From Radicibacter daui (lineage in GTDB: Bacteria > Pseudomonadota > Alphaproteobacteria > Radicibacterales > Radicibacteraceae): a stretch of DNA of 64,000 nt. Position numbers and translations under genes: made by a program. A model generated the notes under the pieces. It was not told the origin of the DNA and made no database searches. It was given only the letters and a program-made list of their open reading frames with translations. Shown piece after piece: positions 1 to 64,000 of this stretch. The number at the start of each line of letters is the position of its first letter. The stretch's first letter is position 1. The stretch spans positions 3,120,501-3,184,500 of the forward strand of contig CP131056.1 in NCBI GenBank assembly GCA_030657355.1. The letters run 5' to 3'.

Positions 1-19
1 ACTGACAGGCATCGCTGCC

Positions 20-325
20 ATGGATGATATCTCCGCTTCCAGCAAATCCAGCATCATTCGCAACGTCACCGTTGCGGATCGTCGCACCAGCATTCGCATG
101 GAGCCTGCCATGTGGGCAGCGCTTGAAGAGATCTGCCTGCGTGAAAACATGACGATCAACCAGATCTGTTCGCGCATCGACCGCCAGCGCGCCGACTCCG
201 GTCTGACCGCTGCGGTTCGCCTCTTCATCCTCTCCTATTTCCGTTATCTGGCCCATCAGCGCGAGGGAGCGGCCCGCTCCAGCGCGACCCCCGTCAGCCG
301 CGCTTTCGCCAGCGTCGGCGCCTGA
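20..325 (+). CDS. Ribbon-helix-helix domain protein
   Basis: A 101-residue protein with a ribbon-helix-helix core at about residues 21-75. The strand RRTSIRMEP is followed by two helices (MWAALEEICLRENMT and INQICSRI), a pattern typical of the aryl-sulfate-sulfotransferase-like RHH group of alphaproteobacteria. RHH proteins dimerise and bind DNA through the paired strand, so a small transcriptional regulator is likely, but no target is visible. The tail after residue 85 is low complexity. Only 19 bases precede the start in the window, so the ribosome site and operon context upstream cannot be judged. A strong terminator follows directly, so the gene ends its transcript here. Confidence 0.8.
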   Translation: MDDISASSKSSIIRNVTVADRRTSIRMEPAMWAALEEICLRENMTINQICSRIDRQRADSGLTAAVRLFILSYFRYLAHQREGAARSSATPVSRAFASVGA

Positions 326-337
326 GGGAACAGCCAT

Positions 338-380
338 CAAACAAAAAAGGGCCTCCCGGCGGGAGGCCCTTTTTTGTTTG
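338..380. terminator. Bidirectional rho-independent terminator
   Basis: A near-perfect inverted repeat has a GC-rich stem (GGGCCTCCC with GGGAGGCCC) flanked by an A-run on the left and a T-run on the right. It therefore terminates transcripts from both directions: the RHH gene on the plus strand and the HAD phosphatase gene that ends at 401 on the minus strand. Confidence 0.9.
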
Positions 381-400
381 GCTACCGAAAACCGGCGGCC

Positions 401-1318
401 TTACCAGATGAGGCCCGGCGCAACCCAGGTGGGCTTGGCGTGAGAGCCGGCGATAAGCCGGTCGAGTGCACTCGCCTCCGCCACCTCACCCCAGGCCAGT
501 TCCAGTTCGCGCGCATGCAACCCACCGGTTACCAGCATGCTGTCGATGCCGGCGGCCTGCGCCCCGGCAATATCCGTGCGCAGGCTGTCGCCCACAGCCA
601 GGATACGGCCCCGGGCCACGCCCTTCAGCAGGGCAAAGCAGCGCGTATAGACCCCCGCATGCGGTTTGCCATGATAGCGCACGGTTCCGCCCTGCTCTTC
701 ATACCAGGCCGCCAGCGCCCCGGCGCACAGCACATGGCGCGGGCCCATCATCACGGTAAGGTCCGGGTTGGCGCAGATCATCGGCAGCTTGCGCTCAAGC
801 CCTTCCTGCATCACCGGCAGATAACCGCTCATATCCTCGGTGAATTCATAGGGGCCGGTATTGATGATGACGTCTGCGTCTGCCAGCGAGGAGACCTCGT
901 GGTGGTTCGGCAGGCCTTCCAGCACGTCGTCATCCTTCTCCGGCCCCAGATGATAAAGCCGGGGGCCAAGGCCGCGGTGCCAGTCGTCATCCGGGCTGGC
1001 GAGTGCCAGATGCGTCGCCTCGCCCGAGGTCATGACATGATCGTAGAGATCGCGGGTGATGCCGAGATCTTCCAGCTTGGCCACCGTGGCGCTCAGGCGG
1101 CGCGGTGCGTTGGAGAGCAGGCAGATGCGCTTTCCCTGTGCCTTCATCTCGCGCAGGCAGGTGATCACGCCGGGATAGGGGGCCATGCCGTCATGCAGCA
1201 CGCCCCACAGATCGAGGATGAAGCCGTCATAAAGCTCGGCGATGGTGCTGAGACCATCGATCATCGTGCTTTCGGCAATGGCCCGATGGCCGGTGGTCTC
1301 GGAGGGATCGGCACTCAC
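401..1318 (-). CDS. HAD-IIA family phosphatase (TIGR01459 type)
   Basis: A cytoplasmic haloacid-dehalogenase-fold hydrolase of up to 305 residues. The HAD signature is present in order: FILDLWGVLHDG (motif I, near residue 35), ICLLSNAPRR (motif II), GKPHAGVYTRCF (motif III lysine) and AVGDSLRTDIAGA (motif IV). The W in motif I and the cap between motifs II and III are typical of the HAD-IIA group that includes sugar-phosphate and nucleotide phosphatases; the alphaproteobacterial TIGR01459 branch has no firm substrate. The longest frame begins with GTG at 1318, but an ATG at 1264 gives a start closer to the family's N terminus. A long hairpin lies just upstream of the GTG. Confidence 0.85.
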   Translation of the reverse strand: MSADPSETTGHRAIAESTMIDGLSTIAELYDGFILDLWGVLHDGMAPYPGVITCLREMKAQGKRICLLSNAPRRLSATVAKLEDLGITRDLYDHVMTSGEATHLALASPDDDWHRGLGPRLYHLGPEKDDDVLEGLPNHHEVSSLADADVIINTGPYEFTEDMSGYLPVMQEGLERKLPMICANPDLTVMMGPRHVLCAGALAAWYEEQGGTVRYHGKPHAGVYTRCFALLKGVARGRILAVGDSLRTDIAGAQAAGIDSMLVTGGLHARELELAWGEVAEASALDRLIAGSHAKPTWVAPGLIW

Positions 1319-1324
1319 GGTAGC

Positions 1325-1368
1325 GGCTGGCCTTCAGCTGGAAAGAAACTTTCAGGTGAAGGCCAGCC
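1325..1368 (-). promoter_or_regulatory. Long near-perfect hairpin upstream of HAD gene
   Basis: Two arms of about 20 bases (1325-1345 and 1349-1368) pair with one mismatch and one bulge around a 3-base AAA loop. The structure starts 7 bases upstream of the GTG of the HAD gene and lies downstream of the DUF1993 gene. It lacks a T-run in either direction, so it is not a classical terminator. It could be a leader structure, an RNA processing site or a small palindromic repeat element. Confidence 0.55.
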
Positions 1369-1441
1369 TATAGCGTGCCGGCGCCAGCAGTACCAAATCA
1401 AACTATCATGACAGGCATGCGCCCGCCGGACCGCCCCCGCC

Positions 1442-1951
1442 TCAGCCGAGCGGGCCGAGATAATCGCGCTTGCCGATCTGGACGCCCTGGTTGCGCAGGA
1501 TGTCGTAGGCGGTGGTGACGTGGAAATAGAAGTTGGGCAGGGCAAAGACGGTGAGATAACCGAGCCCTTCGAACTTCAGCTCGTTGGGGCCGACCTTGAG
1601 CACGATTTCGCGGGCTTCCGAGCCATCGATGGCGTCGCGGGACACGCTCTTGATGAAATCCTCGGTCTTCGCCACCCGCTCGCGCAGTTCGGCCACCGAA
1701 GTCTCGGTATCCGGCATGCTGGGCGGCTGCTGGCCGGACAGGCGGGCGATGGCGCCCTTGGAGGTATCGCTCACGGCCTGAATCTGGCGGGTGAAGGGGT
1801 GCATGTCGGGGGCAAGGCGCGCGCCGAGCAGATCGCCATGAGCAAGGCCCTTCTCCGCGCTGAAGGCATCCAGCTTGTCGAGCAGGTGATGCATGCGCCC
1901 GAGGCCGCGCAGGAAAACGGGTACGGAGACATCGTACATAGAGACGGGCAT
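1442..1951 (-). CDS. DUF1993 family protein
   Basis: A 169-residue soluble protein matching the DUF1993 family over its whole length: N-terminal MYDVSVPVFLRGLGRM, a central MHPFTRQIQAVSD segment, and a C-terminal LPNFYFHVTTAYDILRNQGV. The family has a DinB-like four-helix bundle with conserved His residues that may bind metal, but no reaction is established. The length is normal and the frame is intact. It is the first gene upstream of the HAD phosphatase on the same strand, with a 120-base gap that contains a long hairpin, so co-transcription is possible but not certain. Confidence 0.85.
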   Translation of the reverse strand: MPVSMYDVSVPVFLRGLGRMHHLLDKLDAFSAEKGLAHGDLLGARLAPDMHPFTRQIQAVSDTSKGAIARLSGQQPPSMPDTETSVAELRERVAKTEDFIKSVSRDAIDGSEAREIVLKVGPNELKFEGLGYLTVFALPNFYFHVTTAYDILRNQGVQIGKRDYLGPLG

Positions 1952-2487
1952 GGTGGCTCTGGTTCCCTGAAAGCGGCGGCGGGCGGGATGCCCGGCCGGA
2001 TAAAGACGGGCCGCCCTTCTTCAGCGGAGCGGCTACCGGCAGATTGTTCGGCCTGGCCCGGGCTTCAAGGGGCGAGGCACTTCTCCTGGCTGCGCTTTTG
2101 GCCGCAGGCCGGTAAAGCCGCCCCTTGAGGCCCTGCTTCCCTATTTACGTGGTTGCGGAAGCCGGCACTCCGGCAGTAAGAGGGGTGGCGCCGACGGGCA
2201 GCATGCTTTTGAAGCTGCCGGGCAAGCAGAAGGCAGGCCGCAATGCAGGCTGGAACAAGGCATGGTGCTGGAAAGGCGGGAGCCTTCGGGTCCGCAAGCA
2301 TCTCCTGTATTCCGCAATTGCCCCCCGCTCGCGCCCTGCCCCCTTACCGCCCTGCCCTGCGCGCGCCCCGCGCGCCCGTTTTCGCCGGTTCCCGCCCCGT
2401 CATCGCCAGCCCGTTCGGGCCGGCCCCTGCCCCGGCGGGCCGCAACAGCATCCAGACCCCATATCGGGATATCCAAGGAGCATGATG
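1952..2487. other. Intergenic region upstream of mdh
   Basis: About 535 bases between the divergent DUF1993 and mdh genes. Open frames here lack ribosome sites and recognisable content, and I treat them as non-coding. The one clear structure is the long hairpin at 2060-2133. A purine-rich AAGGAG at 2475-2480 serves the mdh start. No riboswitch consensus could be recognised by eye. Confidence 0.5.
2060..2133 (+). ncRNA. Candidate structured RNA or leader hairpin
   Basis: The 15-base arms at 2060-2074 and 2119-2133 are complementary except for one position. Inside them a second stem pairs CTGCG (2090-2094) with CGCAG (2103-2107), with further pairing on its flank. The result is an extended rod of about 74 bases, located some 350 bases before mdh. 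No T-run follows. A small RNA or leader element is possible; I do not recognise a known family. Confidence 0.35.
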
Positions 2488-3471
2488 ATGAAAGCACCCG
2501 TTCGTGTCGCCGTTACCGGCGCTGCCGGCCAGATCGGCTATGCGCTTCTGTTCCGCATTGCCGCCGGCGATATGCTGGGCACCGACCAGCCAGTCATCCT
2601 GCACCTGCTCGAGATCACCCCGGCCCTGCCGGCGCTGAACGGCGTGGTGATGGAGCTCAATGACTGCGCCTTCCCGCTGCTGCAGGGCATCGTCGCCACC
2701 GACGACGTCAATGTGGCCTTCAAGGACGTGGACTATGCCCTGCTCGTGGGCTCCCGCCCGCGCGGCCCCGGCATGGAGCGCAAGGACCTGCTGGAAGCCA
2801 ACGGCGCCATCTTCGCCCCGCAGGGCAAGGCGCTCAGCGACCATGCAAGCCGCGACGTGAAGGTGCTGGTTGTCGGCAACCCGGCCAACACCAACGCCCT
2901 CATAGCCCAGCAGAACGCGCCGAAGCTCGATCCGAAGTGCTTCACCGCCATGGTGCGCCTCGACCATAACCGCGCCATCAGCCAGCTGGCCGAGAAGACC
3001 GGCGCGCACGGCACCAAGATCAAGAAGATCACCATCTGGGGCAACCACAGCTCCACCCAGTATCCGGACATCCACCAGGCGACCGTCGACGGCGCCGCCG
3101 CCACCACCAAGGTGGACGATGCCTGGTACAAGGAAACCTACATCCCGACGGTGCAGCAGCGTGGTGCGGCGATCATCAAGGCCCGCGGCGCTTCTTCCGC
3201 CGCCTCGGCCGCTTCCGCCGCCATCGACCACATGCATGACTGGGCACTCGGCACCGCCGAGGGCGACTGGGTTTCCATGGCCATCCCGTCCGACGGCTCC
3301 TACGGCGTCGCCCCGGGCGTGATCTTCGGCTATCCGGTCACCTGCAAGGGCGGCAAGTACGAGATCGTTCAGGGCCTCTCCCTGAACGCCTTCTCCAAGG
3401 AAAAGATTGCCGCGACCGAAACGGAGCTGCGCGAAGAGCGCGCCGCGGTCGAGCATCTCTTCTCCAGGTAA
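2488..3471 (+). CDS. mdh: Malate dehydrogenase (NAD), type 2
   Basis: A 327-residue cytosolic enzyme interconverting malate and oxaloacetate in the TCA cycle. It has the N-terminal Rossmann motif [15 protein letters not shown], the NAD-contacting GNPANTN, the catalytic VRLDHNRA and the active-site [10 protein letters not shown]. These place it in the MDH type 2 family (cytosolic-like, about 327 residues) rather than the LDH-like MDH common in alphaproteobacteria. Three ATG codons lie in a row at 2482, 2485 and 2488. The AAGGAG at 2475-2480 is best spaced (7 bases) for 2488. The frame stays open far upstream, but that part is non-coding in character. A strong terminator follows, so the gene is monocistronic. 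Confidence 0.95.
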
Positions 3472-3503
3472 GGCCTGCTGCCCTCGCGGGCTTGCAGAGT
3501 GAA

Positions 3504-3540
3504 GCGGGCGGGGCCTCCGGACCCCGCCCGTTTTCTTTTG
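3504..3540 (+). terminator. Rho-independent terminator of mdh
   Basis: The stem CGGGCGGGG pairs with CCCCGCCCG around a short loop and is followed by TTTTCTTTT. It lies 33 bases after the mdh stop codon. Confidence 0.9.
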
Positions 3541-3672
3541 TCCTGGATCAATGCGGGTACCGCCGATGGCGGCAGACTGTTAGGCAGGTCACTCTAGACC
3601 CTTGCAGGGGCGAGCCGGGACGTCCACATGCGGGGACACCAACTTCCGGCTTACCCCGAGGAACCGCTGCCC

Positions 3673-4692
3673 ATGATCCCGTTTTCCGTGCTCGATCTCT
3701 GCCCGGTGCCGGAAGGCTCGCGCCCGGCAGACGCGTTCCGCAATTCGGTGCGGCTGGCGCAGCTGGCGGAAAAACTGGGTTTCACGCGCTTCTGGCTGGC
3801 CGAACATCACAACATGCCGGGTATCGCCAGCGCGGCAACCTCCCTCGTCATCGGCCATGTCGCCGGCGCTACCAGCACCATCCGTGTCGGCTCCGGCGGC
3901 GTCATGCTGCCCAATCATGCCCCGCTGGTGATTGCCGAGCAGTTCGGCACCCTCGCTTCGCTTTATCCCGGCCGCATCGATCTCGGCCTCGGGCGGGCGC
4001 CGGGCACCGATATGGGCACCGCGCGCGCCCTGCGCCGCGATATGGCGCAGGCGGGGGAGCATTTCCCGCGCGATGTGCAGGAGCTGATGGGCTATTTCCG
4101 CCCCGTAGAGCTCGGCCAGCGCATCCAGGCCGTGCCAGGCGGCGGGCTTGAGGTGCCGATCTGGCTTCTGGGCTCCAGCCTCTACAGCGCGGAGCTCGCC
4201 TCCCTCCTCGGCCTGCCCTTCGCCTTCGCCTCGCATTTTGCGCCCGGCGACATGATGGAAGCGCTAGATCTCTACCGCCGCAACTTCCAGCCATCGGCAG
4301 CGCTCGCCAAGCCGCATGCCATGGTGGCGATCAATGCCTTCGTCGCCGAGACGGATGAGGAGGCAAAACGCCTCTTCACCTCCCAGCAGCAGGCCTTCAT
4401 CAATCTGCGCCGCGGCCGTCCGGGCCTGCTGCCGGCCCCCATTGACGACATCGATGCCTACTGGAGCGATGCCGAACGTCCGGGCGTGGAATACGCCCTC
4501 TCCTGCTCCGCCGTCGGCAGCCCGCAGACGGTAGAGCGGCAGATCCGCACCTTCCTCTCCGCCACCCGCCCCGATGAACTGATGATCACCGGCCATTTCC
4601 ACGACATCGAGGCACGCCTGCGCTCACTGGAGATGGTGGCCGGGATCAGGGACCGGCTGGAGGCGGCGGAAGAGATCGTGCTGAAGGGCTGA
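3673..4692 (+). CDS. LLM class flavin-dependent oxidoreductase
   Basis: A 339-residue TIM-barrel flavoprotein of the bacterial luciferase-like monooxygenase superfamily, closest in pattern to the YhbW/MsnO8 group. It starts [15 protein letters not shown], contains [33 protein letters not shown] and the phosphate-binding [11 protein letters not shown], all hallmarks of this group. It would use reduced FMN and oxygen; the substrate is unknown. The ATG at 3673 matches the family N terminus and has a GAGGA about 10 bases upstream; the frame is open back to 3628 without support. It stands alone between mdh and a convergent membrane-protein gene. Confidence 0.88.
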
Positions 4693-4703
4693 GGCCTTGC
4701 GCC

Positions 4704-5918
4704 TCAGAACGTCAGGTGCGCCAGTCCGTAGACGGCGCGAAGCACGGCGACGGGGGGCAGCGGCTTGCCATAATTAAAAAGGCTCCAGCAGCAGCCCGGG
4801 ACGGCAGCGAAAAAAACCACGAACACCGCAAGTCCCATCCCCGACCGGGGGTAGAGGAAAGGAAGCACGCGGGGCCTGTGCTCCGGCCGGCAGGCCGGTG
4901 CCCGCTGCGTCCAGAGCGCTCCTGCCACGACTGACGTGATGAGGATCAGGAAGATCCAGCGGCCATAGTCGGATCCGAGAAGGAACAGGGGCAGCCCGCA
5001 CAATGCCTGGATTTCAAACAGGCGCAGCTGGAAAGAACGGGTGATAAAATCATCCCGCTTCATCGATACGCTGATGGCCATCATGGCGAGAAACAGTGTG
5101 GCAGCCCAGATAAGCGGCACCCACACCGGCCCCCAGAAGCGGCTGAGTTCCCGGAAGGGCAGCCTTAGCCCCTGAAGAGGGGTCCACCCGATGGTCTTCA
5201 ACGCCGATTCCGGCCGCACATAACAGCAATAATCCGGCGCGATGGTCGAGAAGATGCCATTCCAGTCCTCCGTGATGGCCCGGGCTGTTCCGGCATCGCC
5301 CTTGAACACCAGAACAAGCCCGGCTGCCGCGAGCGCCGGCAGAAAGCGGATGCCGGCCCGGACAATGTCGAGCCGACCCCAGGCAACATGGCTATAGGCG
5401 TACAGCACCATCGGCAGGCCGACGAAGATGAAAGCTTCGTGGCAGAGGATGGCGAGCACCGAGACCAGATTGATGACGACCAGCCGCAACCAGACCGGCC
5501 AGCGGGCAAAGATCGCCGTCATGCAGGCAAAAAAAGCCAGAACCAGCAGGATGTCCTTGCGCCCCATGACGTTGGAGAAGAGCGGCAAACCAACCAGAAG
5601 CGGAGAAAAGATCAGCCAGGCCGGCAGGTAGGACCGGGTTTGCAACCACATCACTGCGCAAAGGGCGATGAACAGCCCGGTCACCAGAACGGTGATGACA
5701 ATGCTTGGCGGCACCCCGGTCGTCGTTGCAACCAACCGCACCAGTTCGCCCGCAAGCCCCCGGCGCACAAATCCGTCCTGGTAGGAAATCAGCCACTCCG
5801 TGAGCGACCACGAAATGATGAGCTGTGGCTGCGCCAGTTCAAAAGTGCGGAAAACCAGCGGCGGAAGCAGCATGAGAAAGGCGACGAGCCCAAGCCGTCT
5901 TTCAGATCGTGGAGACAT
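4704..5918 (-). CDS. Polytopic membrane protein, candidate glycosyltransferase
   Basis: A 404-residue protein with roughly ten hydrophobic segments, beginning near residue 9 and ending near residue 385. Its first loop carries YQDGFVRRGL around residue 50, a motif seen in uncharacterised integral membrane proteins of polysaccharide loci. The acidic residue after TM1 recalls the first extracytoplasmic loop of GT-C enzymes, but I cannot assign the family firmly. It is the last gene of the minus-strand operon that makes a lipid-linked pentose, which suggests a sugar transferase or polymer-assembly role at the inner membrane. This is inference from context. Confidence 0.6.
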   Translation of the reverse strand: MSPRSERRLGLVAFLMLLPPLVFRTFELAQPQLIISWSLTEWLISYQDGFVRRGLAGELVRLVATTTGVPPSIVITVLVTGLFIALCAVMWLQTRSYLPAWLIFSPLLVGLPLFSNVMGRKDILLVLAFFACMTAIFARWPVWLRLVVINLVSVLAILCHEAFIFVGLPMVLYAYSHVAWGRLDIVRAGIRFLPALAAAGLVLVFKGDAGTARAITEDWNGIFSTIAPDYCCYVRPESALKTIGWTPLQGLRLPFRELSRFWGPVWVPLIWAATLFLAMMAISVSMKRDDFITRSFQLRLFEIQALCGLPLFLLGSDYGRWIFLILITSVVAGALWTQRAPACRPEHRPRVLPFLYPRSGMGLAVFVVFFAAVPGCCWSLFNYGKPLPPVAVLRAVYGLAHLTF

Positions 5919-5995
5919 TCAGGCTTTCGGCCCTTCCCTGCGACATAACCGCATATTAACAGCACTGTGGTACCGGCTGAGGCAAGAAGACAAAC

Positions 5996-7435
5996 CTATC
6001 GAGCCGGCACCGTTCCCATCCTGTGGCAATCGACCACCCTACCCGGCTCGAATATCCCGGCAAAACCGGCCTTGATCGATGGGTCGGCTCCGGAAAGAAA
6101 GGCGTCGAACGCCTCGCGCGTGGCAAACGGCGTAAAATCGATCGTGCAGCCGCCCGGCAAGGCTTGCAGCCCGGCCACCGCTTCCCGCGCTTCGGTGAAA
6201 TTTTGCCCGGGCTGCAGTTGCCTGAAGGTTCGCCCCTCGAACTGAAGTTCGGGCAGATTGTCGGCAAGCGGCGGCATGTCAGCCAACCGGAAATAAAACA
6301 CGTTGGCCGCACCGGCCGCTGAAAAAGCGGCAAGTTTGCTCTCGATTTGCCGGGCAACGGGAGTTGAAAGCTGGCCGGCTCCATAAAGACCGGCAAGGCG
6401 GTAATGCACCCGGGCCAGGCTGCCTGCGACCGTCAACAGGCAGAGCAGTACAATCAGCCGTCCCGGCAGGCGAACCGGCTCATCGCGTGTTGCCTCGAGC
6501 AGCGCCATGCCAATGAGAAACCAGCCGGGCCCCAGCAGGCGCACGCTATAAATGTCAAAGGCGCTGTGTGCCCGCAGAACGGCGATCAGGGCGATATAGC
6601 TTGCCCCGGAAAGCACAAGGAAACTTGCAGCCCGGCTCCAGCCGAGCCTGACCCGTCCCAGCAGAAGCACCACGATCAGCGGCAGCAGGCATTGCAGGAT
6701 GGACGCGAAGTTGGCCCTGACAAAGGCGGCCAGCAGCGTAGCCGCGCTCTCCGTCGCCGGGCTGCGGGCCGAGCCGGAGACGAAGCCGGTCAGCGTCCGG
6801 TTCAGAGCCAGATAGGCCAGGAAGAGGCCAGCGGCGATAACAAATACCGGCAATTGCCGGCGCCATACCGCCCGCCCGCCGACGAGCCCCCGGCAAACAT
6901 AAAGTGCCGGCATCAGCAGGCCGAAGGCATAACGCGACGAGATGCCGGCGACGAGCGCGCACAGCAGGGCAAGGCGCGAGCGCGGCTGTTCCAGCCCCCC
7001 CAGTTGGAGATGCACCGTCAGCACCAGGGCAAGGACAAACAGGTTCTCCGACCAGGTGTAGGAGGCGATGTGCAAGGCAAAGGGCGACACCAGCAGAAAA
7101 ACCGGCAGGAGGCGTCCCGGATATCGCCTCAGCAGCACGCAGGCACAGCCCAGCCAGAGCAGGGCGTTGACAACCTTCGAGCTGTAGAAAATGGCACTAT
7201 GGGAATGCGCGAGTGTCGGCAAACCGATGAGCGCCGGATATCCCGGCGGCCACACCGCATCGTAATGCCCCTGCAAACCGGGGTACCCATGAGCAAAAAG
7301 CGTGCGCGCCAGCAGAATGTAGCCTTCGGAATCCGGCGAGAGATAACCGGCCCAGGCAGAGATCGACTGGTTGAGGATGAAGGCCAGCACCAGCAGGCAC
7401 AGTGCAAGGCGGTTCGTCTTCAGGAATTCACGCAA
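5996..7435 (-). CDS. GT-C/GT39-like membrane glycosyltransferase
   Basis: About 479 residues with an N-terminal transmembrane helix followed by SPDSEGYILLARTL, an Asp/Glu pair in the first periplasmic loop as in GT39/GT83-type lipid-phosphosugar transferases, then PPGYPALIGLP and about nine further hydrophobic segments. A soluble C-terminal part of about 100 residues follows. Such enzymes move sugars from polyprenyl-phosphate donors to glycans or proteins on the periplasmic face. The frame is open to 7579, overlapping the SDR gene, but TTG at 7435 gives a start just before the first helix. The start is uncertain. Context suggests that polyprenyl-phospho-arabinose is the donor. Confidence 0.7.
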   Translation of the reverse strand: MREFLKTNRLALCLLVLAFILNQSISAWAGYLSPDSEGYILLARTLFAHGYPGLQGHYDAVWPPGYPALIGLPTLAHSHSAIFYSSKVVNALLWLGCACVLLRRYPGRLLPVFLLVSPFALHIASYTWSENLFVLALVLTVHLQLGGLEQPRSRLALLCALVAGISSRYAFGLLMPALYVCRGLVGGRAVWRRQLPVFVIAAGLFLAYLALNRTLTGFVSGSARSPATESAATLLAAFVRANFASILQCLLPLIVVLLLGRVRLGWSRAASFLVLSGASYIALIAVLRAHSAFDIYSVRLLGPGWFLIGMALLEATRDEPVRLPGRLIVLLCLLTVAGSLARVHYRLAGLYGAGQLSTPVARQIESKLAAFSAAGAANVFYFRLADMPPLADNLPELQFEGRTFRQLQPGQNFTEAREAVAGLQALPGGCTIDFTPFATREAFDAFLSGADPSIKAGFAGIFEPGRVVDCHRMGTVPAR

Positions 7436-7451
7436 GAGACTGTCCGCTCCG

Positions 7452-8189
7452 TCAGATGTTAAGCCGCTTGAAGAACCTTTCGGGGATGGCGCAGATGACC
7501 CGCATAACCAGCCACCACACCCTGCGGACGTAGACCACGTCGCGCCGGCGTCGCACAGCCTTGAGGACGGCCATGGCAACCTCCTGCGGCAATGCCGTCA
7601 GCGCAGGCGGCGTCTTGAGGCCGGCGATCATCCGGGTTGCCACAAAACCCGGCTTCACCGTCATGACATGGACGTTACGGGACGCCAGCCGGTTTCTGAG
7701 TCCGGAGAGAAAGGCCGTAAAGCCCGCTTTGGCGGCGCCATAGACATAATTGCGGGCCCGGCCGCGATCACCGGCAACCGAGCTGACGCCCACAAGGACA
7801 CCGCTGCCCCGTGCCTCGAAGCGATTGGCCAGCGCCCCGAGAACCAGCGCCGGCCCCTCGAAATTGGCCCGGATCACACCCGCCGCCGCCAACGGATCCT
7901 GCTCGAGGAGAGGCTGGTCGCCGAGAACGCCGACGCAGCACACCACTATTGCCGGCAGTTCTTCCAGCCCGTCCAGAAAGCTTTCGACCGCCTCGATCTC
8001 CAGAGCGTCAAACCGCAAGGCTCTGGCCTTGACCCCATGGCGAAGGCCAATATCGGCACAGTCCGCCGCCAGTTCGGCCGGCCGGCGGGCCGCCAGCAGG
8101 ATATCGTGACCCTCAGCCGCAAAAGCCCGGGCAATTGCAAGGCCGATATCGGAGCTGCCCCCAAGGACGAGTACGCTGCCGCCGCTCAT
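7452..8189 (-). CDS. dprE2: DprE2-like decaprenylphosphoryl-2-keto-ribose reductase
   Basis: A 245-residue short-chain dehydrogenase. It has the nucleotide-binding GGSSDIGLAIARAFA near residue 10, the catalytic Ser region GVSSVAGDRGRARNYVYGAAKAG with YxxxK, and PGFVATRM after it. Length and order match the DprE2 subgroup, which reduces the 2-keto intermediate to polyprenyl-phospho-arabinose with NAD(P)H. The assignment rests strongly on the neighbour: the DprE1-like oxidase overlaps its start by 4 bases (ATGA), so the two are translationally coupled. Together they carry out the C2 epimerisation of ribose to arabinose on the lipid carrier at the cytoplasmic membrane. Confidence 0.85.
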   Translation of the reverse strand: MSGGSVLVLGGSSDIGLAIARAFAAEGHDILLAARRPAELAADCADIGLRHGVKARALRFDALEIEAVESFLDGLEELPAIVVCCVGVLGDQPLLEQDPLAAAGVIRANFEGPALVLGALANRFEARGSGVLVGVSSVAGDRGRARNYVYGAAKAGFTAFLSGLRNRLASRNVHVMTVKPGFVATRMIAGLKTPPALTALPQEVAMAVLKAVRRRRDVVYVRRVWWLVMRVICAIPERFFKRLNI

Positions 8190-9514
8190 AATGACAGCCT
8201 GCCCGATTGCAGCGAGGCAAAGCTCTGCCCGGCGCCCGAGATCCGGCGAAAATCGCGAAACGAACCGACACGGGCGTCGCTCGCCTCCAGCGTCTCACGC
8301 GCCAGCCGTGCATCCTTGGCAAGATAGAACCGTCCGCCATGCTCCAGCGTGACGGCGTCCAGTCGCTGCATGAGGGCAAGCGTGGTGTCATTGACGGGAA
8401 AATCGAGCGCCAGTGTGTATCCCTCCATTGGAAAGGAAAAGAAGCTTTCCTGCGCCCCGAGCCGTTTCAGCACCGCCAGGAAGGATCCGCGGCCGGCATC
8501 GGCTATCGTCTCCAGCAACCGGGCGATACCGGTGCGAGCGGAAGCAAGCGGGATCACGCACTGAAACTGGACCAGCCCCCGGCGGCCATAAAGGCGATGC
8601 CAGTGAGCCAGCGCGTCGAGGGGATAGAAATATCGCTCCCAGTCGACCAGCCGCTCGGTCAGCGCACGGCGGCCGGCCTGATAATAAAGCGCGTTGAAAG
8701 CCCTGACCGAGTACCGGTTAAGCAGCCCGGCCGGCAGCGCGAAGGGCAGCGACCACCCACGGCGGGACGGCACCGAAAACGGCTGGGCGGCAAGCCGGTC
8801 CGGCAATTCCCGCCGACGCGCATGCTCGCCCAGAAACAGGAGCGAGCGACCGAGCGCGTTTCCGCGCGCAAGACAGTCGATCCAGGCGACGGAATAAGTG
8901 GCGTCCTGCGAACTCTCGAAGGCCGCCATGACCCCTTCAAGATCGGGTTGCACCAGCGTGCGCTGGCGGATCCAGCCCGTCTCTACCGGCAACAATCGCA
9001 GCGCTGCCCGCAGGATGATGCCGGTAAGCCCCATGCCCCCCAGGGTTCGGGCAAAGAGCTCGGGGTTTTCCTGTCGCGAACAGCGCAGGATCTCCCCCTT
9101 GGGGCCGAGCAGATCAAGCCATTCGACAAAATTTCCCAGGGAGCCATGACGATGGTGGTTCTTGCCATGCACATCTGCGGCGATCATGCCGCCCAGGGTT
9201 ACGAACCGGGTACCGGGAGTCACCGGCGGAAACCATCCGCGCGGCAGGAAGGCCGCGATGATGTCGGCAAGCAGAAGCCCCGCCTCCGCTTCCAGCAACC
9301 CGGTAACGGGATCGAAGGCAAGCATCCGGCAAAAACCTGTCATGTCGATCGTCATGGCTGGATTGAGCGCACTGTCGCCATAGGACCGGCCCATGCCGCG
9401 CGCAATGACCGGCCCATGCCCCCGTGCCAGCAGCGCCTGCAAATCAGCCTGTACGCGCGGCCGCTCCAGCGTGCAGGACACCACCGGAAACTGCCCCCAG
9501 CCCGACAGCTTCAT
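8186..9514 (-). CDS. dprE1: DprE1-like FAD-dependent polyprenylphosphoryl-ribose oxidase
   Basis: A 442-residue FAD enzyme with a PCMH-type FAD domain: ARGMGRSYGDSALN (about residues 38-51), TPGTRFVTLGGMIAADVHGKNHH (adenine and flavin contacts), GSLGNFVEWLDLL and GGMGLTGIILRAALRL. The C-terminal substrate domain ends with the SGAGQSFASLQ region typical of this family. It is predicted to oxidise C2 of polyprenyl-phospho-ribose. At the place where mycobacterial DprE1 has the benzothiazinone-target Cys (WNICVDFP-like), this protein reads YTLALDFP, with Ala. It overlaps the GtrA gene upstream and the SDR gene downstream by 4 bases each. Confidence 0.88.
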   Translation of the reverse strand: MKLSGWGQFPVVSCTLERPRVQADLQALLARGHGPVIARGMGRSYGDSALNPAMTIDMTGFCRMLAFDPVTGLLEAEAGLLLADIIAAFLPRGWFPPVTPGTRFVTLGGMIAADVHGKNHHRHGSLGNFVEWLDLLGPKGEILRCSRQENPELFARTLGGMGLTGIILRAALRLLPVETGWIRQRTLVQPDLEGVMAAFESSQDATYSVAWIDCLARGNALGRSLLFLGEHARRRELPDRLAAQPFSVPSRRGWSLPFALPAGLLNRYSVRAFNALYYQAGRRALTERLVDWERYFYPLDALAHWHRLYGRRGLVQFQCVIPLASARTGIARLLETIADAGRGSFLAVLKRLGAQESFFSFPMEGYTLALDFPVNDTTLALMQRLDAVTLEHGGRFYLAKDARLARETLEASDARVGSFRDFRRISGAGQSFASLQSGRLSL

Positions 9515-9936
9515 GCCCCTTCTTCCTTCACCGGGGATGGGCTGAACACAAAGAGCCGGTCGAGATTGTATTTGACGATATAACCGACCGAGAGCCCGAG
9601 CGAGGCGCCGACCTCACGCATCAGATCGGTTTTCCACACCAGCCAGAACGCTGTCTCGGAGGCCCAGAATATGAGCGTCGTCGCCACACCCATCAGTGAA
9701 TAGAGTCCGAACTTGCGGCCGTGTGTGGCAAGGCCGGAGGTGCGGTCGTCGAAGATCCAGCGTTTATCCAGCAGGTACTTGATCACCAGCCCCACCCCCG
9801 TCCCGCAGACAAGGGCCAGCACAAGCCCCGGGTTGCCGGGCACGATCTGGAGCACAAGGCGCTGCAGCGCCAGATTGACTGCCGTGGCAATGGCAGCGAA
9901 GGCGCCATAGCGCCCGACGGTCTGCAGGCCTGTCAA
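9511..9936 (-). CDS. GtrA family membrane protein, candidate polyprenyl-phospho-sugar flippase
   Basis: A 141-residue protein with four transmembrane helices and the GtrA signature YLLDKRWIFDDRT between helices 2 and 3 and NLDRLFVFS at the C terminus. GtrA proteins are linked to translocation of polyprenyl-phosphate sugars; mycobacterial Rv3789 is the member acting in arabinan synthesis. The start is the TTG at 9936, which overlaps the TGA of the upstream gene (TTGA) and has GGGAG 6 bases upstream; a longer reading from 9981 adds an unsupported polar stretch. The position directly after the UbiA gene and before dprE1 fits a donor-export role. Confidence 0.88.
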   Translation of the reverse strand: MTGLQTVGRYGAFAAIATAVNLALQRLVLQIVPGNPGLVLALVCGTGVGLVIKYLLDKRWIFDDRTSGLATHGRKFGLYSLMGVATTLIFWASETAFWLVWKTDLMREVGASLGLSVGYIVKYNLDRLFVFSPSPVKEEGA

Positions 9937-11360
9937 AACACACTCCCGAGCAGGGCAACGAGCAGAACGCCGGCTATGCACAGCAAACCGACCCGGTCAC
10001 GCAGGACGAAAAGAAGGGGATCATCCTGCATCTTGCCACGATGGGTAATCATCGCCATGCGGCTAACCCAGTAGAGCAGGATGGGGCAGCATGCCCAGAG
10101 CACCGCCGGAGCACGATAAAGCTGCTGTACCTCCGGTGAATTGATGTAGAGCGCCAGCACCAGAACAGCCATGTAACCGGCGGCGACCGAGATGGTGGCT
10201 ACAATCGGCAAATCGCCCACCTGATAGGCCCGGCCTTTTGCTTCCGACTGACCCCGGTCCGCAGTCGCGACCAGCTCGGCTTGCCGTTTCATCGCCGCCA
10301 GCGACAGGAAGATAAACATCGAGAAAGCGAGCAGCCATTCGGAAAGATGGATGCCGGTGACCGCACCGCCCGCCAGCACACGAAGGGTATAGAGCCCTGC
10401 AAGAGCACAGATGTCCACGATCAGCCGGCGTTTGAGGACCAGCGAATACCCCATCGTAAGGGCATAATAGAGCGCAACGATCCCAATGAATTCGAGTTTG
10501 CCGGTGAGTATCGCCACCAGCACTCCCAGCACCAGCAGTACCGGCACCATAAGGCTCGCTTGCAGCGGGCCAATCCTGCCGGCGGCCACCGGTCGCTGTT
10601 TTTTCCTCGGATGATGGCGGTCTGCGGTCAGGTCCAGCAGGTCGTTCAGAATGTAGGCACTCGACGCAGCGAAGCTGAAAGCGAGAAAACCAAGTCCGGC
10701 AACCAGCCAGCTTTCCACCCGCCCTTCATGTGCCGCGATCAGCGGCACGAAGATCAGCAGGTTCTTGAGCCACTGATAGACACGCAGCATCCGCAGCATA
10801 TCCGCCCAGCCCGGGCGAGGGTTGGCGAGGGTGACCACATCCTGCCCCCCTGCATCCAGGCGCGCGGCGAGCCGCTCGGACGGGGCCACTACGATAACCC
10901 GCCTCGCTTGTCGCCAGACCGGCAGATCGGCCGCCGCGTCACCGATATAGTCAAAACCCCGAAGCCCGAAACGTCCGGTAAGGAAGGCTGCTTTTGCCTC
11001 CCCCTTGAGATTGTGCTCTCCGTCGGAGCCATGAACTTCATCAAAAAGTCCGACATGACGGGCAACGGCCTCGGCAATGCGCCGGTCTGCCGCGGTCACC
11101 AGCGCCGTACGCCCACCGGCAGCACGCCAGGCAGTGACGAATTCGAGCACTGCAGCATTATAGGGAAGCACCGCAACATCCAGCGCACTCGCATCGGCCA
11201 ACGCCGCCTTGAGCGCGGCGGGACCCGAAAAAAGCGCGCTCGCCGCTGTGACCAGAATGCTCGGACTGGTGGCCAGAGCCGCCCAGAAGTTCTCGACCAG
11301 CGTATCGGTATGAATGAGCGTGCCGTCGAGATCGACGACGAGAACCGGAGTGTCGGACAT
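9933..11360 (-). CDS. HAD-UbiA fusion: polyprenyl-phosphate phosphoribosyltransferase with phosphatase domain
   Basis: A 475-residue two-domain protein. Residues 1-175 are a HAD phosphatase with VVDLDGTLIHTD (Asp10, Asp12), LVTAAD and YIGDAAADLPVW. Residues 190-475 are a UbiA-type polytopic prenyltransferase with the first Asp-rich motif NDLLDLTADRHHPRKKQRP (239-257) and about eight helices. That motif resembles decaprenyl-phosphate phosphoribosyltransferase (Rv3806c type), which joins PRPP to polyprenyl phosphate; the HAD domain could then remove the 5-phosphate. The fusion thus supplies the substrate for the DprE1/E2 pair downstream. It heads the operon, 98 bases after the EAL gene, and is coupled to gtrA. 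Confidence 0.85.
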   Translation of the reverse strand: MSDTPVLVVDLDGTLIHTDTLVENFWAALATSPSILVTAASALFSGPAALKAALADASALDVAVLPYNAAVLEFVTAWRAAGGRTALVTAADRRIAEAVARHVGLFDEVHGSDGEHNLKGEAKAAFLTGRFGLRGFDYIGDAAADLPVWRQARRVIVVAPSERLAARLDAGGQDVVTLANPRPGWADMLRMLRVYQWLKNLLIFVPLIAAHEGRVESWLVAGLGFLAFSFAASSAYILNDLLDLTADRHHPRKKQRPVAAGRIGPLQASLMVPVLLVLGVLVAILTGKLEFIGIVALYYALTMGYSLVLKRRLIVDICALAGLYTLRVLAGGAVTGIHLSEWLLAFSMFIFLSLAAMKRQAELVATADRGQSEAKGRAYQVGDLPIVATISVAAGYMAVLVLALYINSPEVQQLYRAPAVLWACCPILLYWVSRMAMITHRGKMQDDPLLFVLRDRVGLLCIAGVLLVALLGSVF

Positions 11361-11458
11361 GGTTTCCCGGCAGTAACGAGCGAGCTTTTACGGCGGAAGG
11401 GCGGGATATTATTGCGCCTCCGGAAAGTAGCACTGCCCCGCCAACAATACATAGAGCA

Positions 11459-12601
11459 TTAGGCTTGGGGCAGCGTGCTCGGCTTCGGCTCGCCGAAGAG
11501 GAAGCCCTGTCCGAAATCGAGGTGATGCGGGGCAAGGAGGCGCATCTGGTCCTCGCTTTCCACCTTCTCGACGATGAGGTCGATGCCGGCATCGTCGGCG
11601 CGGCTGAGCAGGCGCGGCACCGAAAAGGGCGAGGGTTTGCCGAGTTCTGCCGCAAGGGCCGGGGCTTCCAGCTTTACAAACCGCACATTGCGCCGCTTGA
11701 GGGCGGCGAAGTCGATGTCGAAATGCGTGACGTTATCCATCGAGAAGATGAAACCGAGCTGGGCAAGGCCCTCCAGCAGCTTGCCGCCTGCCGGACCGCC
11801 CGACAGCATGGTTTCCTGGTTAAGCTCCAGCACGAGGCGCGGGATAATCTGGCGATGCGACTGCATGAAGGCTAGAAAGCTCTGCATGAAGCGAGTATCG
11901 GCAAGGGTGTTGGCCGACATGTTGACGAAGAAGGCGTAGTTATAATCGCGCTTCTTGCTCTCGCGGATCAGCTGGATACAGCGCAGCAGCAACAGATTGT
12001 CGAGCGGGCCAATCAGCCCCTCCCGCTCGGCAAGGGCCAGATACTGGTCCGGCCCCATGATCTCCCCGGCTTCGCCGCGAATGCGGGAGAAGACCTCATA
12101 ATAACGATGCCGGCGCTGCGGCAGGCTGACGATGGGCTGGAGGAAGACTTCTACCCGGTCGCGGCGCACCGCCTCGCGCAGCTGGCGCAGGATGATCGAC
12201 TGCTCGGCATCGCGCTTCAGCTCTTCCGCCAGCGCCAATGCCGTACTCCCCGGCGCCCCCGGCGGGACCACGGCACTGATCTGCTCGACCACCGCCTGCA
12301 GCATTTCCGCTTCGGGCGCCACATCCGCATCGCTGGCGGCCGCAGGCGCGCCGAGGGCAACGCCTTCGGGCTGCGGGGTGGCGCGCAGGCGCTGGTTGAT
12401 CAGCTCCCGCAATTCGCGGGTCGCGGCACGGCGCGCGGCAATTTCATGCAGCAGGCCGCCGGCCAGCAAAACGCAGAGGCCCAGCACCAGCGCCTCATTG
12501 GCCTCGTCTACCTCCGGCCACACCAGCGGGGCGCAGAAGGCAACGACAGCCGCCAGCAGCACATAGGCGGCAAAGAAGATCGTGTGCTGCCGGGCTGTCA
12601 T
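11459..12601 (-). CDS. Membrane-anchored degenerate EAL domain protein
   Basis: A 380-residue protein. Two hydrophobic segments at about 7-27 and 38-52 anchor a cytoplasmic EAL domain (about 135-375). Several phosphodiesterase positions are altered: the EAL tripeptide reads EVF (169-171) and the DDFG loop reads DNVT (289-292). Asn227, Glu259, Lys310 and Glu345 are retained. Loss of the second Asp of the DD pair usually removes c-di-GMP hydrolysis, so a c-di-GMP-binding or protein-interaction role is more likely than catalysis. It lies 98 bases upstream of the lipid-arabinose operon and 6 bases after pyrD on the same strand, so it may be co-transcribed with pyrD. Confidence 0.82.
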   Translation of the reverse strand: MTARQHTIFFAAYVLLAAVVAFCAPLVWPEVDEANEALVLGLCVLLAGGLLHEIAARRAATRELRELINQRLRATPQPEGVALGAPAAASDADVAPEAEMLQAVVEQISAVVPPGAPGSTALALAEELKRDAEQSIILRQLREAVRRDRVEVFLQPIVSLPQRRHRYYEVFSRIRGEAGEIMGPDQYLALAEREGLIGPLDNLLLLRCIQLIRESKKRDYNYAFFVNMSANTLADTRFMQSFLAFMQSHRQIIPRLVLELNQETMLSGGPAGGKLLEGLAQLGFIFSMDNVTHFDIDFAALKRRNVRFVKLEAPALAAELGKPSPFSVPRLLSRADDAGIDLIVEKVESEDQMRLLAPHHLDFGQGFLFGEPKPSTLPQA

Positions 12602-12607
12602 GATCGG

Positions 12608-13714
12608 TTATTCCTGACCTACGGAGGGAACGGGCCTTGCCTCGGCCGGCAGGGCCGCGCCAACCGCCGCGGCCACCGAACTGTAGCCGTCGGCCCGCAG
12701 CAGGGCAGCAAGCTCGGTCTTGATGCGGCCGATCAGTGCCGGCCCGCCATAGGCAAAGGCGGTATAAAGCTGCACCAGGCTCGCTCCGTTGCGGATCTTC
12801 TCATAGGCGTCGGCGCCGCTTGCCACACCGCCCGCCCCCACCAGCGGCACGCGGCCTTTGAGGATACGGGCAAAATCGGCAAGCCGCGCGGTCGCGAGAG
12901 ACATCAGTGGCCGGCCGGAAAGGCCGCCGGTTTCTGATACGGGACCGGAGAGCCCTTCCGGGCGCGAAATCGTGGTGTTGGAGATGATGAGCCCGTCCAC
13001 CCCCAGCTCCAGCGTCACGGCCGCAATGTCTTCCACATCGTCATGCGTCAGGTCCGGCGCCACCTTGACCAGCAGCGGCGTAAAGGGCTGGCGCACACTG
13101 GCCGCGCGCGCTTCCAGTACCCGCTCCAGCAGCGCCTTCAGCTCTGCGCGGCCCTGCAGCGCACGCAGACCTGGCGTGTTGGGGGAAGAGACATTGACGA
13201 CGATATAGTCGCAGAAGGCCGCCACCGCCCGCACGCCCTGAACATAATCGGAACCGGCATCCGGGCTTTCCTTGTTGCGGCCGAGGTTGGCGCCCACGGG
13301 GCCACGGGGTTTTTCCTCCTGCCCGAAACGCGCTTCCAGCCGGCGGGCAAATTCCTTGAGGCCCTTGCTGTTGAAACCCATGCGGTTGATGAGACCGCCG
13401 GAGGCCGGCAGGCGGAACATGCGCGGGCGCGGATTGCCCGGCTGCGGCAACGGGGTGACGCTGCCCGCCTCGACGAAGCCGAAGCCCATCTGAAGCAGCG
13501 GATCCATCACCTCCGCATCCTTGTCGAAACCGGCGGCAAGACCGATGGGGTTCGCGAATTCAAGCCCCCAGAGCGTCTGTGCCAGGATCGGGTCATCCGG
13601 CTGACGCTGCTGCGGCCCCATCCCGAATTTGAGGCCCGCCAGCGCCAGACCATGTGCCCGCTCCGGCGAGAGCGACATCATCAAGGGGCGCAGCAGGGGG
13701 TAAAGGTCGATCAC
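12608..13714 (-). CDS. pyrD: Dihydroorotate dehydrogenase (quinone), class 2
   Basis: A 368-residue FMN enzyme oxidising dihydroorotate to orotate in pyrimidine synthesis and passing electrons to membrane quinone. The N-terminal amphipathic helix region (DLYPLLRPLMMSLSPERAHGLAL) marks class 2. The TIM barrel carries AAGFDKDAEV, SVTPLPQPGNPRPRMFRL, NRMGFNSKG, VNVSSPNTPGLR (catalytic Ser) and the FMN-phosphate site GAGGVASGADAYEKIRNGAS. The GTG at 13714 gives the family's usual N terminus and has GGAAAG upstream; the frame is open to 13786 but that part looks unrelated. The next gene downstream, 6 bases away, is the EAL protein. Confidence 0.95.
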   Translation of the reverse strand: MIDLYPLLRPLMMSLSPERAHGLALAGLKFGMGPQQRQPDDPILAQTLWGLEFANPIGLAAGFDKDAEVMDPLLQMGFGFVEAGSVTPLPQPGNPRPRMFRLPASGGLINRMGFNSKGLKEFARRLEARFGQEEKPRGPVGANLGRNKESPDAGSDYVQGVRAVAAFCDYIVVNVSSPNTPGLRALQGRAELKALLERVLEARAASVRQPFTPLLVKVAPDLTHDDVEDIAAVTLELGVDGLIISNTTISRPEGLSGPVSETGGLSGRPLMSLATARLADFARILKGRVPLVGAGGVASGADAYEKIRNGASLVQLYTAFAYGGPALIGRIKTELAALLRADGYSSVAAAVGAALPAEARPVPSVGQE

Positions 13715-14365
13715 GGGGCCTGTCTTTCCATTAACGAACAGAAAGCGCCCCTCCGGGGTACGACGGCAGCACGCGTCGCCGGACAAGCGCCTGATTCATC
13801 CTTGCGTATAGAGGAGCAAGGCCCTTGCCGTCACGCAACTCTTCCCGGCACGGGCCTGCAAGCCGGCGTAGCCGGGGCGGTGCCTGCAACGCAAAGGCGC
13901 AGCACGTCTATCGCCTGAAAATGGCCAGGATAAACCTTTCGGTTTTGTGCCGTATCTATCCTGCATTTTAACCATTCCGCCGCTTTTCCCACGCCCGGCG
14001 CGGAGATGAAGGTAAAATTGGTTAACACCATGTCTTCTGCGGTGGGAGTGGCCCGTCATAGCTGCATAGGCACGACCAACCACCATTAATTGCAGCCCGT
14101 GCCACTGCATAATCCTGTAATTTTGACGAAATGTAACGAAGCGATACTTTTCAAAACGGGGTCTGTACTCTGCATCCTGAAGCAGATCGCGCTTTCACTT
14201 GCTGAATACGGATTGATGCAGGAGGCCAGCACTTACTTCTTAAGTTTATATAGTCTTTCAGTTCGTTGACCACGAAGGCCCCCCGGCCTCACCTTGTGGC
14301 CAAGCCCCAAAGCCCCCTAATGGCCGCAGCCCCCCGAACGGCCGATTGCTCATGGAGAATGCGTT
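13715..14365. other. Long AT-richer intergenic region
   Basis: About 650 bases between the divergent pyrD and the small gene at 14366. It is richer in A and T than its surroundings. It contains a possible promoter facing right at 14123-14150 and a C-rich stretch with repeated GGCC tetramers at about 14275-14345. I see no conserved riboswitch or RNA gene that I can name. Confidence 0.5.
14123..14150 (+). promoter_or_regulatory. Possible sigma-70-type promoter
   Basis: TTGACG (14123-14128) is separated by 16 bases from TACTTT (14145-14150). It would give a transcript with a leader of about 200 bases before the small gene at 14366. This is a match by eye to the general consensus only. Confidence 0.3.
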
Positions 14366-14575
14366 ATGCTCGTCCGCCCCGAAGACCGCGATCCCTGGTA
14401 TTCCCCGGCGCTTGAAGCCGCGCTCGGCAGCCTGGATACGCTCGCGGAAGCCGGACTGGTGGCGCTGCCCTCCAAGCCGACCGATGCCATGCTGATCGCC
14501 GGCGCCCGTGCCGCCGGCTGCTCGGTCGAAACCGTCTACACACTCTGGAATGCGATGGTGGCTGCCGCCGAATAA
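14366..14575 (+). CDS. Small conserved-looking protein, unknown function
   Basis: A 69-residue acidic protein with no recognised domain; two helical stretches are likely (ALEAALGSLDTLAEAGLVAL and DAMLIAGARAAGCSVETVYTLW). The second resembles a helix-turn-helix-like unit (AGCSVETVYTLWNAM), which is only suggestive. A GGAGA lies about 6 bases upstream of the ATG and a terminator follows within 40 bases, so it looks like a real monocistronic gene with a long leader. It lies between pyrD and the terminase end of the podoviral genes, but nothing ties it to either. Confidence 0.6.
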   Translation: MLVRPEDRDPWYSPALEAALGSLDTLAEAGLVALPSKPTDAMLIAGARAAGCSVETVYTLWNAMVAAAE

Positions 14576-14610
14576 CCGGCCGGGCGCCCCGCCCCAGCAT
14601 CACTCCCCGA

Positions 14611-14645
14611 AGGGCCGGCTGCCGATGGTGCCGGCCCTTTGTGTT
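14611..14645 (+). terminator. Terminator after the small gene
   Basis: The stem AAGGGCCGG pairs with CCGGCCCTT around a 12-base loop, followed by a T-rich stretch (TTTGTGTTTTG). It is roughly symmetric, so it may also stop transcripts leaving the large-terminase gene from the other side. Confidence 0.75.
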
Positions 14646-14658
14646 TTGGCTGCTTTTC

Positions 14659-16176
14659 TTACCCCTGCTCATCCAGCACCGTTCGCGCCTTGACGCCACT
14701 GGTAAACGGTCGCCAGCTCTCGGTGACGAGCGCGGCGGCGCAGCCGAGCCGCACAGGCTCGGCTGCAATGGCCCCGGCTACCGCGTCCAGCCCGTCATCA
14801 TGGCCGGCGCCGCCCGGCCGCCAGTCCCGCAACTCAGTGAGAAACGGGCCAGCCCAGACGGAGCTGTGGGCACTGAGAAGGCCCGCTGCCAGCGGCGCCT
14901 CGAAAGCCGCAAGGATGCGGGCTTCCTTGGCGGTGCGGGAAGCCACCTCCAGCACCGAACCGGCCTGGCGGCGCCGGGCCAGTTCGCGCCGGAGCAACCC
15001 GGGCAGGAAACGGCCAAGGCCGTTGGTCTCGATGCGCAGCGAGGGCAGATGCAATGCCGCCATCAGGTCGGCCACCTGCCGGCACTGCACCCCGGCCGCA
15101 TCGCCGCCGATGGCGGGATCACCACTCCCCGCCGCCACCTCGGGACCGGCCTCCAGATAAAGCACCCGCTGCAACCACAGACCACCGTCCCCATCCACGA
15201 ACAGGGCGGCCACCACGCTGGCATCTCGTTTCGCACTCCCCTGCCCACCGCCAAAGGCTGGATCCCACCAGGCGCTGGCCGAGATCATGCGCCGTCCGTC
15301 CAGCCAGAGCTGCGGCCGCCCCTGCGCCTCCCGCCACTCCAGTTCGCCCTCGTGCCGGCGCAGGCCATGGGCCGGCAGACGCCCCGGTTCGACATCCACC
15401 GGCCGCAGCAGCATCTGCGCGGCAAAGCGGTCCGGCCCCGCCTTGCGGCGCAGACGCTCAATATGGGCAAGACTGAACCGCTCCGGCCAGGCACTGCGCC
15501 CGGCGGCATCCAGCACCGGCAGGCGCAGCGCGTCAAACCCGCGCGTCAGCGGCTCCCCGTCGGCATAAAGGCTCTCGCGGGCATGAGGCGTGCCGACAAA
15601 AAGCAGCGTGCCGTCCGGCACGAGGATGAAATCCAGTTCGGCCAGCCGCTCGCGCAGGACGCGGCGGCGCTGCGGTGTGGCCGCCGTGCGCGGCACTTCC
15701 ACATCATCGCAGATGATGATGTCAGCCCGGCTGCCGGTGATGTTGCCGTCAATGCCGCGGGCAAGGGCAGAAGGGTCGCGCCCGCCGCGCCGCCGCTCGA
15801 CGGTAAAGCAGTCCGCCGCCCATTGCTCCGGCCGGCGCGGCTTCAGCCGCTGTGTCAGCGGATGGCGAGTGAGGATACGGCGCATGTTGGCGACCATACG
15901 CTCGGCCAGCATCTGGTCGGCAGCGAGAATGAGGAAGCGCAGCTCCGGATCGCGATGCAGCAGCCAGCAGGCAAAAAGCGCGACGATGGTGGACTTGCCG
16001 CCCCCGCGAAAGGCCAGCAGCATCAACCGCCGCCGCCCGTCACGCCAGGCCCGCTCCAGCCAGTCCGCCATCACCAGATGGAGGGTCGGCAGCCCTGCCC
16101 CGAGCCCCTCAAGGCGCTGCCACAGCCAGAGAAAGGCCGCGAAACCGGCCTCTGCGCCGGGCTCCAGGTTACGCAT
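14659..16176 (-). CDS. Phage large terminase subunit (TerL)
   Basis: A DNA-packaging motor of about 505 residues. The ATPase has Walker A LAFRGGGKSTI (residues 54-64 from this start) and Walker B DIIICDDVE. The C-terminal nuclease shows acidic positions in ASAWWDPAFGG and GHDDGLDAVAGA. This corresponds to T7 gp19 in position (last of the late genes) and approximate size (586 in T7). An ATG at 16254 gives a longer version overlapping the preceding gene by 86 bases; the ATG at 16176 overlaps it by 8 and is preferred. It packages DNA into the procapsid through the portal encoded 18 kb away. Confidence 0.9.
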   Translation of the reverse strand: MRNLEPGAEAGFAAFLWLWQRLEGLGAGLPTLHLVMADWLERAWRDGRRRLMLLAFRGGGKSTIVALFACWLLHRDPELRFLILAADQMLAERMVANMRRILTRHPLTQRLKPRRPEQWAADCFTVERRRGGRDPSALARGIDGNITGSRADIIICDDVEVPRTAATPQRRRVLRERLAELDFILVPDGTLLFVGTPHARESLYADGEPLTRGFDALRLPVLDAAGRSAWPERFSLAHIERLRRKAGPDRFAAQMLLRPVDVEPGRLPAHGLRRHEGELEWREAQGRPQLWLDGRRMISASAWWDPAFGGGQGSAKRDASVVAALFVDGDGGLWLQRVLYLEAGPEVAAGSGDPAIGGDAAGVQCRQVADLMAALHLPSLRIETNGLGRFLPGLLRRELARRRQAGSVLEVASRTAKEARILAAFEAPLAAGLLSAHSSVWAGPFLTELRDWRPGGAGHDDGLDAVAGAIAAEPVRLGCAAALVTESWRPFTSGVKARTVLDEQG

Positions 16177-16555
16177 CCCCGCCGGCCGCCCGCTCCCCGC
16201 CAGCCCCTTCTGCAGCAAGCGCCTCGTAAGGCGGCGCCTCCCTGAAAGCAGCAATATGCGCCTCTGCCTCCCGGATCAGCGGTCGCAGATCCGGCCCGCC
16301 GACGCCGGGCCGGGCGCCGGTATCGCCGGGGCGCAGAAGCCGCACCAGCCGCTCGGCATGGGAGAGGAGAAGGGCCATGCGGGCCTGCCGCTCTTCCAGC
16401 TTTCCCGCCAACGCATGGGTGCGATCCTGGACCAGCTGATCCAGTTCGCTGCGATACCAGCCCGTCAGCTCTTTCAGGGCACCGAGCGCAACCTCGCGCA
16501 ATTCCTCAAGCACCGCCCCGGCTTGCGGCGCAGCCTCCTGTTCCTGCTGTGCCAT
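16169..16555 (-). CDS. Putative small terminase subunit
   Basis: A 128-residue, strongly helical and charged protein with a coiled-coil-like centre (VLEELREVALGALKELTGWY, then KLEERQARMALLLSHAERLV). No recognisable sequence family, but it sits between the tail-spike gene and the large terminase, exactly where T7 has gene 18, and it is similar in size (89 residues in T7). The ATG at 16555 lies 4 bases after the stop of the spike gene. Role by position: DNA recognition for packaging. This is inference. Confidence 0.6.
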   Translation of the reverse strand: MAQQEQEAAPQAGAVLEELREVALGALKELTGWYRSELDQLVQDRTHALAGKLEERQARMALLLSHAERLVRLLRPGDTGARPGVGGPDLRPLIREAEAHIAAFREAPPYEALAAEGAGGERAAGGDA

Positions 16556-16559
16556 CGCC

Positions 16560-18875
16560 CTAGCCCTTTGCCGTGATGTACCATTGCGAGCCATTGCAGA
16601 GCGCCGCGAGCCACTGGTACTGCGCGCCCAGCACCTGCTCGGCGCCATCCGGCCCGCCGCCGCCCAGCTGGGTGATGGTAACGGTGTTGGCAGAAGGGTC
16701 CGTCTTCTTGATCAGCACCTCGCGCCCGCTCGCCGCTGCAGCGTCCGGTGCCGGCAGTTGCACCGTCACCGCCCCTGCACTGGCGCTGATGGCGTGGAAG
16801 CGCCGGGTCAGATCAAGGCTCACCGTGCCCGTCACCTCGCGAAACGCAACCCGGGCCCGGGCGGTGGAGCTGGCGAGTACGAACCACTCCGCCCCGTTGC
16901 TGTAGAACGTGGCGGCATCGTATCGGCTGCCAAGGATCACCACGGCGCCATCCGGCCCCACCCCGCCGGATTGGGTGATGGTGACCGGGTTGTCCGAAAC
17001 GTCGATTTTCTTGATCGAAACGGTGCGTCCGGCCGCACGGGCATCACCAGGCGCCGGCAAGCGCACCTCCAGCGCACCTGCATAAGCGCTGACGGTATAG
17101 ACCGACTTGGTCATGTCCGGCTCATAGAGGCCGGCGCCCTCGTAATAGTACCCGCCCGCTGGCAAGGGATTGCCGGCCAGCACCCACCAGCCCGCCCCGT
17201 TGGAACAGACGGTGAGGAAATCATAGCGGTTGCCGAGCAGCCACTGACGGGCATCCGGTCCCGGCCCACCTTCTTCCGTCACGGTGACGGCATTCTGGCT
17301 GGTATCCTGCTTCTTGATCGTCAGCACCGCGCCTTCGGCATCGGCGGCGGCCGGCAGGCGCGCCTCCACCGCGCCGCCAAAAGCGCTGATGAGATAAATC
17401 GGCGCGGCGGCATCGATGCTCACCGGCCCGCCGGCCGCTGGATCGAGAAACCGCGTGGCATAACGCAGCCCCTCCACCTTCATCTCGCCAATCTCGGCAC
17501 CGGCCAGCCGGTTGCGCAGCGGCCAGCCGGCATTGATCGCACTGTAGGAACCGCCGCTGTGATCCTCAATGGCGGCGCCGGCTGACTGGGCATGGAGATT
17601 GACGACGGAGGTGGCGCTGCTGCCCGCCTCCAGCAGCAGGTTGGCGACCGTGCCCAACGTCTCGGTATAGGGGTTGATAAGGCAGGTATCCGCCGCCCCG
17701 GCGCCAATGCGGATGCAGGCGGCAGCGCCTGTCGAAAGATTGACCTCGCAATCGGTAAAACAGTTCATGTGCGCGCCCGCCAGCACGGCAATCCCGTCCC
17801 CGCTGATTGCCGTGCCCAGCGAATAGACCCGCACGCCGGTAAAGCGGTTGGCGTTGGGTGTATCGCCCGCGCCGCTGCGGCGCAGCCGCAGGCCGGTACC
17901 GGTCGGCCGGGCGATCAGCACCCGTTCGATATGGTTCCAGTAACAGGGCCTGGCCGCATCCTCGTACCCATCGAGATCGAGCCCGACCGCCATGTCCCAC
18001 AGCGTCAGGTCGCTGAGGCGGTTCTGCACGCAAGGACCAAGGCGCCCGCGCAGCAGGATGCCGGTCTCGCCGCCTTCAAGGCGCAGATCCCGCAGCTGGG
18101 CATAACCGTATGGCAGCTCGATCACCGGGCCGGAAACATCAGCCCCCATCAGCACGCTGGTCTGCCCCGCCCCGGCCAGCACCTGCCCATAGGCCAGAGC
18201 CAGGGTGGCGGTGAGGCGGAAGCGCCCTTCCGGCACCCGCACCTTGCCGTTGGCGGCAAGCGCGGAGAGGAAAGCTGCCGTGTCGTCGGCTAGCCCGTCC
18301 CCCACCGCGCCATAATCCCGCACAGAGACGGCCTCGCCGATCTTGTCGCTCGCGCTGCGCCAGACGGCACCGGCCCCGCCCGCCAGCACCTGCGGCAGGG
18401 CAACCGTCGCGCCATGATCCACCAGCTGCACGCCGCCAGCCTCATCGAAGGCCAGTGCCTTGCCGGCACGCGTGAGCGCAGGCGGCAGCACCAGCGCCCC
18501 GTCGCCATCGGTAGGGTCAAGGCGCAGGGCGCGACCATTGTCGCTTGCCACCTGTTGCAGCCCCGCCATCACCCGGTCGAACTCGCCATTAAGGGCAGCA
18601 GCCGTCAGCCCCCCGCCAGGCTCGAAACGGGCACGGCGCGCGAGCGGCACCTGACGGGCAAGCGTCACCACCACCCCTTCCGCCGGGGCGCCGGCAAAAC
18701 GCACCGTTCCCCCACCCGCTTCGCCACAACCGGAAACGGTGTAGCCCCCGGCCTGAGGCGCGGCGTCAAGAAAAACCGCAAGGCTGGAGGGATCGGAAAG
18801 GGCAAAAGGGATCTCGAAACTGAGGCGCACGCCGTCGGCGCGATAACGCACGCGCGGGGTCCCGGATGCGGCCAT
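16560..18875 (-). CDS. Podoviral tail fibre/spike with pectate-lyase-like beta-helix
   Basis: A 771-residue receptor-binding protein. Residues 5-125 resemble the T7 gp17 N-terminal tail-attachment domain (RYRADGVRLSFEIPFALSDP, VVVTLARQVPLARRARFEPGG, LNGEFDRVMAGLQQV). A pectate-lyase-3-type beta-helix follows from about 185 (VSVRDYGAVGDGLADDTAAF). The C terminus contains three repeats of about 90 residues, each with an SA-GA-EVRLPAP strand, an IKK-D-S-N-VT segment and a GPDG-LG-YD-NGAWFVLA segment. It probably binds or degrades a surface glycan. It occupies the T7 gene 17 position and is intact. Confidence 0.88.
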   Translation of the reverse strand: MAASGTPRVRYRADGVRLSFEIPFALSDPSSLAVFLDAAPQAGGYTVSGCGEAGGGTVRFAGAPAEGVVVTLARQVPLARRARFEPGGGLTAAALNGEFDRVMAGLQQVASDNGRALRLDPTDGDGALVLPPALTRAGKALAFDEAGGVQLVDHGATVALPQVLAGGAGAVWRSASDKIGEAVSVRDYGAVGDGLADDTAAFLSALAANGKVRVPEGRFRLTATLALAYGQVLAGAGQTSVLMGADVSGPVIELPYGYAQLRDLRLEGGETGILLRGRLGPCVQNRLSDLTLWDMAVGLDLDGYEDAARPCYWNHIERVLIARPTGTGLRLRRSGAGDTPNANRFTGVRVYSLGTAISGDGIAVLAGAHMNCFTDCEVNLSTGAAACIRIGAGAADTCLINPYTETLGTVANLLLEAGSSATSVVNLHAQSAGAAIEDHSGGSYSAINAGWPLRNRLAGAEIGEMKVEGLRYATRFLDPAAGGPVSIDAAAPIYLISAFGGAVEARLPAAADAEGAVLTIKKQDTSQNAVTVTEEGGPGPDARQWLLGNRYDFLTVCSNGAGWWVLAGNPLPAGGYYYEGAGLYEPDMTKSVYTVSAYAGALEVRLPAPGDARAAGRTVSIKKIDVSDNPVTITQSGGVGPDGAVVILGSRYDAATFYSNGAEWFVLASSTARARVAFREVTGTVSLDLTRRFHAISASAGAVTVQLPAPDAAAASGREVLIKKTDPSANTVTITQLGGGGPDGAEQVLGAQYQWLAALCNGSQWYITAKG

Positions 18876-18878
18876 GGG

Positions 18879-19412
18879 TCAGTCCTCCGCCTGGAGAAGA
18901 TAGGAAAGCCGGCGCTTGCGGGCGGCCTGATCGAGTTCCAGCAGATTGGCCTGCGCCTCGGCCCTCGCGGCGGCCCGGATGGCGGCCGCCTTGAGCGCAG
19001 TCTGCTGCGCGCTCTCGGCCCCTTCCGTTTCGCTCTCCTGCGTCAGGCCCAGCAGCAGCGCCTCGCCGCTACCGTCACCGGGCGAGAGACCGCGCGCTGC
19101 GGCACTGGCATTGCTGGCGGCAATCGCGCGCCTGAGCGCCTGCTTGCGGGCACGGTCGGCGGCAGCCTGCTCCACCTGCAGGGCACTGGTCTCACGCTCA
19201 GCGCTGTCTGCAACCTCCTGATTGGCCGCCACGGTCTTTTCGCGGTCCATCTCATCCCCGGCGAGCACGGCATCCCGCCGGTCCGCCAGCGCCTCGTTTT
19301 TTGCTTTTGCCTGCGCCTCACCGGCGGCGGCCTGATTGAAGCTGCGCGCCACCTGAAGCCCGGTGGAAAGCGCCGGCACCGCCGACGCAAGATTGGAGAC
19401 GAGCGATCCCAT
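18879..19412 (-). CDS. Internal virion protein, T7 gp14-like
   Basis: A 177-residue Ala-rich helical protein. It begins with a hydrophobic stretch (VSNLASAVPALSTGLQVARSF), followed by a long coiled-coil-like region with QAKAKNEALADRRDAV, and ends with ARAEAQANLLELDQAARKRR. Such small Ala-rich proteins between tail tube B and the fibre gene are annotated as virion core or internal virion proteins in many podoviruses; T7 gp14 has 196 residues. Its start ATG overlaps the TGA of the upstream gene (TGATG), so translation is coupled. The larger core genes 15 and 16 are not present. Confidence 0.65.
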   Translation of the reverse strand: MGSLVSNLASAVPALSTGLQVARSFNQAAAGEAQAKAKNEALADRRDAVLAGDEMDREKTVAANQEVADSAERETSALQVEQAAADRARKQALRRAIAASNASAAARGLSPGDGSGEALLLGLTQESETEGAESAQQTALKAAAIRAAARAEAQANLLELDQAARKRRLSYLLQAED

Positions 19413-21358
19413 CAGTCGGTTACCTTCAGTTTCGAGGTTACGGAGAGCAGGCAGAAAGGCAGCGGCGCGCTGCCCTCAATGCGCCAGAGCGGCACCATCG
19501 GGTCGCGAGCCCAGCCAAGGGCCGACAGGCGCACATCGCCGCTGAAGGGCGGTGGCGGTTCATCCAGCCGGGCACCCGCCGCAAGCCGGCGGGCGCCGAG
19601 CGGCACGCCGGCAAGGCCGGCCCCGGTATCGCAGGCAAGATCGGCGGTCCCGGCAAGGCGCAGCACCAGCTCTACCAGCCGCAGCAGGCCGGATTGCGCC
19701 GGCAGACTGTCCCCCAGAAGCCCCGGCGGCAGCGGCTCGACGATATGGGTGAAGGGCAATCCCGCCTCCAGTGCCGCAACCGGATTTTCAAGGGTAATGG
19801 CACCCTGCCGTACCGGCAGTGGCGGCAGCACCGCGCCATCGGCCTTGATCACCACCTGCCGGCCGTCGAGATGATCAAGCCCGCTCCAGCGAACCGCCCC
19901 CGCCGGGTTGGCGCCGGAGAGCGCGGCATCGCTGCCGAGCGCGTCATCCAGCACCTCAATGAAAAAACGCCCGGCCCGCTCGACCAGGAAGGTCGCCTCC
20001 TCCCCTACCAGCGCGACGGAACGAATGAACCCTTGCGTCACCAGCCGCGACCAGGCGGCAATCTGCTGCTCGCGATAGAGGGTGAGGCACGCGACCCCGC
20101 CATCGGCCCGCACAAGATAGACAAGGCGCCGTGCAGCATCGAAACGGATATCGACCGGCGCCTCCACCAAAGGCCGGGCGAGCAAGGCCAGATCGCTCGC
20201 CACATAGGCTGCCTCCGCATCGGTATAAAGAAACTCGCGTAGTTCGCGCCCGCTGCGCCCGACAAACAGCGTGGCGCCATCGACATTGACGGGCGGCAGG
20301 GAAGAGACGCTGTAACTGCCGATGCGCGTCTGGCGCACAAGGCGGATGGTTGCCGGCGTCAGCGGATCGCCCGCTGCCACCCATTCGGCGCCGCTGGTGA
20401 AGATCTGCAGGTCGCGGCCGGGGAAAATCTGGCGGATGGCATCGACCTGGTCAGAGAGCAGCGCCGCCTCGATGGCCTCATCATCGAGCCCGGTGCCATT
20501 GTCGAAATTCCACAGCTGCCCGGCTTTGGAAAACCAGAGCCGGTTGGGCAGATCGCGGCTGCCACCGATGACCAGCCGGCCTTGATGAAAGGCTGCGCTT
20601 GCCGGCCAGCCCCGCACCGGGCTGAAGGCCGGCTCCTCCCAATCTTCGGTGGCATCGGTGGAGGCCAGCGTCTCCAGCGCCACGGCACTCGCCTGCCGGC
20701 TGTCGGCAATAGCGACAAGGCGCAGCTGCCTGCCGCCAAGGCGGAAGATCAGCCCGTCATGCCCGTTCCGGAAGACATCGGCAGAGGCGACAAGCGTGAG
20801 CGTGCCCCCGGTCGCGGACGGCTTCAGCGTTACCCCCGGCGCCCCGAAACCGTAATAGGGCTGGCGGACAAGCATCAAGGTAGCGGCGGCGACAGGATCG
20901 GTTGCCGGCTCCTCAGCAAAAGCCCAGGGGGCAAGCGTCCAGCCGCCTTCATCCGCGGTATGGCGGGTAAGGACACGCGGCGACACCTCGGGATGGCAGA
21001 GCAGCAAAGTGTCAGCACTCTGCGTCCAGCCGAGAGCCGCCAGCTGGGCCGCGCTCCACGGGGCGGCAAGACTGGCGATCTCCGCCCCTTCACGCAGCAC
21101 CGTGACGCGCCCTGCGGTGAACACCAGCAGATAGGTCTGCGCGGTATTGAACTGGAACTCGATGAGCCGCCCGGGCCCCCGCGCGGTTGCCACATACCGC
21201 AGGCCCGGCCGGCGCACGATGCCGCCGGTGGGCTCGATAAGGACATTTTCCAGCCGGCGGGCACCGTTTTCGTAGGCGCGCAAATCGCCCCGCCCGAAAA
21301 GGTGGGGGCTGAGTTCCCCGGCGGCAAAGCTGGTTTTCAGCTGGCGGACTTCGCTCAT
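19412..21358 (-). CDS. Tail tubular protein B-like (nozzle)
   Basis: A 648-residue protein beginning VRQLKTSFAAGELSPHLFGRGDLRAYENGARRLENV, an N terminus shared by podoviral tail-tube B/stem proteins, followed by RRPGLRYVA and beta-rich sequence (GWPASAAFHQGRLVIGGS, LWFSKAGQLWNF) typical of the propeller-like nozzle. It corresponds to T7 gp12 (794 residues) in position, just after tail tube A. It would form the tail nozzle that the fibre or spike attaches to. The frame is uninterrupted. Confidence 0.82.
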   Translation of the reverse strand: MSEVRQLKTSFAAGELSPHLFGRGDLRAYENGARRLENVLIEPTGGIVRRPGLRYVATARGPGRLIEFQFNTAQTYLLVFTAGRVTVLREGAEIASLAAPWSAAQLAALGWTQSADTLLLCHPEVSPRVLTRHTADEGGWTLAPWAFAEEPATDPVAAATLMLVRQPYYGFGAPGVTLKPSATGGTLTLVASADVFRNGHDGLIFRLGGRQLRLVAIADSRQASAVALETLASTDATEDWEEPAFSPVRGWPASAAFHQGRLVIGGSRDLPNRLWFSKAGQLWNFDNGTGLDDEAIEAALLSDQVDAIRQIFPGRDLQIFTSGAEWVAAGDPLTPATIRLVRQTRIGSYSVSSLPPVNVDGATLFVGRSGRELREFLYTDAEAAYVASDLALLARPLVEAPVDIRFDAARRLVYLVRADGGVACLTLYREQQIAAWSRLVTQGFIRSVALVGEEATFLVERAGRFFIEVLDDALGSDAALSGANPAGAVRWSGLDHLDGRQVVIKADGAVLPPLPVRQGAITLENPVAALEAGLPFTHIVEPLPPGLLGDSLPAQSGLLRLVELVLRLAGTADLACDTGAGLAGVPLGARRLAAGARLDEPPPPFSGDVRLSALGWARDPMVPLWRIEGSAPLPFCLLSVTSKLKVTD

Positions 21359-21373
21359 CCCCGGACGCTCCTT

Positions 21374-21940
21374 TTACGAGCGCACATCAACGAGGCTGAA
21401 GGCCTCGAAACGCGGCGGCGCATCCTGCTGGGCGTCGATGGACCGGGCACGGGCCAGTTCGCTCTCGGCAAGGCGGGCCAGCAGTTCGGCGCGGCTCGCA
21501 CTTTCCGTCAGCGGCAGGCAAAGGTCGGCCGCAAGGCGGGCAATCAACGCCTGGGTGAAAAAAGGCGGAAAATCCGCTTCGGCCGGGCGAAAGAGATAAC
21601 TGAGAACAACGGCGGGCGCGTCGCAGAAAAGGGCATTGCCCCGGATGCGGTATTCGAGCCCCCGCCCCCGTCCCGCCCCGGCGGAAAGGGCGCGCAGAAA
21701 ATCCACGGGCAACGCGAAGGCATGGGCAAAATCGGCAAGCGGCGGATCGGCCAGTTCCACCAGTTCGGCCTCTGCACTGGCAAAATTCCACGGGTAACAG
21801 CTGAGCAGGCCGTCCCGCACGGTTTCATAAAGCGCTCCGGCGGCTTCGGCTTCCGCCGTGCCCTCGTCAAAACTGGCAACAGGCCGCGCCCCCAGCCGCA
21901 CCAGCGCGCGGCAGGTTATGGCGATGTCACTGGCGAGCAT
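21374..21940 (-). CDS. Tail tubular protein A-like (adaptor)
   Basis: A 188-residue protein with the podoviral gp11-type layout: helical N terminus (ALYETVRDGLLSCYPWNFASAEAELV), a central AHAFALPVDFLRAL segment, then LEYRIRGNALFCDAPAVVLSYLFRP and a C-terminal helical part with FFTQALIARLAADLCLPLTES. T7 gp11 has 196 residues. It would form the ring joining portal and nozzle. It lies 15 bases before tail tube B and just after a terminator. Confidence 0.85.
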   Translation of the reverse strand: MLASDIAITCRALVRLGARPVASFDEGTAEAEAAGALYETVRDGLLSCYPWNFASAEAELVELADPPLADFAHAFALPVDFLRALSAGAGRGRGLEYRIRGNALFCDAPAVVLSYLFRPAEADFPPFFTQALIARLAADLCLPLTESASRAELLARLAESELARARSIDAQQDAPPRFEAFSLVDVRS

Positions 21941-21963
21941 CGCTTGTCTCCTTGTCGGTCAAT

Positions 21964-22000
21964 GAAAAAGCCCGGCCGCTGCACGTCAGCGGCCGGGCCC
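21964..22000 (-). terminator. T-phi-like terminator between capsid and tail genes
   Basis: On the minus strand the stem GCCCGGCCGCTG pairs with CAGCGGCCGGGC around a 4-base loop and is followed by TTTTT. It lies after the small capsid-accessory gene and before tail tube A. T7 has its late terminator T-phi between genes 10 and 11, the same position. Confidence 0.85.
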
Positions 22001-22027
22001 CGGTAGAGCCTGGGTCGGGGAAGCCGG

Positions 22028-22270
22028 TCAGGCGGCCGCGACGGTCACCGCGCCGCTGGCCACCGATACGATGCCGATAAGCTTCGCCGCGGGGCTGGAG
22101 GATTGGGCGGTGCTGGCCAGCACCATGTCGCCAGCCCTGAGCGAGGCGGCGGCAGCGTTGAAATAACCGGCGGCCGCAACCGTGGCCGCCGTGTCATCAC
22201 TGCGGTAGTGCCAGAGCGTGAAGCCGTTGCTGTAGGCAAGAACGCCCATATCCTGCTGGCGGAAAGCCAT
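22028..22270 (-). CDS. Small capsid-associated phage protein
   Basis: An 80-residue protein with MGVLAYSNGFTLWHYRSDD at the N terminus and a Gly/Ala-rich beta C terminus (GYFNAAAASLRAGDMVLAST). Proteins with this N-terminal pattern are frequent beside the capsid gene of podoviral prophages and are thought to be head-decoration or fibre proteins, but without proof. AAGGAG lies 6 to 8 bases upstream of the ATG. It is separated from the capsid gene by 44 bases. Confidence 0.65.
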   Translation of the reverse strand: MAFRQQDMGVLAYSNGFTLWHYRSDDTAATVAAAGYFNAAAASLRAGDMVLASTAQSSSPAAKLIGIVSVASGAVTVAAA

Positions 22271-22314
22271 GGCAGATCTCCTTCATATCTGGGGATATCC
22301 GGGAAAAGCGGCCT

Positions 22315-23133
22315 TCAGGCCTCCAGGCAACGCAGCGTCACCACGCCCTCGCCATCGACAAGGCAGGCGCCCTGGCTCATCCAGTTGTTGACGAAATGGG
22401 CGGCACGGTCGCCATGCCAGGAAACGTCGGTGGTGACATCCGCCCCGGAGGCATGGCCGATGGCACTGCGGTGATACCAGTGGCACAGCCGCACGCTGCC
22501 GCTGAGCGTCAGGCCGGAATGCGGCATCCACAAAGAGCCGAGCCAGCGCTTGGCCTGCGTGCCTTTCCACGGCAGATCGTCGCTGCCGACATAATCGGCA
22601 TCGGCAAATTCCTCGATCTGCAGCAGCTGCGACCACTGTTTCCAGCCGACGATGGCGTAACGCTCGCCGTCATCCGGCACTTCGGCGGTACCCAGCAGCT
22701 CGAAAGCTTCCAGCACCTTGTCGCGGGTAAGGCCGTCGCTGCCGTCGCCGGCAACCGTCACGCCGCTGTCGAGCGCGGCGATGATGAGGTCATCGGTCTT
22801 GCGGCCAAGGGCATAGGCACCGGCATTCACCGTTACCTGCCGCTCATCGATGTTGGTCTTGAGCTCATCGAGCTTGTCGACCCAGTCGCCGGCATAAAAG
22901 TCGGCAAGGAAACACTCGACGGTGGAGTGGTCGGCATTCATCACCGGCACCATGCCGTGGCGCGCCTTGGGGCCGGCCACACCGCGCCCGACCTTCTGAA
23001 AGGTGGTGGAAGCCCCCGTCACGCCCTGCTTGGAGCGCACGGTGGTACGCAGCTTGGAGCCGAGGCGCTGATAGGCCTCATGCACCTCGCTTTCGAACTG
23101 CTTGACGAAAGCCTTGTCGATCGTTGTGGACAT
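22315..23133 (-). CDS. Phage major capsid protein
   Basis: A 272-residue protein starting MSTTIDKAFVKQFESEVHEAYQRLGSKL, followed by FQKVGRGVAGPKARHGM and VECFLADFYAGDWVDKLDELKTN. This arrangement is typical of the major capsid protein of small podoviral prophages, which adopts the HK97 fold. It is shorter than T7 gp10A (345 residues) but has no break. AAGGA lies 10 bases before the ATG at 23133; the open frame upstream is unsupported. In podoviruses the scaffold gene directly precedes this gene; here it lies 9.8 kb away at 32953-33783. Confidence 0.82.
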   Translation of the reverse strand: MSTTIDKAFVKQFESEVHEAYQRLGSKLRTTVRSKQGVTGASTTFQKVGRGVAGPKARHGMVPVMNADHSTVECFLADFYAGDWVDKLDELKTNIDERQVTVNAGAYALGRKTDDLIIAALDSGVTVAGDGSDGLTRDKVLEAFELLGTAEVPDDGERYAIVGWKQWSQLLQIEEFADADYVGSDDLPWKGTQAKRWLGSLWMPHSGLTLSGSVRLCHWYHRSAIGHASGADVTTDVSWHGDRAAHFVNNWMSQGACLVDGEGVVTLRCLEA

Positions 23134-23722
23134 GGGATTTTTATCCTTCAAATTGATGAGGACGAAGAAGGAAAACTCCCTGTCCGGCTTGTGCGCCACG
23201 CGCGGCCAGAGACGGGAAAAGGCGAAAGGGCAGCGCCCGCTTTTCCGGATGAGGCAGGCTCCGCCTAAAAAGAAAGGCACCGCTTGCCCACGCAGGCGAC
23301 CGGGTCCGCCGCCTTCCATCGGAAAGGCAGGAACCGTCGGCTGCGCTGGCAGTCGCCGGCGCCTTTGAAGAGGGAGGGAGCACTACTGTCCGAAAAAAAG
23401 CGGAGCAAGACCATCCGCCACGGCCACGTTTACCTTCCGCCCGCCGATGAGCGACAAACACCGCCAAGCGTGGGCATGGGAAGGGCGTTGGCAGGAACAA
23501 CGGTATGCCAGGTGGGCACTCCTGTAAAGGATTTTTTTCTCATATCAACACCGCCAATGAGACACCGGCAGCACACACTACTGTGTGTTTCCCTGCGGTT
23601 TAATTGTCATTCTTTAAAATGGCCGCAACCCTGCGGAGTGGATTTGTCAATAAAATTTAAGCATCTATCAACTATAGTGGGTGCTCAGCACTGTAGATGC
23701 CGCCTAATCCAATAGCTGGTCG
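23134..23722. other. Intergenic region upstream of the capsid gene
   Basis: About 590 bases between the divergent capsid and GAF-GGDEF genes. The right part (23520-23720) is clearly AT-rich and holds a small palindrome ACACAC-TACT-GTGTGT (23573-23588) and two copies of CCCTGCGG at 23591 and 23631, 40 bases apart. It must contain the promoters of both genes if the capsid transcript does not come from elsewhere. I find no coding sequence. It also contains the left boundary of the segment that splits the virion genes. Confidence 0.5.
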
Positions 23723-24739
23723 ATGACACGGCACCCCCTGCCTCCCGAACGCGACCCCGACCTTCTGATGGCGATCATCGATCTCCAGGCAGGGATCGTG
23801 CGCATTGGCCCCGACCTTGGCCAGGTCATGGATCTGGTGGTCGACCGGGTGCGTGCCATGGCCGGTTGCAGCGGCGCCATCCTGGAACTTGTGGAAGAGG
23901 AAGAGCTGGCCTGCCGTGCGGCCAGCGGCAGCAACCAGCCGCAACCGGGCCTTCGCCTCAAGCGTCCTGGCAGCCTCTCGGGCCTCTGTCTGGAGGCTGG
24001 CGACGTGCTGGTGTGCTCGGACAGCGAGACCGACCCAAGGGTCAATCTTGCCGCCTGCCGGCTCGTCGGTCTGCGCTCGATGGCGGTGGCTCCCCTGCTG
24101 TATGCCGGAGCGCCGGTGGGCGTGCTCAAGCTGCATTCTCCGGAGCCCGGCGCCTTCGGATCGCGCGAGGTACAGCTGCTGCAACTTATCAACGGCCTGA
24201 TTGCCGCGGCCCTCTTTCATACCGCCCGTTATGGCGAGGACGAGCTTTACCAGCGCGCCACCCACGACGCCATGACCGGCCTTGCCAACCGCTCGCTGTT
24301 TTACGACCGGCTCCGGCAGGCCGTCTCGCAGGCCGAGCGTCAGCACGGCACGCTCGGTGTGATGATCGCCGACATGAATGGGCTCAAGACCATCAATGAC
24401 CAGTATGGCCACCGCGCCGGCGATGCCGCCATCTGCGAGGTTGCCCGCCGCATGGCCACGGTTTCCCGCCATGCCGATACCGTGGCGCGGCTCGGCGGCG
24501 ATGAATTCGGCATGATCCTCAGCGATGTCGGCGGGCGCGAGGGGGCCGGCCGGGTGATGGAACGTATCCAGGAAGCCATGCTGCCGCCCTTCAATTTCGA
24601 GCAGCACCAGTTGCGGCTCAATGCCAGCCTCGGCCTTGCGCTTTATGCCGAAGACGGCACCGAAATAGACACGCTGATCGAGAAGGCCGACCGGGCGATG
24701 TATCAGGCCAAACGGACGGGAAAGCCCACGCTTTCCTGA
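23723..24739 (+). CDS. GAF-GGDEF diguanylate cyclase
   Basis: A 338-residue cytoplasmic signalling protein that makes c-di-GMP. The GAF domain covers about 20-165 (LDLVVDRVRAMAGCSGAIL; LKLHSPEPGAF). The GGDEF domain covers about 175-335, with an intact GGDEF near residue 258, NGLKTINDQYGHRAGD for GTP binding, and an RHAD inhibitory I-site five residues before GGDEF. It is therefore probably active and product-inhibited. No clear Shine-Dalgarno site precedes 23723, and an in-frame ATG at 23768 is possible. It is divergent from the capsid gene and begins the block of chromosomal-type genes. Confidence 0.9.
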   Translation: MTRHPLPPERDPDLLMAIIDLQAGIVRIGPDLGQVMDLVVDRVRAMAGCSGAILELVEEEELACRAASGSNQPQPGLRLKRPGSLSGLCLEAGDVLVCSDSETDPRVNLAACRLVGLRSMAVAPLLYAGAPVGVLKLHSPEPGAFGSREVQLLQLINGLIAAALFHTARYGEDELYQRATHDAMTGLANRSLFYDRLRQAVSQAERQHGTLGVMIADMNGLKTINDQYGHRAGDAAICEVARRMATVSRHADTVARLGGDEFGMILSDVGGREGAGRVMERIQEAMLPPFNFEQHQLRLNASLGLALYAEDGTEIDTLIEKADRAMYQAKRTGKPTLS

Positions 24740-24961
24740 CTGGCTCGCCAGCGCACCGGGTGCGCCCGCAAAAATCGCTCCACCCTATCCAAATGCACAC
24801 CGGCGAATGCGCACTATTTTATGTTCGCCCTCTTCTCCAATCATGCGCTTTTAGGATAAATTGACGGTATCCTGTCCACTATGTGACAAGATGTGGTATC
24901 CGCACGACCGGGAAGCGGCTAATGCTCGCTCCCTTCGCGTTTTTTATGAGGTACAGCCGCC

Positions 24962-25201
24962 ATGGCCAGAAACAGACAGCCTCTCCAGGTCGGTAGCCGT
25001 TTTCGCGAGGCCGGCCGTGATATTCTGGGCAATGTCTTCAACAAGGACTGGCGGGTGGAAGCCATGTGGGAAGGCATCGATGGCCGCCCCTATGTGCGGA
25101 TTGTCAACGACAAGTACCACACCACCAAGACCCTTGCGGAAAACGTGCTGCGCGACCGCTCGTTCTACGAGCCGCTGACCGAAGCCAGCGTCAGCCTTTA
25201 A
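24962..25201 (+). CDS. Small conserved-looking protein, unknown function
   Basis: A 79-residue basic protein: MARNRQPLQVGSRFREAGRD at the N terminus, then DWRVEAMWEGIDGRPYVRI and TTKTLAENVLRDRSFYEPL. It resembles small single-domain beta-barrel-like proteins, but I do not recognise a family. GAGGT lies 9 bases before the ATG, and codon choice fits the neighbours. It is preceded by a 220-base non-coding stretch and ends 33 bases before the convergent O-methyltransferase gene. Confidence 0.65.
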   Translation: MARNRQPLQVGSRFREAGRDILGNVFNKDWRVEAMWEGIDGRPYVRIVNDKYHTTKTLAENVLRDRSFYEPLTEASVSL

Positions 25202-25234
25202 GGCGCAAGGGCAAACCCCGCGCTGGCAACCGGC

Positions 25235-25909
25235 TCATGACGCAACGGGGCTGTACCGGCTGACCTCGAAGCCGGAGCCAACCGGCAGCAACAGGCTTAC
25301 CATTCCCGGCAGGGCCGCCACGGCGCGGCGATACCGCTCGGCCGCCGGCCCGCCCGGCCTCAGCATATTGTCGGCCACCACGATGGCGCCGGGATTGAGC
25401 AGCGGATAGAAGGCCTCAAGGCACGGCACGTAGAGGTCCTTCCACAAATCGACCAGCACGAAATCGATGCCGGCCGCCAGCGTCGGGATAATCTCCAGCG
25501 CATCGCCGATGCGAAAATCGACCTGTGCACGGAGCCCCGCCTTCACCGCCATCTCGCGGGCATAAGCCGATTTGTGGGCAAACTGCTCGATGGTAATGAC
25601 CTGCCCGCCGCTGGCCCGCGCCGCCTCCCCCAGCCAGACGGTTGAGTACCCGAAGGAAGTGCCAAGCTCCAGGATGGTCGGGGCTTCAAGGCTGCGCGCC
25701 ATGATGTTGAGCAGGCGTCCGGTTTCCGGCCCGACCGCCAGCAAACGCTGGTTATCGGGGTCTTCTGCCGCAAGCAACCCTGCCCCCGGATTGACGGCGA
25801 ACCCGGGCGCCCGCAGACGCGGCAGGCCGCGTTCGGCGTCCATGCGGTCATGATAGGTGCCGAGCACGGCAGCAAGCCGCACGTCCACCGCCAGTTCCTG
25901 ATAGGGCAT
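25235..25909 (-). CDS. Class I SAM-dependent O-methyltransferase
   Basis: A 224-residue Rossmann methyltransferase of the O-methyltransferase family 3/catechol type. The SAM site is ILELGTSFGYSTVWLGEAA (about residue 80), the acidic loop VITIEQFAHKSAYAR binds the ribose, and FVLVDLWKDLYVPCLEAFYPLL is the metal-region motif. The acceptor is unknown. It begins 17 bases after the DUF2218 gene on the same strand, which itself follows the PadR regulator, so the three may form a PadR-controlled operon. Confidence 0.85.
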   Translation of the reverse strand: MPYQELAVDVRLAAVLGTYHDRMDAERGLPRLRAPGFAVNPGAGLLAAEDPDNQRLLAVGPETGRLLNIMARSLEAPTILELGTSFGYSTVWLGEAARASGGQVITIEQFAHKSAYAREMAVKAGLRAQVDFRIGDALEIIPTLAAGIDFVLVDLWKDLYVPCLEAFYPLLNPGAIVVADNMLRPGGPAAERYRRAVAALPGMVSLLLPVGSGFEVSRYSPVAS

Positions 25910-25926
25910 TTCGGGCGCTTTCCCCT

Positions 25927-26235
25927 TCAGATGACCTGCCAGGCGATGGCCAGCTCTTCCCGGAAGGCAAAGCGCACGAGATGGCGCACCACCACATCCT
26001 TGAGCTGGTCCATCTGGCCGGCATCGGCGGCAACCAGCGTCAGGGTCAGCGCGGTTTCACTCGCTGCCATGCCGCAATCGCCGATCGAGAATTTAACCGT
26101 GCCGGCATGGGGATCGAAGGTTACCGGCAGCTTGTGCTGGAAGTGCTTGGCCATCTGCTGCAGATAGCGGCTGGCATGGGAGGTGGGGATGGTGGCAACG
26201 GCAACGGTGCCTGCCACAGTCGGTGTCTCAGTCAT
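25927..26235 (-). CDS. DUF2218 family protein
   Basis: A 102-residue protein matching DUF2218 through ASRYLQQMAKHFQHKLPVTFDPHAGTVKFSIGDC and the C-terminal LKDVVVRHLVRFAFREEL. The family is found beside iron or siderophore genes in several proteobacteria, but its activity is unknown. The ATG at 26235 has GGGAG about 9 bases upstream; the frame is open further without support. It lies between the padR gene (62 bases upstream) and the O-methyltransferase gene. Confidence 0.85.
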   Translation of the reverse strand: MTETPTVAGTVAVATIPTSHASRYLQQMAKHFQHKLPVTFDPHAGTVKFSIGDCGMAASETALTLTLVAADAGQMDQLKDVVVRHLVRFAFREELAIAWQVI

Positions 26236-26297
26236 GATGTGATGCTCCCGGGTATCCGGCTTTTTCCGGATACCCTTCAAGGAAGGTTGAGCAGGCC

Positions 26298-26903
26298 TCA
26301 GGCCTTTTCTATGGCACGCGCCGCTTCATCGAGCGCCGCGGCAATCTTTTCGGCCGCGGCCGCATCCAGCGTGCCGCCGCGAATGCGCAGGCGCAGGGCC
26401 AGCTTGAGGTTTTCCATGCCGCGCACGATGCCGACCGGCACGCCAGCCCAGCGGCCGCCGCGGGCATAACCCTCGCCTTCGCCGCCGGCGCTGTTGTTGC
26501 CGCCGCGCGCCAGCAGCGCATCGGCCGCGGCCCGGTTGGCGGCAAGAAAGGCCTCGCCCTCTGCCGAGATGCGATAACGCTTGCGCCCGCCCTCATCGGC
26601 CTCGGCGGCGGCGTAACCCATGTCGTCAAGCCAGGCGAGCGTCGGATAGATCACACCGGGGCTGGGGCTGTAGGCACCGCCCAGACGTTCCTCGATCGCC
26701 TTGATCAGCTCATAGCCGTGGCGCGGCTGGTCGGCGATGAGGGCCAGCACCAGCAGGCGCAGCTCGCCATAGTCGAACATGCGGCCGCCGCGATGACGAT
26801 GGCCGAAGCCACGGCCAAAACCGCGCCCACCGCGCTCGCCGCCGTCAAAATCCTCCGGATGATGGAAGTGGCGGCCAAAGCCGCGAAAGTCCCTGAATTT
26901 CAT
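26298..26903 (-). CDS. PadR family transcriptional regulator with His/Gly-rich N terminus
   Basis: A 201-residue PadR regulator. The winged helix lies at about 45-120 (FDYGELRLLVLALIADQPRHGYELIKAIEERLGGAYSPSPGVIYPTL), followed by a C-terminal helical dimerisation arm. Residues 1-41 are a low-complexity tail rich in His, Gly, Arg and Phe (RHFHHPEDFD, FGHRHRGGRMFD), which could bind metal or nucleic acid. The upstream region is crowded with ATATC/GATAT palindromes, so autoregulation is likely. Downstream genes for DUF2218 and an O-methyltransferase are probable targets. Confidence 0.9.
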   Translation of the reverse strand: MKFRDFRGFGRHFHHPEDFDGGERGGRGFGRGFGHRHRGGRMFDYGELRLLVLALIADQPRHGYELIKAIEERLGGAYSPSPGVIYPTLAWLDDMGYAAAEADEGGRKRYRISAEGEAFLAANRAAADALLARGGNNSAGGEGEGYARGGRWAGVPVGIVRGMENLKLALRLRIRGGTLDAAAAEKIAAALDEAARAIEKA

Positions 26904-27204
26904 GATAGCTCCGTTAGGGTTCGATACAGGTCTCGATATATCTAGATAGTTTCGACATATCGGGAGTCAAGATATATCGAGATCTATATCGAGATATAAC
27001 GAAACCGATGTCGGACGGATCTGGCCACGTCCTTGCCAAGCCGTTGAAAATAAAAATTTCTTTTTGAAAAAAAGCAGAGATCACACCCGCCTTCTTCAGG
27101 CAGGGCAAACTGTTACGAAAAGAAGAGTAGCGGCATAGCGCCCGCGCCGGGCAGCGGCCGATGACCCTCACTAGTCCGCCGCCGAAAACCCTTCTGTCCG
27201 CGGT
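26904..27204. other. padR upstream region
   Basis: About 300 bases between padR and the end of the RNA methyltransferase gene. The half nearest padR carries the palindromic operator cluster. The middle (27040-27080) is a very A/T-rich stretch with runs of A. Nothing coding is seen. Confidence 0.5.
26931..26998 (-). promoter_or_regulatory. Palindromic operator cluster for PadR
   Basis: TCTCGATATATC (26931-26942) is the exact reverse complement of GATATATCGAGA (26971-26982). TATCTAGATA (26939-26948) is a perfect palindrome, and TATATC-GA-GATATA (26985-26998) is another with a 2-base spacer. ATATCGAGAT also occurs twice in tandem within 26972-26995. The cluster lies 28 to 95 bases before the padR start, fitting promoter-overlapping autoregulatory sites. 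Confidence 0.8.
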
Positions 27205-28026
27205 TCAGCCCGGCCGGCGGGTCAGGGCATAAAGGGCGATACCGCTGGTGGTGGAGACATTGAGGCTGTCGAAATCCGCCCGCATGGGAATACGCGCCGC
27301 CCGGGCCCTTGCCAGCACGGCATCCGGCAGGCCCGGCCCTTCGGCCCCCAGGATCAGCGCCGGGCGCGGCAGCCGGGCAAGATCGGCCAGATCATCCGCT
27401 CCGGCCGGGGAAAGGCCGATGGGGCAGAACCCTGCCGCCTCCAGCACGCCCACCATATCGAGCCCGGAGCCCACCCGCGTCCATGGCACCACCAGCGCCC
27501 CGCCCACCGAGGTGCGGATGGCCTTGCGGTAAAGCGGATCGCAGCAGGTCTCGTCCATCAGCACGGCCCGCACGCCAAAGGCAGCCGCGTTGCGCAGAAT
27601 GCCGCCCATATTGTCGTGATTGGCGATACCCACCAGACCCAGCACCGGCTCCCCTTCCGCCACCGAGGCCAGCAGGGCCGCCGGATCCGGATCCGGCTGG
27701 CGCAGGCCAACCGCCAGGATACCGCGGTGGAGCGGAAAACCGACAATCGCATCCAGCACCGCCCGTCCGGCGAGATAAACCGGCACTTCCGGCGCCAATG
27801 CCGACAGGATGGGCGCCAGCGCCGCTTCGCGCTTTGCGTCGATCAGCACACTCTCGACGGCAAAACGCCCGCGCGTGGCCAGCACCCGCAGCACCACCTC
27901 GCCCTCGGCAATAAAGCGACCGCCATGACCGCCCTCGCCGGTGCCGAGATCGGCCAGATCGCGGTCACGCAGGTTTAGATAGGCGGTTATGCGAGGGTCG
28001 GCGGGATCGGTGATGAGATGGGGCAT
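27205..28026 (-). CDS. TrmH/SpoU family RNA 2'-O-methyltransferase
   Basis: A 273-residue SPOUT methyltransferase that methylates a ribose in rRNA or tRNA using SAM. All three SPOUT motifs are present: ANHDNMGGILRNAAAFG (motif 1, near 135-151), LILGAEGPGL (motif 2) and DSLNVSTTSGIALY (motif 3, near the C terminus). An N-terminal L30-like substrate-binding part precedes them. The ATG at 28026 fits the family start; the alternative at 28041 adds five residues. Substrate not assignable. It is divergent from the FlgC-like gene. Confidence 0.9.
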   Translation of the reverse strand: MPHLITDPADPRITAYLNLRDRDLADLGTGEGGHGGRFIAEGEVVLRVLATRGRFAVESVLIDAKREAALAPILSALAPEVPVYLAGRAVLDAIVGFPLHRGILAVGLRQPDPDPAALLASVAEGEPVLGLVGIANHDNMGGILRNAAAFGVRAVLMDETCCDPLYRKAIRTSVGGALVVPWTRVGSGLDMVGVLEAAGFCPIGLSPAGADDLADLARLPRPALILGAEGPGLPDAVLARARAARIPMRADFDSLNVSTTSGIALYALTRRPG

Positions 28027-28211
28027 GGACGGGCAGTTCAAAAAAGCGTTTCACCCGGCGGGTTTGCCACGAAACACCCCTTTGCGCCAAGGACTGCGCC
28101 CGCCCCCACCGGATGGCAGACCTGTCCATAAGGCTGGTTGCCCCGGCCCGGCATGCGGCTTTATGGTATGACCTATCTGAACCTGCCGCTTCCTGGCCAA
28201 GGCAAGACCCG

Positions 28212-28622
28212 ATGAACGCCGCCCTTTCAATCTCCCTTTCCGGCATGATGGCGCAGCAGACGCGCGCCGCGGCCACGGCGTCCAACATCGCCAATGCCCG
28301 CACCAGCGGCACGGTTGGCGCCACCGCCACCAGCGGCGTTCAGGCCTACCAGCCGCTCACCACCCAGCAAAGTGCCGTGGTTGCCGGCGGTAACAGCGCC
28401 GGCACGGTGGCGGTTACCACCCCCTCCACCACTCCCCCCGTCACCACCTATTCGCCGGACGATGCCAACGCCAATGCCGACGGGCTGGTGGCGATGCCGG
28501 ATGTGGATGAGGCGCGCGAAGCGACGGATCTCTTGAGCGAAAAAGTAACCTACAGCGCCAACGCCAAGGTTACCCGCGTGGCCGACGACATGATGAAGAC
28601 GGCGCTCGACATCATCGCCTGA
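28212..28622 (+). CDS. FlgC-like flagellar basal-body rod protein
   Basis: A 136-residue protein with the flagellar rod/hook signature at both ends: ALSISLSGMMAQQTRAAATASNIANARTSGT at the N terminus and NAKVTRVADDMMKTALDIIA at the C terminus, forming the coiled-coil of axial proteins. The central part is a Thr/Pro-rich linker. It resembles small FlgC-like proteins found outside flagellar operons in Rhodospirillales; no other flagellar gene is in the window, so its role in a flagellum is uncertain. The start at 28212 lacks a clear Shine-Dalgarno site. Confidence 0.75.
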   Translation: MNAALSISLSGMMAQQTRAAATASNIANARTSGTVGATATSGVQAYQPLTTQQSAVVAGGNSAGTVAVTTPSTTPPVTTYSPDDANANADGLVAMPDVDEAREATDLLSEKVTYSANAKVTRVADDMMKTALDIIA

Positions 28623-28659
28623 GCGTAAACGCAGCGGGCTCTTCCCCTAAAAAATCCGC

Positions 28660-29067
28660 TCAGATCGTGCGCCTTATGGCGGCGATCAGTTTTTCGCGGC
28701 TCGCCGGCTTGGTCAGTACGGCAATAGGCTCCAGCGTCCTCGGAACCCCGCCACCGTCTCCGGTCAGGATGATGGTCGGCAGTGCAATGCCACGTTCCTT
28801 GAGCGTGGCGATCAGGCTCGCGCCATCCATCGGCTCCATGCCGAGGTCACACAGCAGGATATCCGGCCGGGTCGGCGCGGCGGCAAGGCGCTCCAGCGCC
28901 TCCCCGCCCTCGCGCGCCTCGATTACCTCGGCGCCTGCGCCGCGCAGCACGCGGGCCATGACGACACGCACAAAATCATGGTCCTCGGCAACCAGAATGG
29001 TCAGTCCGGCCAGTTCCTGCCCGGCCTTGCCGGCGATGTCTGCCACTCCTGATTCCAGTCCAGCCAT
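28660..29067 (-). CDS. Single-domain response regulator (CheY-like)
   Basis: A 135-residue receiver domain with a 20-residue N-terminal extension. The acidic pocket is AEDHD (Glu28, Asp29), the phospho-acceptor is in LLCDLGM (Asp74), the switch Thr is in LTGD (about 102) and the conserved Lys is in LTKPAS (Lys120). There is no output domain, so it acts by protein interaction. It starts 24 bases after the stop of the hybrid kinase on the same strand, and is the obvious partner of that kinase's Hpt domain. Confidence 0.9.
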   Translation of the reverse strand: MAGLESGVADIAGKAGQELAGLTILVAEDHDFVRVVMARVLRGAGAEVIEAREGGEALERLAAAPTRPDILLCDLGMEPMDGASLIATLKERGIALPTIILTGDGGGVPRTLEPIAVLTKPASREKLIAAIRRTI

Positions 29068-29091
29068 GGCATCCTCCTCGCTATGCCGGCA

Positions 29092-32000
29092 TCACGCCGG
29101 ATTGCCTGTCGCAGTTTGCCCCAGAACAGCACGCCCGGCGCGCAGATCGGCCACATAGGAAAGCACGCGCTCATATTCCGTGCGGCCCGCCTGCATGGAA
29201 GAGAGCGCGTCCTCCGCCCCCACCGGTCCTTCCCTCAGCGCCGCCTGCACGGCGGCCAGATGCGCAGACAGCATCATGGCGCCCGCACTTGCCGCCGCGC
29301 CCTTGAGCGCGTGGGCGAGCGGCGGCGCCTCGGCCACCATTTCGCCGGCACGGATGCGCGACACCATTTCTTCAAGCTGCATCATCTGGGCGGCGGTGGT
29401 TTCAGCAAAAAACTCAAGGATCTCGATGGCAGGATCGCCAAGATCACCGATCAGCGCCCCGAAAACGCCGGCATCGATGGGCGGCGGCGCCACAGGGCGC
29501 AGGGCCGCCGGCACTTGTCCGGCTGCGGCAGGACGGCGGGCTTCGGCGGACAGCATGGTGGCGGAAAAAACCGGCGTCGGCCGGTTGGCGATATCGGCGA
29601 CGGCAAGGGCCGGCGGCACGGCGGCCAACGCCTCTGCGCCCGCCGGAGCGGTAATGCCGAACCGGCGCAGTGCAAGGTCGAGAGTGTCGCGCGTGACCGG
29701 CTTCACCAGGAAATCATCCACCCCCGCCAGTGCCTGGCGCTGGTCGCGTCCCGGAATGTCCGCCGTCAGCAGCACGATGGGCAGCGGCAGGGCCGCCCCC
29801 CGATCACGCTCGCGGCGGCGCCATTCGGCAACGAAGCCGTAACCATCCATTTCCGGCATGTGCAGGTCGGTCAGCACCAGCCCGTACTCGCCCTCTTCCA
29901 GTGCCGCCAGCGCCTCCAGCCCGTTGGAGACGACCTTGGCCTGAACGCCGAGACGGGAGAGCTGGGTTGCCACCACCAGCTGGGCCGCCGGCATGTCCTC
30001 GGCCACCAGCACCGGCATGCCGCGCCGTGCTTCCAGCTGCTGGCGACGGCTGCGGGCCAGCAAGCCCACGGCCTCTGCACACAGATCGCCGGTGCTGATG
30101 CTGCCCGGCAGCACCAGAATATCGTCGCCGGCAGCCACCTGATCCACCCCGTCACCATGCAGCAGCACCGGACAGGAAGGGCTTGCCAGCTGGATCAGCC
30201 GGTCAAAGGCAGCGGGATCGTCCTGACGCAGGGCGGCATCCAGCAGCACCAGATGCGGGCGCGAAAGGGCCAGAGTCTCCAGCGCCTCGCCGGCGGAAAG
30301 GGCCATCACGGCTTCCCCGCCGAGCCCATGCAGTGCCCGCAGCCGCTCGCGTGCAGGTTCCGCAGCCGGCACAGCGGTGCCCGGCAGCGCATCGGGGCCA
30401 AGTTCGGCAAGGCTGCACCAGTCCGGCGCCTCGGCCAGCAGCAGGCGCGCACCGGCAAGCGGCTCGCCCGCCGTCATGCTGCCGTCGGAGACGAGTGCAA
30501 AAGGCAGCTCTACCCAGAAGAGCGAACCGGCACCTTCCCGGCTCATTACGCCGATGCGCCCGTTCATGCTTTCCACAAGGCGCTGGCAGAGCGTCAGGCC
30601 CACACCGATGCCGCCGAAACGGCGCGTGGTGGTGGCGTCTATCTGGGTAAAGGGGGCAAACAGCCGGTCGCGTGCCGCCGGCGGAATGCCGATGCCGGTA
30701 TCTTCCACCTCCATGCGGCACACCAGCTGGCCGGGCTCGGCCCAGTCCGGCCGCGGCACGGCGAAAAGGCGCAGGATAATGCCGCCCTCTCGGGTAAACT
30801 TGACGGCGTTCGAGAGCAGATGGCCTACCACCTGGCGCACGCGCGCCGGATCGCACAGCACACGGCGCGGCACGCCGGGGCTGGCCACATCGAGCGCCAG
30901 CGTAAGCCCCTTGCGGCGCACCCCCTCTTCCAACTCGCCGCCCGCAGCCTCCTGCAGCAGCGTCGGCAGATCGGTCACCTTCTGCTCAAGGCGCAGCTGG
31001 CCGGCTTCGATGGTGGAATAATCAAGGATGTCGTCGAGCACGGAGAGCAGGCCGGAGGCACTGCCCTGCGCCAGTTTGACGAGATCCTTCTGCTCATCCG
31101 TCAGTGCGGTGTCGGCCAACAATTCCAGCACGCCCAGCACCCCATGCATCGGGGTGCGCATCTCGTGGCTCATGGTGGCGAGAAAGGCGGTTTTGGTGCG
31201 GTTGGCGGCCTCGGCAAGATCGCGGGCGCGCAGCAGCTCGATCTCGGCTTTTTTCTGTACCGTGAGGTCGGTAGAGATGCCGAGCAGGCGCCGCACCGAG
31301 CCATCGCGGGCAAGGCGCCCGCGCAGCACCACCCAGCCCCAGTCATCGCCGGGCGCGCGCAGGCGGCCCATCCAGTTGAAGTCGCCATCGGCAACCCCGG
31401 CCAGCAGCCGGTCCAGCTCGGCATTGAAGGCGATAGCATCCTGTGGATGCATGCGCGAGACCAGCTCGGAAAGCGAGGTCATCTGCCAGCCGGCGCGCAG
31501 CACCTCCTGCTCGCTGAAACCCAGCATGGTCCAGAACCGCGGGGAGAAGCTGGCAACACCGCTATCCGGCGCAATGTCGAACACGCCGTCCTGCCCGGCC
31601 TCCACCACGGCGGCAAGCTGGCGCTCGCGGGTGCGCAGGAGCTCCAGCGCCCGGCGCGAACGCGAGGCATCGGAGAAGGACAGCAGCATGCAGTTTTCGC
31701 CATGATGCTGGGCGTGGCTCATCGCCACGCTGAACCACAGGATGCTGCCGCTGTGCGAAATCGCGACTTCCGCGCTGGAGGCGACCATGCCGCTGCGCAC
31801 GCCTGCCGCAAGCACCGCCACCGTCTCGCCGGGCCAGACCCGTTCCAGCGGGCGTCCGACAAGCGCCGACGCTTCCATGCCGGCAAGGCCGGCAAAGGCG
31901 CCATTGGCGCGCAGGATGCGCCCGTCGCCCACCCGGCACAGCGCCAGCGGCATCGACGCCGCCTCGAACAGGGACTGCCCTGTCGCCGGACCGCTGCGCT

Positions 32001-32796
32001 GGGCACTGCCGCTGAGTTCGTTGAAGACGACCAGCATGTTGCCATTGCCGATCTGGCGCAGCGACGGGGTGACAAGCTGCCCGTCGGAAAGGGCAAGGAT
32101 GTCGAAAGCCTCCGAAGCCATGGCCTCGATGCCCTCATCCAGCGGGCGGGCGATGCGTAGCGCACCGCCGCCGGACATCGCCTCGAAGAGAGCGGAGATC
32201 GGCAGGCCGATCTGCAACTGGCGGGCTGCTGCACCCATCACACGGGCGGCGAGGCGCCGGTTCCAGCTGAGGATGCCGGAAGCGCTGTCCATCAGAAGGG
32301 CCGGCGATGGCACCGTCTCCAGCGCACCGGCCAGCAGGTCAAGCGTATCGACCCCGCCCGTCACCATACTGGCGCGCGCCGTATCCATGAGCGGGGTGTG
32401 CACCACCATCCAGCCGCCCTCGGGCAGCCGGTATTCCGAGGTTATCAGCCAGCCCCCACCCCAGTTCTCCAGAAACGGGCCGGTATAATTGTCATGCAGG
32501 GCAAGGCGCCGGTCGAGGCTGTTGGCATCGCACGAATTGCTCGGCATCAGCACCCGGAAACCGAGCCAGTATTCCAGAAGTTCGCGGAAGGTTGCCCCGA
32601 TGCGCAGCCCGTCGCGCTGCTGGGTCGAGCACACATCCTCGAACCGGCGGTTCCACCATTTCAGACGGTCTTCGGTGTCGAAGATCAGGATGGCAGGCTC
32701 GCCCAGCGTGCCCGGCGCCAGCGAAGCCGCAAGGCTGCCATCAACTCCCGGAACCGGGAGAAGCTGCTTCAGGGAGGCAAGCGGCTCGGCAGCCAT
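29092..32796 (-). CDS. Multi-PAS hybrid histidine kinase with receiver and Hpt domains
   Basis: A 1234-residue sensor without obvious transmembrane helices, so probably cytoplasmic. Order: four PAS-like domains (about 35-150, 155-260, 275-385, 395-515), HisKA with MSHEMRTPM (His544), HATPase (VKFTREGGI, EDTGIGIP, FGGIGVGLTLCQRL), a degenerate receiver without the phospho-Asp, a complete receiver (LVAEDM; VLTDLHMPEMDGYG; LVKPV) and a C-terminal Hpt (LAHALKGAAASAGA). It runs a His-Asp-His phosphorelay, probably to the receiver encoded downstream. The ATG at 32796 is favoured over the frame opening at 32889, because a perfect hairpin occupies the intervening stretch. No strong ribosome site. Confidence 0.9.
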   Translation of the reverse strand: MAAEPLASLKQLLPVPGVDGSLAASLAPGTLGEPAILIFDTEDRLKWWNRRFEDVCSTQQRDGLRIGATFRELLEYWLGFRVLMPSNSCDANSLDRRLALHDNYTGPFLENWGGGWLITSEYRLPEGGWMVVHTPLMDTARASMVTGGVDTLDLLAGALETVPSPALLMDSASGILSWNRRLAARVMGAAARQLQIGLPISALFEAMSGGGALRIARPLDEGIEAMASEAFDILALSDGQLVTPSLRQIGNGNMLVVFNELSGSAQRSGPATGQSLFEAASMPLALCRVGDGRILRANGAFAGLAGMEASALVGRPLERVWPGETVAVLAAGVRSGMVASSAEVAISHSGSILWFSVAMSHAQHHGENCMLLSFSDASRSRRALELLRTRERQLAAVVEAGQDGVFDIAPDSGVASFSPRFWTMLGFSEQEVLRAGWQMTSLSELVSRMHPQDAIAFNAELDRLLAGVADGDFNWMGRLRAPGDDWGWVVLRGRLARDGSVRRLLGISTDLTVQKKAEIELLRARDLAEAANRTKTAFLATMSHEMRTPMHGVLGVLELLADTALTDEQKDLVKLAQGSASGLLSVLDDILDYSTIEAGQLRLEQKVTDLPTLLQEAAGGELEEGVRRKGLTLALDVASPGVPRRVLCDPARVRQVVGHLLSNAVKFTREGGIILRLFAVPRPDWAEPGQLVCRMEVEDTGIGIPPAARDRLFAPFTQIDATTTRRFGGIGVGLTLCQRLVESMNGRIGVMSREGAGSLFWVELPFALVSDGSMTAGEPLAGARLLLAEAPDWCSLAELGPDALPGTAVPAAEPARERLRALHGLGGEAVMALSAGEALETLALSRPHLVLLDAALRQDDPAAFDRLIQLASPSCPVLLHGDGVDQVAAGDDILVLPGSISTGDLCAEAVGLLARSRRQQLEARRGMPVLVAEDMPAAQLVVATQLSRLGVQAKVVSNGLEALAALEEGEYGLVLTDLHMPEMDGYGFVAEWRRRERDRGAALPLPIVLLTADIPGRDQRQALAGVDDFLVKPVTRDTLDLALRRFGITAPAGAEALAAVPPALAVADIANRPTPVFSATMLSAEARRPAAAGQVPAALRPVAPPPIDAGVFGALIGDLGDPAIEILEFFAETTAAQMMQLEEMVSRIRAGEMVAEAPPLAHALKGAAASAGAMMLSAHLAAVQAALREGPVGAEDALSSMQAGRTEYERVLSYVADLRAGRAVLGQTATGNPA

Positions 32797-32834
32797 AGTG
32801 AAATGGTCACACCACGAAGGGAGTAAGCAGCCGG

Positions 32835-32909
32835 AGCTGAAGGCAATCGCGCCTTCAGCTACCGTGCCGGGATCGGCCCCTGTGGTCAAGCCTCGCGCAA
32901 CGGTTGCGC
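32835..32909. repeat. Two perfect palindromes between scaffold and kinase genes
   Basis: AGCTGAAGGC (32835-32844) pairs perfectly with GCCTTCAGCT (32851-32860) across a 6-base loop. GCGCAAC-G-GTTGCGC (32895-32909) is a second perfect palindrome. Neither has a T-run. They fill the 156-base gap between the scaffold stop and the kinase start, at the right edge of the segment that interrupts the virion genes. Confidence 0.6.
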
Positions 32910-32952
32910 ATCCCGAATGACATCTCCCGCCCTGAATTAACTCCGGATGTAC

Positions 32953-33783
32953 TCACTCGCCGCAATAAAGCCGGCGGAACCCTTCCGTTACTTCCGCCAC
33001 AAAAGCCGGGTCGCGCTGTTTCCAGTAGCGCGGGTCGCGCATCATACGCTTGAGGCCGGCCCCGTTCTGCCCGCCCGCCGCCCCGGCAGCCGCCGATACC
33101 GCCGGCTCGCCGCCCAGCATCATACGCTCGAGCGCCAGCACCCCGTCAGCGCTTGAGGCCAGCGCCTCCAGCGCCGGCGGCGGCAGGTTGGCCCGGCCCC
33201 AGGCCAGCAGCTGGCGCGAGACCTCCCGCCAGCGCTCCGGCCCGCCGAAATGGGCAACGAGCCGCTCGATCTCCCGCTCGGCTGCCATTTCGGCCAGCAG
33301 CTCGCGCACCATCGGCACCAGATGGTCGGCGGCAAGGTCATAGACGAGCTGGGCCTGCGGCGGGGTAAAGCCGGCAGCGCTCAGGCGGTCATTGACGGCA
33401 GGGTCGGCAGCAAAGAGGCCGTGATCGCAGCTGATCTGATAGCCCTCCCCCGTCTCCGGCACGCCCATGGCGCGCCATGCCCGGCCCCAGGCCTCCATCG
33501 GGGCATCCGGCGCCGGCACGCTGATCTGGCGCGAGAGGTGCCGTTCCAGTTCCAGATAGGATTTCACCAGCGCATCGAGCCGCAGTGCGCCGGAAGCCGG
33601 GTCAAGAAACTTGGCCGGTACGGCAAGCCGCCCGGCAAACAGCTCCGGCGCCACCAGCACCGGACCGATGGCCTCCGTTTCAGGCACGGACACTTCCGCC
33701 CCGGCCGGAGGAAGCACGGCCACACTCTGCGCCGCCGGAGCGGCGGGATCGGGCGCGGCGTCATAGGCAAGCAGATCGGTCAT
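32953..33783 (-). CDS. Phage capsid scaffolding protein
   Basis: A 276-residue protein with an acidic, Pro/Ala-rich N terminus, then LAVPAKFLDPASGALRLDALVKSYLELERHL, GEGYQIS and a helical C terminus ending with MRDPRYWKQRDPAFVAEVTEGFRRLY. This layout matches podoviral scaffolding proteins (T7 gp9 has 307 residues), where the basic C-terminal helix contacts the coat protein. Its ATG overlaps the preceding stop (ATGA). It should be followed directly by the capsid gene; instead an unrelated histidine kinase gene follows. The frame is complete. Confidence 0.8.
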   Translation of the reverse strand: MTDLLAYDAAPDPAAPAAQSVAVLPPAGAEVSVPETEAIGPVLVAPELFAGRLAVPAKFLDPASGALRLDALVKSYLELERHLSRQISVPAPDAPMEAWGRAWRAMGVPETGEGYQISCDHGLFAADPAVNDRLSAAGFTPPQAQLVYDLAADHLVPMVRELLAEMAAEREIERLVAHFGGPERWREVSRQLLAWGRANLPPPALEALASSADGVLALERMMLGGEPAVSAAAGAAGGQNGAGLKRMMRDPRYWKQRDPAFVAEVTEGFRRLYCGE

Positions 33784-34142
33784 CGCGAAAGCTCCTTCTC
33801 TTCAGGGGAGTGTTGGGTGGTGGAATTGACGGCAGGGCTATCCGCAGCCAGCAATCTGGCGGCTGGGGCAAGGCGGCCGCCGCCGGCAAGCACAAGGCGC
33901 ATCAGGGCCAGCACCAGCGCCCGCTGGCCTTCCAGATGGCGCAGCGCCGCCTTGCCGGCGCCGGGGGCAAGCGCCCGGCCCACGGTCATGGCGGCAAGAC
34001 GGGCCAGCAGGCGCTCGCCGGCCGGGCCGGAAAAACAGGCTGCACAGTCGGCGGCAAGCCCGCCCACTTCCGGCGCAGCACCGGCGACGGGCGGCAGAGC
34101 AAACCAGTCCCAGCCATCCCCGGCCACGCCGCCCGCGTTCAT
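33780..34142 (-). CDS. Bbp19-like phage protein
   Basis: A 120-residue protein whose centre (CFSGPAGERLLARLAAMTVGRAL, then ALRHLEGQRALVLALMRLVLAG) follows the pattern of Bbp19-like proteins, named after the Bordetella podovirus BPP-1. These small proteins lie between portal and scaffold genes; their function is unknown. The gene is coupled at both ends by ATGA overlaps, with the portal stop at 34139 and the scaffold start at 33783. Confidence 0.65.
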   Translation of the reverse strand: MNAGGVAGDGWDWFALPPVAGAAPEVGGLAADCAACFSGPAGERLLARLAAMTVGRALAPGAGKAALRHLEGQRALVLALMRLVLAGGGRLAPAARLLAADSPAVNSTTQHSPEEKELSR

Positions 34143-35701
34143 GACGCACCGGTGCCGGCATCCACCGGCAACTCGCGGATCAGTTCCCCGGGCACGCCCA
34201 GCGCCCGGCCGAGCCAGCGCGCCGCCGCGCCGGCATCCACGGCGGCGAGCCCGTCTGCGCCAAGCCCCCCGGCCGCCTCGATCCAGCGCAGGATGGATTG
34301 CACGTCGCGCTGGCGCTGGGCCTGGGCGAGCGGGGAGCGGTATTGCAGATCAACCGTGCGGCCATCGACATGGAGATCCGGCACCTCGCCCCGGCGACGC
34401 AGGATGGCAAGGCCGCGGCGGATGAGCGGGGTCAGGAGTTCGGCCTGCAGACGGCCATAGGTGGCGCCCAGCAGGCGCGCCATGTCGCTGCTGCGCTCGA
34501 TGACTTCGGTTGCCGTCATCCGCGCTTCGCCCACCAGCCCCAGCCGGTCGACGATCATCGCCTTGCGGATGCGCTGTCGCAGATCGTCGAGCACGATCTG
34601 CGATACGTCGAACCGTCCCGGCGCCTGCAAGGGCTGCAGGCCCGCCGACCCCACGGCTTTGGGGATGATGGTGCCGGGCAGCAGACGAATGGTGGCCGGG
34701 TTCAGCACCCCGTCATCATCCGCCTGCCAGATGCCGGTGACGGCGATGGAAGCGTTCTTCAGCACCAGCTCGACCACCTTGTTGGCGGTCTTGATATCGG
34801 GCAGCGCCTTCATCACCGGGGAGCGGCCGTAAGTTTCCCCCGGCGCCTTCATCCAGCGGAAATTGATGAAGGGGCTGGTAGCAAAACGCCCGCTGGCGAG
34901 CGGCGCCTCCCCCTCCTGCCCGGCCAGCAGCAGGCTGTAGGCATAACCGCCGCCCTCGGCCGGCGGCAGCGGCACCACCGCCTCCACCAGATCGATAAGT
35001 TGCGGGGCCTCTGCCGGGCTGCCGGCAGGCTCGGCCAGACCGTCCGGCAGGCGGGCAGCAGGAAAGCGGGCGGCGATTTCGCCCGCCTCAAGGCGCAGCT
35101 GGCGAAAGGTGATGTCGAGCGCGCCCTGCGGCCCTTCTTCCAGCGCCAGCGCCGACAGCGGAACGGCGGTGAAGCGAAAGGCGGAAAGCTCGCCCGGCGG
35201 CGCTTCCTCGAACAGCAGGCTCGCCGTGCCGCCGATCACCAGATCGAGAAAGGCCTGATGCAGCTCGACGGCAAAGTTGGAGCGGTCGAAATGCATGAGG
35301 AGCGCAGCGCCCGCCCGGTCCAGCACCGGAGAAAACCGCTCGCGCTCGGCTGGCGAAAGGTCCGGCCCGGGCACGAGGCCCAGCCAGGCAGACCAGGGCG
35401 GGGCGAGGTTGGCAAGCAGGCTTGCGGCCAGCTGTTCGGCCGCATCGGGCGCCGTGCCGTCAAACAGCCGGTCGCCGCGTTTGGCGCCGGGGGCACTCAT
35501 GGCAAAACCGTCCCGCTGCGGCAGCACATGGTCGTAACATTCCTGCCAGTGCCCCTCCCACCCGCGCCGGGCGGCCAGGGCGCGGCGGCACTGTGCCAGC
35601 AGGCGGGCCGTTGCGGAGAGTGCGGCGGAGGCGCGCCCGTTGGCCGCGCGGCCTGTCGCAGGCTTGCGGGAAGCGGCGGGGGCACGGTTCGGGCGGCTCA
35701 T
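34139..35701 (-). CDS. Podoviral portal (head-tail connector) protein
   Basis: A 520-residue protein matching the T7-like head-to-tail connecting portal family (T7 gp8 has 536). Features include REGWEGHWQECYDHVLP-like N-terminal sequence (from about 40), DRLFDGTAPDAAEQLAASLLANLAPPWSAW, the GETYGRSPVMKALPDIKTANKVVELVLKNAS helix region and ARMTATEVIERS. It would form the dodecameric DNA channel where packaging starts. The ATG at 35701 is preceded by GGGGGAG; the upstream part of the frame is out of register with the previous gene and unsupported. Confidence 0.85.
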   Translation of the reverse strand: MSRPNRAPAASRKPATGRAANGRASAALSATARLLAQCRRALAARRGWEGHWQECYDHVLPQRDGFAMSAPGAKRGDRLFDGTAPDAAEQLAASLLANLAPPWSAWLGLVPGPDLSPAERERFSPVLDRAGAALLMHFDRSNFAVELHQAFLDLVIGGTASLLFEEAPPGELSAFRFTAVPLSALALEEGPQGALDITFRQLRLEAGEIAARFPAARLPDGLAEPAGSPAEAPQLIDLVEAVVPLPPAEGGGYAYSLLLAGQEGEAPLASGRFATSPFINFRWMKAPGETYGRSPVMKALPDIKTANKVVELVLKNASIAVTGIWQADDDGVLNPATIRLLPGTIIPKAVGSAGLQPLQAPGRFDVSQIVLDDLRQRIRKAMIVDRLGLVGEARMTATEVIERSSDMARLLGATYGRLQAELLTPLIRRGLAILRRRGEVPDLHVDGRTVDLQYRSPLAQAQRQRDVQSILRWIEAAGGLGADGLAAVDAGAAARWLGRALGVPGELIRELPVDAGTGAS

Positions 35702-35708
35702 TTCCGGC

Positions 35709-36020
35709 CTACTCCCCCAGCAGGTTCTTGCGGGTGGCGACAGGCAGCAGCTCATCCACCAGCCCGCGCCAGGAAGTGGCTATGGTCTCCGGGCGATGGC
35801 TGCGCACGGTGGCCGTACCGCCCGCAACATCCGCTTGCCCGTCCGGCGCGCCGGTGTCTTCGGCGGCGGCAACAGCCGTTGCCGCGCTCTCATCAGCCGC
35901 ATCCCCGGCCAGTGTCTCCGGCAGGTCGGGCAGTGCCGCTGCCGCGGGCACGGAGAGAGCCGCTACCTTTGACGCGGAAGCCGAAACGGCAGGGGCAAGC
36001 ACATCGCGCAGCAATCCCAT
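35709..36020 (-). CDS. Phage-cluster protein, unknown function
   Basis: A 103-residue protein with an Ala-rich, acidic low-complexity middle and a C-terminal WRGLVDELLPVATRKNLLGE. AAGGAG lies 7 bases upstream of the ATG and the stop is 7 bases before the portal start, so it belongs to the operon. The short N terminus (MGLLRDVLAPAVSA) is mildly amphipathic. No family recognised. Confidence 0.6.
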   Translation of the reverse strand: MGLLRDVLAPAVSASASKVAALSVPAAAALPDLPETLAGDAADESAATAVAAAEDTGAPDGQADVAGGTATVRSHRPETIATSWRGLVDELLPVATRKNLLGE

Positions 36021-36068
36021 GGGAAGGCACTCCTTTGTTGACGGTCCGGCGGTGGGCGAATGGCGGCC

Positions 36069-36524
36069 TCAGGGCGCGGCGGCGCGGCCGGTCAAATGGC
36101 GGTAGAGCTGCCAGGGGGTGAGCACGGCGGGGGCATGCAGGCCGAGCACGCGCTTCACCGCCTCGACGCAGGAAAAGAGCGCGACGGGCGCAGGGCGGCG
36201 ATGGCCGCGCCTGAGGCGCACCGGCACCACGCGGCAGCCTTGCGCCTCATACCAGGCCGGTAGGTCATAAAGCGGCGGCAGGGCCAGCGCCTCGATCTCG
36301 GTATGAGCCGCGAGCGGATCGACCCGGAGCCACAGCCCGTCCTGCCGCAGCAGCACAAAACAATGGCGAAAGCCCTGGCGCAGCAGTTTGAGCCAGCCAA
36401 GGTCGGTGCGACCGGTAAAGACCACCCAGGCCTGCGGCCTTGCCGGTGCGCCCGTGGCCATCGGACCCCCGCCCAATCCCTGCCGGGCGGCAAAGGGTGT
36501 CGGCACGGGGGTGACGGCAGTCAT
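36069..36524 (-). CDS. Phage-cluster protein, possible permuted NlpC/P60-like hydrolase
   Basis: A 151-residue protein. The segment PQAWVVFTGRTDLGWLKLLRQGFRHCFVLLR is followed by VDPLAAHTEIEAL and FSCVEAVKRVLGLH, then TPWQLYRHL. The order His54, His74, Cys119 at the head of a helix recalls permuted papain-like (YiiX/LRAT-type NlpC) enzymes, in which the His strand precedes the Cys helix. If correct, it could be a cell-wall or amide hydrolase. This is a pattern-based guess. Its ATG overlaps the upstream stop (ATGA), making it the second gene of the operon. Confidence 0.6.
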   Translation of the reverse strand: MTAVTPVPTPFAARQGLGGGPMATGAPARPQAWVVFTGRTDLGWLKLLRQGFRHCFVLLRQDGLWLRVDPLAAHTEIEALALPPLYDLPAWYEAQGCRVVPVRLRRGHRRPAPVALFSCVEAVKRVLGLHAPAVLTPWQLYRHLTGRAAAP

Positions 36525-36940
36525 CGCACGATGCCCTTGGCACGCAGCACCGGATCGATCACCGCCATCGCCTCGCGCCACAGGGTGTGGGCCCGCATTT
36601 CCATGCGCCGGTCGGTAACCGGCGGCAACTGGCGGCGGGCGTAATGGGCCAGCACCATCAGATGATCGCGCAGCAGCCGGCGCGCGCGCCACAGCCGGTC
36701 GATCACCGACAGGATGTCCAGCGGCTCGCACGGGCGCTCCACCTCGCCCTTGCCGGCGGAAAAACGCGCCCCGTCGCGCCGGGCCTCCTGCGCGCGGGCA
36801 AACCACAGCACCGCCTCGTCGCTGGAGGAAAACGGCACCGCACCGATGCCGCAGGCGGCAATGCTTTCGGCCAGCCGCGTGCGGCGCTCTGCTGCTGCAT
36901 CGTGGGCAGCGTTCCGGGCCTCTTGTGTTTGCTGGGTCAT
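36521..36940 (-). CDS. First gene of the podoviral structural operon, unknown function
   Basis: A 139-residue helical protein with a Gln/Ala-rich N terminus, then AVPFSSSDEAVLWFARAQEARRDG and IDRLWRARRLLRDHLMVLAHYARRQLPP. No enzyme motif is seen. GAGGAG lies 8 bases before the ATG. It heads the minus-strand operon directly downstream of the LexA-type box and divergent S24 regulator. Proteins of this kind occur near portal genes of podoviral prophages, but I cannot name a function. Confidence 0.6.
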   Translation of the reverse strand: MTQQTQEARNAAHDAAAERRTRLAESIAACGIGAVPFSSSDEAVLWFARAQEARRDGARFSAGKGEVERPCEPLDILSVIDRLWRARRLLRDHLMVLAHYARRQLPPVTDRRMEMRAHTLWREAMAVIDPVLRAKGIVR

Positions 36941-36989
36941 AGGGAAGAACTCCTCTGGTCGTTCCCATCCGGCGCTGATTTTTGAACGC

Positions 36990-37048
36990 CTGATGTTCCT
37001 GTTTTGTTCTATTGATGGTAGAAAACATCAGTCGCCTCAAGCCGTCAA
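36990..37048 (-). promoter_or_regulatory. Putative promoter and operator region of the structural operon
   Basis: On the minus strand TTGACG (37048-37043) stands 17 bases from TTTTCT (37025-37020), a weak -10. CTGATGTT (36990-36997) and AACATCAG (37024-37031) form a perfect 8-base inverted repeat around it, and TTCTA-N7-TAGAA lies in the centre. These repeats are candidate operators for the divergent S24 regulator. Confidence 0.45.
36995..37009 (-). promoter_or_regulatory. LexA-type SOS box (GTTC-N7-GTTC)
   Basis: GTTC-CTGTTTT-GTTC, that is GAAC-N7-GAAC on the minus strand, matches the direct-repeat LexA site of alphaproteobacteria exactly. It lies 55 to 69 bases upstream of the first structural gene and just downstream of a possible -10. 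LexA bound here would block the operon until DNA damage. Confidence 0.65.
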
Positions 37049-37106
37049 GAAAAATTAGGAATTTTATCTTAAAGACAGGTTTTCCTGATTATGCGAAAAC
37101 CTTCCC

Positions 37107-37739
37107 ATGCTCAGACATGCGGACATATGGCGGGCGATCGACCGGCTGGCCGAAAAATACGGCTATTCGGCCTCCGGCCTTGCCCGTCGTGCAGGTCTGG
37201 ACCCCACCACCTTCAATCCCAGCAAGCGCATTTCCGGCGGCGGCAAGGAACGCTGGCCCTCGACGGAGAGTGTTTCCAAGGTGCTGGAAGCAACGGGCGC
37301 CAGCCTCGGCGAGTTCGTGGAACTTGCCGGTCAGGCGCCGGCCGTGCAGGCGGTGCGCCGCATTCCGGTTATCGGTTATGCCCAGGCCGGCAGCGAAGGG
37401 TTCTTCGACGACAGCGGCTATCCGGTCGGCCAGGGCTGGGACGAGGTGATGTTCCCCGACATCGCCGGCCAGAAGATCTATGCGCTGGAAGTGACCGGCA
37501 ACAGCATGGAGCCGGTCTACCGCGACGGCGACCGCATCATCGTCTCGCCGGAAGAATCCATCCGTCGCGGCGACCGCGTGGTGGTGCGCACGCGCGGCGG
37601 CGAGGTGATGGCCAAGCAGATCAGCGTCAAGACCGACAGCCGGGTGGAGCTTGCCTCCCTCAACCCCGATTTCCCGCCCCGCTCCTTCCATCCGAGTGAA
37701 ATCTCGTGGATGGCGCGCATCCTGTGGGCCAGCCAGTAA
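37107..37739 (+). CDS. HTH-S24 self-cleaving repressor (LexA/CI-like)
   Basis: A 210-residue regulator. The N-terminal HTH covers about 5-72 (SASGLARRAGLDPTTFNPSKR). The peptidase S24 domain covers about 88-205, with Ser133 in TGNSMEP, Lys170 in VMAKQ and a likely Ala94-Gly95 cleavage site in YAQAGSEG, so RecA-stimulated self-cleavage is expected. Similar proteins are conserved in many alphaproteobacteria outside prophages, so it may be a host gene. It is divergent from the podoviral structural operon with shared operators between, which suggests it controls that operon. No clear ribosome site. Confidence 0.85.
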   Translation: MLRHADIWRAIDRLAEKYGYSASGLARRAGLDPTTFNPSKRISGGGKERWPSTESVSKVLEATGASLGEFVELAGQAPAVQAVRRIPVIGYAQAGSEGFFDDSGYPVGQGWDEVMFPDIAGQKIYALEVTGNSMEPVYRDGDRIIVSPEESIRRGDRVVVRTRGGEVMAKQISVKTDSRVELASLNPDFPPRSFHPSEISWMARILWASQ

Positions 37740-37878
37740 CTCCCTGAGCCTTCCCGTTCTTTTCCCGCCGGCGCTTTGACCTTGATCAATGCGGCCACCG
37801 GCGGACGCCGGGATCATGTCTGCATCCCCCGAAGGCCGGCGCATCTTTGCTGCGACCGGCCAGACAGAAGGCGGCAGC

Positions 37879-39507
37879 ATGGACCTCAAGCACTCCCCCA
37901 CCCTCCATTTCCACGGCGCCACCCATACGGTGACCGGCTCCTGCTATCTGCTGGAGGCGGGGGAAAGCCGCGTCCTCATCGATTGCGGCATGTTCCAGGG
38001 CTCCAAGACGGAGAAGGAACTCAACTACCGCGACTTTCCCTTCAATCCGAAGGAGCTGGACGCCGTCCTGCTGACGCACGCCCATATCGATCATTCCGGC
38101 CTGCTGCCCAAGCTGGTGCGCGACGGATATGACGGGGCGATCTATGCCACCCGCCCGACCATCGACCTGTGCGAAGTGATGTTGCCGGACAGCGGCCACA
38201 TTCAGGAAATGGAGGTGGAGCATCTCAACCGCCGCAACCGCCGGCGTGGCCGCGACACCATCGAGCCGATCTATACCGCCAGCGATGCCGTCTCCTGCCT
38301 TACCTTCTTCCGCGCGGTGAAGCTGGGAGAGTGGAACGACATCGCCCCCAATGTGCGCGCCCGCTACTGGAATGCCGGCCACCTGCTCGGCTCCAGCTCC
38401 ATCGAGATCGAGGTGACCTGCATACCGGCCACCACGGACAAGGGCGGTGAGGCAAAGACCGAGACCACCACCCTCCTTTTCTCCGGCGATATCGGCCCGC
38501 GCTACAAGCTGCTGGAACATGACCCGGAAGGGCCCTCCGGTGTCGATTTCATCATCTGCGAATCCACCTATGGCGCCGAGGACCGGCCGGATGTCGATGC
38601 CGCCCAGCGCCGCCAGTTGCTGAAGGAAGAGGTAAAGGCCGCCAACAAGCCGGGCGGCGTGCTGCTCATCCCCTCCTTTGCTGTCGAACGCACGCAGGAA
38701 CTGCTGGTCGATCTTGTCGGCCTGATGGAGGAAGGGGCGCTGCCGCGCCTGCCGGTGGTCATCGACAGTCCGCTCGCCACCCGTGCCAGCGAGATCTTCG
38801 ACTCCAACGCCCGCTCCATGGAGGGCGGCGAGGCGCTCATCCGCGCGCTCCATGCCCGCAATGTGCGTTTTACCGAAAGCGTCGAGCAGAGCATGGCGCT
38901 CGACCGCGCGCATGAGTTCCAGATCATCATCTCGGCCAGCGGCATGTGCGAGGCCGGGCGCATTCGCCACCGGCTGAAATCCTGGCTGTGGAAGCCGGAG
39001 ACGACGGTACTGTTTGTCGGTTTCCAGGCCGAAGGCACGCTCGGCCGCATCCTGCAGCAGGGGGCAAGCCAGGTGCGCATCCAGGGCGACGAGGTGATGG
39101 TGCGCGCCCGCATCCGCACGCTCGATCTTTATTCCGGCCATGCCGACGGCCCCGAGCTGGCCGACTGGATCAAGGCGCGCGGGCCAATCCGGCGCGGGCT
39201 CTTTCTTGTCCATGGCGAGGAACACGGGCTGGAGGGGCTAAAGGCCCGGGTAGAAGGGCTGCTGCCTGCCGGCGCCGTGACCCTGCCCACGCTTGATGCC
39301 GCCTATACGCTCGGTCCCTGCCACCCGTGGGCGCTCGCCCCTGCCCGCATGCACCGGCTGGAAGCGCAGCAGCTCGGCCATCAGGACTGGCACAACGACA
39401 TGTCGCGCCTCGTCTTCGATATCGGCAACCGGCTGGAGCACGGCAAAAGCGATGCCGAGCGCCGCGCGCTGATGACCCGGCTGCGCAAGGCCCTGATCGA
39501 CGGGTGA
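37879..39507 (+). CDS. MBL-fold beta-CASP hydrolase with RMMBL domain
   Basis: A 542-residue metallo-beta-lactamase-fold protein of the beta-CASP (CPSF73/YsoB-like) family, usually nucleases acting on RNA. The zinc site THAHIDH is at 66-72, preceded by LIDCGMFQGSK. Further metal or beta-CASP motifs are WNAGHLLGSSS, LLFSGDIGPRYK, IICESTYGAEDRP and SGMCEAGRIRHRLK, and the RMMBL end has TLDLYSGHADGPELADWI. The ATG at 37879 has GAAGG upstream; the frame opens earlier without support. It is transcribed alone. Confidence 0.9.
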   Translation: MDLKHSPTLHFHGATHTVTGSCYLLEAGESRVLIDCGMFQGSKTEKELNYRDFPFNPKELDAVLLTHAHIDHSGLLPKLVRDGYDGAIYATRPTIDLCEVMLPDSGHIQEMEVEHLNRRNRRRGRDTIEPIYTASDAVSCLTFFRAVKLGEWNDIAPNVRARYWNAGHLLGSSSIEIEVTCIPATTDKGGEAKTETTTLLFSGDIGPRYKLLEHDPEGPSGVDFIICESTYGAEDRPDVDAAQRRQLLKEEVKAANKPGGVLLIPSFAVERTQELLVDLVGLMEEGALPRLPVVIDSPLATRASEIFDSNARSMEGGEALIRALHARNVRFTESVEQSMALDRAHEFQIIISASGMCEAGRIRHRLKSWLWKPETTVLFVGFQAEGTLGRILQQGASQVRIQGDEVMVRARIRTLDLYSGHADGPELADWIKARGPIRRGLFLVHGEEHGLEGLKARVEGLLPAGAVTLPTLDAAYTLGPCHPWALAPARMHRLEAQQLGHQDWHNDMSRLVFDIGNRLEHGKSDAERRALMTRLRKALIDG

Positions 39508-39520
39508 GGCCGGCACATTC

Positions 39521-39740
39521 CCTCACCTCATTACCCCCATCCCCGGCTGCGCCGGACCTTCCCCGAGAAGGGAAGGACAAGGCTCTGAAGCGGAAAAGAA
39601 AATCCTCCCCGCATCGGGGAGGTGGCCCGCAGGGCCGGTGGGGGTAATGACTCTGTTACCGGGCTTGGCCTGAGAATGGCCTCACCTCATTACCCCCATC
39701 CGTCACTTCGTGACACCTTCCCCACTCCGGTGGGGAAGGA
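39521..39740. repeat. Intergenic mosaic repeat, three copies
   Basis: CTCACCTCATTACCCCCATC occurs at 39522-39541 and again at 39680-39699. An inverted copy lies between them, ending GTGGGGGTAATGA at 39638-39650. Each is joined to GC-rich hairpins of the CTTCCCC...GGGGAAG type. This is a typical alphaproteobacterial REP-like intergenic element between two convergent genes. Confidence 0.75.
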
Positions 39741-39752
39741 AACGAGGGCAGG

Positions 39753-40553
39753 TCACGCCGGCGGCAGGCCGATGCCCTGGCTGGACAGCAGGTCCCAGGC
39801 ATCCTCGGCATCGTCGACGAACTGCAGGAGCTCGATATCCTTCGGGTCGATCATGCCGGCCTCGACGAGGGCATCGAGATTGATGACCTTCTTCCAGTAT
39901 TCGCTGTCGAACATCAAAAGCGGCATCGGGCTGGATTTGCCGGTCTGTGTCAGCGTCACCAGCTCGAACAGTTCATCCAGCGTGCCGAAACCGCCGGGGA
40001 AGACCACCAGCGCATTGGCGCGCATGACGAAGTGCATCTTGCGCATGGCGAAATAATGGAAACGGAAGGTGAGTTCCGGCGTGGAATAGGGGTTGGGATA
40101 TTGCTCGTGCGGCAGGGTGATGTTGTAGCCGATGGAAGGGGCGCCGGCGTCATAGGCGCCGCGATTGGCCGCCTCCATGATGCCCGGGCCGCCGCCGGTG
40201 GCGATCACATTGTCGCGCGGGCCCACGCTGGAGCCCAGCAGCCCGCCTTCGAGCGCACCGCCACGCTCGGAGGCGATGCGGCCGAAACGGCGCGCTTCCT
40301 CATACCAGAAGGGCTGCTTGCCCGGCCCGTCCTGCTTGGTGCGGGCACTGCCGAAGACCACGATGGTCGAGCGGATGTGCCAGCGCCGCAGCATTTCCTC
40401 GGCCTTGGAATATTCCAGCAGGAAACGCACGCCGCGCATGGAATCACCGAGCAGGAACTCCTGGTCGTGCGCAGCCACTTCATAGGAGGGTGACGCGATC
40501 TGCAGCTTGTTGCTGGGGAGTGCTGTTATGTCGTGGTCCATACTGTCACCCAT
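39753..40553 (-). CDS. LOG family protein (TIGR00730)
   Basis: A 266-residue Rossmann-fold protein of the LONELY GUY/lysine-decarboxylase-like family, which hydrolyses nucleoside 5-monophosphates at the base-ribose bond. The diagnostic motifs are VIATGGGPGIMEAANRGAYDAG and VVFPGGFGTLDELFELV (PGGxGTxxE). It is longer than minimal LOG enzymes through an N-terminal extension with LEYSKAEEMLRRWHIRSTIVVFGSAR. ATG codons at 40553 and 40541 are both possible; neither has an ideal ribosome site. It is divergent from the aminotransferase gene. Confidence 0.88.
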   Translation of the reverse strand: MGDSMDHDITALPSNKLQIASPSYEVAAHDQEFLLGDSMRGVRFLLEYSKAEEMLRRWHIRSTIVVFGSARTKQDGPGKQPFWYEEARRFGRIASERGGALEGGLLGSSVGPRDNVIATGGGPGIMEAANRGAYDAGAPSIGYNITLPHEQYPNPYSTPELTFRFHYFAMRKMHFVMRANALVVFPGGFGTLDELFELVTLTQTGKSSPMPLLMFDSEYWKKVINLDALVEAGMIDPKDIELLQFVDDAEDAWDLLSSQGIGLPPA

Positions 40554-40789
40554 ATGCTTCAAACTTCCCTCGTTGCAATTCAACGCCTTATGGCCGGCAA
40601 GCTCAAGCTGCCATAAGGCGTAGACGATCACAGTCCGGCCCCGCCCCCTGCCACCCTTCCCGGTTCTCGCCCTGGTTACCGGCGAATGTATGGCGACACC
40701 TCGCGGCTTGCGCTCATCGCCTATCCCCGCATTATGGCGCTTCACTCTCCTTTCCCCGGGATTTGACACAAGCTAAGGATCGAAGCGGC

Positions 40790-41641
40790 ATGAGCGGTAC
40801 GGCACTCACCTATTTCGAAGGCGCCTGGCATGAGGGCAACCCGCCGCTCATGCGTGCCACCGATCAGGCGACGTGGCTTGGTACCGTTGTCTTCGATGGC
40901 GCGCGTGCTTTTGAAAACCTCGCACCCGACCTTGACCTGCATTGCCAGCGGGTTATCCGCTCGGCCGCGGCGCTCGGCATGAATGCCCCGGTGAGCGCGC
41001 AGGAAATCCAGACCATCGCCATGGAAGGCGTGCGCAAGATGGGCCCCGGCGCGGCCGTCTATATCCGCCCGATGATGTGGGCACGCTCCGGCCTCGTGAT
41101 GCCCGATCCCGACGATATCGGCTGGGCAGTGGTGCTGGAGCCGTTCGCCATGCCGGGCTTTGACGGCTTTGCCGCCAACTTCGCCGAAGAGCGCCGGGCC
41201 ATGCCCTCCATGGCGCCGACCGATGCCAAGGCGAGCTGCCTTTACCCCAACAGCGCGCGCGCCATTGCCAGCGCGCGCCGTGCCGGCTTCAACAATGCCG
41301 TCATGCTGGACGTGATGGGCAATGTGGCAGAGTTCGCCTCCTCCAACATCTTCATGGTGAAGGACGGCGTTGCCCTGACCCCCATCGCCAATGGCACGTT
41401 CCTGGCCGGCATTACCCGTGCCCGCGTCATGGGCCTGTTGAAGGCTGACGGCGTGAAGGTGGAAGAAGCCATCATCACCCCGGCGATGCTGCGCGGCGCG
41501 GACGAGATTTTCTCTACCGGCAATTACGGCAAGGTCGCCCCGCTGACCCGCCTTGAAGAGCGCAGCCTGCAGGCCGGCCCCGTCACCCGCCGCGCCCGCG
41601 AGCTTTACTGGGACTGGGCGGCGGCCACCAGCCGCTACTGA
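40790..41641 (+). CDS. Branched-chain amino acid aminotransferase-like, PLP fold type IV
   Basis: A 283-residue class IV aminotransferase: TYFEGAWHEGN at the start, VFDGARAFENLAPDLDLHCQRVIRSA, YIRPMMWA, the PLP-lysine region PTDAKASCLYPNSARAI, and EFASSNIFMVKDGVALTP, with GTFLAGITRARVMGL binding the PLP phosphate. It would transfer amino groups between branched-chain amino acids and 2-oxoglutarate, though D-amino-acid aminotransferases share the fold. AAGGA lies about 11 bases before the ATG at 40790. The GNAT gene follows 78 bases later. Confidence 0.85.
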   Translation: MSGTALTYFEGAWHEGNPPLMRATDQATWLGTVVFDGARAFENLAPDLDLHCQRVIRSAAALGMNAPVSAQEIQTIAMEGVRKMGPGAAVYIRPMMWARSGLVMPDPDDIGWAVVLEPFAMPGFDGFAANFAEERRAMPSMAPTDAKASCLYPNSARAIASARRAGFNNAVMLDVMGNVAEFASSNIFMVKDGVALTPIANGTFLAGITRARVMGLLKADGVKVEEAIITPAMLRGADEIFSTGNYGKVAPLTRLEERSLQAGPVTRRARELYWDWAAATSRY

Positions 41642-41719
41642 TCCCGCGGATACCTGGCTGGCATAAACCGCCCGGCCTCCACTCCTCTTCTTCCCCCCGT
41701 TTGCAAGACCCGCCCGGAC

Positions 41720-42217
41720 ATGACCACCACCCTCACCTTCCGCCCCGCCCGCGACAGCGATGCCCCCGGCATCCTCCATCTCATCGCCAAATGTTTTGCG
41801 GAATATGAGAACTGCCTGATCGACCCGCGCTTCTGGGATGCCGACCTTTTCGCCGTCGCTACCGAGTTTGCCGCCAAGGGCGGCGAAATCTGGGTGGGCG
41901 AAACGGCGGATGGCCGCCTGCTGGCAAGCGGCGGTTATGCGCCGACGGACGCCGGCGCCGAGCTGAAGCGGGTTTATGTCGATAGCAGCCTGCGCGGCCA
42001 GGGTGTTGCCCGCCTACTGGTGAGCCGGGCCGAAGAAGCAGCGCGTCAGCGCGGCTTCGGTATGATGGAGCTTTGGACCGACACGCGCTTTACCACCGCC
42101 CATGTCGCCTATCAGCGCCTTGGTTACGTGATGTCCGGTGCCACACGCAAGCTGGGCGACCCCAGCGACACCACCGAGTTCCACATGGCTAAGCCGTTGC
42201 AGGCCATCGCCGCCTGA
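41720..42217 (+). CDS. GNAT family N-acetyltransferase
   Basis: A 165-residue acetyltransferase. The acetyl-CoA loop is AELKRVYVDSSLRGQGVARLLVSRAEEAARQRG (RGQGVA), preceded by ASGGYAPTD and followed by LWTDTRFTTAHVAYQRLGYV. The substrate is unknown. It follows the aminotransferase by 78 bases and ends at a strong terminator, so both may share a transcript. Confidence 0.9.
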   Translation: MTTTLTFRPARDSDAPGILHLIAKCFAEYENCLIDPRFWDADLFAVATEFAAKGGEIWVGETADGRLLASGGYAPTDAGAELKRVYVDSSLRGQGVARLLVSRAEEAARQRGFGMMELWTDTRFTTAHVAYQRLGYVMSGATRKLGDPSDTTEFHMAKPLQAIAA

Positions 42218-42235
42218 GCGCTGGCTTTACAGGAC

Positions 42236-42280
42236 AAAAAAGGCCGCCGGGCAGAAAGCCCCGACGGCCTTTTTTCTTTT
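42236..42280. terminator. Bidirectional terminator
   Basis: AAAAAAGGCCG pairs with CGGCCTTTTTT around an 18 to 20-base loop with internal pairing. It serves the GNAT gene on the plus strand and the NTF2-like gene ending at 42289 on the minus strand. Confidence 0.85.
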
Positions 42281-42288
42281 ACGGCACC

Positions 42289-42663
42289 TCACGCCGCACG
42301 GGCATCGAGAAACCCCGTCACGCTGACAAAGCGGCCTTCCCCGTCCAGCTCGGCGAAATCGGTGCCATGGGCGATGGCAGGACCGCCGGCCGGGCCGAGC
42401 GCCCAGGAAAACCGCACCCGGTCGCCATACCCATCCGGCGTGCCGGCAAGGCTGAAGCGCAGGCCGGGGAACTTCTCCTGCACGGCGGCGATCATGCCAT
42501 CGATGGCCTCATGCCCCTCGGCCCCCATCATCGGGTCGACATAGCGCGCCCCGGCGGCCCAGGTGGTGGAGATGAGGCGCCGGCGGCGCGCCCCGTCAGC
42601 CTCGTTCCACAGGGCAAGATAACGTTCGGCCAGCACGGTGGCGGCAATCTGGGCGTTGGTCAT
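42289..42663 (-). CDS. NTF2/SnoaL-like fold protein
   Basis: A 124-residue protein of the nuclear-transport-factor-2-like/SnoaL fold. It has an N-terminal helix (QIAATVLAERYLALWNEADGARRRRLI), WAAGARYVDPMMGAEGHEAIDGMIAAVQEKFPGLRF and a C-terminal strand region GTDFAELDGEGRFVSVTGFL. Members include isomerases and ligand-binding proteins; this one cannot be assigned. It is divergent from the XRE regulator, which is a likely controller. Confidence 0.88.
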   Translation of the reverse strand: MTNAQIAATVLAERYLALWNEADGARRRRLISTTWAAGARYVDPMMGAEGHEAIDGMIAAVQEKFPGLRFSLAGTPDGYGDRVRFSWALGPAGGPAIAHGTDFAELDGEGRFVSVTGFLDARAA

Positions 42664-42798
42664 TTTTCTCTCCCGTCAGGGGACCGGCACCCGGCCAATC
42701 CGGCTGCCATGGCCCGATGCTGGCGCCAGCAGGTGTTGCCGTCGATTACCTGGCAGGTAATGGAAACAAGGCCGCCACGCCGGTTAGAGTGGGCCATC

Positions 42799-43635
42799 AT
42801 GACAGAGCTTCTCTCCCGCCCCGCTTCTCCCGGCACCGCGCCGCAGCCCGTTGGCTCCCGGCTCAAGGACTGGCGCCAGCGCCGGCGCCTCAGCCAGCTT
42901 GACCTTGCGCTGGAGGCCGGCATTTCGGCCCGGCATCTGAGCTTTGTGGAAACCGGGCGCTCGCGCCCCAGCCGGGACATGCTGCTGATGCTGGCGGAAA
43001 AGCTTGAGGTTCCGCTGCGCGAGCGCAACGGCCTGCTGGTTTCTGCCGGTTTTGCCCCGGTCTTTCCCCAGCGCCGGCTGGATGATCCCGCTCTGGCCCC
43101 CGCCCGCCGCGCCATCGAGCTGGTGCTGAAGGGGCATGAGCCCTATCCGGCGCTCGCCCTTGACCGGCACTGGCACATGGTCTCGGCCAACGCCGCCGTC
43201 GCCCCGCTGCTGGAAGGGGTGGCCGAGGCCCTGCTGACGCCGCCTGTCAATGTGCTGCGCCTCAGCCTGCATCCGGACGGGCTCGCCCCGCGCATTATCA
43301 ATCTTACAGAATGGCGCGCCCATCTGCTGGAGCGGCTGCAACACCAGATCGACCTTACCGCCGATGTCACGCTGATGGCGCTGATGGGTGAACTCAAGGC
43401 CCTGCCGGCGCCGAAAGCCCCCCGAAACCCGCCGGCACCGCTGACGGATTATGCCGGCATGGTGGTGCCGCTGCGCCTCAGGATGGCCGGCGGGCAGGAG
43501 CTTGCCTTCTTCAGCACAACCACCCTGTTCGGCACGCCGGTGGATGTGACGCTGGCGGAATTGGCGATCGAGGCGTTTTTTCCCGCCGATGCGGCGACTG
43601 CCGCCGCGCTCTCTGCGGCAACAGCGGCAAAATAG
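42799..43635 (+). CDS. XRE regulator with MmyB-type ligand domain
   Basis: A 278-residue regulator. The HTH covers about 18-75 (RLKDWRQRRRLSQLDLALEAGISARHLSFVETGRSRPS). The C-terminal part (PALALDRHWHMVSANAAVAPLLEG, LRLSLHPDGLAPRIINLTEWRAHLLERL) is the PAS-like MmyB domain, which binds fatty-acid-like ligands in a Chloroflexus homologue. The divergent NTF2-like gene is the probable target. The ATG at 42799 gives the family's usual N terminus, although the frame extends far upstream. Confidence 0.88.
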   Translation: MTELLSRPASPGTAPQPVGSRLKDWRQRRRLSQLDLALEAGISARHLSFVETGRSRPSRDMLLMLAEKLEVPLRERNGLLVSAGFAPVFPQRRLDDPALAPARRAIELVLKGHEPYPALALDRHWHMVSANAAVAPLLEGVAEALLTPPVNVLRLSLHPDGLAPRIINLTEWRAHLLERLQHQIDLTADVTLMALMGELKALPAPKAPRNPPAPLTDYAGMVVPLRLRMAGGQELAFFSTTTLFGTPVDVTLAELAIEAFFPADAATAAALSAATAAK

Positions 43636-43719
43636 CCTTTGCGGCCAACGCTTTGCGGCAGGGCACAAAGCGGTATAGCATGGGCACCCCAGCCAATCCC
43701 GCTGCCTGCCGGAAAGAGC

Positions 43720-44652
43720 GTGCCCTTGGGTCTGCCGGATCTTCTTTTTAGCTTCGATCGTTGGGTGATCATGGGGGTTGCGCGGCTCTTTGCCCGCAAG
43801 GCCCCGCTTGCGCCGCCGCTGAGCGCGCGCCCGGCCAGTGAATTCCGCCATCTCGCCCGGGCGCTTGCCTATCACGAGGTGACGCTGGTGCTGGATATCA
43901 ATGCCGGCCCGGGTGCCTTCGGCCACGCGTTGCGGCAGGCCGGCTATCGCGGCCATATCGTAAGCTTTGAGGCCGAAAGCTTTGCCCACCGCCGCCTGAG
44001 CGAGGCTGCGGCCGGCGATGCGGACTGGACGGTGGCGCCGCGCCTCAAGGTATCGGATATCGATGAAGACGGCGTGCTGCCGCTGATGGATCCGGCGGAC
44101 GAAGCAACCCCGACGCGCCCGATGGCCCGCCTTGCCCTGACCATGGCGCGGGAAGAAGGCGCGGAGGGAGAACAGGATGGCCCGCTGGTGGGCGAGGTGC
44201 CGACGGACCATCGCCGGCTGGACACGCTGCTCCACCAGTATGCGCCCGGCCATCCGCGCCTCATGGTAGCGATTGCCGGCGCCGGGGAGGAAGAGGCCGT
44301 GATGCGCGGCATCGGCGCTGCGGCCGGCCATGAGGTCGGCCTCTGGCAGCTCGACCTTGCCTTCTGGCGCCCCGATGCTCCGGACCTCAAGGGTTATGCC
44401 GGCGCCATCGCCGAAATGGCGAACCGGGGCTATGACCCGATCCTGTTTTCACCGGGTTATTTCAGCAATCACAGCGCCCGGATGACGGAATTCACCGCCC
44501 TCTTCGCGCGGCATGACTGGCTGACGCGAGGCCCCGTGCTGCTGGGCAGCGCTCATGAAGCAGCGCCCCCTGCCGGCTCTCATCCGCATGGCGGGCCGGA
44601 AGACCCTCTGCACCCGATCACGGAGCCGGACGAGGGGGCCGAAGAAGACTAA
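43720..44652 (+). CDS. FkbM-like protein, possibly a degenerate methyltransferase
   Basis: About 310 residues from the GTG at 43720 (GGAAAG 4 bases upstream) or 293 from the ATG at 43771. It contains VTLVLDINAGPGAFGHALRQAGYRGHIVSFEAESFAHRRL and ADWTVAPRLKVSDID, the FkbM methyltransferase pattern. The canonical GAN-xG-x SAM loop is changed to NAGPGAFG, so activity is uncertain. The C terminus is acidic and disordered. FkbM enzymes often modify surface sugars. It ends at a strong terminator. Confidence 0.7.
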   Translation: MPLGLPDLLFSFDRWVIMGVARLFARKAPLAPPLSARPASEFRHLARALAYHEVTLVLDINAGPGAFGHALRQAGYRGHIVSFEAESFAHRRLSEAAAGDADWTVAPRLKVSDIDEDGVLPLMDPADEATPTRPMARLALTMAREEGAEGEQDGPLVGEVPTDHRRLDTLLHQYAPGHPRLMVAIAGAGEEEAVMRGIGAAAGHEVGLWQLDLAFWRPDAPDLKGYAGAIAEMANRGYDPILFSPGYFSNHSARMTEFTALFARHDWLTRGPVLLGSAHEAAPPAGSHPHGGPEDPLHPITEPDEGAEED

Positions 44653-44672
44653 AGGGCTCCCTGCCCCAAAAC

Positions 44673-44704
44673 AAAAGGGCCCGGGTTTCCCCGGGCCCTT
44701 TTCT
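44673..44704. terminator. Bidirectional terminator
   Basis: AAAAGGGCCCGGG pairs with CCCGGGCCCTTTT around a short loop. It serves the FkbM-like gene and the convergent DUF3126 gene. Confidence 0.9.
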
Positions 44705-44715
44705 GCTGCCGGTGA

Positions 44716-44940
44716 TCAGACCGGCTTAACCTGCGGCAGGTCGGCATCGAGGATGGAGATGTTGAGATCGTAGGTGATCTCGCCTTCATCCTCGTCGCGG
44801 TAAAGCACGCCCATGAATTCGGTGTTCACATAAAGCTGGGCCGGAGCATCCTTGCCCTCGCCCGGCCGCACCTCGATATCGGGGTTGCGGAACTTCTGTT
44901 GCAGATACTTTTGCACCCGCAGGCGTTCGGCGGCAGTCAT
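44716..44940 (-). CDS. DUF3126 family protein
   Basis: A 74-residue protein that matches DUF3126, a small family confined mainly to alphaproteobacteria: VQKYLQQKFRNPDIEVRPG, AQLYVNTEFMGVLYRDEDEGE and YDLNISILDADL. Its function is unknown. The size is normal. It is followed by a terminator. Confidence 0.9.
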   Translation of the reverse strand: MTAAERLRVQKYLQQKFRNPDIEVRPGEGKDAPAQLYVNTEFMGVLYRDEDEGEITYDLNISILDADLPQVKPV

Positions 44941-45065
44941 GGAAATCTTCCTCTTGGGTCTTGGTGTGATGGGCCTGGTGTTATTCGTCGAAATCGCCGG
45001 CTGACAGGACCATAAGCCCCGTTATAGCGCGGCTGCAGGCGGGAGCAAACGCCGGGAGCGTGCCT

Positions 45066-45635
45066 TCAGGCAAACGGGTCGGGCAAGAGGCCGGGGCGAA
45101 AGCGCATCAGGAAATTGGCGTGGCCCTTGTTTTCCAGTGCCCGCACCCGCTCGGCGCCCAGTTTTTCCGCAACGCGCAGGCTGGCGAAATTCTCCTGCTC
45201 GGCAAGGCAGAGCACCGCCGGCAGCGCCAGATCAGCAAAAGCCATGTTGAGCACGGCCCGCGCCGCCTCCCCGGCATAACCAAAGCCCCGGAACGCCGGC
45301 GAGATCGTCCAGGTCAGCTCCGGAAACTGTTCGTCCGGCCCTTCATAGATATTCCGCTCGGGCCAGATCAGGCCGCAATACCCGGCAAGCACGCCATCCT
45401 CGCGCCGCTCCAGCGCATAGACGCCGTAGCCACGCAATTGCCAGTGCCCCATGAACCAGCCCATAAGGCGCACGGTGCCCTCGCGCCCATAAGGCACGCG
45501 GTTGCCCATATAGCGCTCCACGCCGGGATCGCGGCAGATTACTTCCAGATCATCAAGGTCGCCGGGGCGGAAACGGCGCAGCAGAAGCCGCGCCGTCTCC
45601 AGCTTTTCCGGTGCCTGCCTTGCGGCATCCAGCAT
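45066..45635 (-). CDS. GNAT acetyltransferase, RimJ/RimL-like
   Basis: A 189-residue acetyltransferase of the RimJ/RimL type: LETARLLLRRFRPGDLDDLEVI at the N terminus, YGVYALERREDGVLAGYCGLI, WTISPAFRGFGYAGEAARAVL for acetyl-CoA binding and NFASLRVAEKLGAERV near the end. The substrate is unknown. It starts 13 bases after the stop of the lysyl-tRNA synthetase gene and so is probably co-transcribed with it. Confidence 0.9.
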   Translation of the reverse strand: MLDAARQAPEKLETARLLLRRFRPGDLDDLEVICRDPGVERYMGNRVPYGREGTVRLMGWFMGHWQLRGYGVYALERREDGVLAGYCGLIWPERNIYEGPDEQFPELTWTISPAFRGFGYAGEAARAVLNMAFADLALPAVLCLAEQENFASLRVAEKLGAERVRALENKGHANFLMRFRPGLLPDPFA

Positions 45636-45648
45636 CGGGAAAAGCCCC

Positions 45649-47244
45649 TCAGTCGGTCAGTGCACTATCCGCTGCCAGATCGCCATTCAGCGCCTGCCTG
45701 ATCAGCGTGCGTGTTTCGGCAAGACCGTAAAGCGCGATGAAGGAGCCCATGCGCGGCCCCTGCTCCTGGCCCAGCAGCAGCTCATAGAGCGCCTTGAACC
45801 AGTCGCGCAGGTTCTCGTAGCCATGGGTCTTGCCGACTTCGAAGACGAGGTCCTGCAGGGCGGAGGCGTCGAGACCCTCTGCCCCTTCAAGGCGCTTCAG
45901 CAAATCTTCCAGGGCGGCGCACTCTGCCGGGGTCGCCAGGCGGTAGGCCTTGGTCGGCTTCACGAAGTCCTGATAATAGGCAACGGCATAACCCACCAGC
46001 CGGTCCAGCATCGGCTGGGTTTCGGGCGTGGCGTCCGGCGAATAACGCGAGATGAAGCGCCAGAGCGTTTCCTTGTCCTCGGCATTGGCCGTACCGGCGA
46101 GGTTCAGCAGCATGGAGAAGGCGATCTGCGTCTTTTCCTGCGGCACATTGCCGGAATGGATGTGGAACGCCGGGTTCTCCAGCTTCTGGGCATCATCCTG
46201 GGTCGGGTACTTGTCGCGGTAGGCGAGATACTCGTCGACCGCCTTGGGAATCACATCGAAATAGAGCCGCTTGGCCCGGCCCGGCTGCTGGAACATGTAG
46301 AGGGAAAGGCTCTCCTCCGGGGCATAGCGCAGCCATTCCTCGATGGTGAGGCCATTGCCCTTGGACTTGGAGATCTTCTGCCCCTTTTCATCGAGGAACA
46401 GCTCGTACTTGTAGAGGATCGGCGGCTCGCCGCCGAGAATGCGGGCAATCTTCGATCCCAGCTCGGCCGAGGGGATCAGGTCCTTGCCATGCATCTCGTA
46501 ATCGACGCCCAGCGCCACCCAGCGCATCGCCCAGTCGGGCTTCCATTGCAGCTTGGCACGGCCGCCGGTCACCGGCTGCTCGACCGTCTTGCCGTCCTCA
46601 TCCTCGAACATGATGGTGCCGGCATCGGCATCCACCTTGAGGATCGGCACCTGCAGCACACGGCCGGTGGTGGGCGAGAGCGGCAGGAAAGGGCTGTAGC
46701 TCTGCTGGCGCTCTTCGCCCAGCGTCGGCAGCATCACGGCCATCACTTCCTCATAGTGCTTCAGCACATTGAGGAGCGCGGCATCGAACGCACCGGAGCT
46801 GTAATGCTCCGTCGCGCTCTTGAACTCGTACTCGAAGCCGAAGGTATCGAGGAACGAGCGCAGCATGGCGTTGTTGTGGTGGCCGAAGCTTTCATGCGTG
46901 CCGAAGGGATCGGGCACCTTCGTCAGCGGCGCGCCGATATATTCCTTCAGCATCTCGCGGTTCGGTACGTTCTCCGGCACCTTGCGCAGGCCGTCCATGT
47001 CGTCGGAGAAGCAGAAGAGCTTCGTCGGAATGTCCGAGAGCAGCGAGAAGGCGTGGCGCACCATGGTGGTGCGCGCCACTTCGCCAAAGGTGCCAATATG
47101 CGGCAGACCCGACGGGCCATAACCGGTCTCGAACAGCACATAGCCTTTTTTCGGCGCTTTGCCCCCGATCCGCTTGAGGAGCGCACGCGCCTCCTCGAAC
47201 GGCCATGCCTTGGCATTCTGGGCAAATTCGCGCATCGACGACAT
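45649..47244 (-). CDS. lysK: Lysyl-tRNA synthetase, class I
   Basis: A 531-residue class I enzyme that charges tRNA-Lys with lysine, a form found in archaea and alphaproteobacteria and unrelated to class II LysRS. The HIGH-type motif is [10 protein letters not shown] and the KMSKS-type motif is KISKSKGN. Other hallmarks are [26 protein letters not shown] and [11 protein letters not shown]. The ATG at 47244 has GGGAGC about 9 bases upstream; the longer frame to 47277 is not needed. Two hairpins lie in the leader at 47288-47331. Confidence 0.96.
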
Positions 47245-47287
47245 CTGGGGTCGCTCCCGTAAAAGGCTCGGGTTCAAGAGATGAAAC

Positions 47288-47331
47288 GCCCCGCAAAAGG
47301 GGCCGGTTCCTGCATGGGGCAGGAGAACCGG
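47288..47331 (-). promoter_or_regulatory. Two adjacent hairpins in the LysRS leader
   Basis: GCCCC (47288-47292) pairs with GGGGC (47299-47303), and CCGGTTC-CTGC (47303-47313) pairs with GCAGG-GAACCGG (47319-47331) with a 2-base bulge. The pair lies 44 to 87 bases before the start codon. It has no T-run and could be a leader control element. Confidence 0.4.
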
Positions 47332-47407
47332 CGGACCGTAGGAGATGGGGCATGGAGCGTCAAGCAGGGGCGGCGATCAAGCGACAGCTCTGTAAACACA
47401 CGCGGCG

Positions 47408-47596
47408 TCAGAACTCGATAGGCCGCCCTGCGTCGTTTTCCCGACGCGGATCGAAATCTTCGAACTTCGGCCCGCCGAGCAGCAGGTTGATCAACAACCC
47501 ATCGTAAGGGTGAACAACTTCAGTCGCTTCCGTTTGCACTTCCCGGGCAACGGTATCTAAAGGGCTACTGGCCTGAAACTCCCGCTGATCGGCCAT
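47408..47596 (-). CDS. Small protein, unknown function
   Basis: A 62-residue acidic protein with VAREVQTEATEVVHPYDGLLINLLLGGPKFEDFDPRRE. GGAGGGG directly precedes the ATG, giving strong support for translation. No family is recognised; it is not the SdhAF4/DUF1674 type despite its GGPK sequence. It lies between LysRS and a GNAT gene on the same strand, with 130 bases of upstream LysRS leader following it. Confidence 0.6.
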   Translation of the reverse strand: MADQREFQASSPLDTVAREVQTEATEVVHPYDGLLINLLLGGPKFEDFDPRRENDAGRPIEF

Positions 47597-47639
47597 TTCC
47601 CCTCCAACTCAGGGTAGTGAGCAGAAATTTTAGCACCCC

Positions 47640-48065
47640 TTACAGCTTCTTGCTGAGGAAATAACGCTGATGCCCGGGCGGATAATCCTCGATCTGGCCG
47701 AAGATGCTGTAACCGAGCTTCTGATAGAAGCCGAGGGCCTGGAAGCTGAAGGTATCGACCCACGCGCCGACGCAGCCCCGGCGGCGCGCTTCTTCCTCGG
47801 CCATCGCCATGAGTTTTTCGCCCACATGCTGGCCGCGCAGGCTCTCGGGCACAAAAAGAAGCTCGGTAAAGAGCTGGGCAAACCCCGTACGGCCCCAAAG
47901 GCCGCCGATCACCTTGCCGGTTTCTGTCTCCGTCAGCGGAATCGCCAGCAGGCCCATATCGGTGCGCTTGCCGATCTGCGCTTCATTGAAGGCCACCAGC
48001 GGGTCGCGGATGGCATCGCGCAGGGCGGGATCGGGATTATCGAGGATTACAGGATCGGCAATCAT
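47640..48065 (-). CDS. GNAT family N-acetyltransferase
   Basis: A 141-residue acetyltransferase with ELLFVPESLRGQHVGEKLMAMAEEEARRRGC for acetyl-CoA binding and VDTFSFQALGFYQKLGYSIFGQIEDYPPGHQRYFLSKKL, a C terminus common to a group of GNAT proteins. The ATG at 48065 begins MIADPVIL, the expected N terminus; the frame is open to 48239 but overlaps the upstream gene. The substrate is unknown. Confidence 0.88.
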   Translation of the reverse strand: MIADPVILDNPDPALRDAIRDPLVAFNEAQIGKRTDMGLLAIPLTETETGKVIGGLWGRTGFAQLFTELLFVPESLRGQHVGEKLMAMAEEEARRRGCVGAWVDTFSFQALGFYQKLGYSIFGQIEDYPPGHQRYFLSKKL

Positions 48066-48121
48066 GGCGGGCCTTCGGGCAACACGGTCGTGAAGCCCGA
48101 ACCCTAGCGGCTGGCCGCGCG

Positions 48122-48664
48122 CTAGACCATCGCCAGATAGTCGTCGATCTCGCCCTGGCTCAGCACGCGCACCTCGCCATGGATGATGCTGTTGGCAACG
48201 CCGATGAGGTCCTGCATGGCGGCAACGGCCGCCCCGCACTTGACCTGCAGCAGTTCCGGGTCGGCCTCGACGCCGCCGGCGGCGTCGAGGGTGGCCAGAA
48301 TACGCGCCACGATGCCCTCGAAATGCGCGATCGTATCCTCGAACGGCAGGCGGAACTTGGCGGGGACATGCTCATAGGCCGCCACCGCAAGGTCGCGGTC
48401 GGAGAAGGTGCTCTCACCGACAAACTGCGGGTAGCTCTTGGGCTCCCACAGCCGGCACTCCTCCAGCATGTCGGGCATGTCCGGCAACATCTCCACCAGC
48501 ATCACGATTTCGTTGAAGTGGTTGAGATAATCGGTGGCCAGCAGGGTGCGTGCAGAGATGTTGGCGCCGGCAACGCGGGCGCCCCACTCCTGCAGCCCGG
48601 CGATTTCCGCCGCACTCAACCCGTCCAGATGTGCTTCAGCCCCAGCAGGCTGCATATGCGACAT
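48122..48664 (-). CDS. Conserved-looking helical protein, unknown function
   Basis: About 180 residues, mainly helical: LSAAEIAGLQEWGARVAG, YLNHFNEIVMLVEMLPDMPDMLEECRLW, then AAYEHVPAKFRLPFEDTIAHFEGIVARILATLD and a C-terminal IDDYLAMV. No catalytic motif was recognised. GGGGA lies next to the ATG at 48664 and 9 bases before the ATG at 48655, so 48655 may be the true start. It is divergent from the helicase gene. Confidence 0.7.
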   Translation of the reverse strand: MSHMQPAGAEAHLDGLSAAEIAGLQEWGARVAGANISARTLLATDYLNHFNEIVMLVEMLPDMPDMLEECRLWEPKSYPQFVGESTFSDRDLAVAAYEHVPAKFRLPFEDTIAHFEGIVARILATLDAAGGVEADPELLQVKCGAAVAAMQDLIGVANSIIHGEVRVLSQGEIDDYLAMV

Positions 48665-48809
48665 TCCCCGGCCTTTCGCCGGCAACGGGAAACCCCGCAT
48701 AACCGGCTATTACATCCTTGGTATCGTAACTACAGCGCGTTTCCGGGAGATTAACAACCGCACGAATGGCTAGCCTTGCCGGTTATTTAGTGGCACCTCA
48801 TCAGCCGAG

Positions 48810-51593
48810 ATGAGTAGCTCCGCCCCCACCCGCACCGGCGCCACGCGCCCCGCCCCGACACAGCAGCCTCGCCTGCTGATGCCGGATACGGCCGTGCTCG
48901 TCACCGACGCGCGCGGCGCGCTGCTGGTGACCGCCGATGGCGAGGTGGAGGAGCTGGGCTTTCGCGAGGCGGCAAAACGCGCCGTCTCCGAGCGGCTGAT
49001 CGTCTGCCATGCCGCGGCACTCGCCCGCCGGCTGGAATGTCCGCCCTTCCCCAGCTTTGACCTGCTGGAGCTCTTCGCCTTCACCCTGCCCGCCGAATGG
49101 TGCGTGCCGACCGCGCGCGGCCTTGCCCGGCGCCTGTCGCTGCCCGAACCCAAGGACAAGGTGGGCGAGGCAATGACGCTGCTGGCCGCCGCCGAGCTGC
49201 TACTGGGCCTGCTGATGCGCCGGCAGGATCCGGTCGGCGGCGATGCCGCCGGCATTGCCCATTTGATGGGGCGCGGCGGCTGGTCATGGGCGCCGGCCGT
49301 GCTGGCCGCTCTCGGGGAGCCGGTGGGTGTTGCCGAAAGCCGGGCCACCCGTGCGATCTCTATCTGGCGCCATCTGCCGGAATGGTCGGAGGAAGCCCCG
49401 CCGCCGCCGCCCGGCACCCAGCCGGTGACCTCGGCGGAAGCACGCGAGCGGCTGCACCAGCTGCTGATGGCGGGCCATGAGGCGGAAGAACGCCCCCAGC
49501 AGGCCGATTATTCCAGCGCCGCGGCAGCCGCCTTTGCCCCGCGCGAGCGCTCCGACGCCCCCATGATGGTGCTGGCCGAAGCCGGCACCGGCGTTGGCAA
49601 GACGCTTGGCTATCTCGCCCCGGCCACGCTGTGGGCGGAGAAGAATGGCGGCGCGGTCTGGGTTTCCACCTATACCCGCAACCTGCAGCACCAGATCGAT
49701 GGCGAGCTGGACCGGCTTTATCCGGGCGCCGAAGAAAAATCCGCCAAGGTCGTTATCCGCAAGGGGCGGGAGAATTATCTGTGCCTCTTGAACCTTGAGG
49801 AAGCTGCCCGCGCCATCCCCACCCGCCTGCAGGATGCGCGCGGCATCGGCCTTATGGCGCGCTGGGCGTCTGCCACCCGCGACGGCGATCTTTCGGGCAG
49901 CGATTTTCCCGGCTGGCTGGCCGATCTTGTCGGCATCAGCCGCAGCCATGCGCTGGCCGACCGGCGGGGTGAGTGCATCTTTTCCGCCTGCCAGCATTAT
50001 AACCGCTGCTTTATCGAGCGCTCGATCCGGCAAGCTCGCCATGCGCGGGTGGTGGTCGCCAACCACGCCCTTGTCATGGTGCAGGCAGCGATGGGCGGGC
50101 TGGAGGAACGCGACCTGCCCTCGCGGTATGTCTTCGATGAAGGCCACCATCTGTTCGAGGCGGCAGACAGCGCCTTTGCCGGCCACCTGACCGGGCTTGA
50201 GACGGCAGAGCTGCGGCGCTGGCTGCTGGGTGCCGAAGGCGGACGCAGCCGGGCGCGCGGCCTCAAGCGCCGGGTGGAAGATCTGATGGGTGAAGATGCC
50301 AGCCTGCCCGAGCGGCTGGAGGAGATCATGGCCTTTGCCCGCGTGCTGCCCGGCGAAGGCTGGCAGCAGCGCCTTGGCCAGCAAAACCCCGTCGGCGAGA
50401 TGGAGCAGTTTCTGGCTGTGGTGCGGGAGCTGGTCTATTCCCGCGCCAGCGCCAAGGACAGCCCCTATTCGCTGGAAATCCCCACCGACCCGGTGACCGA
50501 CGAGCTGATGGAGCGCGCCGGGCGGCTGGATGAAGCGCTTGCCCGGGTACTGACGCCGCTGGCCGAATTTACCCGGCGCCTCGGCAACCGGCTTGTCGAT
50601 GAGGCGGAAACACTGGAGACCGGCATCCGCCAGCGCATCGAGGCGGTGGTGCGCTCGCTGGAGCGCCGCGCCGTGGTGCCGCTGCGTGGCTGGCGGCAAA
50701 TGCTGGACGCCCTTGGCCATACCACGCCGCCTGTGCTGGTGGACTGGTTGGGGGTGGAGCGTAATGGCGGAAGCGATCTCGATATCGGGCTTTACCGCCA
50801 CTGGGTGGACCCGACGCAGCCCTTCATGGAGGCGATGAGCGCGCATGCCCACGGCCTGCTCGTTACCTCCGCCACGCTGACGGATGGCACCGGCGATGTG
50901 GAGGATGACTGGCAGGCGGCGGAAGCGCGCACCGGGGCGAGCCACCTGCCGATGCCGGCCCTGCGCGCCGCCGTGCCCAGCCCCTATGATTATCCGGCCC
51001 GCACCCGCGTGTTCGTAGTAGGAGACGTGCGCAAGGACGATCTCGACCAGGTGGCCGGCGCCTACCGCGCGCTGTTTGAAGCCTCGGGCGGCGGCGGGCT
51101 CGGGCTTTTCACCGCCATCAGCCGCCTGCGCGCCGTGCACCAGCGCATCGCCCAGCCGCTGGAGCAGGCAGGGCTGCCACTGCTGGCCCAGCATGTCGAC
51201 GGGCTCGATATCGGCACGCTGATCGACATCTTCCGCGCCGAGGAGAATGCCTGCCTGCTCGGCACCGATGCGGTGCGCGACGGGGTGGACGTGCCCGGCC
51301 GCTCCCTGCGCCTCATCTGCTTTGACCGTGTACCCTGGCCGCGGCCGGACATCCTGCACAAGGCCCGGCGCGAGGCCTTCGGCAAGAAACGTTATGACGA
51401 CATGATCACCCGCCTGCGCCTCAAGCAGGCCTTTGGCCGCCTTGTGCGCCGGCAGGATGATCAGGGCGTCTTCGTACTGCTCGACCCGATGATGCCGTCC
51501 CGCCTTGCCGGCGCCTTTCCGCCCGGCGTCGAGGTGCAGCGCGTGGGGCTCGCCGAGGCGGTGGCGCAGACGAAGGAATTTCTGGCGGGCTGA
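48810..51593 (+). CDS. DinG/XPD-type Fe-S ATP-dependent DNA helicase
   Basis: A 927-residue superfamily 2 helicase. After a 200-residue N-terminal region, Walker A is LAEAGTGVGKTLGYLAPATL (near residue 250). The Fe-S cluster cysteines are in ENYLCLL and GECIFSACQHYNRCF, followed by VVVANHALVM. The DEAH box reads VFDEGHHLFE. The helicase C motifs include LLVTSATLTDG, LGTDAVRDGVDVPG and LKQAFGRLVRRQDDQGVFVLLDP. It unwinds DNA 5 to 3 and helps resolve damaged or structured DNA. It is monocistronic, with a strong terminator. Confidence 0.93.
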   Translation: MSSSAPTRTGATRPAPTQQPRLLMPDTAVLVTDARGALLVTADGEVEELGFREAAKRAVSERLIVCHAAALARRLECPPFPSFDLLELFAFTLPAEWCVPTARGLARRLSLPEPKDKVGEAMTLLAAAELLLGLLMRRQDPVGGDAAGIAHLMGRGGWSWAPAVLAALGEPVGVAESRATRAISIWRHLPEWSEEAPPPPPGTQPVTSAEARERLHQLLMAGHEAEERPQQADYSSAAAAAFAPRERSDAPMMVLAEAGTGVGKTLGYLAPATLWAEKNGGAVWVSTYTRNLQHQIDGELDRLYPGAEEKSAKVVIRKGRENYLCLLNLEEAARAIPTRLQDARGIGLMARWASATRDGDLSGSDFPGWLADLVGISRSHALADRRGECIFSACQHYNRCFIERSIRQARHARVVVANHALVMVQAAMGGLEERDLPSRYVFDEGHHLFEAADSAFAGHLTGLETAELRRWLLGAEGGRSRARGLKRRVEDLMGEDASLPERLEEIMAFARVLPGEGWQQRLGQQNPVGEMEQFLAVVRELVYSRASAKDSPYSLEIPTDPVTDELMERAGRLDEALARVLTPLAEFTRRLGNRLVDEAETLETGIRQRIEAVVRSLERRAVVPLRGWRQMLDALGHTTPPVLVDWLGVERNGGSDLDIGLYRHWVDPTQPFMEAMSAHAHGLLVTSATLTDGTGDVEDDWQAAEARTGASHLPMPALRAAVPSPYDYPARTRVFVVGDVRKDDLDQVAGAYRALFEASGGGGLGLFTAISRLRAVHQRIAQPLEQAGLPLLAQHVDGLDIGTLIDIFRAEENACLLGTDAVRDGVDVPGRSLRLICFDRVPWPRPDILHKARREAFGKKRYDDMITRLRLKQAFGRLVRRQDDQGVFVLLDPMMPSRLAGAFPPGVEVQRVGLAEAVAQTKEFLAG

Positions 51594-51616
51594 GAGCGCT
51601 GCGCACCGCCCTTGAA

Positions 51617-51664
51617 TGGAAAAAGCCCGCCACAGCCCCGAACGGCCATGGCGGGCTTTTTCCA
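51617..51664. terminator. Bidirectional terminator
   Basis: TGGAAAAAGCCCGCCA pairs with TGGCGGGCTTTTTCCA around a 16-base loop. It closes the helicase transcript on the plus strand and the long catabolic operon on the minus strand, whose last gene ends at 51676. Confidence 0.9.
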
Positions 51665-51675
51665 TCCGCAGCCGA

Positions 51676-53112
51676 TCAGAGCGCGAATTCAGTCACAAAC
51701 TTGGTGCGCATGAAGGCTTCGAGGCCTTCGATGCCGCTTTCAGAGCCGAAGCCGCTTTCATTGACGCCGCCAAACGGCGTTTCCGGGGTGGAAACGGCCA
51801 TGTGGTTGACACCAACGAGGCCGGCATCGAGCGCTGCTTCCGTTTTCGCTGCCAGCGACACGCTGCGGGTGAAGCAGAAGGAGGCAAGACCATAGGGCAG
51901 CGAGTTCGCCCGCTCGATCACCTCGTCGAACTCCTTGAAGCTCAGCAGCGGGGCGATCGGGCCGAACGGCTCTTCGCTCAGGATGCGGGCATTGGCCGGA
52001 ACCTGGGTCAGCACGGTCGGCTGGAAGAAGAAACCGGCACCGCTGGCACGCTTGCCGCCGAGAGCAACCTTTGCACCCTTGGAGACGGCATCCTCGACAA
52101 AGCCTTCCATTACCGCAAGGCGGCGCTCGGCGATCATCGGGCCCATCTGGGTGCCGGCCTCAAGGCCGTTGCCGACGACAAGCTTCGAGGCCAGTTCGAC
52201 AAAACCGGCAGCAAAACGCTCATAGAGGCTTTCATGGATGAAGAAGCGGGTCGGCGAGGTGCAGACCTGTCCGGCATTGCGGAACTTGGCGGCGACGAGC
52301 GTCTTTACCGCGTGCTCAAGGTCGGCATCTTCATGCACGATGACCGGCGCGTGGCCGCCAAGTTCCATGGTGCTGGTCTTGAGTGTTTCGGCAGCGCGCT
52401 TCTGCAAGAGCTTGCCGACGGCGGTGGAGCCGGTGAGCGTGATCTTCCGGAAGACCGGCGAGGCCACCAGAGTGGAGGACACATGGTCCGGCACACCGAA
52501 AACAACGTTCAGCACGCCATCCGGCAGGCCGGCTTCCTGGAAGCAGCGGGCCATCGCCACGGCCGTGCCCGGGGTCTCTTCAGCCGGCTTGACGACGATG
52601 GAGCAGCCAGCCCCGAGCGCGCCGGAGATCTTGCGGATGACATTGCTGGCCGGGAAGTTCCAGGCCGCGAAAGCGACGACCGGACCCACCGGCTCGCGCA
52701 GCGACATCTGGCGCACATTCGGCATACGGGCCGGGATGATACGGCCATAAACGCGCTTGCCTTCTTCCGCATACCAGCGCGTGGCATCGGCGGCAAACTG
52801 CACTTCCGGCACCGCCTCGCCCAGCGGCTTGCCGTTTTCCTGCGTCAGCAAGCGACCGATCGCTTCCTTGCGTGCCTCGATAAGGGCGGCGGCCCGCATC
52901 AGGATCTCGTAGCGCTGCTGGGCCGTCCTGTTCTTCCACACCGCAAAGCCACGCTTTGCGGCTGCTGTCGCCTCGGCCAGATCCTGATCGGTGCTGAGCG
53001 GCACCTTTCCAAGCACTTCGCCGGTGGCCGGATTGACCAGATCACGGGTCGCCCCGTTGCTGGCCTGACGCCACTTGCCATCAATCAGCAGCTCGATCTT
53101 TTCTTCATACAT
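51676..53112 (-). CDS. NAD(P)-dependent aldehyde dehydrogenase, semialdehyde type
   Basis: A 478-residue aldehyde dehydrogenase of the succinate-semialdehyde/2-oxoglutarate-semialdehyde group. It has WNFPASNVIRK (151-161), KPAEETPGTA (Lys175), FTGS-type TLTGSTAVGK, catalytic Glu250 in TMELGGHAP and catalytic Cys284 in NAGQVCTSPTRF. In hydroxyproline breakdown the final step oxidises 2-oxoglutarate semialdehyde to 2-oxoglutarate, and this enzyme fits that role, though substrate choice is inferred from context. It is the last gene of the operon and follows the racemase-family gene by 33 bases. Confidence 0.88.
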   Translation of the reverse strand: MYEEKIELLIDGKWRQASNGATRDLVNPATGEVLGKVPLSTDQDLAEATAAAKRGFAVWKNRTAQQRYEILMRAAALIEARKEAIGRLLTQENGKPLGEAVPEVQFAADATRWYAEEGKRVYGRIIPARMPNVRQMSLREPVGPVVAFAAWNFPASNVIRKISGALGAGCSIVVKPAEETPGTAVAMARCFQEAGLPDGVLNVVFGVPDHVSSTLVASPVFRKITLTGSTAVGKLLQKRAAETLKTSTMELGGHAPVIVHEDADLEHAVKTLVAAKFRNAGQVCTSPTRFFIHESLYERFAAGFVELASKLVVGNGLEAGTQMGPMIAERRLAVMEGFVEDAVSKGAKVALGGKRASGAGFFFQPTVLTQVPANARILSEEPFGPIAPLLSFKEFDEVIERANSLPYGLASFCFTRSVSLAAKTEAALDAGLVGVNHMAVSTPETPFGGVNESGFGSESGIEGLEAFMRTKFVTEFAL

Positions 53113-53145
53113 GTCCTTATAAACCTTTCAGTTGTCCACACCCGC

Positions 53146-54153
53146 TCACCGGCACAGGAAGCCGAGGGGAAGCGGGTCGTTTTTGGTGCGGATGAAGGTG
53201 TGAAGGCCGGTAATATGGGCGAGGCCTTCTATCAGCGGGCGCCAGCAACTCTCCCCGGACGGCCCGCTCGCAGCTTCGGGCAGCGCCGAAGCCGAGAACT
53301 CGACATCGAGAATGTTCTGCGCGCGGATCCGCTCCCCCGGAGCAAGCGCCCCGGCGTCCAGCAACTGGGCAAGCCGTGCGGACGTGCCGGTGCCGCAGGG
53401 TGAGCGGTCAAACTTGTTGGGGGCCAGCACCACCAGTTGCCGGCTCACCAGTACGCCCTCTTCCCGCGTGGTGCGGTAAAAGAGAACGCTGTGAACCGGA
53501 TGGCTTGCGCCGGCAATGTTCCCGGCGGTGATGCGGGCATTGATCTCCGCCTTGATGGCAGAGCCGGCGGCCATCGCCTGCTGCACGCCCGCCGGCGACA
53601 GGTCGATCCCGGCATCCGCAGCGTCAACCAGCGCATACCAGTTTCCGCCCCAGACAATGTCGCAGGCCCCGCGCCCTGCCAGCGCCGCTACCGGAACGCC
53701 CCAGGCCACCACAAAGGCCGGGACGTTCTGGAAGCTCACCGACGCTAGCAGCCCGTCCTGATAGCGCATGGCCACAGTGACGATGCCGGCCGGCACTTCC
53801 AGCGTGAAGGCGGCCTTGCCTTGCTCATCCGGGCCGATAAGGCCCAGATGGTCGAGCGTGGCGGCAAGGCCGATCGTCGCGTGGCCGCACATCGGCAGGT
53901 AGTTGTAGCTGCCGAGGAAGAAAGCTCCGTAATCGGCAACGGCGCTGTCGGTCACAACCGCGCCTACCATCGCCGAATGGCCCCGCGGCTCGTGCAGCAG
54001 GAAGGTCCGCAGCTCATCGCAGTTTGCTTCGAACCAGTCGCATTTTTCCGCTGCCGTGCGCCCCTTGAGCGGCGGCAGCCCTCCCGTGATGACGCGGGTG
54101 GGGTGCCCTGCCGTATGGCTGTCTACCGTCGTGATGACACGCTGGCTGGACAT
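53146..54153 (-). CDS. Proline racemase family, likely 4-hydroxyproline 2-epimerase
   Basis: A 335-residue enzyme with both catalytic cysteines: Cys89 in PMCGHATIG and Cys253 in DRSPCGTGTSAR. It also has IDSHTAGHPTR-type TVDSHTAGHPTRVITGG and LHEPRGHSAMVGAVV. Two cysteines indicate a racemase or epimerase rather than the trans-3-hydroxy-L-proline dehydratase, which has Thr in the second place. Context favours inversion at C2 of 4-hydroxyproline. The ATG at 54153 has GAGGTG upstream and lies 7 bases after the GMC gene. The longer frame is a shadow of that gene. Confidence 0.88.
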   Translation of the reverse strand: MSSQRVITTVDSHTAGHPTRVITGGLPPLKGRTAAEKCDWFEANCDELRTFLLHEPRGHSAMVGAVVTDSAVADYGAFFLGSYNYLPMCGHATIGLAATLDHLGLIGPDEQGKAAFTLEVPAGIVTVAMRYQDGLLASVSFQNVPAFVVAWGVPVAALAGRGACDIVWGGNWYALVDAADAGIDLSPAGVQQAMAAGSAIKAEINARITAGNIAGASHPVHSVLFYRTTREEGVLVSRQLVVLAPNKFDRSPCGTGTSARLAQLLDAGALAPGERIRAQNILDVEFSASALPEAASGPSGESCWRPLIEGLAHITGLHTFIRTKNDPLPLGFLCR

Positions 54154-54160
54154 CGGCACC

Positions 54161-55870
54161 TCACGCCCCCGCCTTGATGGCGTCGGCGACCTTTTCACCT
54201 GCCATGATGGTGCTGAGCATGGTGTTGCCGCTGATGACGGACGGCATGATGGAGGCATCCACCACCCGCAGCCCTTCAACGCCGATCACCTTGCCCTGGG
54301 GATCGACCACCGCATTACGGTCAGAGGCATCGCCCATGCGGCAAGTACCGCTGGCGTGCCAGCTCCCGCAGGTGTTGTCGATGATCCAGGAGCGCAGCAG
54401 GTTGGGCGAATTCTGCAGCCCGCGCAGATCCACATCCGGCACGATGACTTTCTCGATCATCATCCGGCGTGACAGCGGGTTTGCCCCCATCACCATGGCG
54501 GCGATCAGCGTCAGGAACCAATTGGTCTTGCTGACGGCCCCCAGCTTGCGCACACGCTCGGAGAAAGTCGCCGGGAAGACATCCTTGATGACCGAAGCCA
54601 TCGCGGGGTCGGCCACGATCTTGAACAGGCGCTGCATGCCATCCTCAAGGCGCTTCAGGTCGCGCTCGTCGGAAAGCTGCTGGAAGTTGATCTCCGGCCC
54701 GACCTCATAATCGGGGCTGGCGAGCTGGACGTAGCCTGTGGAATACGGCCGGTTGACGCACACCAGGATGGAGGCGAGACGCCGGCCAAGCGGATGCCAG
54801 GCTGCCCGGTTGGAGGGCAGCACGAACATGTCGCCCGGCGTCGTATCCGGCAGGCCGGAGCTGTAGCGGTAGCCCATCTGGATATGCCGGCGCATGGTCG
54901 GCGGCAGGCGGCTTTCCCTGGGCAGGTAAGCGGCAAGCGCCACCATCGGGTGGTCCTGCAGATTGCGCCCGACACCGGGGCGGTCGGCCCGCACCTCGAT
55001 GCCCATCTTGCGCAGATGCTCCGCCGGTCCGATGCCGGAGCGCAGCAGCACGGCAGGGGATTGCAGGGCGCCGGCCGAGACGATGACCTCGCCGGCCATC
55101 AAAACCTGTTCGCCAGCCGGGCTGGTGATGCGCACGCCGGTTGCGCGCTTACCCTCGAACAGGATCTCCTTCGCTTCGCTGCGATAATAAATCCTGAGGT
55201 TCGGCCGCTTGCGCACGTCGCGGGTCAGGTAGGCCTTGGCCGCCGAAACACGCTTGCCGTCCACATTGTTGATGGTCATCGGGAAATAACCGTCGTCGGT
55301 GACGCCGTTATGATCCTCGATGTTGAGCACCCCCTGCTTTTCCAGCACCCGGGCGGTGGCCTGGGCAAAAGGCGACCAGTCCTTTTTCTTGATGCGCCGC
55401 AGCGGCATGGGGCCGCTGTCGCCGTGCACGGGACTGTCCGGATAATCCAGATCCGTCTCGAGCTTGCGGAAATAGGGCAGCACGCCGTCCCAGTCCCAGC
55501 CCTTTGCGCCCTGCTCCGCCCAGTGCTGGTAGTCCCAGGGCAAACCCCGGAAAGCGAACTGGCCGTTGATGGAGGTGCCGCCCCCCATCACCTTCGCCTG
55601 CTCATAGCGGCGCGGCGGGGTATCCGGCTTTTTGGGCGTATCGAGATGAACCTGGATCTTCTGCCAGTGATAGGACCGGTTGAAGTAGGCGACAATCGGA
55701 TAGGCATCCAGAATGTCGGCAGGCTCCGCTCCCGGCGGTGTATCGGGACCGGCCTCGATGAGGGCGACCCGAAAACGTGACTCTTCCGACAACCGGGCGG
55801 CCAGCACGCTGCCGGCGGCACCGCCACCGACAACGATGTAGTCGAATCTTTCTGTCATTTCATTCGCCAT
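54161..55870 (-). CDS. GMC family FAD oxidoreductase
   Basis: A 569-residue flavoenzyme of the glucose-methanol-choline family. The FAD site is [21 protein letters not shown] near residue 10. GMC signature 1 lies in [17 protein letters not shown] and signature 2 in [18 protein letters not shown]. The active-site His is in [12 protein letters not shown], with a C-terminal [14 protein letters not shown]. It oxidises an alcohol; the substrate is unknown. ATG codons at 55870 and 55858 are both possible, the first overlapping the upstream aldehyde dehydrogenase gene by 11 bases. The pairing with that gene suggests an alcohol-aldehyde-acid sequence. Confidence 0.9.
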
Positions 55871-57335
55871 AATTAAGGACGACGGTCTTGGAGCGCAGGA
55901 AAGTCTCCAGGCCACTGCGTCCCATTTCCTTGCCGAACCCGGAGCCGTTAAAGCCGCCCTGCGGGGTGGCATAGTCCGGCTGCCGGCCATGGGCGTTGAC
56001 CCAGACAGTGCCGGCTTCCAGCCGGTCGACGAGGCTCATGGCGCGCTGCAGGTTGTCGGTGTAGAGGCTGGCGGCAAGCGCGTAGGTCGGATGGTTCGCC
56101 AGGGCGATACCCTCCTCCTCGTCGTCATAGCCATAGACGCTCATGATCGGACCGAAGAACTCGCCGGTGTAACCGACGGAGCTGTCCGGCACGCCCGACA
56201 GGATGGTCGGCTGGTAATAGGCGCCGCCATTCATCTCCGGCACCCGGCCGCCTCCAAGCAGCACCTCGGCGCCGTCACGGCGCGTCTCGGCCAGCATGGC
56301 GTCGATGCGGGCGGCCTGCTTTTCGCTGATGATCGGCGGCAGCGTATTGCCGGCAATCCAGGTCGGCCCTGCCTTGCGGCCGTTGGCAATCACAGTGACC
56401 TTTTCCAGGAGCGGCTCAAGCAGCTCGCGCGGGACGATCAGCCGGGTGCCTGCCGTGCAGACCTGACCGGAATTGGCCAGGAAACCGGCAGCGATATTGC
56501 CGGCGACCCTGTCAAGGTTCCGGACATCGCGCAGCACGAGCTGCGGGGTTTTGCCACCCAGCTCCAGCGTCACCGGCTTGGTGCCGTTTTCCGCGGCGGC
56601 CGCCATGATACGGGCGCCGGTGGCGGAGGAACCGGTGAAGGTAACCTTGCGCACCAGCGGGTGGCGCACCAGTTCGGCACCGGTTGCCCCGGCTCCGAGC
56701 ACGATGTTGAAGAGCCCCTTCGGCAATCCCGCCTCGATCGCCAGCTCTGCGACGAGCAGCGACGAATAAGGCGTAAGTTCTGAAGGTTTCAGCACCACCG
56801 CATTGCCGACGGCCAGCGGCGCCGCCGACTTCCAGATGCCGTGGATAACGGGGAAGTTGAACGGGGTGATCGCACCGACGACACCGTAGGGCTCCGGCTT
56901 GGCATAGCTGCTGAGACCGGCCTTGCCGGCAAAGAGCTGGCCTTCCACCTTGTCGGCCCACTGCGCGAAATAGCGCACGGCTCCAGTGGCCCGCACCATG
57001 TCGCGTTCCATCAGGTCCGCGATGGGACGGGAGGAGGCAATCGCCTCCGCCCGGGCAATCCGCTCGCGATTGGCATCGATGAGGTCCGCCCAGCGCAGCA
57101 GCACTGCCGCGCGGTCCAGCGGATTGGCATCGGCCCAGCCACTGGTGCGGAAGGCGTGGTCGGCAGACTCTACCGCCCGGGACACGGTGGCCGCATCCGC
57201 CACCGGAATGGGCAGCGCCTCCAGCCCATCCGAGGGACGAAACACCTTGAGCGTTTCGCCGGCATGAACCCGCTCGCCGCCGATCAGATGCGCGGCAAAC
57301 AGCTCAACGCTGTCGGGATTGAAATCATAGGACAA
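55860..57335 (-). CDS. Aldehyde dehydrogenase family protein
   Basis: A 491-residue aldehyde dehydrogenase: [15 protein letters not shown] (157-171), [13 protein letters not shown] (Lys183), [11 protein letters not shown], Glu258 in TLELGGKTP and Cys293 in [13 protein letters not shown], with [15 protein letters not shown] near the C terminus. It would oxidise an aldehyde with NAD(P). It overlaps the GMC gene downstream and starts 22 bases after the second racemase-family gene. Two aldehyde dehydrogenases in one operon suggest two different aldehyde steps. Confidence 0.9.
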
Positions 57336-57357
57336 GACTGGACCTCCTTCGTCCGCG

Positions 57358-58365
57358 TCAAACCCCGGTCAGGCGGAAGCCCGAGGGGAACGGATCGTTG
57401 GGATCGAGGAAGAAATTGAACGTGCCGGTCAGATAGGCGGAGCCGGTCACCGTGCAGGTGATCGCCGGTAATTCGCCCACAGTGGTCTCGCCGGTCACCT
57501 TGCCGGTAAAGACGGTGTCGAGGATGCCGGCATGGCGGAAGCTTTCGCCCGGCTTCAGCTCGCCGCGCCCGTGCAGCATCGCCATGCGCGAGGCAGTACC
57601 GGTGCCGCAGGGGGAGCGGTCGATAACCGTTGGCGGGCAGATGACGGCATTCTTGCCATCGACCGTGACCCCGTCGCCGCCCTCGATGATCTCGATCTGG
57701 TAGATCTCGTTCACATGGGCGAGCGTCGGATGCTGGACCGGATGATCCTTGAGACCGGCCCGCAGCTCAGCAGCGGCGGAGACGATATCCCAGGCGCGGT
57801 CGGGCGTGATGGTCAGACCGAGATCGGCTGCCTTGACGATCAGATAGAAATCGCCGCCGAAGGCGATGTCCGCGCGCACCTTGCCGAAGCTCTTGGTCTC
57901 GACAAGGATGTCCTTGCGGTAAAGGAAGCTCGCCGGCATCTCGAGGGTAACGGAAACGGCCCGGCCATTCTCAACCTTGACCCGGGCCGGCACCACGCCC
58001 GCCGGGGTGTCGAGACGCACCAGCGTCTCGCCCTCCACCGCATCGATGTAACCGGCCTCCACCGCAATGGTGGCAACCGCCATCGCACAGTGGCCGCACA
58101 TCGGCGGGTAGGTATCGGGCTCCAGGATGAGCATGCCGATATCGGCATCGGGCGAGCAGGCCTCGGTCAACACAGCCGCCGGCATGTTGAAGCTGCCGCG
58201 CGGCTCGAACAGGACGAGCTGGCGCAGCCAGTCGCGGGACATGAGGTCCGCGCGCTTCTCGACCATGGTCTTGCCGCGGATCGGGCCGAAGCCCGAAGTG
58301 ATGAGGCGCAGCGGGCAACCGGCGGTATGGGAGTCGATGCCCTGGATAATTCGCGTGCTACGCAT
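57358..58365 (-). CDS. Proline racemase family protein, second copy
   Basis: A 335-residue paralogue of the enzyme at 53146-54153. Both cysteines are present: Cys90 in PMCGHCAMA and Cys253 in DRSPCGTGTASR. GIDSHTAGCPLRLITSG opens the protein, and FEPRGSFNMPAAVL follows. The two copies differ widely in sequence, so they are not a recent duplication and probably act on different imino acids, for example 3- and 4-hydroxyproline. It follows the DapA-family gene by 6 bases. Confidence 0.87.
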   Translation of the reverse strand: MRSTRIIQGIDSHTAGCPLRLITSGFGPIRGKTMVEKRADLMSRDWLRQLVLFEPRGSFNMPAAVLTEACSPDADIGMLILEPDTYPPMCGHCAMAVATIAVEAGYIDAVEGETLVRLDTPAGVVPARVKVENGRAVSVTLEMPASFLYRKDILVETKSFGKVRADIAFGGDFYLIVKAADLGLTITPDRAWDIVSAAAELRAGLKDHPVQHPTLAHVNEIYQIEIIEGGDGVTVDGKNAVICPPTVIDRSPCGTGTASRMAMLHGRGELKPGESFRHAGILDTVFTGKVTGETTVGELPAITCTVTGSAYLTGTFNFFLDPNDPFPSGFRLTGV

Positions 58366-58371
58366 GTTCTG

Positions 58372-59280
58372 TCACCGCACCGAGGCAATGGTTTCGCGGA
58401 CATGAGCGTCCGCCAAGATGGAACGGACGGTCGCCTGCTGGGCGTCCGAGAACGGCAACAGCGGCTCGCGCGGAATACCGACCGGCTGGTCAAGTGCGTT
58501 CATTGCCGCCTTGATGCCGGCATAGAAGCTGCCGGTCTTGAAGCAGCGGTAGATGGCGAAGAGCGCAGGCTCCAGCATATCGGCCGCAGCGCTGTTCCCA
58601 TCACGGCAGGCATCGAAATAACGGCGCACGAGTTTGCCGGAGAGCTGGTGGGCCATCGCCACCACGCCCACGCAGCCGACCGGCAGCGCCGAGCGGATCA
58701 TGGTTTCGTAGCCGACAAAAACAGCCAGCTTGTCCTTCACTTTCGCGCACAGCTCGGTCACCTGCTGGATGTCGGCAGAGCTATCCTTGATGGCGACGAC
58801 ATTGGGGAGATCGGCCAGTTTGGCGACGAAGTCCGGGGTCAGGTTGACGCCGATCCGGGCCGGGCTGTTGTAGAGCATGACCGGCAGTTCGCTGGCTTCG
58901 GCAACGACGCGGTAGAAGCGCTCGGTCTCTCGCAGGTCCGGCTTGGCGTAGATCGGCGGCAGGGCAAGAATACCGTCACATCCGGTTTCCTTGGCCGCCT
59001 TGATCAGGCGGAGCACCACCGCGGTGTGGAGGTCGGACACACCGGCCAGTACCGGCACCCGGCCAGCGGCAGCCTTGACGGTCGCCGTGAAGAGCTCGAT
59101 GCGCTCCTCGACCGTCATGGCATAGAACTCGCCGGTGCTGCCACAGACGATCAGGCCATCTGCGCCATTGGCGATATTGGCCTCGACCAGTTCGGCATAG
59201 CGGGGAAAGTCGATCCCGCCTTCAGGCAAAAAGGGGGTAACCAGGACACTGTGAATGCCCTTCCAGTCAGTCTTAGACAT
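58372..59280 (-). CDS. DapA-fold lyase, likely pyrroline-4-hydroxy-2-carboxylate deaminase
   Basis: A 302-residue class I aldolase-fold enzyme of the dihydrodipicolinate synthase family. The Schiff-base Lys165 is in VVAIKDSSAD, Tyr137 is in MLYNSPARIG, and the GSTGEFYAMT loop (48-57) binds the carboxylate. In hydroxyproline breakdown a DapA-family deaminase turns 1-pyrroline-4-hydroxy-2-carboxylate into 2-oxoglutarate semialdehyde; the neighbouring racemase-family and semialdehyde dehydrogenase genes make this assignment likely. It follows the ABC ATPase by 19 bases. Confidence 0.88.
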   Translation of the reverse strand: MSKTDWKGIHSVLVTPFLPEGGIDFPRYAELVEANIANGADGLIVCGSTGEFYAMTVEERIELFTATVKAAAGRVPVLAGVSDLHTAVVLRLIKAAKETGCDGILALPPIYAKPDLRETERFYRVVAEASELPVMLYNSPARIGVNLTPDFVAKLADLPNVVAIKDSSADIQQVTELCAKVKDKLAVFVGYETMIRSALPVGCVGVVAMAHQLSGKLVRRYFDACRDGNSAAADMLEPALFAIYRCFKTGSFYAGIKAAMNALDQPVGIPREPLLPFSDAQQATVRSILADAHVRETIASVR

Positions 59281-59299
59281 TTTTACTCTCTTGATTTTG

Positions 59300-60127
59300 C
59301 TAGTTATTCTGCAACAGCGGACGCATCAGCTCGGCTGTTGCATGGAAGCGGTTGACGAATGACTGAACACGGTCACTCGTCGGGTGGAGGAGCACATCGG
59401 CTGGCGGACCGTCTGCATCGATGCAGCCCTGATCGAGAAAGACGACGCGACTTGCGACCTCGAGGGCAAAGCCAAGCTCATGGGTAACGACGATCATCGT
59501 CATCCCCTCCTTGGCCAGCGACATCATCGTCTCGAGCACTTCGCCGACCAGTTCGGGATCCAGCGCCGAGGTCGGCTCGTCGAACAGCATGACCTGCGGC
59601 CGCATATTGAGCGCACGGGCGATGGAAACACGCTGCTTCTGCCCACCTGACAGCTTGTCAGGCCGGCGGTCGGCGAAACTGGCCATGCCAACCTTGCCGA
59701 GATAGTCCATGGCCCGGTCCCGATTGGTGGCCGGATTTTCCTTCAGGACGGTGCGCGGGCCTTCCATCACATTCTCCAGCACCGACATGTGCGGGAAGAG
59801 ATTGAAATGCTGGAACACCATGCCGACGCGGCTGCGCAGGCCGTTGACCTGACGCTGGGAGACTGCGGCACCACGCCCGGCGCCGGCAGGCGTGTCGAAG
59901 ATGGCGCTACCGCCGATTTCGATCCGCCCCTTGTCCGGTATTTCCAGCAGGTTGATGCAACGCAGCAGCGTGGTTTTGCCGGAGCCGCTGGAACCCAGGA
60001 GTGCCACCACCTCGCCCTCATGCACATCAAGATCGATGTTCTTGAGGACCTGATGCTGGCCGTAGCTCTTGGACAGGCCACGGATGGAGACGAGCGGAGC
60101 CGTCCCGGATGTCTGGGAGGAGGTCAT
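59300..60127 (-). CDS. Polar amino acid ABC transporter ATP-binding protein
   Basis: A 275-residue GlnQ-type ATPase: Walker [10 protein letters not shown] (45-53), signature LSGGQKQR, Walker [14 protein letters not shown] and switch His in VVTHELGFA. It powers uptake through the permease encoded just upstream. The two genes overlap by one base. An insertion around residues 80-92 ([13 protein letters not shown]) is longer than in GlnQ but common in hydroxyproline/histidine-type subfamilies. Confidence 0.92.
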
Positions 60128-60771
60128 CAGTTATGGCCCTCCAGCTTGCGGGCGATGTAGTTCGACGGAATGAGAATGAGCAGGAAGACCACGCCGATGG
60201 CCGTGTAGATTTCCATCGGCCGGTAGGTGAAGGACGAGATGTAACCGGCCTGGTAGAGCAGATCGGGCACCGTGATGACCGACAGCAGCGTAGTGTTTTT
60301 CATCTGGATGATGGTCTGGCCGGCAAGCGGCGGGATCATGCGGCGGAAAGCCTGCGGCAGGATGATCCGGCGCATGGCCTGCGCCCCGGACATGCCCAGC
60401 GCGCGGGCCGCATCGCTCTGGCCCCGCTCAAGCGACTGGATGCCCGCGCGCAGGATCTCGGCATAGTAGGCGGCACCATAAAGACTGAGCGCCATGATGC
60501 CGGCGGCCTGCTTGGAGATGTTGATGCCGAAGAAGATCGGCAGCGCGTAATAGCTCCACAGCAGCCACACGAGCAGCGGCACATTGCGGAAAAACTCGAC
60601 GAATAGGCGGCCGGCCCAGTTGAAAAACCTGAAGCCGCAAATCTGCGCGACCGCAATGACAAGACCGATGACCAGACCGAGCACCGTCGTCAGGACGGTG
60701 TAATAGATAGTGATTCCAAGCCCTTTCACTATCAGATCGGTATTCTGGAAGATAACTGACCAATCAAACAC
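60127..60771 (-). CDS. Polar amino acid ABC transporter permease
   Basis: A 214-residue HisM/GlnP-type inner-membrane permease with five hydrophobic segments and the EAA loop [25 protein letters not shown], which docks onto the ATPase. Only one permease gene is present, so it probably works as a homodimer. It lies 79 bases after the binding-protein gene. Confidence 0.92.
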
Positions 60772-60850
60772 GGCTTTACCCCGCCACGTTTACCTGTTCC
60801 TCAGAAGCCGGGGACCGGCTGGCCGGTCCCCGGCGGTAGTTCACTGCTGA

Positions 60851-61696
60851 TCAGAAGCTGAATTCGGGCGGCAGGATCGACAGATCGATGCCGTGATCCT
60901 CAAAGGCCTTCTGGAGCTTGCCTTGGGCGAGGCCGAGTGCGCGCTGCTGGTTGACCCAGTTGGTCAGCCAGTTCTCGTAGCCCTCGTTGCCCTCTTCGCG
61001 GGCAACACCGATGGTCGCCGGGTTGCGCAGCATCGGGCTCGGCAGGATGATCTCCCCATTGATCTGCTTGGCGACCTGCACGGCGTCGAAGATGGCAAGG
61101 ACCATCGCGTCACCACGGCCGGCCTGCATTTCCATCAGGCCAAGCGGACGCTCTTCCACCACAACCTTCTGGGCCTTGGGCGCCAGGGCGTCGGCGACAA
61201 CCTGCATCGTGCCGCCCTTCTGGACGATCAGACGCACGGACGGATCATTGAGCTCGGCCCAGGTCTTCTTCTCGAAGCCTTTCTTCGTCACGATCGCCCA
61301 GGCGTCGGTGAAGAGCGGAACATTCAGATAATCAACCACAAGGCCGCGCTGCGGATTGGGGTTGAGCCCAAAGGCGATGTCGATCTTGTGAGCCTGGAAA
61401 TCGGCGGCGAGATTGCCCCAGGTGGTCTCCACTGGCACGACCTTGACGCCGAGCAGGCCGGCAATGTCATGCGCCCAGTCCATGTAGAAACCGCCCCACT
61501 CACCGCTGTCGCGGTTACGGATATAGCCGGGCTCCTCGCCCACCATCACCGGCACGCGCAGTTCGCCGCTCTTGCGGATGCGGTCAAGCACAAGATTAGG
61601 GTCTGCAGCATGGGCCGGCGTTACCGCCGAGGCCAGACACAGCATGAACAGCGCCGCGGCGGCACTGAACAGTCGCTTCAAGAATTTGAGTTCCAT
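60851..61696 (-). CDS. Periplasmic amino acid-binding protein of ABC transporter
   Basis: A 281-residue solute-binding protein of family 3. The signal peptide is MELKFLKRLFSAAAALFMLC with a cleavage site after THAHA-like TPAHA near residue 30. The mature part has LRVPVMVGEEPGYIRN, GFYMDWAHDIAGLLGVKVV and FDVAFGLN-like IDIAFGLNPNPQRG, typical of the fold. The ATG at 61696 has AGGTGG 6 bases upstream; the GTG at 61705 is an alternative. It would bind the imino acid used by this operon, and it follows the regulator gene by 33 bases. Confidence 0.9.
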   Translation of the reverse strand: MELKFLKRLFSAAAALFMLCLASAVTPAHAADPNLVLDRIRKSGELRVPVMVGEEPGYIRNRDSGEWGGFYMDWAHDIAGLLGVKVVPVETTWGNLAADFQAHKIDIAFGLNPNPQRGLVVDYLNVPLFTDAWAIVTKKGFEKKTWAELNDPSVRLIVQKGGTMQVVADALAPKAQKVVVEERPLGLMEMQAGRGDAMVLAIFDAVQVAKQINGEIILPSPMLRNPATIGVAREEGNEGYENWLTNWVNQQRALGLAQGKLQKAFEDHGIDLSILPPEFSF

Positions 61697-61729
61697 CCGA
61701 TCCACCTTCTGTACATTCTGTTTTTTGAG

Positions 61730-63625
61730 TTACCCAAGAAAACCGCGCCTTAAGGGGTCGTCGGGCTCAAGGATGAGTGTCGAGATCCCGTTGAGATGGG
61801 CGCGTCCCGAAATTTTCGGGATATATGCAGGGCGCCCGTCCGGGCCCTCTGCAATTCCGGTGATCCTGCCTTGCAGGTGGCCGCCGAAAATGCTCTCGGC
61901 TTCCATGACTTCACCTTCCTTGAGGCGCCCCTGCGCCATCAGGAGGCTCATGCGGGCGGCAACGCCGCCCACGCCCGGCGAGCGGTCATAACGCTGACGG
62001 TCAATAGCCAGGAACAGCCGCTCGCGACCGGCGGCGATGCTCTGGCAAAAGAGAACTGAATCGAGGCCGGCCTCGAGGGCCGGCTGCACCGCGGCCAGCG
62101 CCTTGCGGATTTGCTGGCCGGCAGCCAGCATCTGCTCGAGATTGTCCGACGTAACCTCAAGCCCGAGATCTGAGGCCTCGACCATGGCATGGATGTTGGA
62201 GCCGCAGGACACCTGAACCGCCAGTGCCTTGCCCTTGACCGTCACCATCAGATCGCGGTGCGTCACGCTAACCGCCGGCAGGCAGACCTGGATGAGATCT
62301 CCCTTGCCGCCCAGATCGACCTCGACGATGCCGCCCGGCATCTCTACGGAGAAACGCTGGCGTTCCTTGAGACGGCCCAGCGCTTCCAGCGCCTTGGCAT
62401 ATCCCAGCACGGCATGGCCGCAAAAACGCGGATAGCCGTAGGAGGTAATGAAGAAGGCACCGAAGTCCGCCTTGTCCGACGGCACCGGCACCAGGCCGAA
62501 GGACCCCACGTGACCACGCGGCTCCTGCAGGAGCATGGGGCGCAGATGGTCGTAGCGACGCTCGAACGCCTGGGCCTTTTCGGCAACGGTTTCGCCCTCA
62601 ATTCCGCTCAGCGGCTCGATGAGGATGCGGGTGGGGTGCCCGGCCGTATGCGTCTCCAGCACACGGTAGGTCTCGGAGTTGCCCGGCAGTTCGACATTAA
62701 GCCCCCCCTCCCCCAGTCCAGTACCATGGGAGACGCCCAGATCGAGCCGGCGGCCGCGTTTTTCAAAATGCATGGATCCCAGACGTTCAACGTCGGTGTT
62801 CATCCACAGCACGACCACATTTCCGCCGGAGAGGTTGCGCCAGCGATGACCGATGCGGCTGTTGAAGTAGGCACTGTCGCCCGGGCGCAGGACGGCAGCT
62901 TCGCGGCCGGAGAGTGTTATCTCCAGCTCGCCTTCCAGCACATAGATCAGCTCTTCGCCGTCATGGGCATAAAAGCCGTCGCTTTCCCGGCCGGCTTCGA
63001 TGGTCCACACCTCGGCATCCATCAGCCGCTCGGCAACGGTCAGCTGCTCGATGGTCACGCCGGGGCCGAACGTGCTGACGATGCGCCCTTCGCCCTTGCG
63101 CACGATGGGCATGTCCTGCCGGCTGGTACCACCCAGTATCTCGGACAGGGTCCGGTGGAAGACTTCGGCGATGGCGCTCATGCGCGCCGGCGACAGAAAG
63201 GCCGCACCACGCTCGAACATACTGAGGTGCGACACACCGATCTCGGTACGCTCCGACAGCTCGCGCAGCGACATGCCGGCTTCCTGGCGAAGATTGCGGA
63301 CAGTCTCGCCGATTTTCTCGAACTCGACCTTGCGGCGCTCCGGTTCGGGAACCGCCGCCGGGACATCGTCTGCAACCGGCACCTCATCGAGCGCCCGGCG
63401 AATACCGGAAAGGTTCATGCCCGACACCCGGCGCAGTTGCTCGATCTGCCGGATGCGATCCAGATCGCTGGCGGCAAAGGAGCGGTGGCCGCTGGGCGAC
63501 TTGTAGGGCTCGATCAGGCCGAAACTTTCCCACGAACGCAGGGTCGATACCGAAACCCCGGTCACCTTGGCGGCATGACCGATGGAATAAGGCTTCCTGC
63601 TGTTCGTTTGATCGCTCAAGGTCAC
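61730..63625 (-). CDS. MerR-XRE-cupin regulator fused to a degenerate proline racemase domain
   Basis: A 631-residue protein in one uninterrupted frame. Residues 12-80 are a MerR-type HTH (YSIGHAAKVTGVSVSTLRSW). Residues 103-163 are an XRE HTH (NLRQEAGMSLRELSERTEIG). Residues 200-277 are a cupin (GEELIYVLEGELEITLSG; LRPGDSAYF). Residues 320-630 are a proline-racemase fold with ETHTAGHPTRI, LQEPRGHVGSFG and RFCGHAVLGYA (Cys402). The second catalytic Cys motif DRSPCGTG reads DRSPGVGG (548-554), so two-base racemisation is impossible. It probably senses a hydroxyproline-like ligand and controls the downstream operon. The start is GTG at 63625. Confidence 0.9.
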   Translation of the reverse strand: MTLSDQTNSRKPYSIGHAAKVTGVSVSTLRSWESFGLIEPYKSPSGHRSFAASDLDRIRQIEQLRRVSGMNLSGIRRALDEVPVADDVPAAVPEPERRKVEFEKIGETVRNLRQEAGMSLRELSERTEIGVSHLSMFERGAAFLSPARMSAIAEVFHRTLSEILGGTSRQDMPIVRKGEGRIVSTFGPGVTIEQLTVAERLMDAEVWTIEAGRESDGFYAHDGEELIYVLEGELEITLSGREAAVLRPGDSAYFNSRIGHRWRNLSGGNVVVLWMNTDVERLGSMHFEKRGRRLDLGVSHGTGLGEGGLNVELPGNSETYRVLETHTAGHPTRILIEPLSGIEGETVAEKAQAFERRYDHLRPMLLQEPRGHVGSFGLVPVPSDKADFGAFFITSYGYPRFCGHAVLGYAKALEALGRLKERQRFSVEMPGGIVEVDLGGKGDLIQVCLPAVSVTHRDLMVTVKGKALAVQVSCGSNIHAMVEASDLGLEVTSDNLEQMLAAGQQIRKALAAVQPALEAGLDSVLFCQSIAAGRERLFLAIDRQRYDRSPGVGGVAARMSLLMAQGRLKEGEVMEAESIFGGHLQGRITGIAEGPDGRPAYIPKISGRAHLNGISTLILEPDDPLRRGFLG

Positions 63626-64000
63626 CGTCCGAATGAATGTAGGTTTTTTGAACTCTATTGATCGTATGTAGATATTTTGAACGAGTCAATCGTCACAAAG
63701 CCGTCAGATAAGTCTCTGAACTCACTGCCGGAGCCGGTGCGGGTAGCAAAAATACCGGCAATGTCACACGCCGAAATTCGCCAAACGACACGACCGGGAA
63801 ATGAGACCCGAGCAAGCTCTGGAATTGAGGGTTTTTGCGGATTTCATGCGAACCGCGACACGCGGGAAGGAAGACCCTCACGCTGGACCTGCACACTCTT
63901 TTTTCCGGAGTCGGCACAGCTTTCTGCCGCGGGTACCGCAAAGCCGCGTCTGGGAAATTCCCGGAAGCTAGACGGGAACTGGGATAGCCGTACCGGCTGC
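63626..64000. other. Upstream region of the fusion regulator
   Basis: The first 60 bases hold the direct repeats. The remaining 310 bases to the window edge contain only short frames without ribosome sites or recognisable domains, and I treat them as non-coding. Confidence 0.5.
63637..63682 (-). promoter_or_regulatory. Pair of 17-bp direct repeats upstream of the fusion regulator
   Basis: ATGTAGGTTTTTTGAAC (63637-63653) and ATGTAGATATTTTGAAC (63666-63682) match at 15 of 17 positions and lie 29 bases apart, about three helical turns. They stand 12 to 57 bases upstream of the GTG, where operator and promoter should be. A partial copy, GTTTTTTGA (61720-61728), lies in the gap before the binding-protein gene. 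Confidence 0.65.

Follow-up and report, generated by a model that had tools for sequence, protein, structure and literature searches.

Regulators of the MocR/PdxR type, which join a GntR HTH to an aminotransferase fold, are one-component regulators of amino-acid or cofactor metabolism. They resemble the protein described here in that an enzyme fold provides the effector domain, but their HTH and their enzyme fold are both unrelated to its own. BzdR provides the published precedent: here an enzyme domain became the effector domain by losing its activity, and the bifunctional intermediate of this transition is a constructed chimera (PMC3602430). BzdR shares with the present protein an XRE-type DNA-binding part, an enzyme-derived domain, which is the putative effector domain in the present case, and the control, predicted in the present case, of a catabolic pathway, but its enzyme fold is shikimate-kinase-like, and it has neither a MerR nor a cupin domain. 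A Pfam scan of the present protein found no shikimate-kinase-like domain, and the NCBIfam benzoate regulator model matches it only at aa 95–176, that is, in the XRE region.

The XRE-cupin regulators characterised in Pseudomonas inhibit metabolic genes next to their own and bind in core promoters (PMC7901475). ErfA, PsdR, and PauR have the same succession of an XRE HTH and a cupin, but lack both a preceding MerR domain and a racemase domain at the end, and their operators are palindromic (PMC7901475). These regulators control genes in their neighbourhood; the candidate operator described below lies, within the whole genome, only at the promoter of the regulator gene itself. Two proteins from Ensifer and Shinella (L048 and L087) share the first three domains and their order, with about 38% identity to the present protein, but end after the cupin. 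The enzymes of the proline racemase superfamily (ProR, 4HypE, and T3LHypD; PF05544), in turn, have the full-length fold and the substrate-loop motifs in common with its last domain, in which, by contrast, the second catalytic cysteine is a glycine and the fold is fused to DNA-binding domains.

The locus lies in a window of 64,000 nucleotides from Radicibacter daui (contig CP131056.1, positions 3,120,501 to 3,184,500), to which all the coordinates given here refer, and all the features are on the minus strand. The open reading frame of the regulator (61730..63625) has a GTG start and 631 codons with no internal stop, and encodes a protein of 631 aa with a MerR_1 HTH (aa 13–81, 63383..63589; Pfam E 3e-18), an XRE HTH (HTH_3, aa 109–163, 63137..63301; E 1e-11), a Cupin_2 domain (aa 206–275, 62801..63010; E 2e-16), and a Pro_racemase domain (aa 322–629, 61739..62662; E 2e-59), each Pfam match exceeding its curated cut-off. 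The first HTH passes the cut-offs of both the MerR_1 and MerR models, and HTH_3 and Cupin_2 follow one another in the XRE-cupin order. The racemase domain scores 201.9 bits, where the cut-off is 27, and covers positions 1–324 of the 325 in the PF05544 profile, and its sequence matches solved proline racemases, hydroxyproline epimerases, and dehydratases (6j7c, E 4e-45). The AlphaFold2 model has a mean pLDDT of 70.8, with values of mostly 80–95 across the racemase region and low values in the linkers, and in a Foldseek search with this model, the racemase-superfamily structures in ranks 1–38 gave TM-scores of 0.75–0.89 (by target length). The sequence-only reading had described a single intact frame that joins two DNA-binding domains, a cupin, and a full-length racemase fold, and this description is borne out. 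It knew of no described regulator with a racemase-fold sensor and a double HTH; in the open-access full-text literature, no racemase-fold case was found.

Including the window, 14 genomes encode the four-domain protein in one frame, with 48–67% identity. The full-length homologues come from six Ancylobacter/Xanthobacteraceae genomes and from seven further genomes found by a search of the order of Ancylobacter, which covered 397 genomes of a larger group (two of its nine matches repeated earlier genomes). A class-level search of 385 genomes, with up to three candidates scored in each, returned stand-alone racemases and no fusion besides that of the window; searches within the order and the genus of the window genome recovered only the window protein itself, and those within the families of genomes G474 and G476 yielded no new fusions. 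Because the sampling of genomes is limited, the spread of the fusion is a lower bound. The long frames around the racemases of L026, L027, and L033 were rejected as fusions, being chance open frames with no second domain.

All 14 fusions head the same type of operon, and the gap between the regulator and the transporter genes is short across the homologues, mostly 24 to about 90 nt. In the window it is 24 nt, on the same strand, and the regulator is followed in the Pfam annotation by the genes of an ABC transporter, that is, a family 3 substrate-binding protein (60851..61705), a permease (60127..60771), and an ATPase (59300..60127), and then by those of a DHDPS-family lyase/deaminase (58372..59280), a first racemase-family enzyme (57358..58365), and an aldehyde dehydrogenase (55860..57335). 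A choline-dehydrogenase-like GMC oxidoreductase (54161..55870, start estimated), a second racemase-family enzyme (53146..54153, start estimated), and a second, SSADH-like aldehyde dehydrogenase (51676..53112) complete the series on the same strand. Both racemase-family enzymes carry MCGH and DRSPCGTG, so the two active-looking enzymes that the sequence-only reading had placed behind the regulator do retain the Cys-Cys motifs; the second is the closest protein in its own genome to the racemase domain of the regulator (37%). The combination of DHDPS-family, aldehyde dehydrogenase, and racemase genes recalls hydroxyproline catabolism, but the GMC oxidoreductase occupies the place of the D-amino-acid oxidase in hydroxyproline operons, and the scores of both racemase-family enzymes fall short of all the equivalog cut-offs for enzymes of proline and hydroxyproline. 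The window genome has two more racemase-family genes outside the operon, one of the Cys-Thr (dehydratase) type (L003) and one that groups with MCGHGTI/DRSPCGTG proteins (L001). The operons of G474 and G476 diverge at the end, and that of G476 lacks the second racemase gene.

Upstream of all 14 genes, 64–74 nt before the start codon, stands the element TTGAC-N3-TTCAA-N3-ATC, many core columns of which are close to 2 bits, with values of mostly 0.0–0.5 bits farther upstream. The sole sigma-70 promoter predicted in this region of the window is TTGACT-17-TACGAT (63661..63689). It contains, between the -35 and -10 boxes, a first candidate operator of 19 bp, GTTCAAAATATCTACATAC (63664..63682), and is followed just downstream by a second, GTTCAAAAAACCTACATTC (63635..63653). 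The first of these belongs to the element that is conserved upstream of all the homologues. With up to three mismatches, only these two sites match in the 5.06-Mb genome, over which a reversed control pattern gave no match at all, and shuffled sequences gave no match to the repeat element. This points to a regulator dedicated to one operon. The candidate operators of the window are direct repeats; in Ancylobacter, the CTACAT half is present in an inverted copy as well.

Given this, it is fairly probable that the protein is a local autorepressor of its own catabolic operon, in which the racemase domain has turned into a ligand sensor. A MerR-XRE-cupin regulator would have been fused to a racemase of the kind present in similar operons, and the protein would most likely bind the two GTTCAAAAnAnCTACATnC repeats at its own promoter, where it would block RNA polymerase and so repress the operon. 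The racemase domain would most likely bind a cyclic amino acid, either the substrate of the operon or an intermediate, and this ligand, possibly acting together with the cupin, would lift the repression. The DNA binding, the sign of the regulation, and the sensing of a ligand are all deduced here from the sequence. The Pseudomonas XRE-cupin regulators, being local inhibitors of metabolic genes, speak for this reading, and their palindromic operators, as opposed to the direct repeats of the window, count as evidence against it.

In classical MerR promoters, the spacer is 19–20 nt long, and 17 nt is the usual length. The spacer predicted here is of 17 nt, not 19–20 nt. Together with the position of one site inside the promoter and of the other immediately behind it, this makes repression more likely than activation. 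The MerR-type N-terminal domain, together with the location of the first operator between -35 and -10, would also suit a regulator of the opposite sign, which would activate the operon in the MerR manner, but this is rather unlikely in view of the spacer length and of the second operator copy, just downstream of the promoter, in a position typical of repressors.

The role of the racemase domain may also be read in other ways. Sensing might fall to the cupin alone, as in the ordinary XRE-cupin regulators, with the racemase domain merely aiding dimerisation or stability. MerR-XRE-cupin proteins that lack the racemase domain do exist, and conservation is higher in the cupin, with 71% identity to Ancylobacter against 48% in the racemase domain, and with His221, Glu225, and His260 invariant across the 14 homologues; the faster evolution of the racemase domain was counted against its role as a sensor. 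This arrangement is nevertheless unlikely, since the racemase domain has its invariant positions mainly in the substrate loops, which a scaffold would not need. In the 12 domains of the glycine type, 20 of the 21 residues of the substrate-binding motifs (THTxGHPT, EPRGH, Phe376, CGH, and DRSP, picked from knowledge of the family) are invariant, against 70 of 292 elsewhere; as the motifs were preselected and the sequences are all kin, the p-value of this difference serves as a rough guide. This is the pattern that would be expected of a binding domain freed from the need for turnover. The pairwise dN/dS values of the glycine-type racemase domain, which are simple NG86 estimates and include a pair (the window and L059) with dS >1, are 0.06–0.27, usually somewhat above those of the other domains, and the altered domain is under purifying selection.

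The two-base pair of the racemases and epimerases, made up of residues in MCGH and DRSPCGTG, is incomplete in the regulator. Cys402, the first catalytic cysteine, is kept in FCGHA (62420..62422), and the second is replaced by Gly551 (61973..61975) in DRSPGVGG, where the enzymes have DRSPCGTG; both residues are found where the sequence-only reading had put them. The carboxylate loop CGTG is also altered in the glycine-type domains, to GVGG, GVAG, or GVTG. The second cysteine is therefore gone, as that reading had stated in calling the domain "catalytically dead", while deadness itself goes beyond this observation: a loss of catalysis is presumed from the replacement, and one-base activity would be possible. 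The C-terminal domain might thus still be an enzyme with a single acid/base cysteine, a dehydratase or other eliminase, which would make the protein a bifunctional trigger enzyme. Cys402 and the His and Asp that grip the substrate nitrogen are invariant, and the Cys-Thr members of the family are single-Cys trans-3-hydroxy-L-proline dehydratases (PMC4113996, PMC4364671). Such an activity is distinctly unlikely, however, as the glycine offers no side chain at the second position, a type that is absent from the lists in these two studies, the carboxylate loop has changed as well, and the operon already encodes two Cys-Cys members of the family. The fused domains of the Ancylobacter type (L006–L011 and L063) have a new cysteine pair, CGDC or CGGC, at the GGNxY motif of the enzymes, a pair that is absent from both the window protein and the enzymes.

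An artefact of sequencing or annotation that joined two genes has a negligible probability and was rejected: the halves are separate proteins outside the fused clade, but 14 genomes keep one open frame, and both of its halves have dN/dS values clearly lower than 1. Relatives with two separate proteins, which the sequence-only reading had named as evidence against itself, do not occur inside the clade, where all 14 members are single-frame fusions, and the halves are seen separately only outside it, as an origin by fusion predicts.

A tree built from 78 racemase domains unites all 14 fused ones in a single clade (support 100/99). Its nearest neighbours there are stand-alone Cys-Cys racemases from Shinella, Microvirga, and G337 (97/87), although long branches make this join less sure. 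The second cysteine has become glycine in 12 of the fused domains, and those of G474 and G476 are Cys-Cys (MCAH or MCGH, plus DRSPCGTG) and sister to the glycine type (100/100, branch 0.49). As this Cys-Cys pair lies within the fused clade, parsimony places the fusion before the loss of the second cysteine, an order that the earlier reader had missed. The trees of the N-terminal and racemase halves are largely compatible, with lower support in the former, as expected if both halves descended together, and the upstream element, being common to the Cys-Cys and glycine proteins, is older than the loss. A stand-alone racemase of the fused subtype was not found in G476, so the fused domain may still do enzymatic work there. 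In the fused domain of G474 (L064), MCAH replaces MCGH, which may be where decay has begun.

There is perhaps an even chance that these proteins form a natural series, in which the Cys-Cys fusions of G474 and G476 are trigger enzymes, active as racemases and as regulators of their own operon, and the 12 glycine-type relatives, the window protein among them, have given up turnover but keep the binding of substrate as a signal input at the same operator. The view of the sequence-only reading that an enzyme has turned into a sensor gains strength from the relatives whose catalytic pair is intact and from the conserved promoter and operator, with the sensing itself still conjectural, and the enzyme seems to have been caught in the process.

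The likely parts of the fusion can be found outside the clade. The MerR-XRE-cupin proteins of Ensifer and Shinella adjoin genes for a GABA transaminase or class-III aminotransferase and a semialdehyde dehydrogenase, from which their own genes (L048:7986-8798 and L087:7995-8810) are divergent, and they look like regulators of GABA catabolism. In Mesorhizobium, Rhizobium, and Microvirga, SBP-permease-ATPase-DHDPS operons include stand-alone Cys-Cys racemases akin to the fused domain, and the fusion probably joined a regulator of the former kind to a racemase from operons of this sort. No split ancestor, in which a stand-alone racemase gene would directly follow a MerR-XRE-cupin gene, was found in Shinella, Microvirga, or G337; the upstream gene is a GntR gene in Shinella and a transporter gene in Microvirga, and a BLAST search found no MerR-XRE-cupin gene in G337. 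In Shinella (L046:7168-8996), the stand-alone racemase gene overlaps that of a GntR/FCD regulator by 4 bp at the head of a similar operon, which is again a pairing of a regulator with a racemase, here unfused and with an unrelated regulator.

The evolution of transcription factors from enzymes has usually been argued from its end products, and the bifunctional step of BzdR had to be built, whereas for the racemase type, fusions that keep both catalytic residues occur in nature. Living relatives appear to show both states within the same architecture, operon, and promoter, and the order of events, from fusion to the loss of one catalytic residue, is thus directly testable. The racemase fold would be added to the enzyme-derived sensors, and may offer a way toward the compound on which this operon, with its two racemase-family enzymes, acts.
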